A DNA stretch of 64,000 bases from assembly GCF_020906515.1 (NCBI RefSeq), contig NC_085849.1, positions 4,154,001 through 4,218,000 on the forward strand, in the 5' to 3' direction. The translations under genes and the position numbers were made by a program. Every line of letters begins with the position of its first letter. The first letter of the stretch is position 1. Below the pieces are notes generated by a model, which saw only the letters and a list, made by a program, of their open reading frames with translations, was not told the origin of the DNA and did no database searches. Below are positions 1-64,000 of the stretch, piece by piece. The DNA comes from Vanrija pseudolonga. Lineage: Eukaryota; Basidiomycota; Tremellomycetes; Trichosporonales; Trichosporonaceae.

Positions 1-275
1 CCCCTCGGCGCCCACATGCACACCACCCCACCCTCGTCATCCTCGTCATCGGTGACCGTCATCAACGACACGTTACATAGGAACTGTTCGGCTTGTATCC
101 AAAAAATAAAAGAAACCAGTCTAGCACACTCTATAGGTGGGAAAGGGGGTAAGGGTGCAATCTCGTAATCCAAGTGGCGAAGCGGTGATTACACCCACCC
201 TATCAGCTCCCATGTTGACCTTGACGACGGACTCTATGTCGCCTGTCAACTCTGCTCACGCCTCGTTCTATTGGC

Positions 276-2667
<2,392 letters not shown>

Positions 2668-3192
2668 GGCCGAAGAAGCAAAGACGCGAAAAAGATGCGT
2701 TTCAGGGGTGATGTAAGCCTTTTGTGTGCAAGAGCAAAGCACTAAAGACTAGCGGGTACCCGTGGGATGGAGGAGGGGGGTAACTGCGTGGAGTAGTATC
2801 AATTGCGCCGGCTTGTTCGGACGCGGGGTGGGGGGTGGGGGTGGGAGTGTAGGATAAGGATGGACGTGGGTTGTTGCAAAAAAAAATAAAGAGGAACGGG
2901 GGGGAGACACGAGAGTCTAAAGTCGGTGTCGACGTGTGTGGGGTGGCGTGCCGGGAGGGGGGGTGGCCAAACAATGTGGTGGTGGTGGCAAAGAAATCAA
3001 GTCGGATGGCGAATGGAGGAAAAGACTTGATGTGTCGGTGCTACCGTGTTGGATGGATGATGTTGTAGAAGAGAAGAGAGAAGAGACGTGATGGATGGGT
3101 GGGAAGTATCTCTTGTGGGATGCGGCAATGGAGATATGAGAGGGTGGGGTAGGAGCGCGGGGCCGGGAGGGGAGGCGAGTGCCGTGCCAGCA

Positions 3193-3209
3193 GGGGGGGG
3201 GGGGGGGGG
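3193..3209. repeat. G17 homopolymer
   Basis: Uninterrupted run of 17 G in the CreA upstream region, a potential G-quadruplex or slippage site. Confidence 0.9.
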
Positions 3210-4091
3210 AACGTGTGTCGCGGTAGTGCCCGATTGCGCAAACGATGCGTGCGTTTAAAACCAGGGGTGCTGCGCTGGTGCGTTGTCGCGTTGGAATGCA
3301 GTGGCCGTGATGGATGCCAGCGACAGAGGTATGTGGAACCAATGACTGGTACCAGGAGACGGAGTTGTTGTGATTGTGGAGTCGGGGAAGAGAATGTTGT
3401 TGGCGACAGAGTGGAGTAGGATAAGACAAAAAGTGCTGGGGGTGGGTGTGGGTGGGCGCAGACGGGCGGCGGCGGCGGCAGGTGGCAGGTGGCCAGGTGG
3501 GTGAGGGCGTTGGCAGGCAGCCAGGCAGGATCGGGTCGGTTGGTCGTCGTGGGGGCGGCACGCCAGTGGCGGCGTGATTGCGAGCCTGCTGTCAGCCGGG
3601 CTCGTAATGCGGTCGCAACGCGGGCGAGGGGGGCTGGGCGGCAGGCAGCAGCAGCAGTAACTTGGTGTAGCAATGCCAGCGTGGGTCGGTCGATTTGTCG
3701 GCACAATGGCATGCCATTCAGCCAGCCAGCCAGCCAGCTGCCAGTTCTGTTGACCGTGTTGGGCCCTTGGCCTCCCTTTCGCCCCGCGCTCTCCTTCTTG
3801 CCCTGACTGTCAGGTGCTGTGTGTACGTGTGTTCGTGCTTGCTTTGCTGACCGACTCGGCCTTCTTCTCGCTCGCTGCCCTCGCCTGAATCGGGCAGCAA
3901 GTCAGCCAACCAGCCAGCCAGCCAACTCTCTCTCGCCCTATTCGCTCCGATGAGCCCCGTCCAATTTTTTTTCGTCGTCCACTCGATGGACCCTTTCAAG
4001 ACGTCAGTGGGATATGGGCCATTTTTATTTTTTTTTCCACCGTAGCGACCTGACGTGCGTGGTGCCAGAGCCTCGAAGCCCCTGGGGCTGT

Positions 4092-4108
4092 CCCCCCCCC
4101 CCCCCCCC
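4092..4108. repeat. C17 homopolymer
   Basis: Uninterrupted run of 17 C, followed after TA by a further C7. It lies in the shared CreA/Mtr10 upstream region. Confidence 0.9.
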
Positions 4109-4563
4109 TACCCCCCCGCTGCGTGCCCCTCACGTCTGCCGCCGGGTTGTCGAGTCGGCTGTCTCAGGGCACCACATATCTCTCTAGACGATTAAGGGTC
4201 CAGGCTAGTAGACACATTCTCGGACGGGTGCATTTCCCCGCCTCCCCCCGCCGCCCCCGCCTGCGCCTGGCGGTGTCAATGGCGCGATATGGTGGCAACT
4301 GGCGTGCGGTCATGTCAGCGCGACAGGGAGGGCGGGCGTTGCCCACTGCCGCTTTGAACGCTTGTCTGGCCACACACGACTCACACAGCCAAGCCCCGCC
4401 CTTCCCTCTCCTCGTCCTATCGGCCGTCAACACGCCGTGTCGACCGAGTCACCTTCGCCCGGCTTGGCTCGGCCCGCACCATGGCTCCACTCTGGTATCC
4501 GCCTTTCCCGGCCATTGTCATGCGCATGCCACTCAATGACACGACTATCCGGACCTCGACCAA

Positions 4564-4579
4564 CCCCCCCCCCCCCCCC
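4564..4579. repeat. C16 homopolymer
   Basis: Uninterrupted run of 16 C about 540 bp upstream of the Mtr10 start. Confidence 0.9.
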
Positions 4580-5120
4580 TCGGCCCTGTTCCGGTATCCT
4601 TGATCCTGCAGGCATGCTGCCCGTTGGAATCGCACCTGACTTGTGCCCCTTTCAAAATTTGTAGAGCAGTGCGGTGCTGCCGCCGACATGCACCGATTGT
4701 CGTCGGCTGTCGCTTGGCTTGCCTTTTTTACCCGACATCACCCGTGGGGCATCATAGGGCGCCGATGTGGTTCTCCAGCACACGTGAAGAACTGGGGGCG
4801 GCGCGGTGGAAATTGATCCCGCTGCGAAGCTTCGTGCTCTAGGCGAGCCACACCCGGCCTGCGCCTTTCTCTGCACGCCTAATTTGATTCCGTCTCTTGC
4901 CACGCGAGTTGACTTCTTTGAAGGGCTGCTCGAATGCTCGTCGCCGACTGATGTCCACGGCGAGAGAGATAGATGCCAAAGTCCAAGTTGCATCTCCAAG
5001 CAGACAACACACTCACATCTTAGACTCTGAAACGCACGTCGGTACACTTGCACGGCGACTGCCCCCCCTCCCCCTCGTTCACGACCTCCCCCTCCCCCCG
5101 GCTCCCCTTCCCTCGGCGGA

Positions 5121-8094
5121 ATGGCGACCTCTCACGAACAATCAACGGCCACCGTGCTCCAGGCACTCCAGACTTTGTACCACGACCCAGACTCGGCAGC
5201 AAAGAAGAGGGCAAACGAATGGCTTGAAGAGTTTCAGCACAGCGTAGGTTAAGCTTACTGTGGCCTCTCTAACCTCGCAGGTCGACGCTTGGCAGACATG
5301 TCATACGCTGCTCGTATCGCCAGAGGCCCCGCTCGAAGGTCGCCTGTTCTCTGCACAGACACTGAGGGCAAAGGTATGTTGTTGCCACTTGCATATCGCG
5401 CTTTCTGACACCACAAAAAGATTCTCTATGATCTCCCCCAGGTTCCCAGAGACTCACTGCCATCGCTGCGCGACTCGCTCCTCGACTCGCTGGCACCTCT
5501 GACGCAGCCCGGCGCCCCAGCTGGCTCGCGGGCCGTCTTGACACAACTCAGCTTGGCCCTTGCCGACCTCGCACTCCAGATGCCAGAATGGACTAGCGTT
5601 GTGCAGGGCATGATTGAGCGCTTCGGACAGGACCCATCGACCGTCATTGTCCTGCTGCGCTTCCTCTCGTCGCTTGCCGAGGAATCCTTGAACCAGAGGC
5701 TGCCAGTTCCAGTAGGTTGACGGCATGGGGCAAAGGGACGACGAACAATTCTAACACTCCACCACCCAGCCCGAGGGATCTGACATCTACGATGCGCTCG
5801 TCAGCGACGCGGCCGAGAGCGTCGTCAACATCCTGTCAATGTACATCCAGGCCGAAGGCTTGACGCCCCAGATCAAGACGGCCATCTTCGAGACGATGCG
5901 GAGCTGGCTCCGGGCCGGCGAGCTCCCCGTCACAGTCGTGGGCCAGAGCCCGCTCTTCCCGGCCATGTTTGACGCGCTCGAGCCCGACGACCTGTTTGAC
6001 TCGGCCGTCGACGTCATTTGCGACCTCATCCACGAGACGCAGGAGATCCACGACAACATGGAGGTCGTGCAACAGATCCTCCCCCGGCTTATCGCCCTCC
6101 GCCCCAAGCTCGACCAGTACACCGACGACCCGGACAGGATACGAGGCTACTGCCGCATGTTCTGCGAGGCCGGCGAGTGCTACCGTGACCTTATCAAGCT
6201 CCACCCGCGCGAGGCCTACCCCCTCGTCGAGGCCATCATGGTCTGCACGGCGTACCCCGACCTGGACATTGTGCCGATTACCTTCCAGTTCTGGTGGATC
6301 CTGGCGGGCATTGTCAACCGTCAATCCAACCTGCACAATGACCCCAACTTTGCGCCCTACATCCAGATCTTTGGCCAGCTCCAGTCGACTATTATCCGCC
6401 ACCTCCACTTCCCGGCGGACAATGAGAGCCAGACGGCGCAGGAGCGTGACGAGTTCAGGACCTTCCGCCACCGCATGGGCGACACGCTCAAGGACTGCTG
6501 CCAAGTGCTCGGCGCGTCGGCTTGTCTCAAGAAGTCGTACGACCTTGTCATTGAAGCCATGGCCAAGCCCACGCCCTCCTGGCAGGAGATTGAGGCGCCC
6601 CTGTTCTCAATGCGCTCGATGGGCGCCGAGGTCGACCCCGATGACGACGAGGTCATGCCGCACATTATGGACCTCCTGCCCAAGCTCCCCGAGCACCCTC
6701 GTATCCGCTACGCCGCGATTCTCGTCATCTCGCGCTACACCCAGTGGATCGACCGTCACCCACAGAATCTCGCGTTCCAGCTTGGTTACGTCTCGGCTGG
6801 CTTCGACATGGCCGAGGACGAGGTGTCGGCGGCGGCAGCCCAGGCGATGAAGTTCCTGTGCCAGGACTGCAACCGTCACTTAGTGCCCTTCCTGCCTCAG
6901 CTGCACACGTTTGTCACCACCGTTGGTCACAAGCTCGACCAGGCCGACATGGTCGAGGTGTGCGAGGCTATCGCCTATGTCATTCAGACGCTCCCGACCG
7001 AGGAGGCAGCCCAGGCTCTGCAGACGTTTACCCAGCCACTCATCGAGCGGGTTGCTCTCGTGGCCAACGCCGCTGCCGAGGCGCCCAAGCCCGAGCTCCA
7101 AAAGGTCGCCGACGCACTCGAGCAGCTGGACGCGTACCTTGCTGTCATTCGCACCCTCAACCCTCTCCCCGAGTCATGCTTTGCGACCGCCGCGACGGTG
7201 TACTCTGTCCTTGACACCCTCCTGTCCAAGTACGCGCTGAGATACTACATCTCGGAGCGTGTCGGCTCGATCCTCCGTCGCGGACTTACCTTCTTCCCAG
7301 AGCGCGCTCTCGAGCCGGTCATTCAGCCCCTCCTGGAGCGCATGGCAACGTCGTTTTCGCAGACTGGCTACGCCTCGTATCTCTGGATTACTGGCAAGGT
7401 GGCATCAAAGTTTGGCGAGTCGGCCCAGCAGCCAGGGAACGAAGCCCTTGCTGCCCTCTTGGTCGGTGCATTCCAAAACGTCACCGCGTCGCTCGACAAG
7501 CTCTTGCAGGTCAAGACTGCAGTTGAGATTGCCGATGTCATGGACGACTACGTGCACTGCTTCATGGCGTACATCAACGCGCTGCCAGTTCAAACGCTGG
7601 CGTCCCCGGCGATTCCTCAGGCCGTGTCTCACACACTCCAGGCGTTGCTGTGCCCTGCCCCGCAGACCATCCTCGTCTCACTCGACACGCTCGCCCTCCT
7701 CGCGCAGAGAATGCAGCATGCGCCGTTCCTCGCGCTCCTCCAGCCCGTCTTTGCGCAGTACGCCAAGCTCATCCTGCAGCTCGTGCTTTCGGGCGTCGTC
7801 TCGGGCTACCCCGAGGAAGGGTTTGACCAGGTCCCTATCATCGTCCAGGCGACGGTCGTGTCCGTGTCGCCTGCCGACGCCGAGCAGTATGCGGCCGAGG
7901 CGCTTGACAAGATTCCCGGCCACACCCTCCCTGCTTCCGAGAAGCAAAAGTTTGCCGCCGAGCTGCATGCGTACCTTACACCGGGGTCCGGCGGCCCCGA
8001 CAAGCTCAAACTTGCGCTCGTCCAGCTCATGCGTGCGGCCAGACGGGCTCGCGAGCGCGGCAGGCAGTCGCGCAAGAGCCTCGGTGGGCTCTGA
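5121..8094 (+). CDS. MTR10: Mtr10/transportin-3 family importin (karyopherin beta)
   Basis: Nuclear import receptor of the Mtr10 (yeast)/TNPO3 (animal) family, known to carry SR-type RNA-binding proteins and to act in tRNA traffic. Exons 5121-5243, 5281-5373, 5421-5711 and 5770-8094 all join in phase 0 and give 943 aa, close to yeast Mtr10 (972 aa). The N terminus has the importin-N pattern (ALQTLYHDPDSAAKKRANEW, then DAWQTCHTLL and FSAQTLRAKI). The rest is helical HEAT-type sequence, including LLRFLSSLAEES and the family-typical FRHRMGDTLKDCC. Intron 1 is only 37 nt. The start is the first ATG in frame and gives the expected N-terminal length. C-terminal basic Arg-rich tail. No upstream operator was recognised. 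Confidence 0.95.
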
Positions 8095-9042
8095 GCACCT
8101 CTCCCCTCCACCCAATCACCTTACATACCCAAAACCCCCAAGCAAACCCCCCACATCTAGGCATTTTTAATCGACAACGTAGAAGTCATAGGGCCGCGCG
8201 CGCGGCTGGTAACGAACCCGGACAGCATGTGGATGAGAGCGAGTTGACGGCAATTGGCATGGGACCGGTGTGCATGGTGTGCATGTTGGCCACTCACGAG
8301 CGGGCTTAATGCTACGTGAGGACGCCCGTAGATGTCTATGCATTCAGCACGACGGCGAAGGTGGGGTGTGGGGGGCAGTGAGGTGCGGAGACTGACCGGT
8401 GAGGAGGCCATCTTGACTCGTCGACGACGTCGTGCTGCATGCCTCGAAAACGTCATGCACGCCAGAGGAGGGCCTGGGCGAGGCGTGATTGAATGCGGGG
8501 TGCGGGGAATCGGCGCTGGCAGCTGACATGCATGCACGCAGCATTGCCCAGCACAGGTGTATGGTTTATGCGCGGTGCGATGGATTACCACTTCTCCGCG
8601 CTCTCGGCCGCTGATTAGTACGCCACTGTCACTTGGCACGCACCAATGCTCGGCTGGAGCTGCCAGATAAAGACGCCGACGAGGGCTACGCAGGGACAAG
8701 TGTGTCATGATGCTGGCCATCGTCGCGCCGGAGGAACTCTACGAGTATCCCCGGGCCAACGACAGTGGCTGGTGTCGCGTGGCTCGGCTACTGTCTCGGT
8801 GACGACAGGCTATGGCGCGGGCGCGAGCCGAACGACGTTAAATAGTGCGAGATGTGGTGTCTGGTAACATTGCATCTTGCACCACCACTTGCACAACTTG
8901 CATCTCTTGCTCGCTCACGACTCGCTCAAACGGCCGAGGCAACACGACCCCCGCCCCCACCACCACGCTGCCGAAACAATCCGACCTGGCTCTCCGAGCC
9001 ACCACCACCCGCAGCGCCTACCCCACCCCGCCGACCTCCCCC
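8095..9042. other. Intergenic region
   Basis: 3' region of the Mtr10 gene and promoter of the next gene. It contains one TGCATGCA octamer at 8529-8536. No supported gene. Confidence 0.6.
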
Positions 9043-10011
9043 ATGGCGACCGCGGCAGCCGTCAAGCTCAGCCCGGCACTCAAGGCGCTCATCGCCGCCC
9101 CGCATGCGAGGGGAGAAGCGCTCGCTGCGCCCGCGCGGCAGGTGACGAATGCGCTGTTTGACCGTCTCCGCGGCCGCGGCGAGGCGGGCGGCGTCGGCCG
9201 CGAGACGTGGCTGAGTGTCGGGTCTGCGGTGCTGTTCACGGTCAACTCGCCCGACGCGGTGACTGCGCTGTACAACTATGCGGCGGAGGGCGAGGGCGTG
9301 GCGGGCAAGGTCGAGGTCGCTGTTGTGAGTTGGGAGAGATGGGGGGGACGGGGGGAGTGAAGCTGACGCGCTCGACTAGATCATGCGCGAGATCGGCCTC
9401 AAGTGTATCTCTTTCAACGGCATCCCGAAGACCATCAACAACCTGAACTTTCTGTACGACCACTTGTCTGCCGACGTGCAGGCGGGTCTGAGCAAGGAGC
9501 CGCAGAGGTGAGCGGGTGCAGGTGCAGCGCACCCTCCTGGGCTGAGCTGATGCTGGTGCCTAGGCAACCACACGACATCGCGGCGCTGTACAAGCGTGGC
9601 CTGGGGCTCTGGGACGGCATCTACGAGCCGCACAGCGCGAAGCTGATCGCCAAACTGTCAGCGTCGCACCCCGATCTGGCGGTGCACATCCTCAACAGCC
9701 ACTACGGCCCGCTGCTGTCCGACCCGGCGGGCCCGGCCTTACCGGGAGCATTCAAGCTCGGCCGCGTGCTCACCTCGGTGGTCGCGATCGCCGCGCTGCG
9801 CGCGCAGACCGGCGTCGGGCCGCAGGTCACCTCGCACGTGTTCGGGCTCAAGAAGGCCCTCCTGCCCGGCGGCGGCGGCGAGGGGTCCACGCTGCAGGGG
9901 CAGGAGTGGCTCACCTCCGACGAGGGCGTCACATGGGTTCTGGAGAGCGTGGACGACGCCACGGCTGTCATTCGGGACGGCGCGACACGGAACCGCGCGG
10001 CGAGTCTGTAG
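9043..10011 (+). CDS. Uncharacterised fungal protein, possibly AhpD-like fold
   Basis: Exons 9043-9324, 9380-9507 and 9564-10011 give 285 aa, with clean GTGAGT/GTGAGC donors and TAG acceptors. The middle segment (GLKCISFNGIPKTINNLNFL, then a region with LGLWDGIYEP and HPDLAVHILNSHYG) resembles the fungal proteins annotated as AhpD-like (carboxymuconolactone decarboxylase superfamily). I do not see the CxxC peroxidase motif of true AhpD, so peroxidase activity should not be assumed. No signal peptide or membrane segment. The gene structure is well supported; the fold assignment is an inference from memory of sequence pattern only. Confidence 0.8.
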
Positions 10012-11412
10012 AGGGAAGGGGTGGTGACAAGGTAGCAAGAGCAGTATGAATGTTGTATGCCAAGGCGAACGCCTTTCGGCGCGGAGAGAGACGAGCAACC
10101 AGGCGACACCGGTGCCCAGCAGGTCCAGGACAAGGGGTAGTAACACGTGGCCAGTGACCGGCGATCGCAGCGAGGCCGACGCCGACGCCGCCGGCGAGCA
10201 CGCCGAGGCGGACACAAGCCAAGCCAAGCAACACTCCCCCACCTCGGTCTCCATCACGCCTGACGCCTCGCCTCGCGCCTCGGCCCGGTGTCCGGCCGGC
10301 GACGCGGCGGGGCACCTCACACCTCAACTGGCCCGCGCACGCGCACGCGCACTGCTCACGGTCCGCGTCGTTATCGGACAAACTGACGTCGTCGACTCCG
10401 GTGACATGCTGCATGCGCCACACTAACGAGGCGTCACCGTGTGCTGTTCTCCATATCTCAGCGAGCGGCTCCACCTCGTCTCCGCGTCGTCTCGAGTCGT
10501 CTCCATGCCCCCCGCCGACCCCCACGTCCACAGCGACGGGGCAACATGCGGCCGTGGGCAAGGTGAGCTGGCCTCGCGACGACGAGCGCTCGTGACCTGC
10601 CTCGTCGCTCGCCATCGCGTCGCCCAAAATACACGGCGGGCAAACAGGCCCCACCGATGCTCCGTTCGTCCCTCCTCTCGCCCGTGGGTCCTCGGCGCGA
10701 GCGAATCGACGGGCGAGCGAGCGCGCAATGGTGCTCGTTGTTTTCGAACTGCCATTCGAAATGGCGAGTGGAGGCGTGGAGAGGGGGCTGGGTGACGGGG
10801 AAACTGGCGTGTCGGGCCGAATGGCGAGAGGTGCCCTGCGGGGTAGTGTCGACGTTGCTGCATGCGTAAGTGAGTACTGCAGATGGATGCTTGCTGCTTT
10901 CTCGCCACCAACGCCGCGCTTGCGCTTGCGCTTGCGGTGTTGTTGATGAGTTGATCAACCCCGCGCGACTCAATGTCGGAGATGAACGAGGGCCGTGTCA
11001 GAGTTGTTGCATGCCACGGGGGTGTCCGAATGCCTAACACCGTGGCAGTGGCTGTTGCTGGCTGTCAGTTGTCAGAGTCAGTCATGCAGTCAGTCAGTCA
11101 AGACTCCAAGTCACATGCTTTGTTGTCTCAGGGCTGTGGGGTTACCGCTCCCCTCGCCATGCCGCCGGCGCGCCGGCCGCGGCAAAAGATAACAGGCAGC
11201 GGAACAATTTGGGGACAATTCGGCCTTCGGGGGCGTATATATGCGTTTTGGCCGTGGGCATTGTGCTCGTCCTCATCATCATCAACGACAGCGTCGACGT
11301 CGCGAGCACAGACAGGCTCACTACGCTTGCTCTTAAATAGCATCACGCCGCTACTGCCAAGCCCTCTCTCCCGTCCTCGTCCCACCCACCTCTCTCCCCT
11401 CCCTCGCCACTC
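10012..11412. other. Intergenic region upstream of SCOT gene 1
   Basis: About 1.4 kb. Frames on both strands are Arg/Ser/Pro-rich shadows. Near the right end there is a TATATAT element followed by TC-rich leader sequence. No gene supported. Confidence 0.6.
11236..11242 (+). promoter_or_regulatory. TATA-like element upstream of SCOT gene 1
   Basis: TATATAT 171 bp upstream of the SCOT ATG and followed by a TC/CCTC-rich leader, the usual arrangement for a strong fungal promoter. Confidence 0.45.
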
Positions 11413-13196
11413 ATGCTCGCCCTCCGCACCCTCCGCGCCGCGCCCGCGCTCCGCGCCCTCCCCCGCGTCTCGGCGTCGCGCGTCGTTGCGGCCCGCAGCT
11501 TCAGCGCCTCGCAGCGCGTCCGCGCCGTGCCCGCTGGCTTCTCGGGCCTCGACTCGATCCCCGGCCGCGTTGAGAACGTCGGCACCCCCGCCAAGGTCAA
11601 GGAGACTGGCGGCAAGCTGTACGCGTCGGCCGACGAGGCCGTCAAGGACGTCAAGTCGGGCTCGCTCGTGCTCTCGGCCGGCTTCGGTCTCTGCGGTACC
11701 GCCGAGACCCTGATCACCGCCATTGTCGACCGCCCCGACATCAAGGACCTCACCGTCGTGTCCAACAACGCTGGCAACGTCGGCGCTGGTGGTCTCTGTG
11801 AGTTGGGTTATGGGTGGAGTGGCCCGGCGGCCCCCTCTGCGCGCCTAGCTAGCTAGCTCGCACCCTCGCCCCTCCCCCCGCCACGCTCGCTGACACACCC
11901 TCCCCAGCCCCCCTCATCGGCACCAAGCAGATCTCCAAGATGATCCTCTCCTACGTCGGCACCAACAAGGCCCTCCAGGACGCCTACCTCTCGGGCGAGG
12001 TCGCCCTCGAGCTCAACCCCCAGGGCACCATCGCCGAGCGTCTCCGCGCCGCTGGCGCCGGCATGCCCGGCTTCTACACCCGTACCGGTGCCGGTACCGA
12101 CGTCGAGACTGGCGGCATCCCCCAGCTGTGGTCCAAGAAGGACGCCGACGGCAAGCAGACTGTCCTCGTCGAGGGCAACAAGAAGGAGGCCCGCGTGTTC
12201 GACGGCAAGCGCTACATCTTTGAGCCCGCCATCACGGGCGACGTCGCCCTCCTCCGTGCTTGGAAGGTCGACAAGGCCGGTAACTGTGTCTTCCGCTACA
12301 CCACCGCCGCGTTCGCTGGTCTCGTCGCCCGCGCCGCCAAGGTCGCCATCGTCGAGGCCGAGAACCTGGTCGAGATTGGCGAGATCCACCCCATGGACAT
12401 TGACCTCCCCGGCATCTACATCGACCGTATCGTTCAGTCGACGGTCGAGAAGAAGATTGAGCTCGTGACCCTCACCGAGGAGGCCGAGGACGCTGCCGAC
12501 GCCGCTGCCGACGAGGCCGCCCCCAAGTCGACTGCCCAGCTCAAGCGCGAGAAGATTGCCAAGCGCGCCGCCAAGGAGCTCAAGGACGGCTACTACGCCA
12601 ACCTCGGCGTCGGTATCCCCGTGCTTGCTGCCAACTTCCTTGCCCCCGGCACCAACATCTGGCTCCAGTCCGAGAACGGTATCCTCGGCATGGGCCGCTA
12701 CCCCACAAAGGACGAGCTCGACGCCGACGTCATCAACGCCGGCAAGGAGACCGTCACCCTCGTCCCCGGTGCCTCGACCTTTGACTCGGCCGAGTCGTTC
12801 ACCATGATCCGTGGTGGCCACGTCGACGTCTCCATCCTCGGCGCCATGGAGGTCTCGGCCAACGGCGACCTCGCCAACTTTATGATCCCCGGCAAGCTCG
12901 TCAAGGGCATGGGCGGCGCCATGGACCTCGTGTCCAACCCCGAGAAGACCAAGATCATCGTCGTCACCGACCACACCGACAAGCACGGCAACCCCAAGGT
13001 CGTCGAGCAGTGCTCGCTGCCGCTCACCGGTGCCCGTGTCGTCTCGACCATCATCACCAACCTTGCCGTGTTTGACGTCGACCTCGAGAACGGCGGCCTG
13101 ACCCTCAAGGAGATTGCCGACGGTGTCGAGCTCGACGAGGTCAAGGCCAAGACTGGCGCCTCGTTCAAGGTTGCCGAGCCTCTTGGCCGCTTCTAA
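11413..13196 (+). CDS. Succinyl-CoA:3-oxoacid CoA-transferase, mitochondrial (copy 1)
   Basis: Transfers CoA between succinyl-CoA and acetoacetate (ketone-body type CoA transfer) in the mitochondrial matrix. One intron: exons 11413-11797 and 11908-13196, 557 aa. An Arg/Ser/Ala-rich N terminus without acidic residues (MLALRTLRAAPALRALPRV) fits a mitochondrial presequence. The alpha domain carries GGFGLCG-type sequence (SAGFGLCGTAETL) and LTVVSNNAGN. The beta domain carries the active-site segment LQSENGILGMGRYP with the catalytic Glu, and [18 protein letters not shown]. The alpha and beta regions are joined by an acidic/Lys-rich linker (about EEAEDAADAAADEAAPK). A single polypeptide carrying both domains is normal for eukaryotic SCOT. 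A second, differently structured copy lies 13 kb downstream. Confidence 0.95.
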
Positions 13197-14539
13197 GGGG
13201 CCGAAGTATTGTGGCGGGGGCGTAGCATCTTGATCGACGATCGATAATACAGCAGCAGCGAGAGCGTGCGTGTAATACTATAGAGCCAAAAACAGCATCA
13301 TACGGGCATGGCCCACTCATCAATGAATTGCATTGTATACGCGGGGGGCGAGTGCAGAGCGAGGTGGAAGCAGGGTGTGGTGGTTGTGGTCACTGTCGTT
13401 GATCGTTGAGGTGGTTGAGGTCGTGCGTCCACGTGCGCCGCGCGAAGCTCCCGATTGCAGCCAGCATCTTTGCGCGTCGGGGGCCGAAGAGAGGGGCCGA
13501 AACACAGACCAAGGTCGATGGCCGCGGGATTGTGTGTGGTGGGCACGACGACGGGGGCGGCAGTGTGGTGCGGGCAGCGTGCAGCACGCAGCGCACATTC
13601 GACGCCCCGGTCGCGCAGTCGCAGTCGCGGTGATTGCGCGATCGCTCGAGGCACAAGTGAGCGAGCGAGCGTTGCGTTGCGTTGCGTTGCGGCGGTGCGC
13701 GGCGGGTGCGGCTCCTTCTGCTTGGGACGGGATTGGAACTCGCCTGTTCTCCTGCTCCTGCTCGCAGCCAAGCCAGCACACAACGTGTGTGTGTGTGTTC
13801 GAGTGGGTGTGTGCGAGAAGTGCAGTGCAGTGCGTGGAAGGTGCGCGACGAGTCATGTGGCCAAGCGGGCGCTGGCCGGTGCGGAACGAGGTGTCGATCA
13901 CGACAGGCACGTCTTTGCCAGCGAGCGGGCTTCGAGCCATGGCGAGGGGGGGTACTGCGTTGGCGGGCGCGAGGAGTTTGACCTCCTCGCTCGATCACAC
14001 CCACCCACGCCCTGCATGCTGTGATGATGATGACGACAGGATGAGGTGGGATCGACGACCAACGCCAGCCACGGCTTGGATCTAGGGGGCGCGCGGCGGC
14101 GGGCGTGGCGGCTCGTGGCGGACTGTGCGTGGCATCTCGCACCTGCCTGCTTTGCTGATTGACGCAACGCCGCGACGACGCCTCGACGCCGATCAGTCTC
14201 ATTCGTCTTGCACCGGCGCCACGCCGTCAGAGCGCGCACAGAGACTGCTGGCAGGAGGGCGGGCGGGCGCTACTGCGCGCTGATTGCTTCTCGCCTCGGT
14301 TGCTCGCACCGCGCACAGACCAGTAGACGACGCACTTGGAGCTCGCTGCCAGCCTGGCTGCCAGCTACCAGGTTGACTAACACACTCGGCCGCTCTCTCG
14401 CTTGCCCACACCCACCGCCCCCTCCCCTCCTCCCACCACCACCACCACCACCCCGCACACACTATATCTTCTGTTCCAACCCCTTCACCTCCTCTCTCCT
14501 TCACACCATCTCTCACTCGACTCGACACCGCACACCAAA
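13197..14539. other. Intergenic region
   Basis: About 1.34 kb. The right end is CT-rich with CCA repeats (about 14400-14460), typical of a fungal 5' leader of the following gene. Long opposing frames exist but look like GC-rich shadows. Confidence 0.6.
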
Positions 14540-15964
14540 ATGCCCGGTATCCAGATCATCGCCAACAACGAGGCCCCCAAGCAGGCTTGCCTGTGCCCCC
14601 GCTGCGACTTCACGTACGCCGGCGCCGCGGGCGTCAACATCTCCAACGTGTCGTCGTCGTCGTCGACCTCGACCACGGCTGTCAACACGTCGTCGGCGAC
14701 CGTCGCGGCCACCCACACGGCCACCCAGACCATCGTCTACAACCACGACGTGTCGGTCTCGCTCGCGCAGATCAACGAGCTCACCGTCGGCCCCATCATC
14801 TACGCGCTCCCCTCGCACCAGGTGCTCACCGCCGTCGCCCCCGTCGACCCCAAGGGCACCCCGCTCACCTTCACCTTCAACCCGCGCCTCGTCCGCGACC
14901 ACCTCCACCGACAGTTCCTCAGCTACCTCGCCGAGGGCGTCCACGGCTCGTTCTTCGTCAAGGGCACGGCCGCCGCCAAGATCCACGACGCCCGCCAGGT
15001 CCTCGCTGTTGACCGTCTCGACGGCTACGCCTCGCTCCAGTCGTTCGTCTACGCCCACCTCCTCGGCTCGGTCAACGTCGCCCTCCTCGAGCAGGCCCCC
15101 CGCAACTCGACCCTCGACGGTGCCCGCATCTGGGCCGTCTCGAGCCCCGACCGCTGCCGCCTCGGCGCCCAGGCGGCCCTCGAGCTCAGGATCGCCGGCA
15201 TCCCCCACGTCGCGGCCGACTTCCACCCCGCGACCGTTGTCCCCAACGCCCTCATTGACGCCGTCCTCAACGCCGTCCGCCTCGGCGCCGTCTGGGACCT
15301 CGCCCGCGGCCGCGTCGTCGCTGCGCCCGTCAACGACAACCAGTCGCTTCACCACGACGCGCAGATCCTTCTTGGTCAGGTGAGTGGTCACGACACGGGG
15401 CGCAGGCGCCCTCGCACCAACGTTACGCATTGTGGCGCACACGGCTGACACCACACCCAGGTCTGGGACCGCTTCGCCCGCGGCCACGCTTCCAACGCGT
15501 CGGTCAACTGGGTCATCCTCTTCAACGTTGAGCGCTCGCTCATCTTCCACCGCCGCGGCAACGACATTAGCGTTTCGCACGTCATCTCGGCCACGGGCGT
15601 CTCGAACACCCGCAACTCGGTCCAGAACATCTACTCGCTTCTCCTCGCCATCGGCACCCTCGAGAAGCACCAGTACTTTCACGGCTGCCCCAAGGTTCTT
15701 CTCGAGCCCGCTGTCGTTTACGAGCGCAACATTGTCACCACCGACCCTCCCCGCCCCGAGGTTCGCTACGAGCGCAAGAGCGACTACTACTACGACCAGC
15801 ACAAGATCACCACCGACCCCCCTGTTGTCGTCCACAAGCCCGTCATCGACCTTGGCTACTACCCCGACCCCTACCCGGTCGTTACCCCCGCTCCTGTTTG
15901 GGCCGGCAAGGGCCACCGCGGCCACCACCACCCCGACCCCCACCCCGTCCAGCGCTACTACTAA
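14540..15964 (+). CDS. Uncharacterised protein with Ser/Thr linker and His/Tyr-rich tail
   Basis: Exons 14540-15379 and 15461-15964 (donor GTGAGT, acceptor CACCCAG), 447 aa. I do not recognise the family. Visible parts are an N-terminal CLCPRC Cys pair followed by a Ser/Thr-rich stretch (residues about 35-65), a long middle domain with alternating hydrophobic pattern (QVLTAVAPVDPKGTPLTF, GSFFVKGTAAAKIHDARQV), and a segment FNVERSLIFHRRGNDISV. The C terminus is Tyr/Pro/His-rich and ends GHHHPDPHPVQRYY. There is no signal peptide or clear membrane helix. ATG context CCAAAATGCC is good. Strong third-position GC bias in both exons supports coding. Confidence 0.85.
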
Positions 15965-16874
15965 GTGGGTCGCGGCACCTCGGCCTCCGCCTTGCGGCTT
16001 CGGCTACTACCACCACCAACGCCCTCAACACGCGCACCACCACCATTTCCACAAGTCCCCTCAACCTGTATCTAGTAACCTGAACATTCATGACTGCGCC
16101 CCCGTCCATACTCGCTACCATCAACCACACTCGCCGGGCATCAACGTTGTCGTGCTCGACCACCTCGACCCTGTCGTGGTCAAGCTCTACCCCATCATCC
16201 CGGATGGACGCTCCGTCATCCTCAGAATCCCCGCTGATATCTGGCATCCGTAGTAGAAGTAGCAGTATGCACCCGAATGGCGTGACGACGGACGTGATCC
16301 GGTGGCGCAGTGGCACTGACGTGGCGGCGCGTGGCTGGGTGGTGGGGCTAGAGGGGCTGTGGCTTGGGTGCATGCATTCGTGGGACAGACAGCAGGTGCC
16401 CCGCATGCAACGCTGAGGTTGTAGGTTACAGCAGAGACATGCACTGTCGCCTGCATGCATCGCATCGAGCAGACGAGAGTGGCCCAGGGGTCTAGGCACA
16501 CAGATCGGCACGAATGTGGCACTTGGCAAGGTGGCGGGTCAAACTGAATCTCACCCCCGTCGAGCGGCTACGCGCGGCGGCGCTCGGCCCATCCACACTC
16601 TACGACAATACACCATACCAGCACCGCGCCGCATCCAGTGTCCGAGATAACACCCGCGCGCGCAGGTGTACATAGCGGCTCACCACCCCTCCCTCGCGTG
16701 GGCGCCACCACCTCAGGGCCGCTCGCCTCGCACCTCGCCTCCTCCCTGACCTTCGCACCGGCTTCGCTCCCCTCTCTCTTCCTCTTCCCTCCGCCCCTCC
16801 TCCCTCATCCCTTGGATGAACCGCGCTGCTCAAATGCCCCCCGACCCGCCCCTCAGCATCCAAGTGCAACATCT
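15965..16874. other. Intergenic region before the tRNA array
   Basis: 3' region of the preceding gene, then about 700 bp without supported features apart from two TGCATGCA octamers (16369-16376 and 16452-16459). Confidence 0.55.
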
Positions 16875-16968
16875 GGTAAGATGGCCGAGCGGTCTAAGGC
16901 GCTGTGTTCAGGAGAATCATCCCTCCATTCGCAGTCTTCGGGCGTGGGTTCGAATCCCACTCTTATCA
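16875..16968 (+). tRNA. tRNA-Leu (anticodon CAG), with intron
   Basis: Acceptor GGTAAGA (16875-16881) pairs with TCTTATC (16961-16967) and A73 follows. D stem GCC/GGC. Anticodon stem CTGTG (16902-16906) pairs with CGCAG (16930-16934). Anticodon CAG is at 16909-16911. A 16-nt intron (16913-16928) sits at the canonical 37/38 position. A class II-length variable arm (TCTTCGGGC) is present. T stem GTGGG/CCCAC with loop TTCGAAT, so the B box is intact. No T-run follows before the next tRNA. Confidence 0.95.
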
Positions 16969-16986
16969 AGCACTCTCCTCTTCATT

Positions 16987-17067
16987 ACATTGTTGGTGAA
17001 ACGGTATCATGCGTCGTTGCCACGTGCAACAATCGACGCGGCAGGGGTTCGACTCCCTTACAATGTA
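16987..17067 (+). tRNA. tRNA-Gly (anticodon GCC), with 10-nt intron
   Basis: Acceptor ACATTGT (16987-16993) pairs with ACAATGT (17060-17066) and A73 follows. D stem GTGA/TCAT. Anticodon stem CGTCG (17012-17016) pairs with CGACG (17034-17038). Anticodon GCC is at 17019-17021. A 10-nt intron (17023-17032) lies after position 37. T loop TTCGACT with stem AGGGG/CCCTT (one G-U pair). The first pair is A1-U72 instead of the usual G1-C72, and both sides are changed so pairing is kept. Only 18 nt separate it from tRNA-Leu and 6 nt from tRNA-His, with no terminator in either gap. Confidence 0.88.
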
Positions 17068-17073
17068 ACCAGA

Positions 17074-17157
17074 GCTCGTATAGTGTAGGTGGTTATCACT
17101 GGTCGTTGTGGTTCGTCTGCTTCCGACCCGACCGCTGTTCGACTCAGCGTGCGAGCA
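17074..17157 (+). tRNA. tRNA-His (anticodon GTG), with 11-nt intron
   Basis: Acceptor GCTCGTA (17074-17080) pairs with TGCGAGC (17150-17156), A73 at 17157. D-arm stem GTG/CAC. Anticodon stem GGTCG (17101-17105) pairs with CGACC (17124-17128). Anticodon GTG at 17108-17110. The 11-nt intron is 17112-17122. T stem CGCTG/CAGCG with loop TTCGACT. G-1 would be added after transcription, as is usual in eukaryotes. Followed by a T5 terminator. Confidence 0.93.
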
Positions 17158-17158
17158 C

Positions 17159-17163
17159 TTTTT
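17159..17163 (+). terminator. RNA polymerase III terminator (T5)
   Basis: TTTTT one base after the discriminator of tRNA-His. It is the first T-run of four or more after the tRNA-Leu start, which suggests one transcript for all three tRNAs. Confidence 0.8.
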
Positions 17164-17300
17164 GGATATGCGGGGTCGGGAGTTGGTGGCGAATGAGGTG
17201 GTGGCATCGTCCGTCTTTGTCGCTACAGGATAGAGGTATGTTTACACTACAAAGAACGTCGCATCGACCAAGTCCTCCACTCCACGTTGGCGCCAAGCAT

Positions 17301-18218
17301 CTACTCGCTGTCGAATGGCGGCAGGTCCCCTGGCATCCTCGTCCCCGTGAAGCCGCGGTAGCTGCTCTCGATGTGTTCAACGAACGCGCGTTTGAGGGCG
17401 AGCCACTTCGTCTTGGGTGGAAGAGAGCTGACGGGAGCCGGGAGATTGTTCGTGAAAGCAGCTTCGACCTGCACGCGGATGTTGCCCTGAAGACTGTTGC
17501 GGAAGATGGCAAACTTGGAGTCGGCCGAGAGTGAGCTGCCGCACTTGCCGTGCGCCTTCACGATGCCGCGGAACTGGTTCAGGTGGATCGTCATGTCGAG
17601 AGACGTCGCGCCGTCCGCGAGCCGCATGCCACGAAGGTGGCGGTAGAGATCATGGGCCCTCGCGCTGTCGTTCCGCTCGGGGAAGAGGGCGACAAGGAGG
17701 GCATTGTACATGTCCTTGACGGACCACAGGTCCTTGACGTGCTGAAAGAGGTCCTTGTCGACCGTACGGGCCAGCGCAGAGCGGGCGACGAGCTCTGCAT
17801 CGCGCCAGCGACGCCAGTTGACGTCCATGTGCCGGCGCGCAAGCGAGTGGCTGATCTCAAACGACTGCACCATCTGCAAACCGGACGGCGGGCGGTCGCC
17901 TGCCCTCTGGCCAGGGGTGCGGTAGGATGTAATGTGGTTGTCTTCATCGGTACGCCGGCACGGCTCGTCGACGAAGAACTGCTGGCTAGCGCCCATGGCG
18001 TGCAGGCAGGCTGTGATGCCGCGGAACCACTCGTCAAAGTCGGCGGGCTTGCGGAGCTTGCGCACGAGGGTGTTGCCTGATTGAGGAGCGGTGGGTCGGT
18101 GGGGGAAGGCAGGGGCTGGAAGCAGGCGAGCGGGGACGAGGAAGCCGAGGAAGAGGGTGAGGAAGACTACGGCGACGACGCCGGCGGCGACGACGAACGA
18201 AGGCCAGTCTGAAGCCAT
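17301..18218 (-). CDS. Ty1/copia-type Gag-like protein 1, with N-terminal membrane segment
   Basis: A 305-aa Gag-like protein of the copia (UBN2/retrotran_gag) type that looks whole. ATG at 18218 is in good context (AAGACAATGG). Residues about 7-32 form one hydrophobic helix (FVVAAGVVAVVFLTLFLGFL), so it may be membrane-anchored. The body has the shared family features: LRKPADFDEWFRG, VDEPCRR, GDRPPSG, WRDAELVARSALARTVD, then LWSVKDMYNALL and the F/L-rich capsid-like C half. No zinc knuckle, protease, integrase or reverse transcriptase is present nearby. It is homologous to the two following genes and lies directly beside the tRNA array. Either a relic of a retroelement or a host-domesticated capsid-like gene; I cannot decide between them. 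Confidence 0.8.
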   Translation of the reverse strand: MASDWPSFVVAAGVVAVVFLTLFLGFLVPARLLPAPAFPHRPTAPQSGNTLVRKLRKPADFDEWFRGITACLHAMGASQQFFVDEPCRRTDEDNHITSYRTPGQRAGDRPPSGLQMVQSFEISHSLARRHMDVNWRRWRDAELVARSALARTVDKDLFQHVKDLWSVKDMYNALLVALFPERNDSARAHDLYRHLRGMRLADGATSLDMTIHLNQFRGIVKAHGKCGSSLSADSKFAIFRNSLQGNIRVQVEAAFTNNLPAPVSSLPPKTKWLALKRAFVEHIESSYRGFTGTRMPGDLPPFDSE

Positions 18219-18796
18219 TGTCTTGTGGGGATCGCGGTTGTGTGGAGAGTGGTGGAGAGCCAAGGGATGGGAGGAGACAGGACTCAATTGACCATCAGAG
18301 CCGAGCACGCGCTGTCCGAGGTGACAAGGGGTATGCGCTGATACTCGATCACTTTGTTGGACTTGAAGGTCAGGTGGTGATGGCGAAGCAAGGACACCTA
18401 CCTGACGGTATGAGGGGCTGATGAGAGTGTGGTCTGTGGGTGTTGTGGTGTGGTGATGGTGAATGAGTGAAAAGGAAAGTCAAACATGCAGCTGGTGGCG
18501 CGTCGAGGGAAGGTCGAATTGGCATCGTCTGGATCGGCGGCGAGGAAGGACTTGCTGGCTGCCAGACAAATCCAGTCAACCCAACACCCAACCAAATATC
18601 ACGATAAAATGCAAGACCAGGTTTGCTGTGTCTCATTCACCCACCGTTTCACGACTTCCACCTGGCATCACTCCCTCCCACACTCCAGTCCATTGTCCAA
18701 CATGTTTAATGATACAAAAGTGCCTAAACAACACCCGAGTCTTACTTGACTGTCCGTTCACCCTCGCTATCACCCATTGAGCCCTGTGCTCTGGCC
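18219..18796. other. Intergenic region between Gag-like genes 1 and 2
   Basis: Promoter of Gag-like gene 1 and 3' region of Gag-like gene 2, which are tandem on the minus strand. I looked for direct repeats of LTR type on both sides of the genes and saw none. Confidence 0.55.
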
Positions 18797-19807
18797 CTAC
18801 TCAGCCGCCATGCCCTCCTCGGGGACTGGGGCCTCCTCCGCGGGAACCGCCTCAAACACAACCCCATCCTCAACCTCATCCTCGCCCTCGGCATCGTCAC
18901 TGCCATACCCATCGTCCTCAATGTCCTCCTCCTCCTCCTCGTCACCCTCACTCCCCTCATTCTCCTCACTCTCGCTCCCCTCATTCTCGTCACCCACACT
19001 CCCCTCCGCCTCGACCTCCGCCACGACCTCCTCCGCGACCTCCGCCTCGACCACCTCCTCGACCTCCAACCTGCGCTTGGCTTCGATTTCAGTCTTGAAG
19101 AGGTCCCAGAGATCGCGCCAGTTGTTCTTGAGGGGGCACTTCGCAACAAAAGCGGCCTCAAAGCGGACGCGCAGGTCGCCTTGGATGCTGAGGAAGAAAA
19201 GGGATAGAGATGATTCGTTCGAAATGGGGTATCCCATATTGCGCCTCCGCACGAGAATCGCGTAGAAGTCCTGAAAATGCCGGGTCATTGCTTCGGCAGA
19301 GGCGCCGTCGTCGAGCAGCATTTCGCGCAGCTTGCGATAGAGATCCTTTGCGTTATAGTCGTGGGCCTCGTTCGGGAAAAGGAGTGCGTGGAGAGCGTAG
19401 AACATGTCCTTGACACACCAGAGGTCCTCCACCTGAATGATGAGAGGGGTGTCGACAGTCAGGAGGAAGACGGAGCGGGCAAGGAACTCCGATTTACGCC
19501 AGGTGGCCCAGCGCGACTTGAACCAGTTGTCCGGAATGGGCCCAGATGCTGGAGACAGCTGCTGGCCGTGCGGAGGGTGGTTTCCAGCTATCCCGTACTG
19601 AGGTCGATATACCGAGATATGATTGCTCTCGTCTGAGCAGCGGTACGGCTCGTCGATGTACATCTGGGCGTGGGCCCGCTTGGGCATCAGGCAGGCGTTG
19701 ACGCCGCGAAGCCAATCCAGCCAGTCGTCGGCCTTCCGCAGCCTGTGTACCTTGTTGCCCATGACCGTGGTGTAGCGAGGGCCATCGGAGATACGGGTCG
19801 GTGGCAT
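18797..19807 (-). CDS. Ty1/copia-type Gag-like protein 2, with acidic C-terminal tail
   Basis: A 336-aa Gag-like protein that looks whole, from the ATG at 19807. It aligns with Gag-like protein 1 over most of its length: LRKADDWLDWLRG, IDEPYRCSDESNHIS, WRKSEFLARSVFLLTVD, LWCVKDMFYALHALLFP, DLYRKLREMLLDDGAS. After the capsid-like domain it has a very acidic tail of about 80 residues (Glu/Asp-rich, DEEEEEDIEDDG), absent from the other two copies. An open frame continues upstream of this ATG, but that part lacks homology to the sister genes. The acidic tail is coded on GC-rich repeated GAG/GAC codons. Confidence 0.75.
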   Translation of the reverse strand: MPPTRISDGPRYTTVMGNKVHRLRKADDWLDWLRGVNACLMPKRAHAQMYIDEPYRCSDESNHISVYRPQYGIAGNHPPHGQQLSPASGPIPDNWFKSRWATWRKSEFLARSVFLLTVDTPLIIQVEDLWCVKDMFYALHALLFPNEAHDYNAKDLYRKLREMLLDDGASAEAMTRHFQDFYAILVRRRNMGYPISNESSLSLFFLSIQGDLRVRFEAAFVAKCPLKNNWRDLWDLFKTEIEAKRRLEVEEVVEAEVAEEVVAEVEAEGSVGDENEGSESEENEGSEGDEEEEEDIEDDGYGSDDAEGEDEVEDGVVFEAVPAEEAPVPEEGMAAE

Positions 19808-20656
19808 GTTGAAGCTTAGGGAGACGGATAAGCCGGGTGAAACCAGTCGTAGGAGGGGGATAAAGCCTTGGTAGAGGCGAACACGACAGCGGTGACGACG
19901 ACGGTGGCCACTGAGGGGGTGGCGACTGGCGGATTTTTCGAAGTTCGAAGAAGACAAGGCGAGGCGAGAGTCGAGGACAAGTGGAAGGAGAGACGAGAGG
20001 ACGACGCCAATATGGTAGGTGTAGTGGGCGCCCAACGCCGCTGGGTGAGGTTGGTGCTGGGCGGGAGGGGGCGGCGCAGAATTGGCAGTGAGCGAGCGGC
20101 TGAGTGTTTGCGTTAGCCAAGTTGGCGCAGGGTGCTGCTCGTCATACCTCGTGCTCGTGACCACGAAAGAAGGTGGAAAGAGTATGGCCAAGAGGAGGTG
20201 GTGTGAGGCTTGTGAAGTGAATGTAAGAAGTGTAAAGAGTGAAGAGTGAAGCGTGTCGTGATTGCAGTGGGGGGCGTCTGTCGAGAGGGACGGAAGGATG
20301 GCGGCCGCCGCCGAACCGGCGCGCGTCGGGGTCGAGTCATCCAACACGAGGCCTGAGGCGCACACACATCAGGCCAAACCCTCGTGGGGGGCCTTGTGCT
20401 CGCCATTATTCCAGCTGCTTTAATCACTCTCTTGTCTTTTTGTCGCATATCGTCCTGCAATCTCGACCACCGATTGTCTAGACGACAAGTCGGCGACTGC
20501 TCTCGACAAGACGGCATGACCGACTCATCCACAGAGGCCTCGCCTCTTCAGCGACGGGCAGCACACAGATTTATCAACACCTTGTCGTCTTCTCTTCCTT
20601 TCACTCACTCACCATCCCTCACCTCTTGCTAATCGAGCCACGCTCTACACTGCAAA
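19808..20656. other. Divergent promoter region between Gag-like genes 2 and 3
   Basis: About 850 bp between two head-to-head Gag-like genes. It is more AT-rich near 20390-20630 than the surrounding DNA. No transposon ends recognised. Confidence 0.55.
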
Positions 20657-21508
20657 ATGAGCACCAGCGTACCACCGAGCACCACCAGCATGACCGGCCA
20701 GGCACCCCAGCCACTCCAGCCACCCCAGTACGTCGTGTGCCACGGCAACACTACGCGCAAGCTGCGCACCCTCGCAGACTGGGGCGAGTGGTACATCGGC
20801 CTCGAGGCGCTCCTCCTCACCCTCAATGCCCCCAACCACTTGTCTGCCCCCGAGCCGTACCGCGAGACCAACTACGACCGCCACATCTGGTTCTACCAGC
20901 CACGAGGAGAAAAGTGTGGCGACCGTCCGCCGGAGGGCGACCAGATCGCGAAGGGCTATGGTCTTTGTGGGTCTCCACCTCGTGAACCGCCCGTCGTTGA
21001 TCGCGAGCGCTGGATGGCCTGGGCAAGGAAGGAGCGTCTGGTGCGCGCGGCGCTGCTCACCACTGTCGACTCGGCGCTTCTCCTCAAGGCGGCCTACACC
21101 ACCCTGTGGTCCTCGTACGACATCGTCACAGCCGTAAGCGCCATACTCTTCGGCCCAAGCTCCTATGAGGCCCGTGTCGACAACCGTCGGCGCCTGCTAC
21201 TCCTGCACCTCGACCACTTTCACCACATCAAGAGGCACTTTCTCGAATTCGAGGAGCTCGCCCCCAAGGCCGACATCCTCCCCTGGGACAAGGTGGCCAT
21301 CTTCCGTCGCGGCCTGGTCGACTGCTCGATTCGTGCCAAGATTGACGAGCTGTGCGAGTCCACCCCTGGCGTCAGGCTCGACTGGGACAAGTTCGCCCGG
21401 ATGTACAAGGCCGCCACGCGCGCGATTATCAGCGAGGAAATGGATATCAAGCCGGAGGACTGGACTGACGACTTCTTCGACGTCCCCGCGGACGACACGG
21501 CGAGCTGA
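20657..21508 (+). CDS. Ty1/copia-type Gag-like protein 3
   Basis: A 283-aa single-exon protein that looks whole, ATG in context GCAAAATGAG. It shares LRTLADWGEWYIG, PEPYRETNYDRHIWFYQP, GDRPPEG and the VRAALLTTVDSALLL block with the two minus-strand neighbours, then diverges in the C half (FHHIKRHFLEFEELAPKAD, WDKVAIFRRGLVDCSIRAK). It has neither the membrane helix of copy 1 nor the acidic tail of copy 2. Short acidic end (EDWTDDFFDVPADD). Transcribed divergently from copy 2. Function unknown. Confidence 0.78.
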   Translation: MSTSVPPSTTSMTGQAPQPLQPPQYVVCHGNTTRKLRTLADWGEWYIGLEALLLTLNAPNHLSAPEPYRETNYDRHIWFYQPRGEKCGDRPPEGDQIAKGYGLCGSPPREPPVVDRERWMAWARKERLVRAALLTTVDSALLLKAAYTTLWSSYDIVTAVSAILFGPSSYEARVDNRRRLLLLHLDHFHHIKRHFLEFEELAPKADILPWDKVAIFRRGLVDCSIRAKIDELCESTPGVRLDWDKFARMYKAATRAIISEEMDIKPEDWTDDFFDVPADDTAS

Positions 21509-23406
21509 CACTGGCGGGCGAGTGAGTCGTGGTACTGCTGAGGAATCAGCACGGAGTGAAATGGGCCGGTGGGGGCGGGCAGTAACGATGGCGTCTTGGT
21601 AGATACTACATATGAACATGCAGCAGCTGCGTGGACCACTCACTGCCAACAGTTTGGAACCAAACAGAGCTCGTTACGAGCGCGGAGCCCCACCTCCACC
21701 ACGCCAACCACAGAAAACAAAGTTGCCCGCAGCGGATGGCCTGTTCGGCTCCCGCTCTGTCCTATGGTCCTCTCCCGGGCACAACAACCATCACCTCCAG
21801 GAGCATGTGTGCCACTGACCGCTGGACCGCGTGATACTAACAGCTCTCTTCCCAACTGATCGGTGTTTGCCTTTGCTTGCTGACGCGTCCATTCCGCGGT
21901 GAGGAGGGGCCAGCCCGTCCAGGCAGCGACGCGCGCCGAATCAGTCAATCCAGGCACACACCCCGTGCGTCATTGACCAAAAAGTGAACAGTTGACCATC
22001 CCCTTCGAAGACAATCAATCTTCTGCAGACACCGACGGCGCGCGCCATTCCCCGCCACGGCGCACTAAATACTGCTCTCTCTGCTCTACGAGCCCACGTC
22101 GTCGCCGAGGCGGAGATGGAGTGTCGCGTCCACGCCCTGGCGTTTGTGCGGGATAATTAAAGCGCGCGGCGGAATGGTGTGCACCGCTATCTCACTCGGC
22201 CCTTGCGACCTGCCTATTTCACAGCACCGCATTTTTCAGCGTGCTGCTTTATCTCGAATAAATACTCGACATGCACTCCTCGGCCGGCGTGGTGCTTGAC
22301 GCGACGCGTCAAACCTGCCAAGGTGGTGCTCACGTAGCCGAGCGTGCATCCGAACAAGCATGCTATCGGCCTCTGCTCGGCGCCGCCGCCGGCTGGCTCG
22401 CTCGGCGTCATGCGGCCGAAAGCAGCCGCAAGCAGCCGTGTGCCGTGCGTGCGTGGCACGATGGTTCGAGTGCCCTCGCGACCGCGGCGTGAAGCTGTGC
22501 AATCTGCGCTGGTGGGCTCTCGTTTCGTTTCCATCCGGCGACTTGGCGCCTGGGCTAGCATGCCGAGGGGTGCAAGGGAGAGCGAGAGAGAGCAGGAGGG
22601 AGCGAGATCGGAGCCGGGAAGGGTGCGGTCCAACCCACCACCACCACAACCTACATCCTCGAGTCTCCGCGCATCAGCGGCATCGCGGCTCAACGCCCAC
22701 GTCCCCGGCACCGAAATAACGCGCTGCGAGCGCCGAGGCGCGCGGCGCACGCACGCCAAGTCGCCAAGCAGGCTCGCCCTCGTGGGCCACTGACCTCCAG
22801 ACCCTTGTGGCAGTGATTCGGTCGATCCAGACCCCTCTGCATGCCGTATGTAGCTGGGCGCGGCGCCTGCTGCGGATCGCTACTGGCGGCCGGTCGGTCG
22901 GTCGCTCGTCGTTGTGAGACGCCGGGGAATAAGAGCAAAATTAACGCAAAGGGTGGGTAGGTCGGTGTGAATGGAGATTGGGGGAAGCGTCCGCCGCCGG
23001 CGCGCGTGGCGCGCGCGCGCGCTCTCACTCGCTCGCTCGTTCGGTGACTACTGCTTGTGCTCGCCGCGCCGTGGCGCCGCGCTGACCTCAGCCTATTGAG
23101 AGAAAACAACGAGGCGGTGTGCGCCTCGTTTATGACCCGATGTCTTGTCATTCCGGTGCGGCGTGCGGCGCGCTCGATCTCTGCTGTAGTGGGAACGAGC
23201 GAACGCCTCACGTCTAACCTGGCTGGCTGCGGATGGCGGCGCAGGTGATAAAAGAAGCCAGCGGGGACGTGTCAGATCGTTCGTTCGTTCGTTCCTTCGT
23301 TCGTTCGTCGCAGCCGTTTCGTTTCATCGCACAGCAAAACGCCGCAAACCGCTCCTGGCCTTACCCTTCTCACACTTTTGCATCTCTCGAACAGCGCAGC
23401 TCGGAA
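21509..23406. other. Intergenic region
   Basis: About 1.9 kb. It contains AT-rich spots near 22060-22160 and 22250-22270 and a TTCG repeat just before the next gene. No supported gene. Confidence 0.55.
23277..23310. repeat. TTCG tetranucleotide repeat
   Basis: Near-perfect run of TTCG units about 100 bp upstream of the next ATG, probably inside its promoter or leader. A TATA-like GATAAAAG lies just upstream. Confidence 0.7.
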
Positions 23407-24899
23407 ATGGCAACTTGTACTCTTACAATGTCTCCTAGCTCCCCGTTTGTTGGCAGCATGAGCCTGGACAACCTGGTCAACCGAACAACTCAGCGAGGTG
23501 GGTGCCATTCATTGCCGACACAACAAGGCACGACGACTGAACGCAGCCAGCCTCAGCACCAGCACCAGCACCCTCATCATTCTCTCGGGCCCGGGCACAC
23601 TCACCGCAGACAGCGGTGCCAGAGGACTGGTCCGAGCCGTCCCCTTCCACATCATCAACACTGCACCCGCCAGCACCATCACCACGGCGCCGGCGCTCCT
23701 CTGTCCGCTCTAATGCGTCACACAAGTCGAGTAACTCGACCTCGCACACGTCGCGCCGGTCGTCCTCGGCCATTTCCCCCAAGACCGTCCCCCGCTCGCG
23801 GCCAGAAGACATGGAGGAGTACCTTCCCCTCAACCCGGACCTGCGCGACCCCACCGTGCGCGCACTGCAGGAGACGCTCGCGAAATCCCCTGGGTCCGCG
23901 GAAGCCCGCCACACACTCACGCAAATCAAGTACCTCATCGACGCGAAGCGGCGGTCAGCCCTCGCGAAAGAAGAGCAGCGCCACGTTCAGGCCCTCGAAG
24001 ACGTAACAGTCACCGAGGAGCATGTATTCCGGTGCGAAGTCGAGGCGGGGCGCGCGGCCGCGCAGCAGATGTACGAGATCAAGCTCGCTGCTCGGCTGCA
24101 GGTCGAGGAACTCCGCTTCAAGGCGCGTCTGGCGCGCACCCATGTCTCGGGGTTGTTCAGGTACAAGACGGAGCGGGAGACGCACGCGCACACGCCCGAC
24201 ACGGGCGAGGTGCCTGCGGCCGACACGGACACGGACGCGCGGCACACGGACGAGCGGTTCCAGGTGATCCTGGGCGCGTTCAACGAGGTGCAGCACCGGC
24301 AGCACGAGGAGCGCATGGCGACGATCCGCAGTCTTGCGTCCCGCGCATACCGCGACATGACGGACAACGATTTGGTGCTGCAGCAAAAGGAGCACGAGGC
24401 GAACGTGGCGCTCGCGCGCGACATCGAGGTCATCGAGCACGAGCGCATGGTCGCCGAAGTCAACGCCATGTACGACGCCCTCGCGGACAAGTGGAAGAAG
24501 TTTGAGCCGCGATACCCGACCGAAAGCCTCGCGCCGCCCACGCACAGCAGGCGCGGGAGCGGCATGAGCTGGGCGTCGGGGTCAGGCTCGGCGCGCTCAG
24601 TAAAATCGCCCCGCTCGGCGCCGAGGGGGTCGCCCCCGCCCCCGCCGCCTCGCCGCATCGCTTCACCGCAGCGCCACATCGCGTCGCCAACGCGGTCGGG
24701 GTACGCCGCGTCGCCTCCCCGCTCAGCATACGCATCGCCCCCGCGCCTGGGCTCCCCTCCCCGCTCGCCGATCGCGCCTGTGGCGCCAGCAATCTCCCCA
24801 CCGCCACGCTCGGCGGCCCACTCGCCGACCGGCTCGAGCAGCGACGAGCGCAAGCGGAAGCGCGAGGCGGGGTGGGGCGCTAGCTGGCCCGACGCCTAA
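23407..24899 (+). CDS. Uncharacterised coiled-coil protein with Ser/Pro-rich ends
   Basis: Exons 23407-23497 and 23551-24899 give 479 aa. The acceptor AGCCAG at 23545-23550 is the one that keeps the main frame open; a competing AG four bases upstream leads to an early stop. The N-terminal about 95 residues are Ser/Pro/Arg-rich. Residues about 100-320 are helical, charged and rich in Glu, Arg and Ala (IKYLIDAKRRSALAKEEQRH, RMATIRSLASRAYRDMTD), with predicted coiled coil. The C-terminal about 140 residues consist of SPxR-type repeats (ASPPRSAYASPPRLGSPPRS), likely phosphorylated and disordered. I do not recognise a family. The short first exon is inferred and less certain than exon 2. Confidence 0.78.
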
Positions 24900-26287
24900 T
24901 TGTTGTTCAAGCTAGCATTGTAGTATAGAGTGTTGTGTATATACATGTGATTACTTTTGTTTACAAAACAGGAGGGAAAGGTGTGGGTGGTGGGTCTATG
25001 GGCCGTCGACTCGGGGGGACTTGACCCTCAGAGGGGAAGAACGAGCCGTTCCTCTTGCCTGCGCGAGGATTCGGCCCTCGTCGAGAAAAAGTGTGACTTG
25101 ACACCAATCAATTCTGCAAGCAAAGAAAGAGCAGCACCCGACCCGAGCTTCAAGCGGTGCAAGCCACAACATCGCCAAGCCAACAACAGCGATAGCCGGG
25201 GCTCAATCGAGATCCATCACATCCAAGGAGGTCACAAGACTGACTCTGTGCGTCGGCGGAGCCGCGGGGCCAAGAGAGCAGCGGCGCATCGGATGTAGCG
25301 AGCCCACAGACCGCGCTTGCTCGCTCGAGCGTGGATCTCGTCTCGTCGCGGCGCAGTTCGCAGCTCGCAGCTCGCAACGCGCTCACAGCCCCAGGCTTAT
25401 CAACCCCGCGTCTCCGCGTCGCGTCGGATGTCTCCCGTCCACTGACAGCCACGCGCGGAAGCAGATTAACGACCCAGCCAGCCAGCCCCACAAAACAACC
25501 CCGCACGCACCTAGGGTTGCTTTGCCAACGACGCTGGACGCGGGGGAGAAATCCGAGTACATGTCAGACTTGCTATCGCCGGCGCGAGCATCGCACGTCG
25601 CCGATGGGCAGGCAGCAACCGCGCGCAAGCCGGCTTCGGCGTCTCGGCGGCGCCGGTGGTCGGTCAGGGCCGAGTGAGGCTGGAGTTGACTGGTCCTCGC
25701 CAGCCAAAAGGCGGGGTCTCGTGACTGCGAGCTCGTCTTGACGGCGCCGACGGCGACGGCGATGCAGCAGCGCTCATCTAGCTATGGCCGTCGGCTGCTC
25801 GACTGTCAACTGGCACACGCCCGCGCCGCTCGTCCATTGTAATCTCCGGTCGAGGACGACGTGCCAAGCTGCCGCCGCTGGCGGACGAGTGGACGGGTAA
25901 ACCTCCGCTCTTGTATGCGGGGCGGGCGGGACAACCGAGATTCGCGAGACGGCCTCGGCGGCACCGTGTACGCCCTCGGCCGGCCGTGGCACGCATCAAT
26001 CTGCGTCTGCATGAGCAACAGCTGACAGTGGACGCACCGTCGGGTGTGCGGGTGAGCGGGTGCGCGCGCGGCGGCGCAGACGACCGACCGGGAGGAGGAC
26101 CGAGTGTCGCGAGGGGGGTTGCTTGCTCCTGGGCTTATCCGCTCGGTGTTCGGTCTTACCCGGCTGGAACCTGCATGCCTCACCGCTAGACTTCCGACCG
26201 GCCGGCTACTTAAGCCGCTCGCTGCGTGTGCTCGTGACGGCGACGCCGTCTTGCCTCTGCCTTTCTCTGACCACCACCACCACAACA
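24900..26287. other. Intergenic region
   Basis: About 1.39 kb between two plus-strand genes. AT-rich 3' region at 24900-24970 (likely poly(A) region), then GC-rich sequence with no supported gene. Confidence 0.55.
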
Positions 26288-28133
26288 ATGCTGCTTACAC
26301 GGACGACCCGGCTCCTGTCTCGCGGCCAGCGCGGTTTCGCGACCTCGTCGGCGTGGTCGAAATCAAAGGTCTTCCCCTCGGCCGCGGCGGCCGTCGACGT
26401 CGTCAAGTCGAACGACACACTGCTCTCGGGCGGCTTTGGCCTGTGCGGCGTGCCCACCACGCTGATCGAGGCGCTGTCCAAGCGCAAGGACGAGGTGAAG
26501 GGGATCACGGGCGTGAGCAACAATGCCGGCGCGCTCGTCAAAGGCAGCGCTAGGGGCCTCGCTGTGCTCCTCGAGACGGGGCAGCTGAGCAAGATGATCT
26601 CGAGCTTTATTGGCAAGTGGGTAGCATCAGCACCGACAAGGAAGGGCGGGGCGTGAGGACGCGCGCTGACGGCACTCCCTCTAGCAACAAGCTCCTCGAG
26701 ACAATGTACCTCACTGGCCAGATCGACCTCGAGCTCACGCCGCAGGGCACGCTCGCCGAGCGCCTGCGTGCCGCCGGCGCCGGCGTGCCAGCGTTCTACA
26801 CGCCTACGGGCGTGGGAACGCCGGTGCAGTTCGCGAGCGTGCCGCTGCGGAACGACACCGAGGGCAAGGTGGGTGGTGCTGGAGCTAGCTAGGCAGGGCG
26901 GCGGGGAGAGCACAACTGACACTTCCCCCGCAGCCCCTGCTGTTCCCGCCCAAGCGCGAGACGCGCGAGTTCGACGGGCGCGAGTACGTCCTCGAGAACG
27001 CGATCAAGGGCGACGTCGCGTTCATCCGCGCGTGGAAGGCCGACGAGGCGGGCAACGTCGTGTTCAGGTACACTGCCAACAACTTTAGCACGGCCATGGC
27101 CAAGAGCGCCAAGGTGACGATTGTCGAGGTGAGTGTGGCGTCGGTCGAGGGAAGGACGCCGCTCACACCCCACCACAGGCCGAGGAGATTGTCCCCATAG
27201 GCACCCTCGACCCCATGGAGGTCCACCTCCCCGGCATCTACGTCAGCCGCGTCGTCAAGTCGACAACGCCAAAGGAGATTGAGTTTGTGACCACTGCGCC
27301 TGAGCCGGGCGCCGACGATGCCGCGCTGGGCAAGGGCGAGGCCAAGGCGCGCCGCGAGAACATTGTCAAGGTGGGTAGCGGACATGCTTGCGCCGATCAT
27401 ATCCCTTGGCGTAGCCGCTGACCCCCCGCCCAGCGCGCGGCCCTCGAGCTCGAGGACGGCTTCTACGTCAACCTCGGCATCGGCATGCCAACGCTCATCC
27501 CCAGCTTTGTCCCCGAGGGCCGCCAGATCTGGCTGCAGAGCGAGAACGGCCTGCTGGGCATGGGCCCGCTGCCGACCAAGGAGCAGGTCGACGCCGACGT
27601 CATCAACGCCGGCAAGGAGACGGTCACGATGGTGCCGGGCGCGAGCGTGTTCGACTCGTCCGAGTCGTTTGCCATGATCCGCGGCGGGCACGTCGACGTG
27701 TCGGTGCTTGGTGCGATGGAGGTGTCGGCGGCCGGCGACCTCGCGAACTGGATCATTCCCGGCAAGCTTGTGAAGGGTGAGTCGAGTCGGGCGGCGATGG
27801 AACTCGCCTAGTACATGACGACTGACCCCCGCCCCAGGCATGGGCGGCGCAATGGACCTCGTGTCATCACCGGACCAGACCAAGATCATCGTGGTGACCG
27901 ACCACACGGACAAGCACGGCAAGCCCAAGATTGTCGAGCAGTGCTCTCTGCCGCTCACGGGCGCGCGGTGCGTCAGCCTGATCATCACCGAGCTGGCAGT
28001 GTTCGAGGTCGACCGCAAGGCGGGCAAGCTTATTCTTGCCGAGCTGCAGCCCGGCGCGACGCTCGACGAGGTCAAGGCCAAGACGGGCGCGTCGTTCACC
28101 GTCAAGGTGGGGCTTAAGGAGGTGCAGGTGTAG
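26288..28133 (+). CDS. Succinyl-CoA:3-oxoacid CoA-transferase, mitochondrial (copy 2)
   Basis: Second SCOT, 512 aa, with six exons: 26288-26616, 26685-26868, 26934-27128, 27179-27370, 27434-27776, 27838-28133. Phases agree at all joins and the product aligns end to end with copy 1 ([16 protein letters not shown] against [30 protein letters not shown] with the catalytic Glu; [18 protein letters not shown]). N terminus [20 protein letters not shown] fits a mitochondrial presequence. It is shorter than copy 1 mainly in the presequence and in the linker between alpha and beta domains. Copy 1 has only one intron, so the two differ greatly in gene structure. Confidence 0.94.
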
Positions 28134-29544
28134 GCGCAGCGGGGGGTGAAGGGCACGACGTCATAGTACATGTAAAAGCAGGTCAATTCATGCAGAGCAG
28201 TCGTCAGCAGGCGCGCGTCGGCGAGCAAGTGAGCGTGCAGGCGTGCATCGCGTATCGCGTACAACTCTGTCGCACACGTGGTCCTCTCGTCACAGCGATC
28301 ACAACAAGGTCCCACAAGGTCCCACCCGCTTTCTATTGAACCGTCACGCGGAGCGCAGCGGTGCGCCTGCACCGACCCCCGAGCCGAGCTTAACGAAGCC
28401 TCGACTTTGTGTGCGTGGGCTGAAGCGAGGGTGTGGGTGTCGATGGTGCTGGCCCACTCCACACCACCGAGGTGTGGAGTACGGACCAGATCTGGTTTGC
28501 CTGCCTACTTGCCTGCTACTCGCTCGCTCGCTCCACGCCCGGCGGGGCCATCACGACACCCCCCGGCGATAGAGGGCGGGCGTGGTGCCAAGGCAGCTCG
28601 GCGCGGCGTCTTGTCTTGTTGCATGCACCACCACACGACATCCCCGCACAATGCCAGGGTTGTGAGCGGAGCGGGCGGGCGAGTGACCGAGTGAAGGGAG
28701 GGACGAGTGACACCCAGGCACTTTGCGCTGGCCGGCCCTTCGGCCCGTTCGTTGTCACTTGCTTGTCTCGTTGGCTCGTTTCAGGGCTTGCGTGGCTGCT
28801 ACACTCGTCGTCGATCGTGGGATCACAGCAGCGCACATTCGGCCCGCCAAGCAAGTGTCCGCCCGGTGTCAATGCAACCAAAAGGCGCAGCGCAGCAGGT
28901 GGCCGACGACGCCGCAGTGTCGTGTTGACGGCCGTAGCACAAGCTGAGTGAGGTGCAAGAGGGGTTGGGTCTGGTCTGCGTCTGTCTTTATGGCCCAGAC
29001 CCAGTGGTGATCCTGCAGCAGTGACGTGCGCTGTGGTACGACGCGACGAGACGAGCGAGATGCATCATGTTTCGTCTGGGCATGTTGGCTGCATGACTGG
29101 GCGCTGGGCGTGCAGTGTGCAGTTGGTGTGCCAAGCACGAGGTGGACGAGGGTGTACGTTTTCCTAATAGAGTTGGAGTGTGAGATGGGCCAGAACTGAC
29201 TGACACCTCATCCCACCCACCTCACCCCACTTTGCAACCTCACAACCGTCCTCGTGACTTTGCACAACCCCCCTCTCGCTCGCTTTTCTCTCTCTTCTCG
29301 TTTAAACTACACTTGGCTGGCGACATTGCCTTGCTTGCTGCCCATCGATAACCTTGTTCTCTCGACGCATCGACACTCTGCTCGACACGCTCGCACCGAC
29401 ACTAAACATCAACAACAAAGCCGCCGAAGCCACCAACTCCACCCTCTTCGCCGCTGCCATCACAACACTGTGCTTGCTTCTCTTCACTTCTCCATCCCAA
29501 CCCGTCACATCGCACCTCTTCCCACCACCACCTCCCACCACAGC
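28134..29544. other. Intergenic region
   Basis: About 1.41 kb. One TGCATGCA octamer (28620-28627). The right end is CT-rich with ACC repeats, like a leader of the following small gene. No other feature supported. Confidence 0.55.
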
Positions 29545-29844
29545 ATGATCTGCGCGACCCCCTCCCCGGCCTCGTCGCCAAACTACCCCACGCCGCGCTC
29601 CCTCTCGCCCTCGCCCCCCTCGGCCTCGGCACCCGTCACCCCGGACGAGGCGCGCGCACTCACCGCCGCGGCGGGCGGCATCGAGTCGCTGTCCCGCAGC
29701 GTCGCCCTCTTCAAGGCGCTTGCACGCGACCACGGCCTCGACCCCGAAGAGCACATCTCGACCGACGGCGGATACGTCCTCCTCTCGCCCGATCTCGGCG
29801 GCCTCGTCGCCGGCCGCACCAACGAGCTCGCCGAGAGGAGATGA
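29545..29844 (+). CDS. Small hypothetical protein (99 aa)
   Basis: Single exon from ATG at 29545 in context CACAGCATGAT, preceded by a typical CT/CCA-rich fungal leader. The first 30 residues are Ser/Pro-rich. The rest forms a compact helical-looking unit (PDEARALTAAAGGIESLSRS, FKALARDHGLDPEEH) and ends GLVAGRTNELAERR. Third codon positions are almost all G or C, as in the certain genes. No family recognised; it could also be one exon of a longer gene. Confidence 0.5.
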   Translation: MICATPSPASSPNYPTPRSLSPSPPSASAPVTPDEARALTAAAGGIESLSRSVALFKALARDHGLDPEEHISTDGGYVLLSPDLGGLVAGRTNELAERR

Positions 29845-31638
29845 GAGGATGACCGCATGTGCCTGGTTTGGTGGTCGATAAACGAGCCGCTCCTGCCGCT
29901 GCACGGAGCCGCTCGCTCGCACCACCCTCGCCCACGCCGCTACTACACCACCGCCATTGTAACTGTACCATCACCACCTGCATCCGTCGCGCCGTCTCGG
30001 GACGGCCGGGGTGGCGTGAGGCCAAGCCACCACCACAGTCTGGCCCTTGGCTCTTCTCCTCTTGTCGAGGGGACCTCCCCGCCGCCCACTCTCATGTCAT
30101 GTTGCCTAACGTGTGAGTCGCACCACGACGCACTCCACGCCGCACCGCTGACCAAACCCAGTGTGCATCGTACCCTTCGGCGTAGACACACGCCGCCTGT
30201 AAAAAAAAAGCCCAGCAGCGAGCAAGAGACAGACGCCGTGCGCAAAGGGCCGTGGTTGAACCACGGCCGGCCGGCGCACCAAGCTCTCCTCGCTCGCCAG
30301 TGTCCCTGTCTGTCTCTGTCTTTTTGGTATCTCTGTGCGCGCAAACGACCCTTGTCGCGGTCTATGAATCTAGATTGTAGCAGCGGCGTGGTCGGTGGCG
30401 GCGACGCACCGCCGTTGTGTCGCAGCATCATCTTGGCAGCGATTGGCATTCACAAGCCCAGCCAGCCAGCCAGCGCGCCGTGACCCCGGAATCACCGGGA
30501 TCGCGGCGTCGCCGGGGTTGCGTGGGGCGACAATGGGTGCTCCAGCCCAGAGGCGTCGGACCAGCAGGCAGTGGCACGAAAAAAGGTACCCGACAAGTCA
30601 CGCGCCTGACTGCTGCGACTGCAACAATGCATGCATGCTGACAGCCAAGACAATCGCAGCAAGGCAAGCATCTAGGCCACCATGCAAGTCTCTCGGCCGT
30701 CGGGGCACTCGTGGTCGGGCGGTCAGCACAGAGGGCCCCGTCGGGCTCCCTTGTCGTCTCCACGGGTTCCCGGGGGCGTGGCACATGCACAGATGCAGCG
30801 GGCTCAAGCAACAAGCAACGCTCGGGCGCCGTAGTGGCGAAGAATGGACAGGTAGGTAGGCATGTCGATGCACTCTGCTCCACCTGTCCATGGCCGTTCC
30901 ATTTCGCTGCAGCCCAACTAGGAGCGCTAGGAGGCCGATTAGGGCCGGCCTATTTGGGCCACGCCGTAATTTGCGGCCATGCTGCATGCTAATGGTTAAA
31001 GTCGGCTTTGCGCACTTCGCGTGTGATTTCAGGACGGGCAGCGCGTCACTAGCGCGCAGCAGTCGGGCGCCGGGGGGGGGTGCTGGTCGCTGACGTTGGC
31101 GGCGGCGATGGACGGAGGACGTTGCTCGACGTCTACTGTCTACTGTCTACGCCGACCACAGACAGCGCAGACCGCTCTTCTCGCGCATGATGCATCGCAT
31201 CGCCGAGCCCGCCTCGGTCAAGGCCGAATGCACACCTTTGCCACACGACACGGTGTAGGATAACCGCTTCTTGCCTCGGCGGACCTCGCCGATCCGCGCT
31301 CGCCGCGCCTGGTCCACCTGACCTCGGGTGTAAGCGACCACATTCGACCACCACAACCCACCGCGCCGCACGGTTGCCCGCCACCACTCACTACCGCCGT
31401 GGCGCTTGAACATTCTGCTCGGTTTGGCGAGGTTCTGTGCGGGCAAGCAACGACCGACACGGGTCAGCAGAACACCAACGAACAGAACTGGGGGGCATGT
31501 CGCTGTCGGCCGATGGCGGTTGTGGTTGTTTGGTTCCGACGCGCCTGACCTTGGCTCCCGTTGCTCTGTTGCCACAATGATGCATGTTACACTCTGTTTT
31601 CTACTTTATATACAACAGTCTCGTCTCTGCCCGGTATT
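29845..31638. other. Intergenic region with a 21-bp palindrome
   Basis: About 1.79 kb. It holds a perfect inverted repeat at 30248-30268, a CCAG tract (30457-30474) and a TGCATGCA octamer (30628-30635). Frames on both strands look like shadows. Confidence 0.55.
30248..30268. repeat. Perfect 10-bp inverted repeat
   Basis: GGCCGTGGTT, one base, AACCACGGCC. It is 50 bp downstream of an A9 run. It could form a hairpin or be a dimeric protein site. Confidence 0.75.
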
Positions 31639-32800
31639 CTAGTACGCTACAGCCCAGTCTCTCGCGCGGCCGCCGTCTATGAGCTCGCGCATGCAGTCGG
31701 CCATGGCGACCGAAGTGGCGGTCTGGACCTGGCCGCGTGTCCCGTCTCTGGGGGTGATGATGGCGTTGTCGAGCGTCTTCCACTCTGCGCGCTCGGCGAC
31801 AGTCAAGGGATAGCCCGTGTCGAGCGCGGCGCACGCGATCGTGCCCTGCGCGAGGGCGGCGCGCAGCGCCTCCTCGTCGACGACGTGCCGTGTCGTGCTG
31901 GCGAGTATCGCCGTCGGCTGCATGCGCTGCAGCTCGTCTGCGCCGACCAAGCCCCGCGTATCAGACGACAAAGGGCAGTGCACGCTCAGCACATCCGCCG
32001 CAGCGAGCACCTCGTCCAGCTCGGCCCGCACGTGCGGGATGCACGCCCACCGGATATCGTCGGACGCTAGGTCGGGGTCGTACACTAGTATTGTGCCGCC
32101 AAACGTGTCGTAGCTGCGCGAAGGTGTTAGTGGACGCCGACGGGAGAGTCAACCCAACACCACCAACGACGCACTACTTTCGCGCCGCGAGGAAGCCGCA
32201 CGCGCCGCCGCCGACCACGCCAAACACCTTGTCGGTGAGAAGGTCGCTCGCGGCCGCAATAGTGCTCCTGAGGCCTAATCCCCCGGGCCGGATCTGCCTA
32301 TCGATAAGGTCGAGCAGCGTGCCCGCCGCTGAGCAGACGAGACCCAGGGCCACTTCGGCGACGAGGCCTGCCTGTTGGGTGTGCGTCAGTTGGTTGTCCG
32401 GTTGTTCGGCTCCCTCCGCGACGGCGTGCGACCGCGTGCAACCACCCACGTTGGAACCAGTCACGCAGCGGACCGCGACGCCGGCCGCTTTCGCCGCCGC
32501 GAGGTCGATGTTGTCGGTGGTGTGGGCTACGATCCAGCGCAGCTTGGGCGCCATGGCCATGTCGTGTGCTGTGACCGGGCTCGAGAGGACCAGCAGGCCC
32601 TCGGCGTCGTGCAGGCTGCCTGCTGGGCGCAGGCGGGGGAACAGCGCGCGGAGGTACGCCGTGCCCGTGGCGTCGAACGCGTCCAGCGCGACGACGACGG
32701 GCTCGTTGGGCCGGCCGGCCGGGTGGGGGAACCCCGCGTCGGCGTACGCGTCGAGGGCGAAGCTGAACGGGTTGGGTGGTGGCGCGAGTAGGGACATCAT
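31639..32800 (-). CDS. D-2-hydroxyacid dehydrogenase-like protein, catalytic residues altered
   Basis: Exons on the minus strand: 32800-32450, 32371-32178, 32113-31639, giving 339 aa. The order fits the D-isomer-specific 2-hydroxyacid dehydrogenase family: N-terminal lid (LRWIVAHTTDNIDLAAAKAAGV), Rossmann motif VFGVVGGGACGFLAARNYD, nucleotide-binding VYDPDL, HCPLSSDTRGLVGADEL, then ASTTRHVVDEEALRAALAQG. Arg of the usual RG motif is present, but the usual Glu after the AxLDV motif is absent (AALDTGYPL) and the usual catalytic His is Arg (IITPRDG). Intron 1 is 78 nt, in frame and without a stop, so retention would insert 26 residues; the spliced form matches the family better. A second ATG follows directly at 32797. 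It may be a pseudoenzyme or use another chemistry. Confidence 0.85.
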
Positions 32801-34645
32801 GGTGGCGAGGGTGTGTGAGGCGGCGGCAGCGGCGTGGATGTACGAGGTCTATTCTATATCTATCGTGCGTGCTTGACGCAAGCCTGGGAGGCTGAGATAC
32901 GCGAGCCAGGCAAGCGCTGTCCTCCGGCGCCCGATGCTGGATCTCGGTCAATCGCTGGTGGAACAGGTGGTGCGCTGCTCGTGCTCGGTTGGTGGCCGAG
33001 GAGGTGGTGGGTTGGGGAGGAGGGGTATGTGCACGAGGCAACAAAAACATTAACAGGACGCGCGCGCTCGGCTGACATGACCTAGATTGTGCACCTCATC
33101 GGCCACGCCAGCCCACTCCGAGCCCACTCTGCAGCCACGATGCTCCGACATCGCGGTGCTTCTGGTGCTTGCTTGCTTCTGCTACGCGGTCAGTTACGCG
33201 CCGCGCCGCTGCGCGTCCTCTCGCGTGCAGCGTGCAAGTGTGCACGGCCTGGCTGGACTACTCGGCGGACTACTCGGGCATTTAGCCCCGAGCACCTTCT
33301 GCTCGCCGGGCATCATGATCCCCGGCTAAGCCAGTGGCCAGTGGCTCACTTGACTGTTTTTCGGCGCCGCCGCGATCTTCGGCATGTATCACGAGGGCTG
33401 GACTGTACGTTTGGGCAGCTGGTCAGCGGCGGGCGGGCGCCGAGAGGCTGCAGAGGACTCGCTATGCTGGGGTATGATGTTTTTGTGTGTGCTCGAGGCC
33501 AGCTCCACCCACCCATCCATCAATCAACCCAGGCGGCCACTACCAGCTCGGTCAATATCAATCGTCAGTTGGGCTAACCGGCTATGTACCATCCTCCCTT
33601 CACCCTCGCCCTATTCGCTTCACTTGAAATGGCGGGAGAGCGCATTAGAGCTTACTGTGTGCAGTTAGGGGGCGGGCATACCTGGGCAAGTGCCAACTCT
33701 ATGCGCGGCGGCTCGGTGCCAACCAACTACGACGTGATCGGTGGTGATCGTCGGCGGGCGGGGAGGGGACGCGGCGGCATGTAGACTGACTGCCTGACTG
33801 ATGACTGACTGACGCGACCACGCTCCACGCGCGGCACACGACGGCGGAGCGGCGGGCACGTACACGCACATGCACACGCACACGGGCGCTACGACGCGTG
33901 GCGCGACCGCGCGTGCGGCCACGTCAGAGACAAACGGCTGTATCACATCGCGCCAGTGCCTCTGGCTTGTCTCACATAGGCACTGACTGGCCACGTCGCG
34001 TCTGCCTATCGCTCGGTCGGCCAGTAGCTCCTCGCTCGCTCGCTCGCTCGTCGCGTCAGTCTGGGTTTCAGTGGCCACGCCAGCGGCTTCGTGGGAGATT
34101 CGGGGGTCGCGACCAACGGCTGATGATAGATAGATAGCTATCGGCGCGAGGCTACGCATGCTTTTGATAGCTATCGGCGCGGTCCAACGTGCGTAGGAGG
34201 ACCCGATGTCAATGGTGTGTGACCGATACGGTGGCTGTTGCCACGCTCCTCGAGTGGCGACGCAGGACGCTGCTCCCCGCACACCCCTCCTTCAATGACG
34301 CCGCGCGCCACTGTGTCCCGCCCGCCCAGCCGCGTGTGAAGTGGCCGTGCGCTTGGGGTGACGGTTCCGCGCTGCTCTCACCCGCGTCATGCATGCAATG
34401 ACCTGGCACGCTTGAACGGATGCTGCATCGATGAGCAACTATCAGCGCAGCTCCAGCCCCGCCTCACCTCGCCGCGTCGGCCGAGTCCGACAATGACGAT
34501 GATAACCCAAAACCCCCACGCTCACGCCTAATCCTCCACCTGAATAAACAATCTCTCTACTCGGCCGCCGCCACCCACCCCCAACAACGACCAACGACTT
34601 ACGTCGTCGACGTCGTCCAATGTCTCGTCCCCCACCAACAACACA
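32801..34645. other. Intergenic region with duplicated GATA palindrome
   Basis: About 1.85 kb between divergent genes. Contains the repeat at 34133-34181 and a TGCATGCA octamer at 34390-34397. No gene supported. Confidence 0.55.
34133..34181. promoter_or_regulatory. Two copies of a GATA-site palindrome
   Basis: GATAGCTATCGGCGCG occurs twice (34133-34148 and 34166-34181), spaced 33 bp start to start. GATAGCTATC is a perfect palindrome with two inverted GATA cores. The pair lies about 465-510 bp upstream of the small membrane-protein gene. A GATA-factor target is an inference. Confidence 0.45.
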
Positions 34646-34957
34646 ATGACAACATCCCGCCTCACGCTCGCCTGGATAGCAGCGTACCAGCTGCTCCTCT
34701 GGGCAGCAGTCTACTACGGCACGTACCTCTTCGCAACGGGCACCGAGCTCGGGCAGGTGCTCGTCGACGACTGGCTGGCATGGTATCGCTCCTTCGACCC
34801 CCTCTGGCGGCATCTCATCAAAGCTGCCGCCGCACTCGCCGTCGTTCCCGTCACGCTTATGTGGCCTAATATCCTCATTGGGAGCAGGTACATTATCGAC
34901 ACTATCAAGTTTGGCGCGGGGCTCGCCAAGCCCAAGGTGGGCGGGCGGGTCGTGTAG
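34646..34957 (+). CDS. Small membrane protein with two predicted helices (103 aa)
   Basis: Single exon with ATG in context CACAATGAC. Two hydrophobic stretches are seen: residues about 6-28 (TLAWIAAYQLLLWAAVYYG) and about 58-78 (AAAALAVVPVTLMWPNILIG). The loop between them has acidic and aromatic residues (LVDDWLAWYRSFDPLWRH) and the tail is basic (KFGAGLAKPKVGGRVV). No signal peptide cleavage site is obvious. Size and topology resemble small organelle inner-membrane or ER proteins, but I do not recognise the family. Confidence 0.7.
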   Translation: MTTSRLTLAWIAAYQLLLWAAVYYGTYLFATGTELGQVLVDDWLAWYRSFDPLWRHLIKAAAALAVVPVTLMWPNILIGSRYIIDTIKFGAGLAKPKVGGRVV

Positions 34958-35789
34958 CGCTCGTGAGCGCCGCCAAGCTGATGCTGCTTCAATCTGATCG
35001 TGAGTGTGTGGCGCCGCGACCCCCGCTCACCACCAGTGTATAGCCTGCAATGTATCCATACTCGCTCGCCTCGCCGGCGCGTGCTGCGTGTGCGATGGGA
35101 CCTCGGCGTGAGCGGGGCGCCGACGTCGGCGCCCCGCCCCTCGCATCACGTGACATCTGCCGACTTACCACCGCTGCTGACGACGGCGAGCGGCTTACGC
35201 GGCATGGCATGCGGTGTTGACGACCCCGACGCACCACGATGTCGGCCGTGGGGCGCACAGCGGCGCTGCAAGCGGCGCGATGTGGGCATGGTCTGACCAT
35301 GCGCACCCGGAGGAATGTGATCTTGGCGTGGCGTGTGCCGCCAGCTCTCGGATCTCGCTCGTCTAGCTCGCCGGGTTCACGTCAACCGCCTCACCTTCAG
35401 CCGCCGAGTCATGGCGGACAAACGCCGGACCGAGCACACGACGACTGTCTTCAGTCGCTCGCTCCTCCGACCGCTCGCCCAGCGGGGCTACTGTATGTCG
35501 CCTGTCGCGCCTGCGGCGCCGGCGGCGGCGCCGGCGTGGGCTAGGCCAGCCCGGCACAGACAACACCGCTGATCTTGGCCCGCCCGAGGCCGCTCTACCC
35601 CCGCCGTTATCGCCGTGACTAACCCTCTCGAAAGTCGAAGCCCGCGTTCCTTCCTCCCTGAGGTGGGCGAAGACCCCTGAGATGGAGGACGGGAGGAGAC
35701 ATACATGCCTGGCTTCATTCTGAACTGATACTTATCTACGGTGCTACACACTTGATTGTCCTAATCGTTCGGCCTGCTCGCCGCTCGCC
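34958..35789. other. Intergenic region between convergent genes
   Basis: About 830 bp holding the 3' regions of the membrane-protein gene and the carboxylesterase gene. No supported gene. Confidence 0.55.
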
Positions 35790-38012
35790 CTAGCTGCTGC
35801 CCTCCTCGCGGCGCCAGTTGAACTGGTCGATGACGTCCTGGTTGGGCGGGAAGAAGACGTCCATCTGCTGCTCGCGGTAGTCGTCCTGGATGACCTTGAT
35901 GTTGCCCGAGACGAACTCGTGCGAGTTCTTGTTGGACGGGTACGTGTGCTGTGGCCAGAAGGGCAGGCTGCTGTTGCTGCCCGGCGCAGGGGGGCCCGTG
36001 CCGCCGCCTGTGGGCTTGCACTTCTGGTTGGTGCGCTTGCGCTTGGCGGGCGCCTTGCCGTTGGGGTCGAGGTCGTAGGCAAAGTTGATGCTGGGGAGGT
36101 TAGGGCGGAGGAACAATCTCAAGTCATATCGACTTACACATAAGACATCATGTTCTGCGACAGCGCGACGTCGGCCGAGCTAAAGCCGCTCGGAAGCAGT
36201 CCCGTCGAGTTGGAGTTGCTGAGGCTCGCGGCCTGGGGCGACACGTAGCCGAACCAGAAGAAGACGTCGGTGCCGTGCGACACGCCGAGGATGGGCGCGT
36301 CGCCCGGCGTGGGCGCGTTGAAGAGGTACGACCACGTCTTTGACCAGCCGACGGTGTTGGCCGTGCGGAGGAACGCGCGCCGGCGCGACTGGAACGCCGC
36401 GTCGCCGAGGATCGACGCCGCCTGCTTCCATGTCGACGGCAGCCCGAACGTGTTGTTGCCTGTGCCGTACGGCGCGCCGAGCGCAGGCACGTCGGGGTAC
36501 GCCTTGAGCACCTTGTCCACCGCGGGCTGCTGGACCGGCAGCGGGAGGATCGAGCGGATGAGCAGGTTGAGCGTCGCCTCGCCGCTGATCAGCGACGACT
36601 GCGGGATGCCGCCGGTGCCTCTGGGCCACACGTCAGCCTGGCCTTTGCCCGTTGTGCCGCCGCTCGCCGACTCACTCGTCGTTCACATTGCCGGTGATGA
36701 AGGGGATCTTCTTGAACTTGCCCGCGGCGAGGAGCCTGGTCGCGCGGTCCGGGATCAGGTCGCCGTCAATGCTTGGGCCGAAGATGAACCTGCCGGTGTC
36801 AGAAACCCCTGCCGCCGTCCGTGGTGACGGCGCCACTCACGCGCCAATATACTGGATCTGCGACTTGAGCGTTGTGGCAGCTGTCTGGAGCTGGTCGGCG
36901 GGCAGCTTCTTGAGGCACTGGAAGCCGGCCTCCTCGGCCGCCGTGAGACCCGAAGGCGGGGTCACGCCTGCCGTGGAGGCATTCGCACAGCCCACGCTCG
37001 CCACGAGCTCGTCGTACGGCTTCTGCCACGTCGTCGCGACGGGCCCGTTGGGCAGCGTGCTCTGCGCGCCCGACATCATGATCGCGCCGCGGAACAGGTC
37101 GCTGCTCGTGTCGTACATGAGGTTGGCGACGCTGATCGCGCCCGCCGACTGGCCGAACGCGGTCACCTTGCTCGGGTCGCCGCCAAACGCCTTGATGTTG
37201 TCGCGCACCCACTCGAGCGCGAGCTTCTGGTCCCGCAGCCCGAGGTTGGCCGCGCCGTGCGCTGCAATCTCCTTGCCGAAGCCCCAGCCGAAGATGCCCA
37301 GGCGGTAGTTGAGCGTCACGAGCACCACGGGGCGCTTCTGCTGGATCGCCCAGTTGGGGAAGATGGGGAACGTGTACGTCGCGCCCGTGCCCTCTGTGAA
37401 CGAGCCGCCGTAGCTGCGCGTGGTGTGAGTAACGAATCGCCCCGCGCCCCGCCCGCGCCAAGCTTACATGTACACGAGGACGGGCAGCCCTGGGCCGCCA
37501 GCCGTCGACGCACCAGGCGGCGTCACGACGTTGAGGTACAGGCAGTCCTCGCTGATGCCGGGCGCGCCAAAGGTCAGCGCGTTCACCTTCTGCATGCACG
37601 CGTTGGGCAGCGCCGTCGCGTTGACGGGGGATGTCAGCACCGCGGGCTCGGGGTGCGCGAAGCGCAGGTCGCCGACGGCTGGGCGTGTGTCAGCGGGGAA
37701 ACGAGCGGGCGAGCGACGTCGGCTGCGGTGGTGGTGGGAGCGGCACCGGTGCCCAGTGCCACGGCCAACGCTGCCGTCACTGGCACCGGCGACAGCGGCC
37801 GCGCCACCACCACCACCCTCGGCCCACTCACGCGGCTTGGCGAACGGGATCCCAAAGTAATTGTCCACGCCAGCGTTCTGGAATCCGACAATCTGGACGT
37901 CGGCGCCGCCCTGCTGGATGGTCGCGGTGACCGGGTAAGCCTGCGGGCGGGGGAGGGGGTTGGCAGCCGCCGCGAGCGCGGCGGTCGCGGCGAGGAGCGC
38001 AGCGAAGCGCAT
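35790..38012 (-). CDS. Secreted type-B carboxylesterase/lipase
   Basis: Six exons on the minus strand: 38012-37832, 37678-37468, 37413-36841, 36789-36676, 36620-36138, 36090-35790. They give 620 aa with consistent phases. Signal peptide MRFAALLAATAALAAAANPL. The family order is clear: YFGIPFAKPPVGDLRF, SEDCLYLNVVTP, oxyanion-hole region VLVYIYGGSF, LNYRLGIFGW, NLGLRDQKLALEWVRDNI, and the nucleophile elbow FGQSAGAISV with the catalytic Ser. FIFGPSIDGDLIPD and FITGNVNDEGTG also match the alpha/beta-hydrolase carboxylesterase family, and SHGTDVFFWFG holds the likely catalytic His. An upstream ATG at 38048 would add 12 residues before the signal peptide, so 38012 is preferred. Substrate (esters, lipids) not deducible. 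Confidence 0.93.
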
Positions 38013-39283
38013 GTCGGAGGTGGTAGTGGTGGGGTGAGCGAGGCGCATGCAACTGCAGCATGCATGTCGCCCCTTTTATTCGCCTGCCTGCCTGGCGCAG
38101 GACCAGCTCGGGCAGTGCCCAGTGCCCAGTGCCCACACACACCCACACAAGAGACGAGAAGTGACGTTGAGGCGGCGCCGCGAGGCGGAAAATCCAGCAG
38201 TCAGGTCAGTCCAAAAACAGGGTTTGGCACACTAGCCAAGTCTCCGGTGACCAGATCCTGGCGAGCGAGCAGGCACATGACCGCGTAGGACCTGTACACA
38301 GCAGCCAGCCAGCCAGCCAGCCAGCATCAGCAGCAGCCGAGGGAGACTGGATGGATGCAGATGCTAGAGCGGATGAAGCATGCTGCAGACTTGGCCCTGT
38401 GGCGGCGCGGTGCCCCGGCGCGGCGCATCTGCGGGTCAACGTCGCTGCCTCCCTGCTGCCTGATTGTGCTGCTCCAGTGCGCTAGCTTAGCCGAATGGGG
38501 GAGCCGGGTGGGGGTCGGTAAACCTTGGCATTCATGTTGAATGCGTGCATGCACAGGTGCCGCCGGAGTTGTCGAGACGTCGTCTGACAACTATGGCCCT
38601 CGCAGTGTCTTGGATCGCTTGATGCCTCGACGTCGTCGCTGGATGGAGAGAAGACGAGGCGGCAAGGAAGGTTGTGCCTGCTTCCTGCCTCGGCGGCGAG
38701 GACCGTTTGTGCCTTGACATTAATTGAGACACTTGGCAGCTGCCGCCATCCAGCCAGCCAGCCAGCCAGTCAGCCTCTGTTCGGCCTCGCCCCGCCCACC
38801 CCTTTCCTCTCGCTTTGGCATCTCGCACGCACGCGGCTCATATCTGACCTCCACACAGGACAGAAGATGCTCCGCTCCGCAGACGCCCCGTAGATGTGTG
38901 TTGATAGCGCGCTCGCTGGCGCAGATGGCGCGCGGAATAACTTCATAGCCGACTTAGATTGCTCCTGGCGGGCGGGCGGTGGCTCGGGCGTGCATGTTGT
39001 GGCTGACGCCAACGCGGCGACAATGCTTCAAGACTGATGCCCCACCGCCGACTGGGGGAGGTTAGATGCGCACTGCACACACACTCTCTATCTTTCTTTG
39101 AACGTACGCTGGACCCGACTGTGCTCGCTGCTCGCCATCAGACTCGTTGCCGACCAAGGCGAGCGCAGTGCCCCACCACCCACCACAATCTATTTCTGAC
39201 GTCACCGCTGCTAATTGTGTCAAAGTCGTCCTCCTCACTTGTCTCCAGTCTCTCACTTGTCACTCACCCCCCCCACCCCCGCC
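38013..39283. other. Intergenic divergent promoter region
   Basis: About 1.27 kb between the carboxylesterase and proton-channel genes. Contains two CCAG tracts (about 38301-38325 and 38751-38769) and one TGCATGCA octamer (38546-38553). No gene supported. Confidence 0.55.
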
Positions 39284-40353
39284 ATGCCAGACGAGACCGA
39301 GCCCCTCCTCCGCGCGGCCAATGTCGACGGCAACGACGACGACGATGATCGCTCCGAGACGCAGAAGAAGGTCGGCGAGCTGCTCGAGGCAAAGTCGACG
39401 CACCGTTTTCTGCTCATGCTGGTGTGTTTCCCTCCGGCCAAACTGACCCCAGATCGCCATCGACGCCATCTTCGTGCTCATCGACCTAGGCTATGGTGGG
39501 TGCTCCAGCTCATCACCGTCATCACCCGCTCACCTCACGCCCAGTCATCCTCAACCCGCCGTGCGAGGGCGAAGCCAAGCCCCCGCCCATCCTCGAGTGG
39601 CTCTCGCAGGCGTCCCTCGCCATCGACCTGCTCTTCCTCCTCGAGCTCCCGCTCGAGATGTACGCCTTTGGTCCGCGGTTCTTCGGTCTGAGCCTGCAGA
39701 AGCGGCCTGCGCCTCGTAAGCCCGCACCCTCCCTCTCTCCCTGCCTCCCACGCCCTAACCCACCCCCGCAGACTTCGTCCTGCACATCTTCGACGCGCTA
39801 GTCATCATCGGCACGGTGATCCTCGAGATCGTGCTCAGCGGACAGGAGCGCGAGCTCGCGGGCCTGCTCGTCGTCCTGCGTCTCTGGCGCATAGTCAAAC
39901 TCGTACGCAAGGGCGCGCCGGAAGTCATCTCACATATCAACCAGGTCGGCGGCGTCGCGACCGGCGTCGGCGAGTGGGACGAGTCGGCCGTCACGGCCGT
40001 CGCCAAGTCGCGCGCGCGCATCGCCGAGCTCGAGGCGGAGAATAAGAACCTCAAGACGCTGCTGGGAATGTCGCTTGACGACGAGGTCGCCGAGGACGGC
40101 GGGCGGGCGCAGGTGAGTTGGCCCAGTGGAAAGAGTCAGCTCACGCCAGCGCGCCATCTCGCCCCCGCGCGCGAGCGACGTTGACTAGGAGTTGGTACCG
40201 GTAGCCCGTAACGACGTGCATGGCCTCGTACACACCATACGATGCAGTCTGTACTCAGCAGATGGTACTGTTGGGTCGTATCGAGGCTGTCGCCTCCACA
40301 CTACCCCACCTACCCCGCAGGGCACGACTGACATGTCTCACAACTCGTCATAA
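39284..40353 (+). CDS. Voltage-gated proton channel, Hv1 type
   Basis: Four-helix voltage-sensor protein conducting H+. Exons 39284-39421, 39453-39495, 39545-39715 and 39772-40112 encode 231 aa. S1 AIDAIFVLIDLGYVIL has Asp50 at the place of human Hv1 Asp112 (selectivity filter). S2 has Phe91 and Glu94 (LLFLLELPLE), matching Phe150/Glu153. S3 FDALVIIGTVILEIVL has Asp125, matching Asp174. S4 VVLRLWRIVKLVRK carries the RLWR signature and positive charges at 154, 157, 160 and 163. A short coiled coil (RIAELEAENKNLKTLLG) follows, as in Hv1 dimers. Intron 1 is only 31 nt. The 3' end is uncertain: splicing from 40112 to 40321 adds GTTDMSHNSS and stops at 40353, while retention adds about 23 residues and stops at 40184. 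Confidence 0.9.
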
Positions 40354-40834
40354 CCAACCCCGCCGCCCACCCAGCACCTCGCTCCCCGGACTCGACCCGC
40401 TAGCACAGTTGTTAAAACGCATGTATTTCGCAAATACAGGCGGCTGGCGTTCGAGCCCCGGCACCAACCAAAACTCATCGACCTCCGCCAAACACGGCTG
40501 CACCCGCACGGCGCGGGTGGCTGCCCAGTAGGATAACCCTCTGGAGCGCATGGCGGCGGAGTTGACGTCGGGCCGGGCGGCCCCCACCCTCCATGCAAGA
40601 GAGAGGGGGCGGGGGAGCGAGGCACATCTTTTGCATGTGCTGGTGTGGTGCTTGACCTGAGTTGTGGATGTGTCTCCTCAGGCAGTGTACAGCCAGACAC
40701 CTGACGAGTTGGCTCCAGCACAGGGCATGCCCTTCCGTCGCGTCGCACATCGTCGCCCGCCGGCGCCTGCCCCGCCGCACCCCGCGTACAGAAATAATGC
40801 ACATGCGGATATCTAACAAGACCACAAAACATAA
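40354..40834. other. Intergenic region between convergent genes
   Basis: About 480 bp between the convergent proton-channel and RRP12 genes. It contains the degenerate tRNA-like sequence listed separately. Confidence 0.55.
40394..40468 (+). pseudogene. Degenerate tRNA-Ala-like sequence (anticodon CGC)
   Basis: An A-box-like TAGCACAGTTGTT (40401-40413) and a B-box-like CGTTCGAGCCCC are present. A perfect anticodon arm TGTAT (40422-40426)/ATACA (40434-40438) surrounds loop TTCGCAA with anticodon CGC. The acceptor arms do not pair, the T stem is poor and no T-run follows. It is therefore a tRNA pseudogene or a tRNA-derived (SINE-like) remnant. Confidence 0.4.
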
Positions 40835-43800
40835 CTATGCCCGCGAGCCCTTCTTCTTGTTGGTAAGCGACACGCGCTGGCCCTTCTGGCCCTTGCGCTG
40901 CGCCGCCTGCCCAATGGGCACGTAGCTGAACGGATCGGGGCCGCCGTTCTTCTTGACGTCGCCGCCGGCGCGCCTCGACCGGAACTCCTCGCCAAGCTTC
41001 TGCACCTGCTGCTTCTTCTTGGGCGCCTTCTTTGGCCGGTCGCCAATAAGCTCGTCCAGGTCCATGGCCTCGTCCTCGCGGTCCTCGTCGCGCGAGCGCT
41101 TCGTGTTCTTGTTGAACTTGAGGTTGCCGCGCGCGTCGCGTGTGGCGCCGTCCGTGCCCTGCATCGCTGACAAGAACGCGTTGCCAGCACCCGCAGCACG
41201 GTCGGAAGCCATGTGGTCGTCGCCGTCGTCCTCATCGCCAGACTCCTCGATGACAATCTTGCCACTCCTGTCCGTCTTGAAGTGTGCAGCGTCCTGTCCA
41301 GGCTTGCGCTTGCGTGCAGCCGCAGCAGGGTCGGCACGCGTGATGCCGCCGGCAATGGAGCGCGAGAGCAGGTCCATCGGCTCGTCACCGTCGTGGCGAA
41401 TGTAAGCGGCAGCCTCGGCCGCGGCCTGGGCCTTGCGCTGGCGCTTGGACAGCGGCTTGACAGCGCGCTCCTCCTCATTGTCGGATCCGAGGTCCGAGTC
41501 CGAGTTGTAGAGAATGTCGTCAAAGGCGTTGCCCGACGAAGTCTTGGGCTTGTCCTCGCCGTCCGACTCGTCGGCGTTGGCCTTTTTCCTCTTGGCACGC
41601 TCCTTCCTGCGGCGAATGTTGTCAAGGACCTTGCGCTCGCCGCCCTCGGGTGCGTGGCGGTAGACAGTGTCAAAGCCAAACTTGCGGATCATGCGCTCAA
41701 AGATGTGCACCGTCTTGGACTTGAAGTGGTTCTTGTGGTCGTGAACCCAACCAAGGAGGGCAGGGACGAGGGTGTTGAGGTGGGGCTCAACGGTCTCGAC
41801 GGGCAGGGCAACAACGGCGACCTTGATGAAGCCAAGAGCCGACTTGACAATCTCGCGGTTCTTGGATCCGACAAAGACGACAATAGTGGCAACCAACTCC
41901 GAGATGAGCTCATTGGACACATCGTCCTTAAACTCGAACAGCAGACGCGAGAGGGCGTTGATGCTGGCACTAATCATGTGGGGCGTGGTGCCGGTCAGAC
42001 CAGCGGCGACCATGGTGATGTACTCCTGGACGTTGGCCTCGACCGTGTCTGTGGTGTCAGTTGGGAACATCGAGAAAGGATCCGTCAACTCACTCTCGGC
42101 CATCTCCTCGTTGTCCTCGTCGTCGTCGACGGGCACAGACTGCTTGACCTCACCGCCCTGGGCCATCTTGTGGCCCATGACAACGAGCAGGTCAAAGCCA
42201 GCGTCACGCGCCTTCTCGTTGACCTCTTTTGTTCCGAGAGTGGCCTCGGAGAGGATCTCAGGAATGAGGTGCAGGCGGTCCTTGGGGATGACGTCCACGA
42301 GGGTGGCAAGGAGCTGGAGACGGTCACGCTGAGCACCGGGGCCGACGCCGGCAGCGACCTCGTTGAGGCGCTCGACAAAGCCCTCGAGGTTGTCGCCCGA
42401 TGCCGCGGGGCCGAGCTTGCCGGCCTCGAGCAGGCGCTTGAGGACACGGTAGCTCTTCTTCTGCACGGTCGCGTCGATGTGCTCGAGCAGTTCCTTGTTC
42501 GAGACGGCGGCGAAGAGCGCGCTCGACTGGGCGGCAGGCAGGTGGGGGACAAAGATGATGAGAAGGTCAAGCATAGTGTGCGAGATGGGCGAGGCGCCCT
42601 CAGCGGGGGTAGTCGTGGTGTGGAGGTTGGCCGAGAGGTGCGACGCGACAGTGTTGTACGTCTCGACAATGTCCTCATCGGACATGATGCTGACCCAGGT
42701 GCCGATGACCTCGCCGACCATGCCGCGCTGCTCACGAGCGAGCTTGCTGAACACGTTGAGGAGAACCGAGACCATGTCCTTGGCGAGGCCCTTGAGGACC
42801 TCGATGTTGGCGGCGGCCGCGGCCTGGTCGATACCAAACTGCTTGCGGAGCTCGGCGGGGTCGGTCGTCGAAGCGGCGAGCTGCTGCGTCGACTTGACGA
42901 CCTGGGAGAGCGAGCGGAGGAGAGGGGAGAGGAGCAGGGGCTGGGTGTAGAGGAGGTTGGTGATGAGGCTGAGGAAGGGGGTGGTAAGGCCCTGTGCGGG
43001 TTAGCATTCGCCTGAGGGTCAGCAACCCACCTCCTTCAAGTCGCGCGGCATCTCGCAGAAGCCAGGGAGACAGTCCCAGATCTGGCCGACGATAACCTCC
43101 CAGATCTTGGCCTCGGCGGCCTTCTCGGCGTCCTCGGCCGCGACCTTGCGCTCGAAGATGCGCTCCGAGAGGGGGCGGAAGTAGTCGGCGAAGAAGGCGA
43201 GCGAGTCGTTGGTCGTGCGTGAGCGGATGAGGGGGAGGAGGTGAGCGCGGCCGGGCTGGGGGGTGCGGCCGGAGCTGCTTGTCAGTTACATCTCCGTCAT
43301 AATGATAACTCACGCATCAGGCTCAATGTTGAGGGGAAGAGCACGGAGAACGCCCTCAACACCGATAACCTCAATGGCCATGCCGACGACCTCGTCGACC
43401 TTGTCCTTGGCCTCGAAGCCCTTCTGGACACGGAGGTCTCCGACCTCGGTGATGAGGGGGAGGAGGAGCTCCTCGGCAGCGGTGGGCGCGGTACCGGTGG
43501 CGTCAATCTGGGGCTCGCCTGGCGTGACACGGAGGCGGAGGCGCGAGACGAGGGCGGTGAGGATGGTGAAGAGGTAGGGCATGCGGAGCGCGTGGGCATC
43601 GAGCGCGTCAGTGACGGCGGCGAGCACACGGGTGAGGAATGGCGTCTTCTGCTTTTTCCTTGCGCCGGGCGCGTGGCTCCCGTGGCGGAGGTAGGCGATG
43701 GTCGCGATGATCGCGTCGTCCGAGACACAGAAGCGGATGAGGCCGTTCGAGATGGCGTCCGCGGCGGCGTCGAGCACGGCCTTGGGCGCCGACGGGGCGA

Positions 43801-44923
43801 GGAGGAGGTCGTTGAAGAGCAGGTTGAACACCTTGGGCAGGTATGCCGGGACGTTGGCCGGGTCCTGGAGGCTCATCTTGATGAGCGTGTTGGACACGGC
43901 GGACAGATACGCCGGGATGTCGGCGCTGCCAATCTCGGGCGGCGACGCGAGGAGGCTGTTGGCGATAGTGGGCAGGTTGGTCATGATCGCCGGCTGGGCC
44001 GAGACCGAGTCGGCCGGCGGAGGGGAGAGCAGGTGCGCGAGGAGCGAGTAGACCTGGGTCGTGAGGTGTGCGAGCGGGGGCAGCGAGAGGAGCTGCGAGC
44101 AGAGCTGGGAGAGCTGCTCGTCTCCCCAGACGGCGACCCAGCCGCGCAGGCCCTGTACGACCCAGATGGCCTTCTTGCCCTCTGCATCCTCGGCGTCGGC
44201 AAAGCGCGCCTTCTTGCCCTTCTGCTTGCTGCTTCCGCCGGCAAGCTCCTCCTCGAGGGCGGCAGTGACCCAGTCGCGCGCGCGCGGGAGGTAAGGGTGC
44301 GCGCCGGGCGTGAGGCGCGGGGGCACAGGCGTAGTGAGCACCTTGCGCACGCCTTCCTGCGCGACATGGCGCACCTTGGGCCGCGGGTCGAGGTTGAGCT
44401 CGAGGAGGTAGTTCCAGCTGCGCTTGAGCAGCGGGGACGACGTGAGGACGGACGGCTTGGTCGACGCCGCGAGGAGCAGGCTGGTCGTCACCTGCACCAG
44501 GGAGCGGAGGGCAGGCGGGTGCGCGAGCGCCGTGTCGTACAGGCTTAGCAGGGGCTCGAGGGTCGCCGACAGCTTGGAGAGCACGACGGAGACCGGCGTC
44601 TCGGGCACGACGATCGCGAGGAGGTACAGAACGGCGGGGAGGAGCGCGCCGGCACTCATGTTCTCGCTCTCGGCGACCTCCTCGCCGCTCTCGCCCTCGG
44701 CAATGTCGTCGGAGCATGCCTTCTCGAGTACTTGCAGCAAGGCGGAAAAGTAGGCCGTGGCAGAGTACGGCAGGGCGGCGTTGGGCAGCGACGCGCCGAT
44801 CGACGCCTCGACCGCGAGGAGCAGCTGCGCAGGCTTGGCCTGGTGCGCTTGGCCCGAGGCCGAGAGCCGGCGGACGTTGGCGAGCTGGGTCCCGAACGCC
44901 GCTGGCGTTGCTGGTGTCGCCAT
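40835..44923 (-). CDS. RRP12: Rrp12-like ribosome biogenesis/export factor
   Basis: HEAT-repeat factor needed for pre-40S and pre-60S maturation and nuclear export. Exons on the minus strand: 44923-43314, 43274-43031, 42991-40835, giving 1336 aa against 1228 in yeast. The middle has the NUC173-type region (SSGRTPQPGRAHLLPLIRS, FFADYFRPLSERIFE, VGQIWDCLPGFCEMPRDLKE). Downstream are VQKKSYRVLKRLLEAG and KFGFDTVYRHAPEGGERKVL. The C terminus is basic/acidic, of nucleolar type (RRRKERAKRKK, SDSDLGSDNEEE), and ends KGQRVSLTNKKKGSRA, very typical of Rrp12. Intron 1 is 39 nt and ends AAGCAG, a tandem acceptor whose two uses differ by one codon. The ATG at 44923 gives the expected N terminus. Three CACGTG boxes lie 112-143 bp upstream. 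Confidence 0.95.
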
Positions 44924-45034
44924 TTTGTGGTGTGGGTTGGTGTGGTTGTTGCTTGAAGCTGGATCGCGCACCTGCATCTGCATATCTGCATCGGCTTCGA
45001 CTGTGGTGCGACTTTCAAAATCTCGACGTCAAGT

Positions 45035-45066
45035 CACGTGAGTCGCCACTCCACGTGGTGCACGTG
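45035..45066. promoter_or_regulatory. Triple CACGTG E-box cluster upstream of RRP12
   Basis: CACGTG at 45035-45040, 45052-45057 and 45061-45066. It lies in the 293-bp gap before RRP12, at typical promoter distance. Cbf1/bHLH-type factors bind this palindrome in fungi; the factor here is not known. Confidence 0.6.
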
Positions 45067-45216
45067 GCAACCACCGTAGACCCTGGCCATCATCGGAGGA
45101 GATCGAGGAGAGATATCTGCATGCAAGCTGAGCGCCTGCCTCTAGCCCCCGCTTTGGTAAAACTGTAGCAAGACTGCATTCAAAGTTCAACATCTGACAA
45201 CACGTCGGTACACTCT

Positions 45217-47872
45217 CTAAATCTTCGACCTGGCAGCGGCGGCGTTCTCGTACAGCTCGTCAATCTCCTTCTTGAAGAAGTCGGCGGCAACGTTGCGCTT
45301 GATCTTCATGGTGGGAGTCATGAGGCTGGCGTCGAATGGATGAACAGTGGCGTGGACACCCTTGATCCGCTCATAGCCATTGAGCTTGGCGCCCTGGGCA
45401 GCACCCTCGAACCAGGCAAGGAGGGCCTCCTTGACCTTGGGCTCCTGGAGCGCCGCGTCGAGCTTGTCGGTCTCGTTGGGCGTGATGCTCGTGCCGAGGA
45501 TCTTGTTGACAAAGGCGGCGCCGGGAACAGGGTCAATGACCGTGATGGCGACCAGCGAGTCGCGGAGGGAGTCGGCGTGGACAAGGATCGAGACAAACAT
45601 GGGGTTGAGGAGGTAGACACCCTCAACACGCTCAAGGGCAACGTATTCACCCTGCGAGAGCTTAACAACGTTCTTGATGCGGTCAATGATCTTGACGCGG
45701 CCGGCCGAGTCGATCTCGGCGACGTCGCCAGTGTAGAACCATCCGTCGGCGTCGAGGGCCTTCTTGGTGTTGTCGGGGTCGTTGAGGTAGCCCTTGAAGA
45801 CGTTGGGGCCGCGGATGAGGAGCTCACCACGGGGGTTGGGCGAGTCGGCGTGGGTGTACTGTGTGTGTCAGTTGCTGCGCCAGAGCCACCTGCTCAACTC
45901 ACAGCCATCTCGGTGACGTCGCGGAGCTTGACCTCGAAGCTGGGGCCGACAAAGCCGGTGGTGCCAACGGATCCGACGTCCCAAGGAACGCAGCGGGTGG
46001 TCGACGCGCAGGTCTCGGTCAGACCGTACTAGAAACGTTAGCAAATGCTTGGCTCGTTATCACTCACGCCCTCGGCAAAGTCACAGCAGAAGGCGACCTT
46101 GAGGAGCTCGAGAACCTCGGGCGAGATGGGGGCCGAGCCGGTGACGAGCGACTGGACCTCGCCACCGACGAGGGCACGGATCTTGTTGAAGACGAGGCGG
46201 TCCCAGAGGGGGTGGGTGACGCTGCCGGTCTCGCGCCAGTTGCGGAGCTTGTCGTCGACAGCACGGCGGAGAAGAGCACCCTTGACGCCAGGAGCCTGCA
46301 TCTGGAGCTTGATAGCCGCGTAGATCCTGGGGTGGGCGGGTTAGCTTGCAGGCACACTTCGCAAGCTCTTCCTCCACTCACTTGTTCCAGACACGGGGGA
46401 CACCAGCGAAGAGGTTGGGCTTGAAGATCTGAGCGTCCTCGAGGAGACGGGTAACGTCGCCAGTGGAGAAGCAGGCGATACCGTTGGCGCGGAGGAGGAT
46501 GAAGTGAATGATACGCTCGTAGATGTGGGCGAGGGGGAGGAACGAGAAGTGCTTGAATCCAGGCTTCATGGCGGCGACGGGCGCACCGTAGCAGTTGGAG
46601 ATGGTAGCGCTGACCATGTTCCAGTTGGTGAGGACCACACCCTTGGGGTTGCCGGTCGTGCCCGAGGTGTACGAGATGGTCATGATGCGGTTCTTGTCAA
46701 TCTCGGCCTCCTCGGGGCCGGGGTTGGGGCCGGGAGGGGTGTAGATGCCAGGCGAGTTTCCCCACTCCTCAAACTCCTCGAGGTCGAGGAGGAGGACGCC
46801 GACCTCGGAGGCCCACTGGCCAAAGAGGTCACGCTCGGCCTGCGAGATCTTGTCCATCGACACGAGGACGCGGAGCGTGGGGCACTTGGGCGCGAGGCGG
46901 AGCACGTCCTGGATGTGGTTGGACGACGCGAAGATGACGGGGAGGGGAGTGAAGTTGGTGCTGCGCGGTGTGTCAGTTGCTGCTGCGTGCGTGCCCCACA
47001 ACCTCGCTCCACTTACATGTACTCGGCGGTGTCGGGGCCGAGGGTCTCGTACAAGCTCACGCCAACGAGGCCGTATGCGTGGCATGCAAAGTCGATGACC
47101 TGCCACTCCTCGCGGTTGATACTCCAGATGCCGACACCCCAGCCGCGGCGAGCGCCAGCCTTGAGGCGGGATCCCCAGACGGGGACGCCGGGCTGCGAGA
47201 TCTCCTTGGGCGTGGGCTCGGGGTCGGCGACGTCGGCGCCGGCGTCGCCGCGGGCCTCGACACGGCGGTCCTTGAGGCGGCCGAGACGCTCGAGCGCGAG
47301 CAGACCAGAGCCGACGGCATCACGGCGCTTGCGCACCTGGGCGTAGGTCGTGTCGGCCGTCTTGTGCGACCAGCCGAGCGGCTCGCCGGCCTTGGCGGGC
47401 GGCGTGCGCAGGCGGCGACGGTAGAGCGTCTGGTTGGGCTGGGCGTGGCGTTCACAGCTGTGTTGTGTGAGCTGGGTGCGCTGGCAGTTGAAGCCTTGCG
47501 GCGGCGGCGCGGCGGGAAGCAAAAGTCTTGGCCGCCGGCTCCACGACTTACCGTCCTCGAAGATCTGGTAGACTGTGCCGGGCACATTCTCGAGAATGTC
47601 CTTCTTGAAGATGGCTGCGGGTTAGCTTGAGCCCATGGGCGTGTATTCACCATTCTGGTAGGCGCCTAGAGGTGTGTTAGCTGCATGCTGCGCTGCCAAG
47701 GCTGGGGGGTACTCACTGCTAGTGTTGAAGGCCTGGGTGCCGGGAACGGGCTGGGAAAGTTAGCCGCGGCGTCGTGATTTGTGCATTTGGATGGAGGGTT
47801 ACGCACCGAGCTCTGGTCCGCGAGGTCGAGGGTTGGGGGGTAGGGGTAGACCTTTGTCTGAAGAGGCGGCAT
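45217..47872 (-). CDS. Long-chain acyl-CoA synthetase with PTS1-like C terminus
   Basis: ATP-dependent activation of fatty acids to acyl-CoA. Nine exons on the minus strand: 47872-47807, 47750-47717, 47665-47651 (15 nt), 47614-47552, about 47494-47017, 46960-46382, 46326-46068, 46028-45903 and 45858-45217; about 750 aa. Signatures: AEYITNFTPLPVIFASSNH, AMP-binding SYTSGTTGNPKGVVLT, LPLAHIYERIIH, FAGVPRVWNKIY, LVTGSAPISPEVL, EGYGLTETCAST, the fatty-acyl motif DADGWFYTGDVAEID, and IDRIKNVVKLSQGEYVALE. It ends ARSKI; Ser-Lys-Ile is a close variant of the PTS1 Ser-Lys-Leu, so peroxisomal location is possible. The 5' border of exon 5 is uncertain: no standard CAG acceptor keeps the frame, and the intron can also be read through. 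Confidence 0.92.
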
Positions 47873-48715
47873 GATGGAGAAGTGGATGTGTGTGTGAGAG
47901 AGTGAAGGATGAGAGATGTCAACGACTTTGTTGGATGCGCCGGCTACAGTGGTGTGGTGGTGCACTTTTCGGCAACACTGTCCACCGTGGCAGGGCTACG
48001 ACGCGCGCAGTGTGGTGGCCGCCCTGCTCAGCCCACGGCTCTGCAGCGTGTGGGTGGGCTTGCTTTGCTAGCTGAGCACGGTTACGACGACAGGCTTCTC
48101 TACCCGGTACGGTACATGCATTGACATTGAACAGCGGTCACAGTGGAGCGCGTGGGCGGGGAGAGCCAAGGGAAATGACGAGGGTCTCCCTGTCGTGCCG
48201 GGTTAAAGGCTTTACCGGCACGCCAGCCAGCAGCCAGCAGTCGCCGTGATTTACGGAGGCCGAATGGGGCCCGTGACGAGATCAGTTCTGACAAGCAATG
48301 ACCGACGGGCGACACAGAGAGGGCAATGTAAAGATTGTATATTGTACATGCATGACAATAACGACAGTCGCGATGAGTCACGTACATAGACGCGTAGACA
48401 GCGTAGACAACGATCATGAGTCCATGCCCATGCCGCGGAGAAAAACGATGAGGCTATCCAACTTTGATAACGACTTAGCGTGAAGTGAGCGACTACCCAC
48501 CCACCGACCGACATCATGTGGCCATCGGATCAGCCCGCCGCCGGTTAGATCACAACAGTCCTCGTCGACACCAAGCACACATTGTAATCACGCTCTATTC
48601 AAATGCATTGGTCAAAGGTTGTACAGGACTGTGAATGGGATTGGTGGGAGTAGACTGTACAGGAATGAATGTGGGGCTCCAGCTGTCAAAGATGGAGATG
48701 AAGGACGCCGGTGGC
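47873..48715. other. Intergenic region
   Basis: Promoter of the acyl-CoA synthetase gene and 3' region of the DUF1996 gene, both minus strand. More AT-rich at 48320-48480 and 48590-48690. No supported gene. Confidence 0.55.
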
Positions 48716-50456
48716 TTAGTTGGTGGGGGTAGGCGCAGGGGTGGGGGCAGCAGTGGGGCCCGAGGCCTGCTCCGAGCCAAAGTGCTCGCGATGGACGTGC
48801 TCACGCTTCTTGGGAGGAGCGGGCGAGGGGAAGGCGCCACAGTTGGCAGCGGTGGTGATGATGGGGGCAGGGCCCTTGATGTACTTGTCCGAGGGCTGGA
48901 CGGGGCCGTGCGAGTTGGTGGCACCGCAGATGGCCGCGATCGAGTTGGCAGTGTAGGTCGGGGCGGCGTTGTTGACGCCGTAGGTCTGCCACTGGTCCTT
49001 GCGGGGGATGCACTGGGTAGGGGGGTACATGCCGTTGTAGGCGCACGAGTTCTTCATGCCGTTGACGCGGGCGTTGCGCTGGCCGGGGCCGTTCTTGTTG
49101 GCGTTGATGTCGTTGGCCGAGCCGACCATGACCTTGTCGTTGTTGCCGCCGCCGGGCGAGGTGCCCCAGCGTCCCATGCGGCCCGAGCTGAAGATCTTGG
49201 AGGCGATACCGTTGTTCCAGTCCTGGTTGTCAGGCGTGTCGAGCGCAACAATGGGGTACGACTGGTCGCCCCAGACCTTCTGCCACCAAGCATTGGGGCC
49301 GACGAATCCGGGGTCGCCCTTGAACCACGGGCAGTTGGTGGGCTTGTTGAGACCGTTCTCGGGCGCCCAGACGGGGTTGCAGCCGGGCAGCTGGTCGATG
49401 GGGCGGAAGAGACCGACCTCCTCGGCGGGGACCTGGCCCGAGAAGCGGCAGGCCATGGCCTTGTCAATGTTGTTGATGGCGGGCGACGCGAACGGAGGGC
49501 ACTTCTCAATGGACATGCCGACGTTGCAGGGGCGCTGGGGCTCGAGACGGTCGTAGGCGACGGCCTGGGCGAGCTGAGCAGCGTCCCAGCCCGCGACAAA
49601 GTCGGCGTGGAGCGAGTTGCCGGTAACGTCGCCGTTGGAGAGGATGACGTTGTACTTCTTCTTCGGGTCGGGAGTCTGCTCGGGGTACAGGTAGTAGACG
49701 ATTTCGTAGAGAAGCTGGGGGTACTTGATGGGGTGCGAGTCGGGGCAGAAGCCGCCGTAGTAGTTCTCGCGCTCGAGGCCGCCACCGCGGAAGATGGGCC
49801 AGGTCATGTGGTCAAAGTGGTTGGGCGAGTCGAGGGTCTGGTCGGCCTTGCCGCACGACGGGAAGGCGACGGTGAGGCGCACGTTGTTGTACGGCTCGGG
49901 GTGGTTGGTCGAGTTGGGGAGCCACGCGCCGAGCTCCTTGACGTTGGTCTGGATCGAGATACCCATCGTGCGGCGGTCCGAGAGGTCACGGGACATGGCG
50001 GTACCGGAAATCATGCGCAGGCCCTGAGGGAAGGGCTGGTTGCGCATCGAGTTCGAGTCGGTGCGGTAGTAGACGCGCGTGTTGCCGTGCGGGATGGCCT
50101 CGTACTTGTTGTCCTTGTTGATGAAGTAGAGCACCGGCTGCCAGTAGTTGGAGTTGTCGCCCTGGATGATGGCCGAGGTGCAGTCGGCGTTCTGCTGCTC
50201 CTCGGGCGTGTTGAGGACCTCTGGGGGGGTGTTAGCGAACTAGAACTACAGGCTGGCAGATCTCGCCGCACTCACCACGAAGGTTGGAGGCACCCTGCAG
50301 AATGTGGACGTGGGGAGCGACCTTGCCCGGCGCTGCGATGGGGTCGAGACGCGCATAGACAAGAGGCTTGACGTTGTGGACGACGAACTCTGCCACTGCG
50401 CCACTGGGGACGAGGGCGAGAGCCGCGAGCGCTGCAAAGGAGGAGGAGAGGAGCAT
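48716..50456 (-). CDS. Secreted DUF1996 protein
   Basis: Exons 50456-50276 and 50220-48716 (minus strand) give 561 aa. Signal peptide MLLSSSFAALAALALVPSGA. DUF1996 features follow in order: VYARLDPIAAPGKVAPHVH with the conserved His pair, DCTSAIIQGDNSNYWQPVLY, YYRTDSNSMRNQPFPQGLRM, VAFPSCGKADQTLDSPNHFD, HMTWPIFRGG, FCPDSHPIKYPQL, ILSNGDVTGNSLHADFVAGW. After the domain comes a Cys-containing region and a Pro/Ala/Thr tail (PTAAPTPAPTPTN), probably O-glycosylated and wall-associated. Fungal DUF1996 proteins are extracellular and of unknown activity. The upstream in-frame ATG at 50510 precedes the signal peptide and is less likely. Confidence 0.93.
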
Positions 50457-53400
50457 TGGAGAGGAGAGGAGGGAGGGGAGGAGCTGAAGGGGAGCTTCTC
50501 GACAGTCCAATTCGCCTCCTTATATCTCTTTCTGGAGAGCGAGAGGTCGAGTCTCCATCGGTACTTGCTACTACTGCCTGCTGCCATCACCCAGGCGCGT
50601 CCAATTGCCTCAATGTCAATATTGTTGCCTGTTGCCTCGGCGACCCCGCAAACGCCACCACAGAGTCTACGCCACCACCCCGAAAATTCCTTACGGTGCC
50701 GAGGCGCGCCTGGCGCGCGGCGGTGGCGCCTGCCTCCGCCTCCGCCTCGTCCTCCTTCTGCGTTCGTTCCTCGCGCCAAACAACAACAACAAACTACATG
50801 TGCTGCCACCTTTTGGCGCTGCTGCTCCCTGTGCTCTCGCCCTGCGTTTTACATTCTACCCAGCGAATGGAATTGACAAGAATGACAAGCACCCCCCTCC
50901 CTCCACCGAGGCGTTCAGGACGCGCAAACTTAACAACAACAACCAAGGTTTACAAGATGAGTGCCTTAGCCAAAGTGCCAAAGTGGCCCACCGTGATCGC
51001 AGGGTGACGCAGTTGTGCGTTTCTTAAGGTTTGCCAACAAATTTGTGGTACTGCATTCCAGCGCGAGCGCGAGGTACTGGGTATGTCGTTGCTGACGAGG
51101 TCCGCATAGCTCGGCGCCGTGTCGGCACACCCCCCGCCGCTCTCTGTCCGCTGCGTTGGCGCTAGCAGCAACAAGCTCAGAGTTTGGCCCAGATCAAAGA
51201 AAGGCCTCACAGGACTCCTGGTCACCTTGTGTGACTGAAAAATCTCTAATCCCAGTTGACATATTCTGGGCACTGGGACGAGGGCTGAGGGCCGTACCTG
51301 CGAGCTTGCGTCTGCGTCCTCTCGCCCGAAAGAGGTCACCGATGTTGAGCCCGAAGGAGAAGACGTCCGATACGGAGTGGGCAAGCAGTGCTGACTGATC
51401 CAGCACAGCGTGTGCTGACTGACTGTGCTCCTGACTGCGGACAATAGAGCGAGGTCGGCTACTTTTTCCCTCGGTGTCACAGAAGCAGCACAAGGTGTCG
51501 TCGCTTCTTCTGGGGCGAGACGAATCGAGACGAGACGATGATCCCCCGCACCGCTGCGCAAGCCACAGGATGAAGCATTAGTCCGAGACAGCAGCTCCAA
51601 CCGTCATCATCGTCGAAACGTCGCGCCGCCGTCGACTCTTGCTTGGCTGCCGTCAGCACCCTCCCGCACGACGTCACTGTAGTTGCCTCGACAAAGCACA
51701 GCACCCGAGCCCGTTGACCCCGACGAAGCCACCACTCGTCATCACGACCCAGCAAAGTCGTACCGCAGCTGTGGGCGGGGGCGGGCCTGACCCAGAACTC
51801 TCTCTGTGCTGCAGCAGCCGCCGGTCCGCAAAGTGCGGGAATAATGAGGCCCTCGGCCCCCTCCCTTCTGTCCTGCTTCTCAAAAGGCAAGAGGCACAAT
51901 CAGGAGAAGGAAAGTTTCAGTGCTGCACGGATAAGCTCCGCAGGGTCGTACCAAACGCAATAATGAGGCGGTGTCAACAGGTGCTCGTTAACTGTATTGT
52001 CTTAGGCGAGGTCGGTCGACCGCCGGCGACGACGACGACGTGAGGGGGCGAGTGCGGCGCGGCGCGGAGGGGCGGGCCGGCCGGCCGCGGTGAGGTGATG
52101 AGGTTGGTTGCCGTTGCGGCTTCTGGGATTGATTGGCACTGTCCGCGGGGTTTCCGTCTAGCGACGGCTGTGTTACTGCTACATATGCTGGGCCAAGGCT
52201 GGGCGTGAGTCTGGGCAAGAATTGGTGGTGGGCAGGCGAGGTGGTAGCATTGGCGCTCTACAGAGGTCGCCTTGGCAGATGATGGCGCTGGACAACCTCT
52301 TGGCGGCCGATCATCAACGACGACGGCCCCATGATCGACTCTATGGGCAACTCCTCTGTAAGGCAGCAACGAGAGCCATGGGGGTAGAGAGGTCAGCGAC
52401 ATGACATGGCCGATGACGTTGTACGACGAGTGCAGTGACCGCTCGGTAGTCGGCGCGAGGTAGCAGCAGCATGACGTGTGCTGCGCCATAGTCGGGCGGC
52501 AGTCGGCCGGCGGTGAATGGTGGAGGGTGAGGGTGAGTAACCCATGTGCAGGCTGCTACGCAGCGCCAAAGTCCGCTCGCTTTGCCTCGTCGGCGGAGAA
52601 CGCTCCGTCGGCTGATGCGGGTGGAGCGGGCGTAAGTGCATAGCCGACGGCGACGACGAGGAGGAAGCATGACGCTGGGGCCAAACCTTGTGTTAATCTG
52701 GGTTGCTTGGTCGGCGTAGGTTTCCGGCGGCGGCGGAGTGGGCGGGCGGGTGGAGGTGAGAGTGGACGGGCATGTCATGCTACACATCTCAGCGGAGAGC
52801 ATCAGTGGAGCCCATGGCTCGGACGGCCGAGTCGATAAGTCTGTCTCTTGAGGACAAGTGACAGCAAGTGCCACCCACCCACTCCACACGCATCACCTTG
52901 CGCCACTCGACTGCGCCACACCCCACCCTCGCAGCGCATTCGCCGACCGACTGTCGAGCGGAGATAGTCTGTGGAGCTAAGCTTAGTCGACACCAGTGTC
53001 AACAATCAGGTGTCAGCGACGACGTTCGGGACTCGCTCGACCGACCGCACCAAACGCCGCGTCTAGTGGAGCTGGAATGAGTCAACGCCATGGACGACGG
53101 ACGACCGACTCACTCGACTTACGTCCACTGGCCATCAATCAACGTGCGTGAATCACATGCGTGACTACCCAGTGCGTCGAGTAAGTCACGCACGCACAGC
53201 AAGTGTACTCGCCCACACCCGCCTCATGTCGAAAAGCTCCAGCTCGTCGAGAATGCCAAGTCGTCTCGCTCTACGCGCCACAAATCGGCACTAACACTTC
53301 CTTTCGCCGGCGCGCGCCACTCCCATTCCCCACATTTCATTCTCATTCCATTCCAGTCGGGCCTGCCGACGAGCGAGGCTGCACCGGACCCGTCCGTCCG

Positions 53401-54960
53401 ACAGTATCCTCGAATTAGCTGTGCGGTATGCGCGCGTCGACGCTAGCCGTCTAGCGCGAGCCAGACTGTCGGTCGTGCGTGAGTGGACGCGTCGTCGCGC
53501 GCGCGTTCATCAAATAATAACCTTGTTCTCTGGTGGCGTCGCGCAAGCGGGCAGCAGTCGTACTCACTGCGTGCGGCTCGCTCTGCTCGTTCTGCTCGTT
53601 ATTGCTCGCTTGCTCGCTACGAGGTGCTTGCTTCGTCGTGCGCTCGCGCGCTCGCTCGACGCGGGCCGGTTTACATATGCACTGCGGCCATTCATCCCCT
53701 CGCTCGCTCGTTGGTCGCTGGCGGCGGCAGCCGTGCAGTGCACGCACACCCGCTCGTTCGTCGCAATCACACATTCGCCCCTGCCCACCTCGCCCTCAGC
53801 GCGCACATCGTCGTCTAGCGCGAACGAACATCAACGTACCCTCGGCCGCGCCCTCACTGATGACCCTCATCCTCACCCTCACCCCCGCCCTCGCCCTCGC
53901 ACTGCCCGAACAAGCATGCACCACCCCCTCTGTACGCCACGTGCCCCGCCCGATCCCCCTGCGCACACCGCGCATAAGCATAGATAGAGAGCACTTGCCT
54001 TGCTGGGTAAGGCGGGGGTATGTGCACAGGGCCGCCCTGCGTACGGAGGTCGGAGTGTTTTCGCGCCGCCAGGTGCGCGGCGCGCGGCGGCGGTGGCCTG
54101 AGGCACTTACGGGATGAGGCGGCGGCGTCGTTGGTCGAGGGTTGAAACGAGGCGCTGATGAGTTGAAGAGTTGTTCCAGCGTTGTTGGCGCGTGTTCACA
54201 CTGTTCGTCGAGCACACTCGATATACAGCAGCTCCACAATGCCACCACAACGCAACATGCCACCTTGCCACGCTGTCACCAGCCCAGCCAACATACAAGG
54301 CGGTGCATGGTGCTTGCTGGGCGACAACGACCGACAGCCCACCGGTTGGACGTCAACACCGCAGCCCACAACACCGCACTCTCCGCCCCCGGACCTGGCC
54401 CTGCCTGTGCCTTTCTTTCAGCCAGCCAGCCAGGAAGATCCAACGGACTCGGAGAGCAGTGCCTGCTGCCAAGTGGCGGCGCCTGGAATCGGAATCATCG
54501 AGAGCAAGACCAAGCACCCCAAAGCGAAGCAAGCAAAGCCACTAAGTAACATGACCGTCGCAGCGGCGATGGTGGTTGGTCGCCGTCAGTGGCCGTGGCC
54601 GTGGCCGTGGCCGTGCCCGAACAAGACGGCGGCCACGACGCACTAAAGTGGTACACGCTGGACCATCCATTCCAGCCGGGGACTTAGAGTTCGGCGCGCG
54701 CTGTGTGGCGGGCATGCCCGCGTCGCGCCGGATGCAACTGGGTCCGAGCGGGGTGCACAGACTGGCGCGTTCGACGGCGGCGTGCTGGGGCGCCGATGGA
54801 GCCTGAGCATGCGAGCGTGCGAGCTTGGCGAGGTGCTGCGTGCATCGGTCTTCCGAGGGAACGAACACGAACAAGAAGCAGAAGGCAGAAGAAGGAGAAG
54901 GGAAAGAAGAAGGCGCGCGCGGCGCCGCTCCGCCCGCCTCTGTTCGTTCCGCCGTGCCGT

Positions 54961-54996
54961 GGCTGGCTGGCTGGCTGGCGGGCTGGCGGGCTGGCT
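54961..54996. repeat. CTGG tetranucleotide tract
   Basis: GGCTGGCTGGCTGGCTGGCG followed by two GGCTGGCG units, the longest of the CCAG/CTGG tracts in this window. Confidence 0.85.
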
Positions 54997-57900
54997 TTCA
55001 CTGCGGCGGCGGACAATGAGCGTGTGTTGGTGGCGCAAAGCCACTCTACTTGCCACCACAGGGCGGGCTGTGCCACACTCCGAGAATACAACAGCGACAA
55101 CGGCGACGACCGAGAACAACGGCAACGGCAGCGACGACGACGCTCGTTTCCTTACACACAGCACAGCGAGACCGCGAGCACCCCGGTACCTAACATTACA
55201 GACAGAGTTGGCCTTGCCATCTGATCGCTACCATTGGGTGTGTGGCTCCACTCAAGCTTGCTTCGCATGTCCGCGCTGATCGGCGCCCCGGTTGTGGCAT
55301 ATCACCTTGCTCGCCTGTGGCCAAGGTTGCGGAGCGTGTGTCCGCGTCCCGCCTGACGCGAGCGGGGACTTGCCGTCCAAGTGGGCGGGGTGGATCGCCG
55401 TGCTTGCTTGTCGCTGTCTTCATTAAACGCGCAGGGATACGCAGCGGAAACGCAGTGCGCGTGCTCGCTCGCAACTTTGCTGTTGATGGCCTGCACACCA
55501 CCTCGCCCGTCCATCGACGCTTTGTTTATGTTGTTGTCCATGGCCCCCGCCTGTGGGTTGCGCCGTCGGGTAATGTCCAGGCACTCCCGCCAGCGCTGTT
55601 GCGACCGATCTGCTACGTAACGTCCTGCCGTAGCATGTACCAAGCTCGCCCAAGAGCGCGGCCACAATGACGTGTCAGCGCTACCATGCATTCTGAAGGC
55701 GCAGGGTGTTGCCCCTTGAGGCAATTCGCCAGGTCGATAGAGATGCTTGTCGCGTGTCCCATGTCATAAGTCTGCTCGATCTCCCGGCACGGCGCCGCCG
55801 CGCGCGCGCGCTGGGCAACGGCGCCAGGCAGCCGGGCCTCCCTCTGCCCTGCCGCCCCCCCCCGCCCGCCGACATCCTACCGAGCACACCGAGCCCTCCC
55901 TCTTAGCTTACCCTGCAACCCCTTGTACCCTGCAATCTTGGTTCCATCGACCGAACCCACTCCCTGCACTCCTGCCTGGTGCCTTGTTGACGGTTGTTGT
56001 TGTTGCCTCCATTGCTCCACGGCTGGCAGACGGACGGTGGGACAGGGTCGACCCACATCCTCTGTCCCTGTGCCCGGCCGTTTTCCGTCCTCGGGTCCTC
56101 CGCAGTCAAATGCTTCTGCAGCGGTAAGGAAAAGAGCATTAAGGAGACTGGCAGCCGGGGGATCTAGGCTTTCCTGTTGGTCCACTTGGCCCTGGGTCGC
56201 CACTTCTGCTCTCATGCCTGTGGCTGCTGTCCTCCCTTTCAATTCCTCTCCTGCTGCACCCTGGCCCACCCTTTCGAGCCTTCCCCTCCTGCCTCGTGCC
56301 GGCTGGGCTTTCCAGGAACCAAAGCTGGGTACGAACACATACTACTGCACCCATACCATACGACATCTGAACCACGGCGGTGCCAAACACGCCCCTCCAA
56401 CCCCGCCGCCGCCGCTACCGCCGCCGCCGTCGCTTCAGCTAAGCTTAGCGGGCGAGGAGGGAGCCCAGAGCCAGCATCTGTTGTAGCAGCCCGGCAGGCA
56501 GCCCGGCAAGGCGGCAGCACCACGAGCAAGCCATGCATCAAAGCCCAGCCGGCCCAGCCCAGCCCACAACCCAAGGTCCCGGAGGCGGCTTGACAGCAGC
56601 AGCAGTGGTAGCAGCAGCATCAGAGCAGCAAGCAAGCAAGCCAGCCAGCCAGCCAACAAGCTGCACAAGCAGTCAGTACCTGCGACTACACCAGGTGATG
56701 CAGCGGCCACCCTACCCCACCCACCACAACCACCACCTTACCTACCTACCGGCCGTCCTCGTATACTCTCCTTCACAATATCGACTCTCGTTACTCTCCA
56801 CCTCCTCTGACTCGCACGGACACTTTCCCCTCTCCCTCCCACTCTCCCTATAACTCGCCCGCCCTCGTTTTATTTACACCATTCGGCCTCACCAAAGCCC
56901 ATCCACTCGTTTGATTGTGTGTGTGTGTCTCTGTGTGCGATTTGTTCATTGTTGTGGTTAATCGGCCCCACTGTGACATCTTTTGTTTTTGCCAGGTGAG
57001 TCTTGGTGCTTTGCCTTTGCGTCCTGCCTTGGGTGTCGCGTTCTGGAGCTGGAGCTGCTGCTGCTGTTCGTGTCCTGTTCGTGTTACCCGTCCCTTGCAC
57101 CTGTTGCCTGTTCGTTGCTTGTTTGAGTTGGTAAGAAACACCAATCTGAGCTCGCGACTGGCAGTGGAATACGCACCCTTGCCTAAAGGGGAATGCGTCC
57201 ACAATCCACAAGAGGAAACATGACCCCGTTTTGAAGCAACGCCAGCCGGAGCGAGGCCGGCCAGGGAGAGACGTCAAGGGCATGCAGCAGCAGCGGCGAG
57301 GAGGATGAGGGCAGCAGCGGCGACGACGACGACGCGACCCATGCCGCCATGCCGTGTTGCGTGCCCTTGAACTTGCCTGGCTGGTGCTGCTGCTAGCTCG
57401 GCTCTTGCTGCTCGCGGACTAATGCATCCACGTCTACGGATGGCGGATTCATGCATCCGTGATGGCCGTGATGGCCTCGAGGTCATGCTTGATGAGAGAT
57501 ATGAGCCTGGCTCGTCACGAGAACATGGCATCCCAAGAATGTTTGTCCATGTAGGGTGGGGGTGGGCTGGCTGGGTGAGCAGTGTCTGGCTGGCTGGCTG
57601 GCGGCTGGTTCCGGCGCAAATGATAGACAGGTTGTGTCAACATTGAGGTTTGCGCGGGCAGTCGTCGTGGTTGTCCTTTGCTCTGCCTTTGCCCCCCCTC
57701 GTCTCTCCTCTTTGATCTCCTTCCTCTCCGCATCCGGTCATTGCGCTTTCATTGCCATCGGATCTTCGACTCTTCTTCAGTGTTCCCGCGGCCATGAACA
57801 TCGGCGCTGACTGAGATCCCCCCCCCCTGGGCCCTACCTCTGTGTTGTTTGCGCCATCGCCGCCGCCGACACCAACAAACTGCCCCCCTCCCCCCATCCA

Positions 57901-58097
57901 CCACCACCACCACCACACGACTTTGCCGACGACATACACACACTTGACGCCGATCATCATCCTCTTACTCATCGACTCTCCCCCTCCCCCTCTTCCTCGC
58001 CCCCTCTCACGATCATCGCACGCATCGCACCCAAAAAACAACAACAACAACAACGCCCTCATTCCCGAACCACCACCGCACCGTGTCGCCGACCCCT

Positions 58098-58118
58098 CCC
58101 CCCCCCCCCCCCCCCCCC
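58098..58118. repeat. C21 homopolymer upstream of MCM1
   Basis: Uninterrupted run of 21 C about 1 kb before the MCM1 ATG. Confidence 0.9.
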
Positions 58119-58494
58119 GCCCATCCCTTTGCACACACCCCTTCACCTCCCCCTCGACGCTTGTCATTCTTATCCGATCTGGTCGGTACGGGACGACCCC
58201 CACTTGACCTTCTTGCATCGGTGTGCCTTTTTGCCGCGGATACACGATAAGCAGCAAGACCTACTGGTTACAGTGGCCACTCCTGGTAATACTATTACTT
58301 TTCCCCCCGCCGGCCCCCCCAAACAAAGGACCGAGACTCGTGACCAAACCTCGCCGATTGTTGTGTGTTTCAACCAACATTGACCGGCCCTTGTTTTCCC
58401 CTCTGCACCACCACCATCGCTGGGCGGACCAAAGAAACGAGCATCACGCCGGCCTGTGCAAACAAGCGACATTGTCCCATCAGTTTACAGCTAG

Positions 58495-58682
58495 GTGAGT
58501 ATTGCATTATTGTCGAGCCCCCCCTTTCACCCACGTCGTTCGCTGGCTCTGCCCCGGCCGGATGCCTCTCCCCCGCTCCGCCCGTCCTTTGCTGCGCCCT
58601 TCAGTCGCCGTCGCCGCCGCCCCCGCTTTGCTGTCCAACCGCCGCCGCGCCGACCCGAGAATCGTTGTGATACTTGCAACAG
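58495..58682 (+). other. Candidate 5'-leader intron of MCM1
   Basis: GTGAGT donor at 58495 and an AACAG acceptor ending at 58682 in the CT-rich leader region. It is supported only by the splice-like signals, with no coding frame to test the join. Confidence 0.25.
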
Positions 58683-59102
58683 ATTCTTCTGTGACGGGGC
58701 GTGGTTGGAGCCCAGCACGCGTATGTCGCGGGGCGCGTTGCGGCTGCGGCCAGTCCACGGCCAAAGGGCCGCGGCACGGGTAAACGGAGGATGAGCCCCT
58801 ACGTGCATGCCGTACACACGCCGAAGATCCTATGCTTTGGAGCCGTTGCTTACACTTCTTAGCTACCTTGGGCAAGAGGACTGCGCCAGCACGAGCAGCA
58901 ACGCAAGAGTGCGATAATCCACCTTCTCGAGCGTACGCCCTTTGACACTGGTCGACCTAGGCTCCCCCTCGTCTCGACCTCGCCTCTCTCGCTCCCCTTC
59001 CCCTCCCCCTCTCCGCTCCATCTTCTCCCACTCTGCGCAGACCCTCGTGGCCGCCGCAGAGCCCAATTCACTCACCGTCAACCCATCATTGAGATTGAGT
59101 GA

Positions 59103-60807
59103 ATGGCTCTCACTCTTTCCCCCTACGCACCACGCTTTACGCAGAGTTCGCTCAGCGGGTCTATCGCTCCGGACTCGCCCTTGCGTAACAACCCCATGAT
59201 GTCCCGCACCGTCTCCATCAACATGGACGGTCTCGGGGACTACAACGATACAACCGAACACTTTGACTCGCTCGACACCTCGGACATGGTCGCCGACTTT
59301 GGCGCCGGCATGGGCGTCGACATGAACTTTGGTCACGCGGATGACGAGAAGGGTACGTTGTTGTCGGAGGATGCCTTTGACGCTCGCTCACACACTACAG
59401 TGGTCGACTCGGAGTTATCAAAGTCGAGCGCAATGTTAACACCAACGTCAACGCAAATGCAGCTCGATGCCACGCAGATGCAGTTAAACCAGGCGCAGGC
59501 GGCACTCGGACGGTCTCATCACCCAAGGAGTGTCGACGACATGTTCCACAGCGAGACTGGACTCGAGGGCGGAAGTGATGACGAGGACGGTGAGTACCCG
59601 TCGCCAGACACCGATACACAAACTGACGCTCGACAGAATCTCCCGTGCCACCAAAAAGGCGGCGAGAGACACAAGACGTCCCAGGAGGCTTTACGTATGT
59701 CGACAAGGAGAGTGGCGAGTCGGGTCGCCGCAAGATCAGGATCGAGTACATTACCGACAAGTCTCGTCGGCACATCACCTTCAGCAAGCGCAAGGCTGGA
59801 ATCATGAAGAAGGTGAGCGAGCCACGAGGCACCGTGTGTTCAGAGCAGACACTGACGAGTCGTTCCCACAGGCGTACGAGCTGTCGATCCTCACTGGTAC
59901 CCAGGTGCTGCTTTTAGTGGTCTCGGAGACTGGGCTGGTCTACACCTTTACGACGACCAAGCTGCAGCCGCTCGTCACCAAGGCCGAGGGCAAGAACCTT
60001 ATCCAGGTTAGTGTCATTACGCTCGGGCCTCTGCGCCTCCATCAATCAAACGTTTGATCAATCACTCTGTCTGACACTTGTTCTCAGGCCTGCCTCAACG
60101 CTCCGGACGGCTTAGGCCCTGATGGACAGCCCTCTGGAGGCCCGATTGCTCCCACCAAGGGCAAGAACGGTGGTCTGTCGATCAGGCCCCACAAGTTGAC
60201 GGCGGAAGCATCAAAGGCCATGCTGGCAACAGCAGCCCAGGTCGCTGGTGCTACACCGGACGAGGCGGCAGCGCACGCGACGGCGCAGCAGGAGGCCGTG
60301 GCGCAGCTTGGCAACGGTACCCCCGTGTCTTCACGGCCCAAGAAGCGCTTGCCATCCAAGAAGCGGACAGCTTCTCAGCACTCGATCCCAGACGTCCCAT
60401 CGGCACCCGAACTGATCCCACCGGTCCCTCCGATCCCCGACATGCACCGCCAGCACTCGCCCTCGACCCATCTGTTACCGCACCAGCACGCCCCGCCACC
60501 ACAGCCCCCGCCCAACCCACTGCAGTCGCCCCTCAGCGCTGGCTACCACATGCCCCAAGAATACCAGCACCACGCGCACCCAGGCCATGGTGTTCCTTCT
60601 CCGACTTACGCATACCCACCTACACCAGCCGGCGGCGACTATGCGGCCGTGCAGGGATACTACCCCCACGCTCCGCCAGGGCATCAAGGCTTTGTGGTCC
60701 ACCCTGGCATGTACCAGTCTGTTCCTCAACCTCAGCAGCAACAGCATGGGCAACAGGACCGGCGGATGATGCCCGGTGGCGACGGCGGCATGCGCATGGG
60801 CATGTAA
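59103..60807 (+). CDS. MCM1: Mcm1/SRF-type MADS-box transcription factor
   Basis: Exons 59103-59352, 59401-59589, 59637-59812, 59872-60006 and 60088-60807 give 489 aa. The SRF-type MADS domain (residues about 175-235) spans exons 3 and 4: GRRKIRIEYITDKSRRHITF, SKRKAGIMKKAYELSILTGT, QVLLLVVSETGLVYTFTT. The SAM-like extension follows (KLQPLVTKAEGKNLIQACLN). The N-terminal 150 residues are acidic and Ser/Gln-rich; the C-terminal half is Pro/His/Gln-rich (transactivation type). This is the fungal Mcm1 family, which pairs with partner factors in mating and cell-cycle control. The MADS domain lies far from the N terminus, as in SRF and basidiomycete homologues. The leader is long and CT-rich, and may contain an intron. 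Confidence 0.94.
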
Positions 60808-61485
60808 GATCGCCACCCTCGCCCCTCTCCTCTCCACTCATCCTCTTTGCGTCGCCATCCGCGTGACCCCTCGACGGCACCTTGGTAGGGCCTTGGTCAA
60901 GCAACCCGCCAATCGATCCCGGCCGTCCTTGGGTCACGTCGCGTAACCCGCATCCTCCCTCCTTCCGCGCCACCTCCCGAACCCCCCGGCGGCACGCGCA
61001 TAAGTGATCTTTCTTCGGCAATGGCCACCCTTTTTACTTCACTTCGACTCCCTTACCTCCTAGTTTAACTTGCGCGCTCCCGTTTCGCCGCCGTCCGCTT
61101 TATATCGTCTTCGCTCTATTCCCCATTGATTCCCCCGGACACCAAGTGTTAAAGTGATAGTGATAGCCAGTAGTCCTTATCCCCACCGCGCCCTCGCCAG
61201 ACCCCGTTGGTCTCGAACACCTGGTAGACCAGATCCTCCAACCCCGGACAGCTGTGCAATCCCGTGTTCGTTTGGCGATAGCGCCAGTGCATGTAGTGAA
61301 TACCCAAGGTGCAACAGGTGCAACAAGCAAAAGACTGACTGGACACTCAAATGTTACATTGCGCTGCATGACTTCTACTCTCTCCACCTCGCCGTCGCTC
61401 TCTCACTCGTTCATGAAGTGTATGTAGATGAATCGGCGCCAAATCAAATGGCGGCCCCCTCCCCACAGCAGGCAGCCACGACGCC
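60808..61485. other. Intergenic region between convergent genes
   Basis: 3' regions of MCM1 and of the nucleoporin gene (converging). About 680 bp with no supported gene. Confidence 0.6.
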
Positions 61486-64000
61486 TCATGCGTCGCCTCC
61501 AGCACCACCTGCTCCGCTCGGTCGTCGTCCAGTGCCCCGTCCACGCGCCGCGCCACCACGGGCCCTCTTGGCAGCACGCCCTCGTGTAGCTCCCTCAGCC
61601 GGGGCAGCGGCCTCGGCGGCAGCCCCAGGTTGCGCGTTCTGGAGGCGGGCGAGGATGTCAGGAGACGTAGTCGTTGCGCCAGCAGCGCCATCGTCGTCAG
61701 GGGCAGCACGCTTGGTGCCACCGCTCGTGTCGGTGGCGGACGCCAGCGTGGCGTTGACGGCTGGACAACGCGTCAGTGTCGGCCCAAGGATGGAGAGGGG
61801 TGGGACGACTTACCATTCAGAACGCTGTTTGGTCGGGCCGGTGCGGCGCCCCTTCCGCGTACAGCCGCCGCTGCGCCGCGGCCGCGGCCACGTCCTGCCG
61901 CACCGCCGCGCACAGAGGCATCAGCAGTCGCTGCAGATGTCGAGGCCTCTGCAGCTGCTGGTGCCGGCGCAGTCGGTGACGGCTTGGCCGGCAATGATGC
62001 TGGTGGTGTGGAAGCCTCCGCAGCCGGAGAGGCGGCCGCCGCGGGCTTGAAAGGCGCGGCAGCCGCTGACAAGCTGGGGGCAGGAGAACCAGCAGCAGCA
62101 GCCTCAAGATTGCGCACCTTGGTCTCGAGGTCGGTCTTCTGGCGCTCGAGCGTCTTGCGGGTAATCTCGCCTGTCCGAATTTGACGCTGAAGAGTCTTGA
62201 TCTCTTTTTCTTGCTCGGCATTCTTCGCGACCAACTCTTCGTTGCCGGCAGGTGCTTGAGCCTTAGCCTCAGCAAGCTCCTTGTCAAACGCAGCCTTGAG
62301 CTCCGTCTCCTTGGCGGAGACCGCCGCCTGGATGGCCGAGTCGTCGGGCTTGCTGCCAGCATTGGCCAGTACGGCGGCGTGTGCTGCGTTCAGCTCGGCT
62401 TCGCGAGCAGCGACGGCAGTCTTGACAGCCTCCTCGATTGCCGACTGGTCGGTAGTAGCAGTTCCCGCGGAGGCCTCGGCAGTCGCCAGCTTGACCTTGA
62501 GCTCTGCGACCTCCTTCTCGAGCTCGGTAATCTTGGCGTCGAGAGCCGCCTTCTCGGCAGTGAAAGCCTTGACGCGGTTGCTGAGACCCTGGTTGGCACG
62601 GTTGACCTTGATGACGTCGTTCTGGTACCTCGTCTCCTGGTCCGCCAGCTTCTTTGTAGCCTCGTCGAGTTGAGTTTGCAAAGCAGCCGTGTCGACTGAG
62701 GGCGTCTCGCCCTCAGGGACAGCGGCGGGAGTGGCGGTATCGGCTGGGGTAGCAGGGGTAGCAGGAGCAGCTTCTGAGACTGCAGCCTTGGCAGCCGCCA
62801 GCTCACTCTCGGCCTGGGTGAGCTTCTGCTGAAGGGCGTCGCGCTCAGCCTGCAGGGCAGTAAGCTCGGCGGGGTCGGCAGCAGGAGCAGCCGAAGCTGG
62901 TGCCTCCTTGGCCTTGGCCAACTCGGCCTGCAGGCCCTGCACAGTGGTGTCCTTCTGAGAGCTGGCTTGCTCGGCATCAGAGACCTTCTTCTCCAGCTCG
63001 GCAACCTTCGCTTGCGCTTCCGTGAGCTCGGCCTTGAGTTTGGTGATCTCGGCCTCCTTGGCGTCAACCGTGGCATTCCGCTCCTGCAGCTCCTTGGCAC
63101 GACGCTGCCAGTTGAGGCCAATCTTGAGGTTCTTGTCGGCCTGCTCCTTGAGACCCGTAATCTCCTGGTCCTTCTCGGCAACAATCTTCTCAGCGGCCTC
63201 CTTGGCAGCCGTAATGGTTGCGGTTTCGGCCTGAATGCGCTGATCCGTCTCCTCAAGGCGGCGCTAGTAATGTCAGCGGGGACGTTGGGGATTGGCAACA
63301 CACCTCTGCGGCGCGGACAGCCTCGCGAGCCTCATCCGCCTGGTTTCTGAGCTGTGTGCTACGGTGTCAGCAGGATTTGGCGACTCCAACTCACGCTTCG
63401 CGCTGCAGTTCGTCGATCCTCCTCTCCAGCCTGGTGCGCTCCTCCGTCCTGGTACGCTCATTTTCGGTGCTGACGCTGTTGAGGTTGTCGATAAGGTGCT
63501 GCAAGCGAACACGCTCCTGCTGGACTGTCGAGAAGTCGGTCTGCATACGAGACTGGACGCTCTCCCACTGCTCACGCTCGGCACGAAGGTTGGCAGCCTC
63601 GTCACGAAGACGTGCCTCGGTCGACTGGTGGTTGGCAACCTCCTCAAGAGCGGCACGGCGTTCACTTTCAGCTTGAGAAATCTGGGACTGCACCTGGCGG
63701 TACTGGGTCTCCAAGCTGGCGTACTCTTGCTTCTGAAGCTGGTGGGTCTCGTTGAGAATCTGGTGCTGCTTCTCGATCATTGTCGCCCTTGCCTCGGCCT
63801 TGACCCTTTCGACCTCGGCAACGCCAGCGGCCTCGCTCTTCTGACGAGCAAGTTCCTTGGCCTCAGCAACATCGGCGTCAGCCTTGTCGCGGACGCTGCT
63901 GAGCTGAGCTTGGAGGGTTGCGAGCGCTTGCTCGTTGGAGCTGTCGCTCGTCTCCAGTGGTCCGTTTGACGACGTGCCGTTTGCCGACCAGCGGAGACCC
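61486..64000 (-). CDS. Mlp1/TPR-like nuclear basket nucleoporin, C-terminal part
   Basis: Partial: the 5' part lies beyond the right edge. Minus-strand exons seen: from 64000 (open) to 63395, 63358-63304, 63263-61814, 61760-61486. Almost the whole product is coiled coil (EARATMIEKQHQILNETHQL, RRLEETDQRI, KAFTAEKAALDAKITELEKE). It contains the TPR/Mlp1-typical LKIGLNWQRRAKELQERN. The C-terminal part is low complexity Ala/Pro, then Arg/Gly repeats (GGAAGRGRGRGAAAAVRGRG) and a short last exon with ARLQNAQPGAAAEA and an RGG-like end (ARGGAARGRGTGRRPSGAGG). Mlp/TPR proteins line the nuclear basket and act in mRNA export and quality control. The last exon lacks an ATG and is easily missed. Confidence 0.9.

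Follow-up and report, generated by a model that had tools for sequence, protein, structure and literature searches.

Three clustered Gag-like genes beside tRNA genes in a fungal genome, possible old host genes from a Ty1/copia-type capsid

The well-known domesticated capsids Arc and PEG10 come from Ty3/gypsy elements of animals; Arc builds a capsid lattice for the cell, and the known activity of the capsid module is self-association. A survey of metaviral capsid genes assigns Arc, PEG10 and other genes of this kind to Ty3/gypsy (Metaviridae), and reports finding no capsid of Pseudoviridae type in the human genome (PMC11011659). For the Ty1/copia type, DRT2 of Saccharomyces cerevisiae is described as a restriction factor domesticated from the Gag of Ty1' (PMC10951436), and in the literature covered, which was mostly open-access with most subscription journals outside, we found no other solo host gene of a fungus described as coming from a Ty1/copia-type Gag. 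Ty1 also encodes a restriction factor of its own, p22/p18, which in the published account comes from an internal transcript of the element and is made without the CA-NTD (PMC8458377). Both p22 and Drt2 are described as forming dead-end assemblies when they interfere with particles (PMC12530519, PMC10951436), and restriction by p18 and Drt2 is reported to require that three residues match between close subfamilies (PMC12530519). The same study of Drt2 specificity considers restriction factors consisting of the CA-NTD as possible, not yet identified (PMC12530519). In flies, Copia capsids are reported to transfer between cells and are described at the synapse (PMC11835246).

Here we describe three genes of this type, G1, G2 and G3 (Table 1), in a stretch of 64 kb of fungal DNA, referred to as the window. 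The three paralogous frames that a preliminary description had noticed in this region are present and uninterrupted, with an identity of 40% over 241 aa between G1 and G2 (E 2e-51) and of 36% over 148 aa between G1 and G3 (E 1e-22). All three start codons have an A at position -3, and the third-position G+C is gene-like (0.82 in G1, 0.76 in G2 and 0.82 in G3; 0.77 in the frame of the genome's own copia element). The motifs said to be shared by the copies (LR-x3-D-W-x2-W, EPYR and GDRPPxG) were each found exactly in two of the three, as G1 reads LRKPADFDEW and EPCR, and G2 reads GNHPPHG. The 3' end of G1 lies 142 bp from the end of a cluster of three tRNA genes, of which the first two (Leu-CAG and Gly-GCC) also have an Rfam tRNA match. 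The gene content also includes RRP12 and TNPO3/IPO13-like genes and, together with the intron-bearing tRNA genes, points to a fungus.

Table 1. Positions of the three Gag-like genes, their parts, the neighboring tRNA genes and the dispersed relatives (C2 and C6, other contigs of the same genome)
Feature	Position	Strand	Basis
Three intron-bearing tRNA genes (Leu-CAG, Gly-GCC, His-GTG)	16874..17158	+	ARAGORN with introns
G1, Gag-like gene, 305 aa, capsid only, membrane helix at the N terminus	17301..18218	-	ORF from first ATG; tblastn, PF14223, model
G1 capsid region, residues 49-290 (NTD about 49-180, CTD about 181-290)	17349..18074	-	VIA-align to 8vvw, 8s41
G1 predicted membrane helix, residues 10-28	18135..18191	-	Mean Kyte-Doolittle hydropathy 2.77 (19 residues)
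G2, Gag-like gene, 336 aa, capsid only, acidic tail	18797..19807	-	ORF from first ATG; tblastn; identity to G1
G2 acidic low-complexity tail, about residues 250-336	18800..19060	-	Net charge, tandem repeat
G3, Gag-like gene, 283 aa; NTD clearly capsid, C-terminal half putative	20657..21508	+	ORF from first ATG
L018, two tandem solo relatives	C2 near 3,118-3,119 kb		E 2e-12 and 8e-16
L019, two solo relatives	C2 near 3,008-3,010 kb		E 3e-16 and 6e-6
L021, one solo relative	C6 near 2,199 kb		E 2e-4

The genome holds a Ty1/copia element with a single 1540-aa frame, the only intact copia found in it, which was used as a yardstick. It is present in at least four copies, whose eight 124-bp LTRs are all 100% identical to the query LTR, and three further LTRs are seemingly solo (two at 100%, one at 98%), giving 11 LTR matches in total; the element is low-copy and recently active. 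Its Gag showed sequence homology to all three window genes in the capsid part, as residues 242-383 matched G2 (tblastn E 6e-7), residues 243-383 matched G1 (E 9e-7) and residues 240-283 matched G3, the weakest of the three (E 0.008). Over long alignments the identity is about 21-26%, as compared to 22-32% in shuffled controls. The homology was also seen when the three genes together with P0002, a 65% relative of G1, were compared to copia Gags by hhalign (probability 92.6, E 4.5e-7, across the capsid middle); on the copia side, plant proteins make up four of the five rows and had been found with a profile in which the own copia Gag was already included, and the aligned row displayed is the own copia.

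Profile and structure comparisons pointed in the same direction with different strength for the three genes. Against Pfam Retrotran_gag_2 (PF14223), where the cut-off is 27 bits, G1 reached 22.6 and G2 12.4 bits and G3 had no match, so that the search suggested in the preliminary description left all three under the cut-off; at E<=1 the family matched seven of the nine members of a 9-member alignment that includes the own copia Gag and P0002. The predicted structure of G1, of modest confidence (pLDDT 63, pTM 0.44), had the Drosophila Copia capsid (8vvw, 8s41) as its best match, across both capsid domains, and retroelement or retroviral capsids took rows 1-19 among the 50 matches listed. The outcome that had been named as speaking against the capsid idea, a prediction lacking any capsid-like fold, thus did not occur. 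Structures consisting of the CTD only align with G1 over about residues 175-296, and PEG10 fits the CTD of G1 as well as Ty1 does, so in the model the CTD by itself does not separate copia from gypsy. A sequence search against solved structures returned nothing meaningful for G1 or for the 9-member profile. The model supports a two-domain capsid fold for G1, and for G2 such a fold is supported by the 40% identity to G1, which spans both capsid domains. In G3 the C-terminal half is not demonstrably capsid (E 21 with a profile built without that half; model pLDDT 48.7), and the claim of a Ty1/copia-type capsid block in all three copies therefore stands best for G1 and for G3 in the N-terminal half only. 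We regard it as very probable that G1, G2 and G3 descend from a copia capsid. The genes had been likened to Arc and PEG10, a comparison we do not keep: those are derived from Ty3/gypsy, whereas here both the sequence comparisons and the best structural match over the full length point to the copia type, and the nearest precedent is DRT2 (PMC10951436).

The other parts of an element were searched for around the genes. The pol of the own copia gave a best tblastn match of E 3.2 in the 64 kb, and repeats of at least 20 bases in 16000-23000 formed one low-complexity family inside the tail of G2, with no flanking repeats; with a floor of 20 bases, short or strongly decayed LTRs could slip through this search. 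The linked protease, integrase, reverse transcriptase and LTRs of a Ty1/copia retrotransposon were thus found with none of G1, G2 and G3 in these searches, in agreement with what had been noted at the outset. The zinc knuckle pattern C-x2-[CH]-x4-H-x4-C is absent from G1, P0002, G2 and G3, and the same pattern is present at residue 447 of the own copia. The present, recently active copia could supply enzymes to Gag-only elements that spread non-autonomously, but no terminal repeats were found in this search around the genes, G1 and G3 have no near-identical copies that we could find in the genome, and blastn at E 1e-3 between the copia element and the window gave no match from the element, its single 42-base match being to the element's flank. 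Mobility of this kind is disfavored and we consider it very improbable.

Each copy differs in what has been added to the capsid, as was first described: a membrane helix in G1 only, an acidic tail in G2 only and neither in G3. The last 100 residues of G2 have a net charge of -40, and the tandem repeat within the tail lies at 18915-19006. P0002, which is known as a protein only, has the same architecture as G1, with a membrane helix at the same position (mean hydropathy 2.65). The helix stretch itself is less conserved (17/30 identical) than residues 51-120 (52/70) and 121-180 (47/60), although its position is kept. The helix kept in P0002, both capsid domains in G1 and a basic stretch after the helix, which from the sequence suggests a capsid facing the cytosol, are consistent with a role in the cell in which G1 would form a lattice on the inner face of a membrane for vesicle formation or transfer of cargo, and G2 and G3 would assemble with it or regulate it. 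Such a role would resemble what Arc does, or what Copia capsids do at the fly synapse, and the reported transfer of Copia capsids between fly cells is a further point in its favor (PMC11835246). The assembly is putative, however, and without a zinc knuckle in any copy there is no evident RNA cargo. We consider a cellular role of this type unlikely. The Drosophila Copia capsid differs from G1 in belonging to a complete element, which also has nucleocapsid, zinc finger and pol (PMC11835246).

The family was called local, and the three genes are indeed clustered, but the own-genome search together with a profile scan found at least five further solo Gag-like genes at three other loci. The counts from the own-genome search are lower bounds. 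None of the five dispersed genes is part of the scanning profile. A further weak match at C4:1847805 (E 0.004) has an internal stop and no match in the profile scan, and was left outside the family count. In all five dispersed genes the match runs no further than profile position 149-160 of about 284, the equivalent of the border between NTD and CTD near residue 180 of G1. The frame stops within about 27 residues past the NTD match in four of the five, and in the fifth it continues in a low-complexity tail of 269 residues. When the CTDs were held out, the profile found those of G1 (E 6e-11) and G2 (8e-12), found that of copia weakly (0.054) and missed that of G3 (21), so a strongly diverged downstream exon in the dispersed copies is possible. 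The dispersed genes thus match the capsid NTD only, and the missing CTD rests on the frame ends in four of five, which may still be followed by a diverged exon. A tree of nine NTDs grouped the three window genes with P0002 at 91/94, below the tool's mark of 95, and G1 with P0002 at 98/99, and did not order the dispersed genes and copia among each other.

Outside this genome, the search with the G1 protein returned itself and P0002 only among 5617 candidates. The search with the 9-member alignment returned its own sequence, P0002 and weak matches to four PF14223 proteins of plants (E 0.02 to 5.5), and the plant matches are not independent evidence for the three genes, because the query alignment held the own copia Gag. 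When G2 and G3 were aligned and used as the query, all matches were to proteins of the window itself (7995 candidates scored); both alignment searches scored about 8000 candidates sharing most words. A scan of viral contigs gave 32 pattern matches, with no relative among them.

Selection was estimated between the copies, and the result differed between the pairs. NG86 estimates of dN/dS were 0.45 for G1-G2, 0.80 for G1-G3 and 0.70 for G2-G3, and are unreliable here on their own due to composition and saturation. A codon model with position-specific frequencies rejected omega = 1, with omega below 1, in 10/10 pairs, six of them at the divergence bound. The controls also gave omega below 1 and large 2dlnL, with maxima of 59.8 among 20 alignments of G1 to codon-shuffled G2 and of 40.9 among 45 neutral runs that started from G1, so only G1-G2 (78.2) and G1-G3 (73.2), which exceed every control run, can be counted; G2-G3 (45.0) was exceeded by 6/20 of the shuffled controls. 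All controls were built from G1 and G2, and G1-G3 and G2-G3 were judged against those. The dispersed pairs gave 2dlnL of 25.3 (C2a-C2b), 42.3 (C2a-C2c) and 74.9 (C2b-C2c), with NG86 dN/dS of about 0.8 to 1.0, and with controls made from G1 and G2 these pairs are left out of the argument. Under neutral drift, simulated with uniform base composition and substitutions only, an open frame survived in 0.00-0.40% of runs at the observed divergence and in 0.06-2.4% at half of it.

These data bear on the possibility that the genes are decaying relics, old copia Gag fragments at a hot spot beside tRNA genes whose frames happen to have stayed open in a GC-rich genome. A frameshift within the homologous part of one of the L019 pair, on another contig, shows that parts of the family decay, many long overlapping frames occur in this GC-rich sequence, and the candidates scored elsewhere included no relative of G2 or G3. 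In S. cerevisiae, relic 2 is described as an example of Ty pieces gathering at tRNA-flanked sites (PMC10951436). Against this, at most 2.4% of the neutral runs kept the frames open, P0002 has kept the architecture of G1 at 65% identity, the G1-G2 and G1-G3 values lie above all selection controls run, and neither LTR repeats nor pol debris were found around the genes. Relics of this kind are thus rather doubtful as an explanation. The support for retention of the three genes is moderate, and best for G1 because of P0002; we consider it probable that the genes, at least G1, have been retained as host genes. The host use first proposed is in line with P0002, which carries the same helix, and with some purifying selection in the two pairs above, and finds no backing in relatives of G2 or G3 outside this genome; the host function itself is putative.

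The explanation we favor, tentatively, is that G1, G2 and G3 are old host genes from a Ty1/copia-type Gag capsid, with restriction as their most likely use. A Gag gene would have lost nucleocapsid, pol and LTRs so that the capsid (CA) part was left, and we infer that this solo ancestor, common to the three genes, was duplicated locally beside the tRNA cluster, after which the copies would have diverged at their ends, with the membrane helix in G1 and the acidic tail in G2. With neither nucleocapsid nor enzymes, the proteins cannot replicate an element; they would act by capsid-capsid contacts without packaging RNA, and may interfere with copia-type particles as yeast Drt2 and p22 do, G1 at a membrane. 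Restriction of copia-type elements is the leading candidate for the function, unproven and put forward with some reserve. It is preferred over a capsid lattice because the closest fungal precedent acts in this way, because DRT2 is also a solo Gag beside tRNA genes, and in view of the low-copy, recently active copia in this genome.

The likeness to DRT2, as that gene is described, extends to a solo piece of a Ty1/copia-superfamily Gag, the absence of pol, the adjacent tRNA genes and related elements in the genome (PMC10951436). ARAGORN found no tRNA gene in the stretches at the four copia copies, of which only L020 has real flanks (about 1.5 and 3.3 kb); those of the other three consist almost entirely of element sequence. 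Targeting of tRNA genes by the present copia is therefore hypothetical, and the tRNA neighborhood of the three genes is a parallel with DRT2 only. There are also differences from the yeast factors in their published descriptions. DRT2 is a truncated Gag with the CA-CTD at its center and is closely related to its target, whereas G1 and G2 have NTD and CTD and are far from the present element; and, unlike DRT2, the window genes form a cluster of three, one with a membrane helix (PMC10951436). Likewise, p22/p18 has no CA-NTD, whereas G1 aligns across both domains, residues 49-290 (PMC8458377). The window genes thus share with Drt2 and p22 the origin from a copia capsid without pol, and neither a CTD without NTD nor a close relation to the intact copia of their genome. 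As restriction of the Drt2 type is narrow, and the genes are only about 21-26% identical to the present copia, poisoning of today's element is doubtful, and among the points that speak against restriction this one weighs most. Possibly, the original target was an older element that is now lost.

The dispersed genes raise the further idea of a capsid-derived restriction set in two tiers. The first would be the full-capsid copies of the window, which lack a nucleocapsid and of which one is tethered to a membrane, and the second the NTD-only copies at the three other loci. We consider this quite unlikely. If it were true, the NTD-only copies would be the mirror image of the NTD-less p22 and Drt2: they would poison the contacts of the capsomer ring, where p22 and Drt2 poison those of the CTD dimer.

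What is new as compared to DRT2 is that there are several copies, with both capsid domains in at least two of them, a membrane anchor in one, and dispersed kin with the NTD only. A clustered family with a membrane-anchored member, in a genome with a recently active copia, would allow a test of whether capsid-based restriction arose repeatedly in fungi. It would do the same for a second question, whether proteins with the NTD only or with the full capsid can do what the NTD-less ones do.

The four solo Gag-like frames dispersed in the genome outside the window (loci L018, L019 and L021) show similarity to the clustered genes that is confined to the capsid N-terminal domain (NTD). A fifth gene of this kind is apparently a pseudogene, because a frameshift falls inside its homologous part.

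Coordinates of dispersed Gag-like genes and copia features (L, local coordinates of each locus; G000, the same genome, with contigs numbered C1, C2 and so on)
Feature	Coordinates	Strand	Remark
Solo Gag-like frame	L018:3588-4130	minus	NTD-only match
Solo Gag-like frame	L018:4474-5157	minus	NTD-only match
Solo Gag-like frame	L019:3726-5084	plus	NTD-only match, long low-complexity tail
Solo Gag-like frame	L021:4078-4842	minus	NTD-only match
Fifth solo Gag-like gene	L019:2143-2957		NTD-only kind
Ty1/copia element copy	L020:1466-6644 = G000:C1:3170465-3175643		
Copia reverse transcriptase fragment	G000:C2:3258407-3258646		
Copia reverse transcriptase fragment	G000:C4:2703467-2703673		
Copia reverse transcriptase fragment	G000:C1:1436180-1436445		

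Next to the Gag-like cluster lies a group of three neighbouring tRNA genes (window 16874-17158), all of them predicted to contain a short intron. ARAGORN also called a tRNA-Glu with a 225-base intron at window 2086-2403; this candidate is absent from the Rfam results, and the call is probably false. When the window was scanned in 2-kb steps, AT skew was largest at 62001-64000 (-0.242).

Short copia reverse transcriptase fragments were observed at three sites of the genome: one scores above the cut-off of the family, another contains two stops and the remaining one is a very weak match. These may be remnants of earlier copia insertions. The resident Ty1/copia element is present in four full-length copies (one on C1, two on C2 and one on C3), all of which carry a 1540-aa frame and 124-bp LTRs that match at 100%, and the one copy inspected has a 5-bp direct repeat. 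Three further LTRs are apparently solo. The element is recently active.
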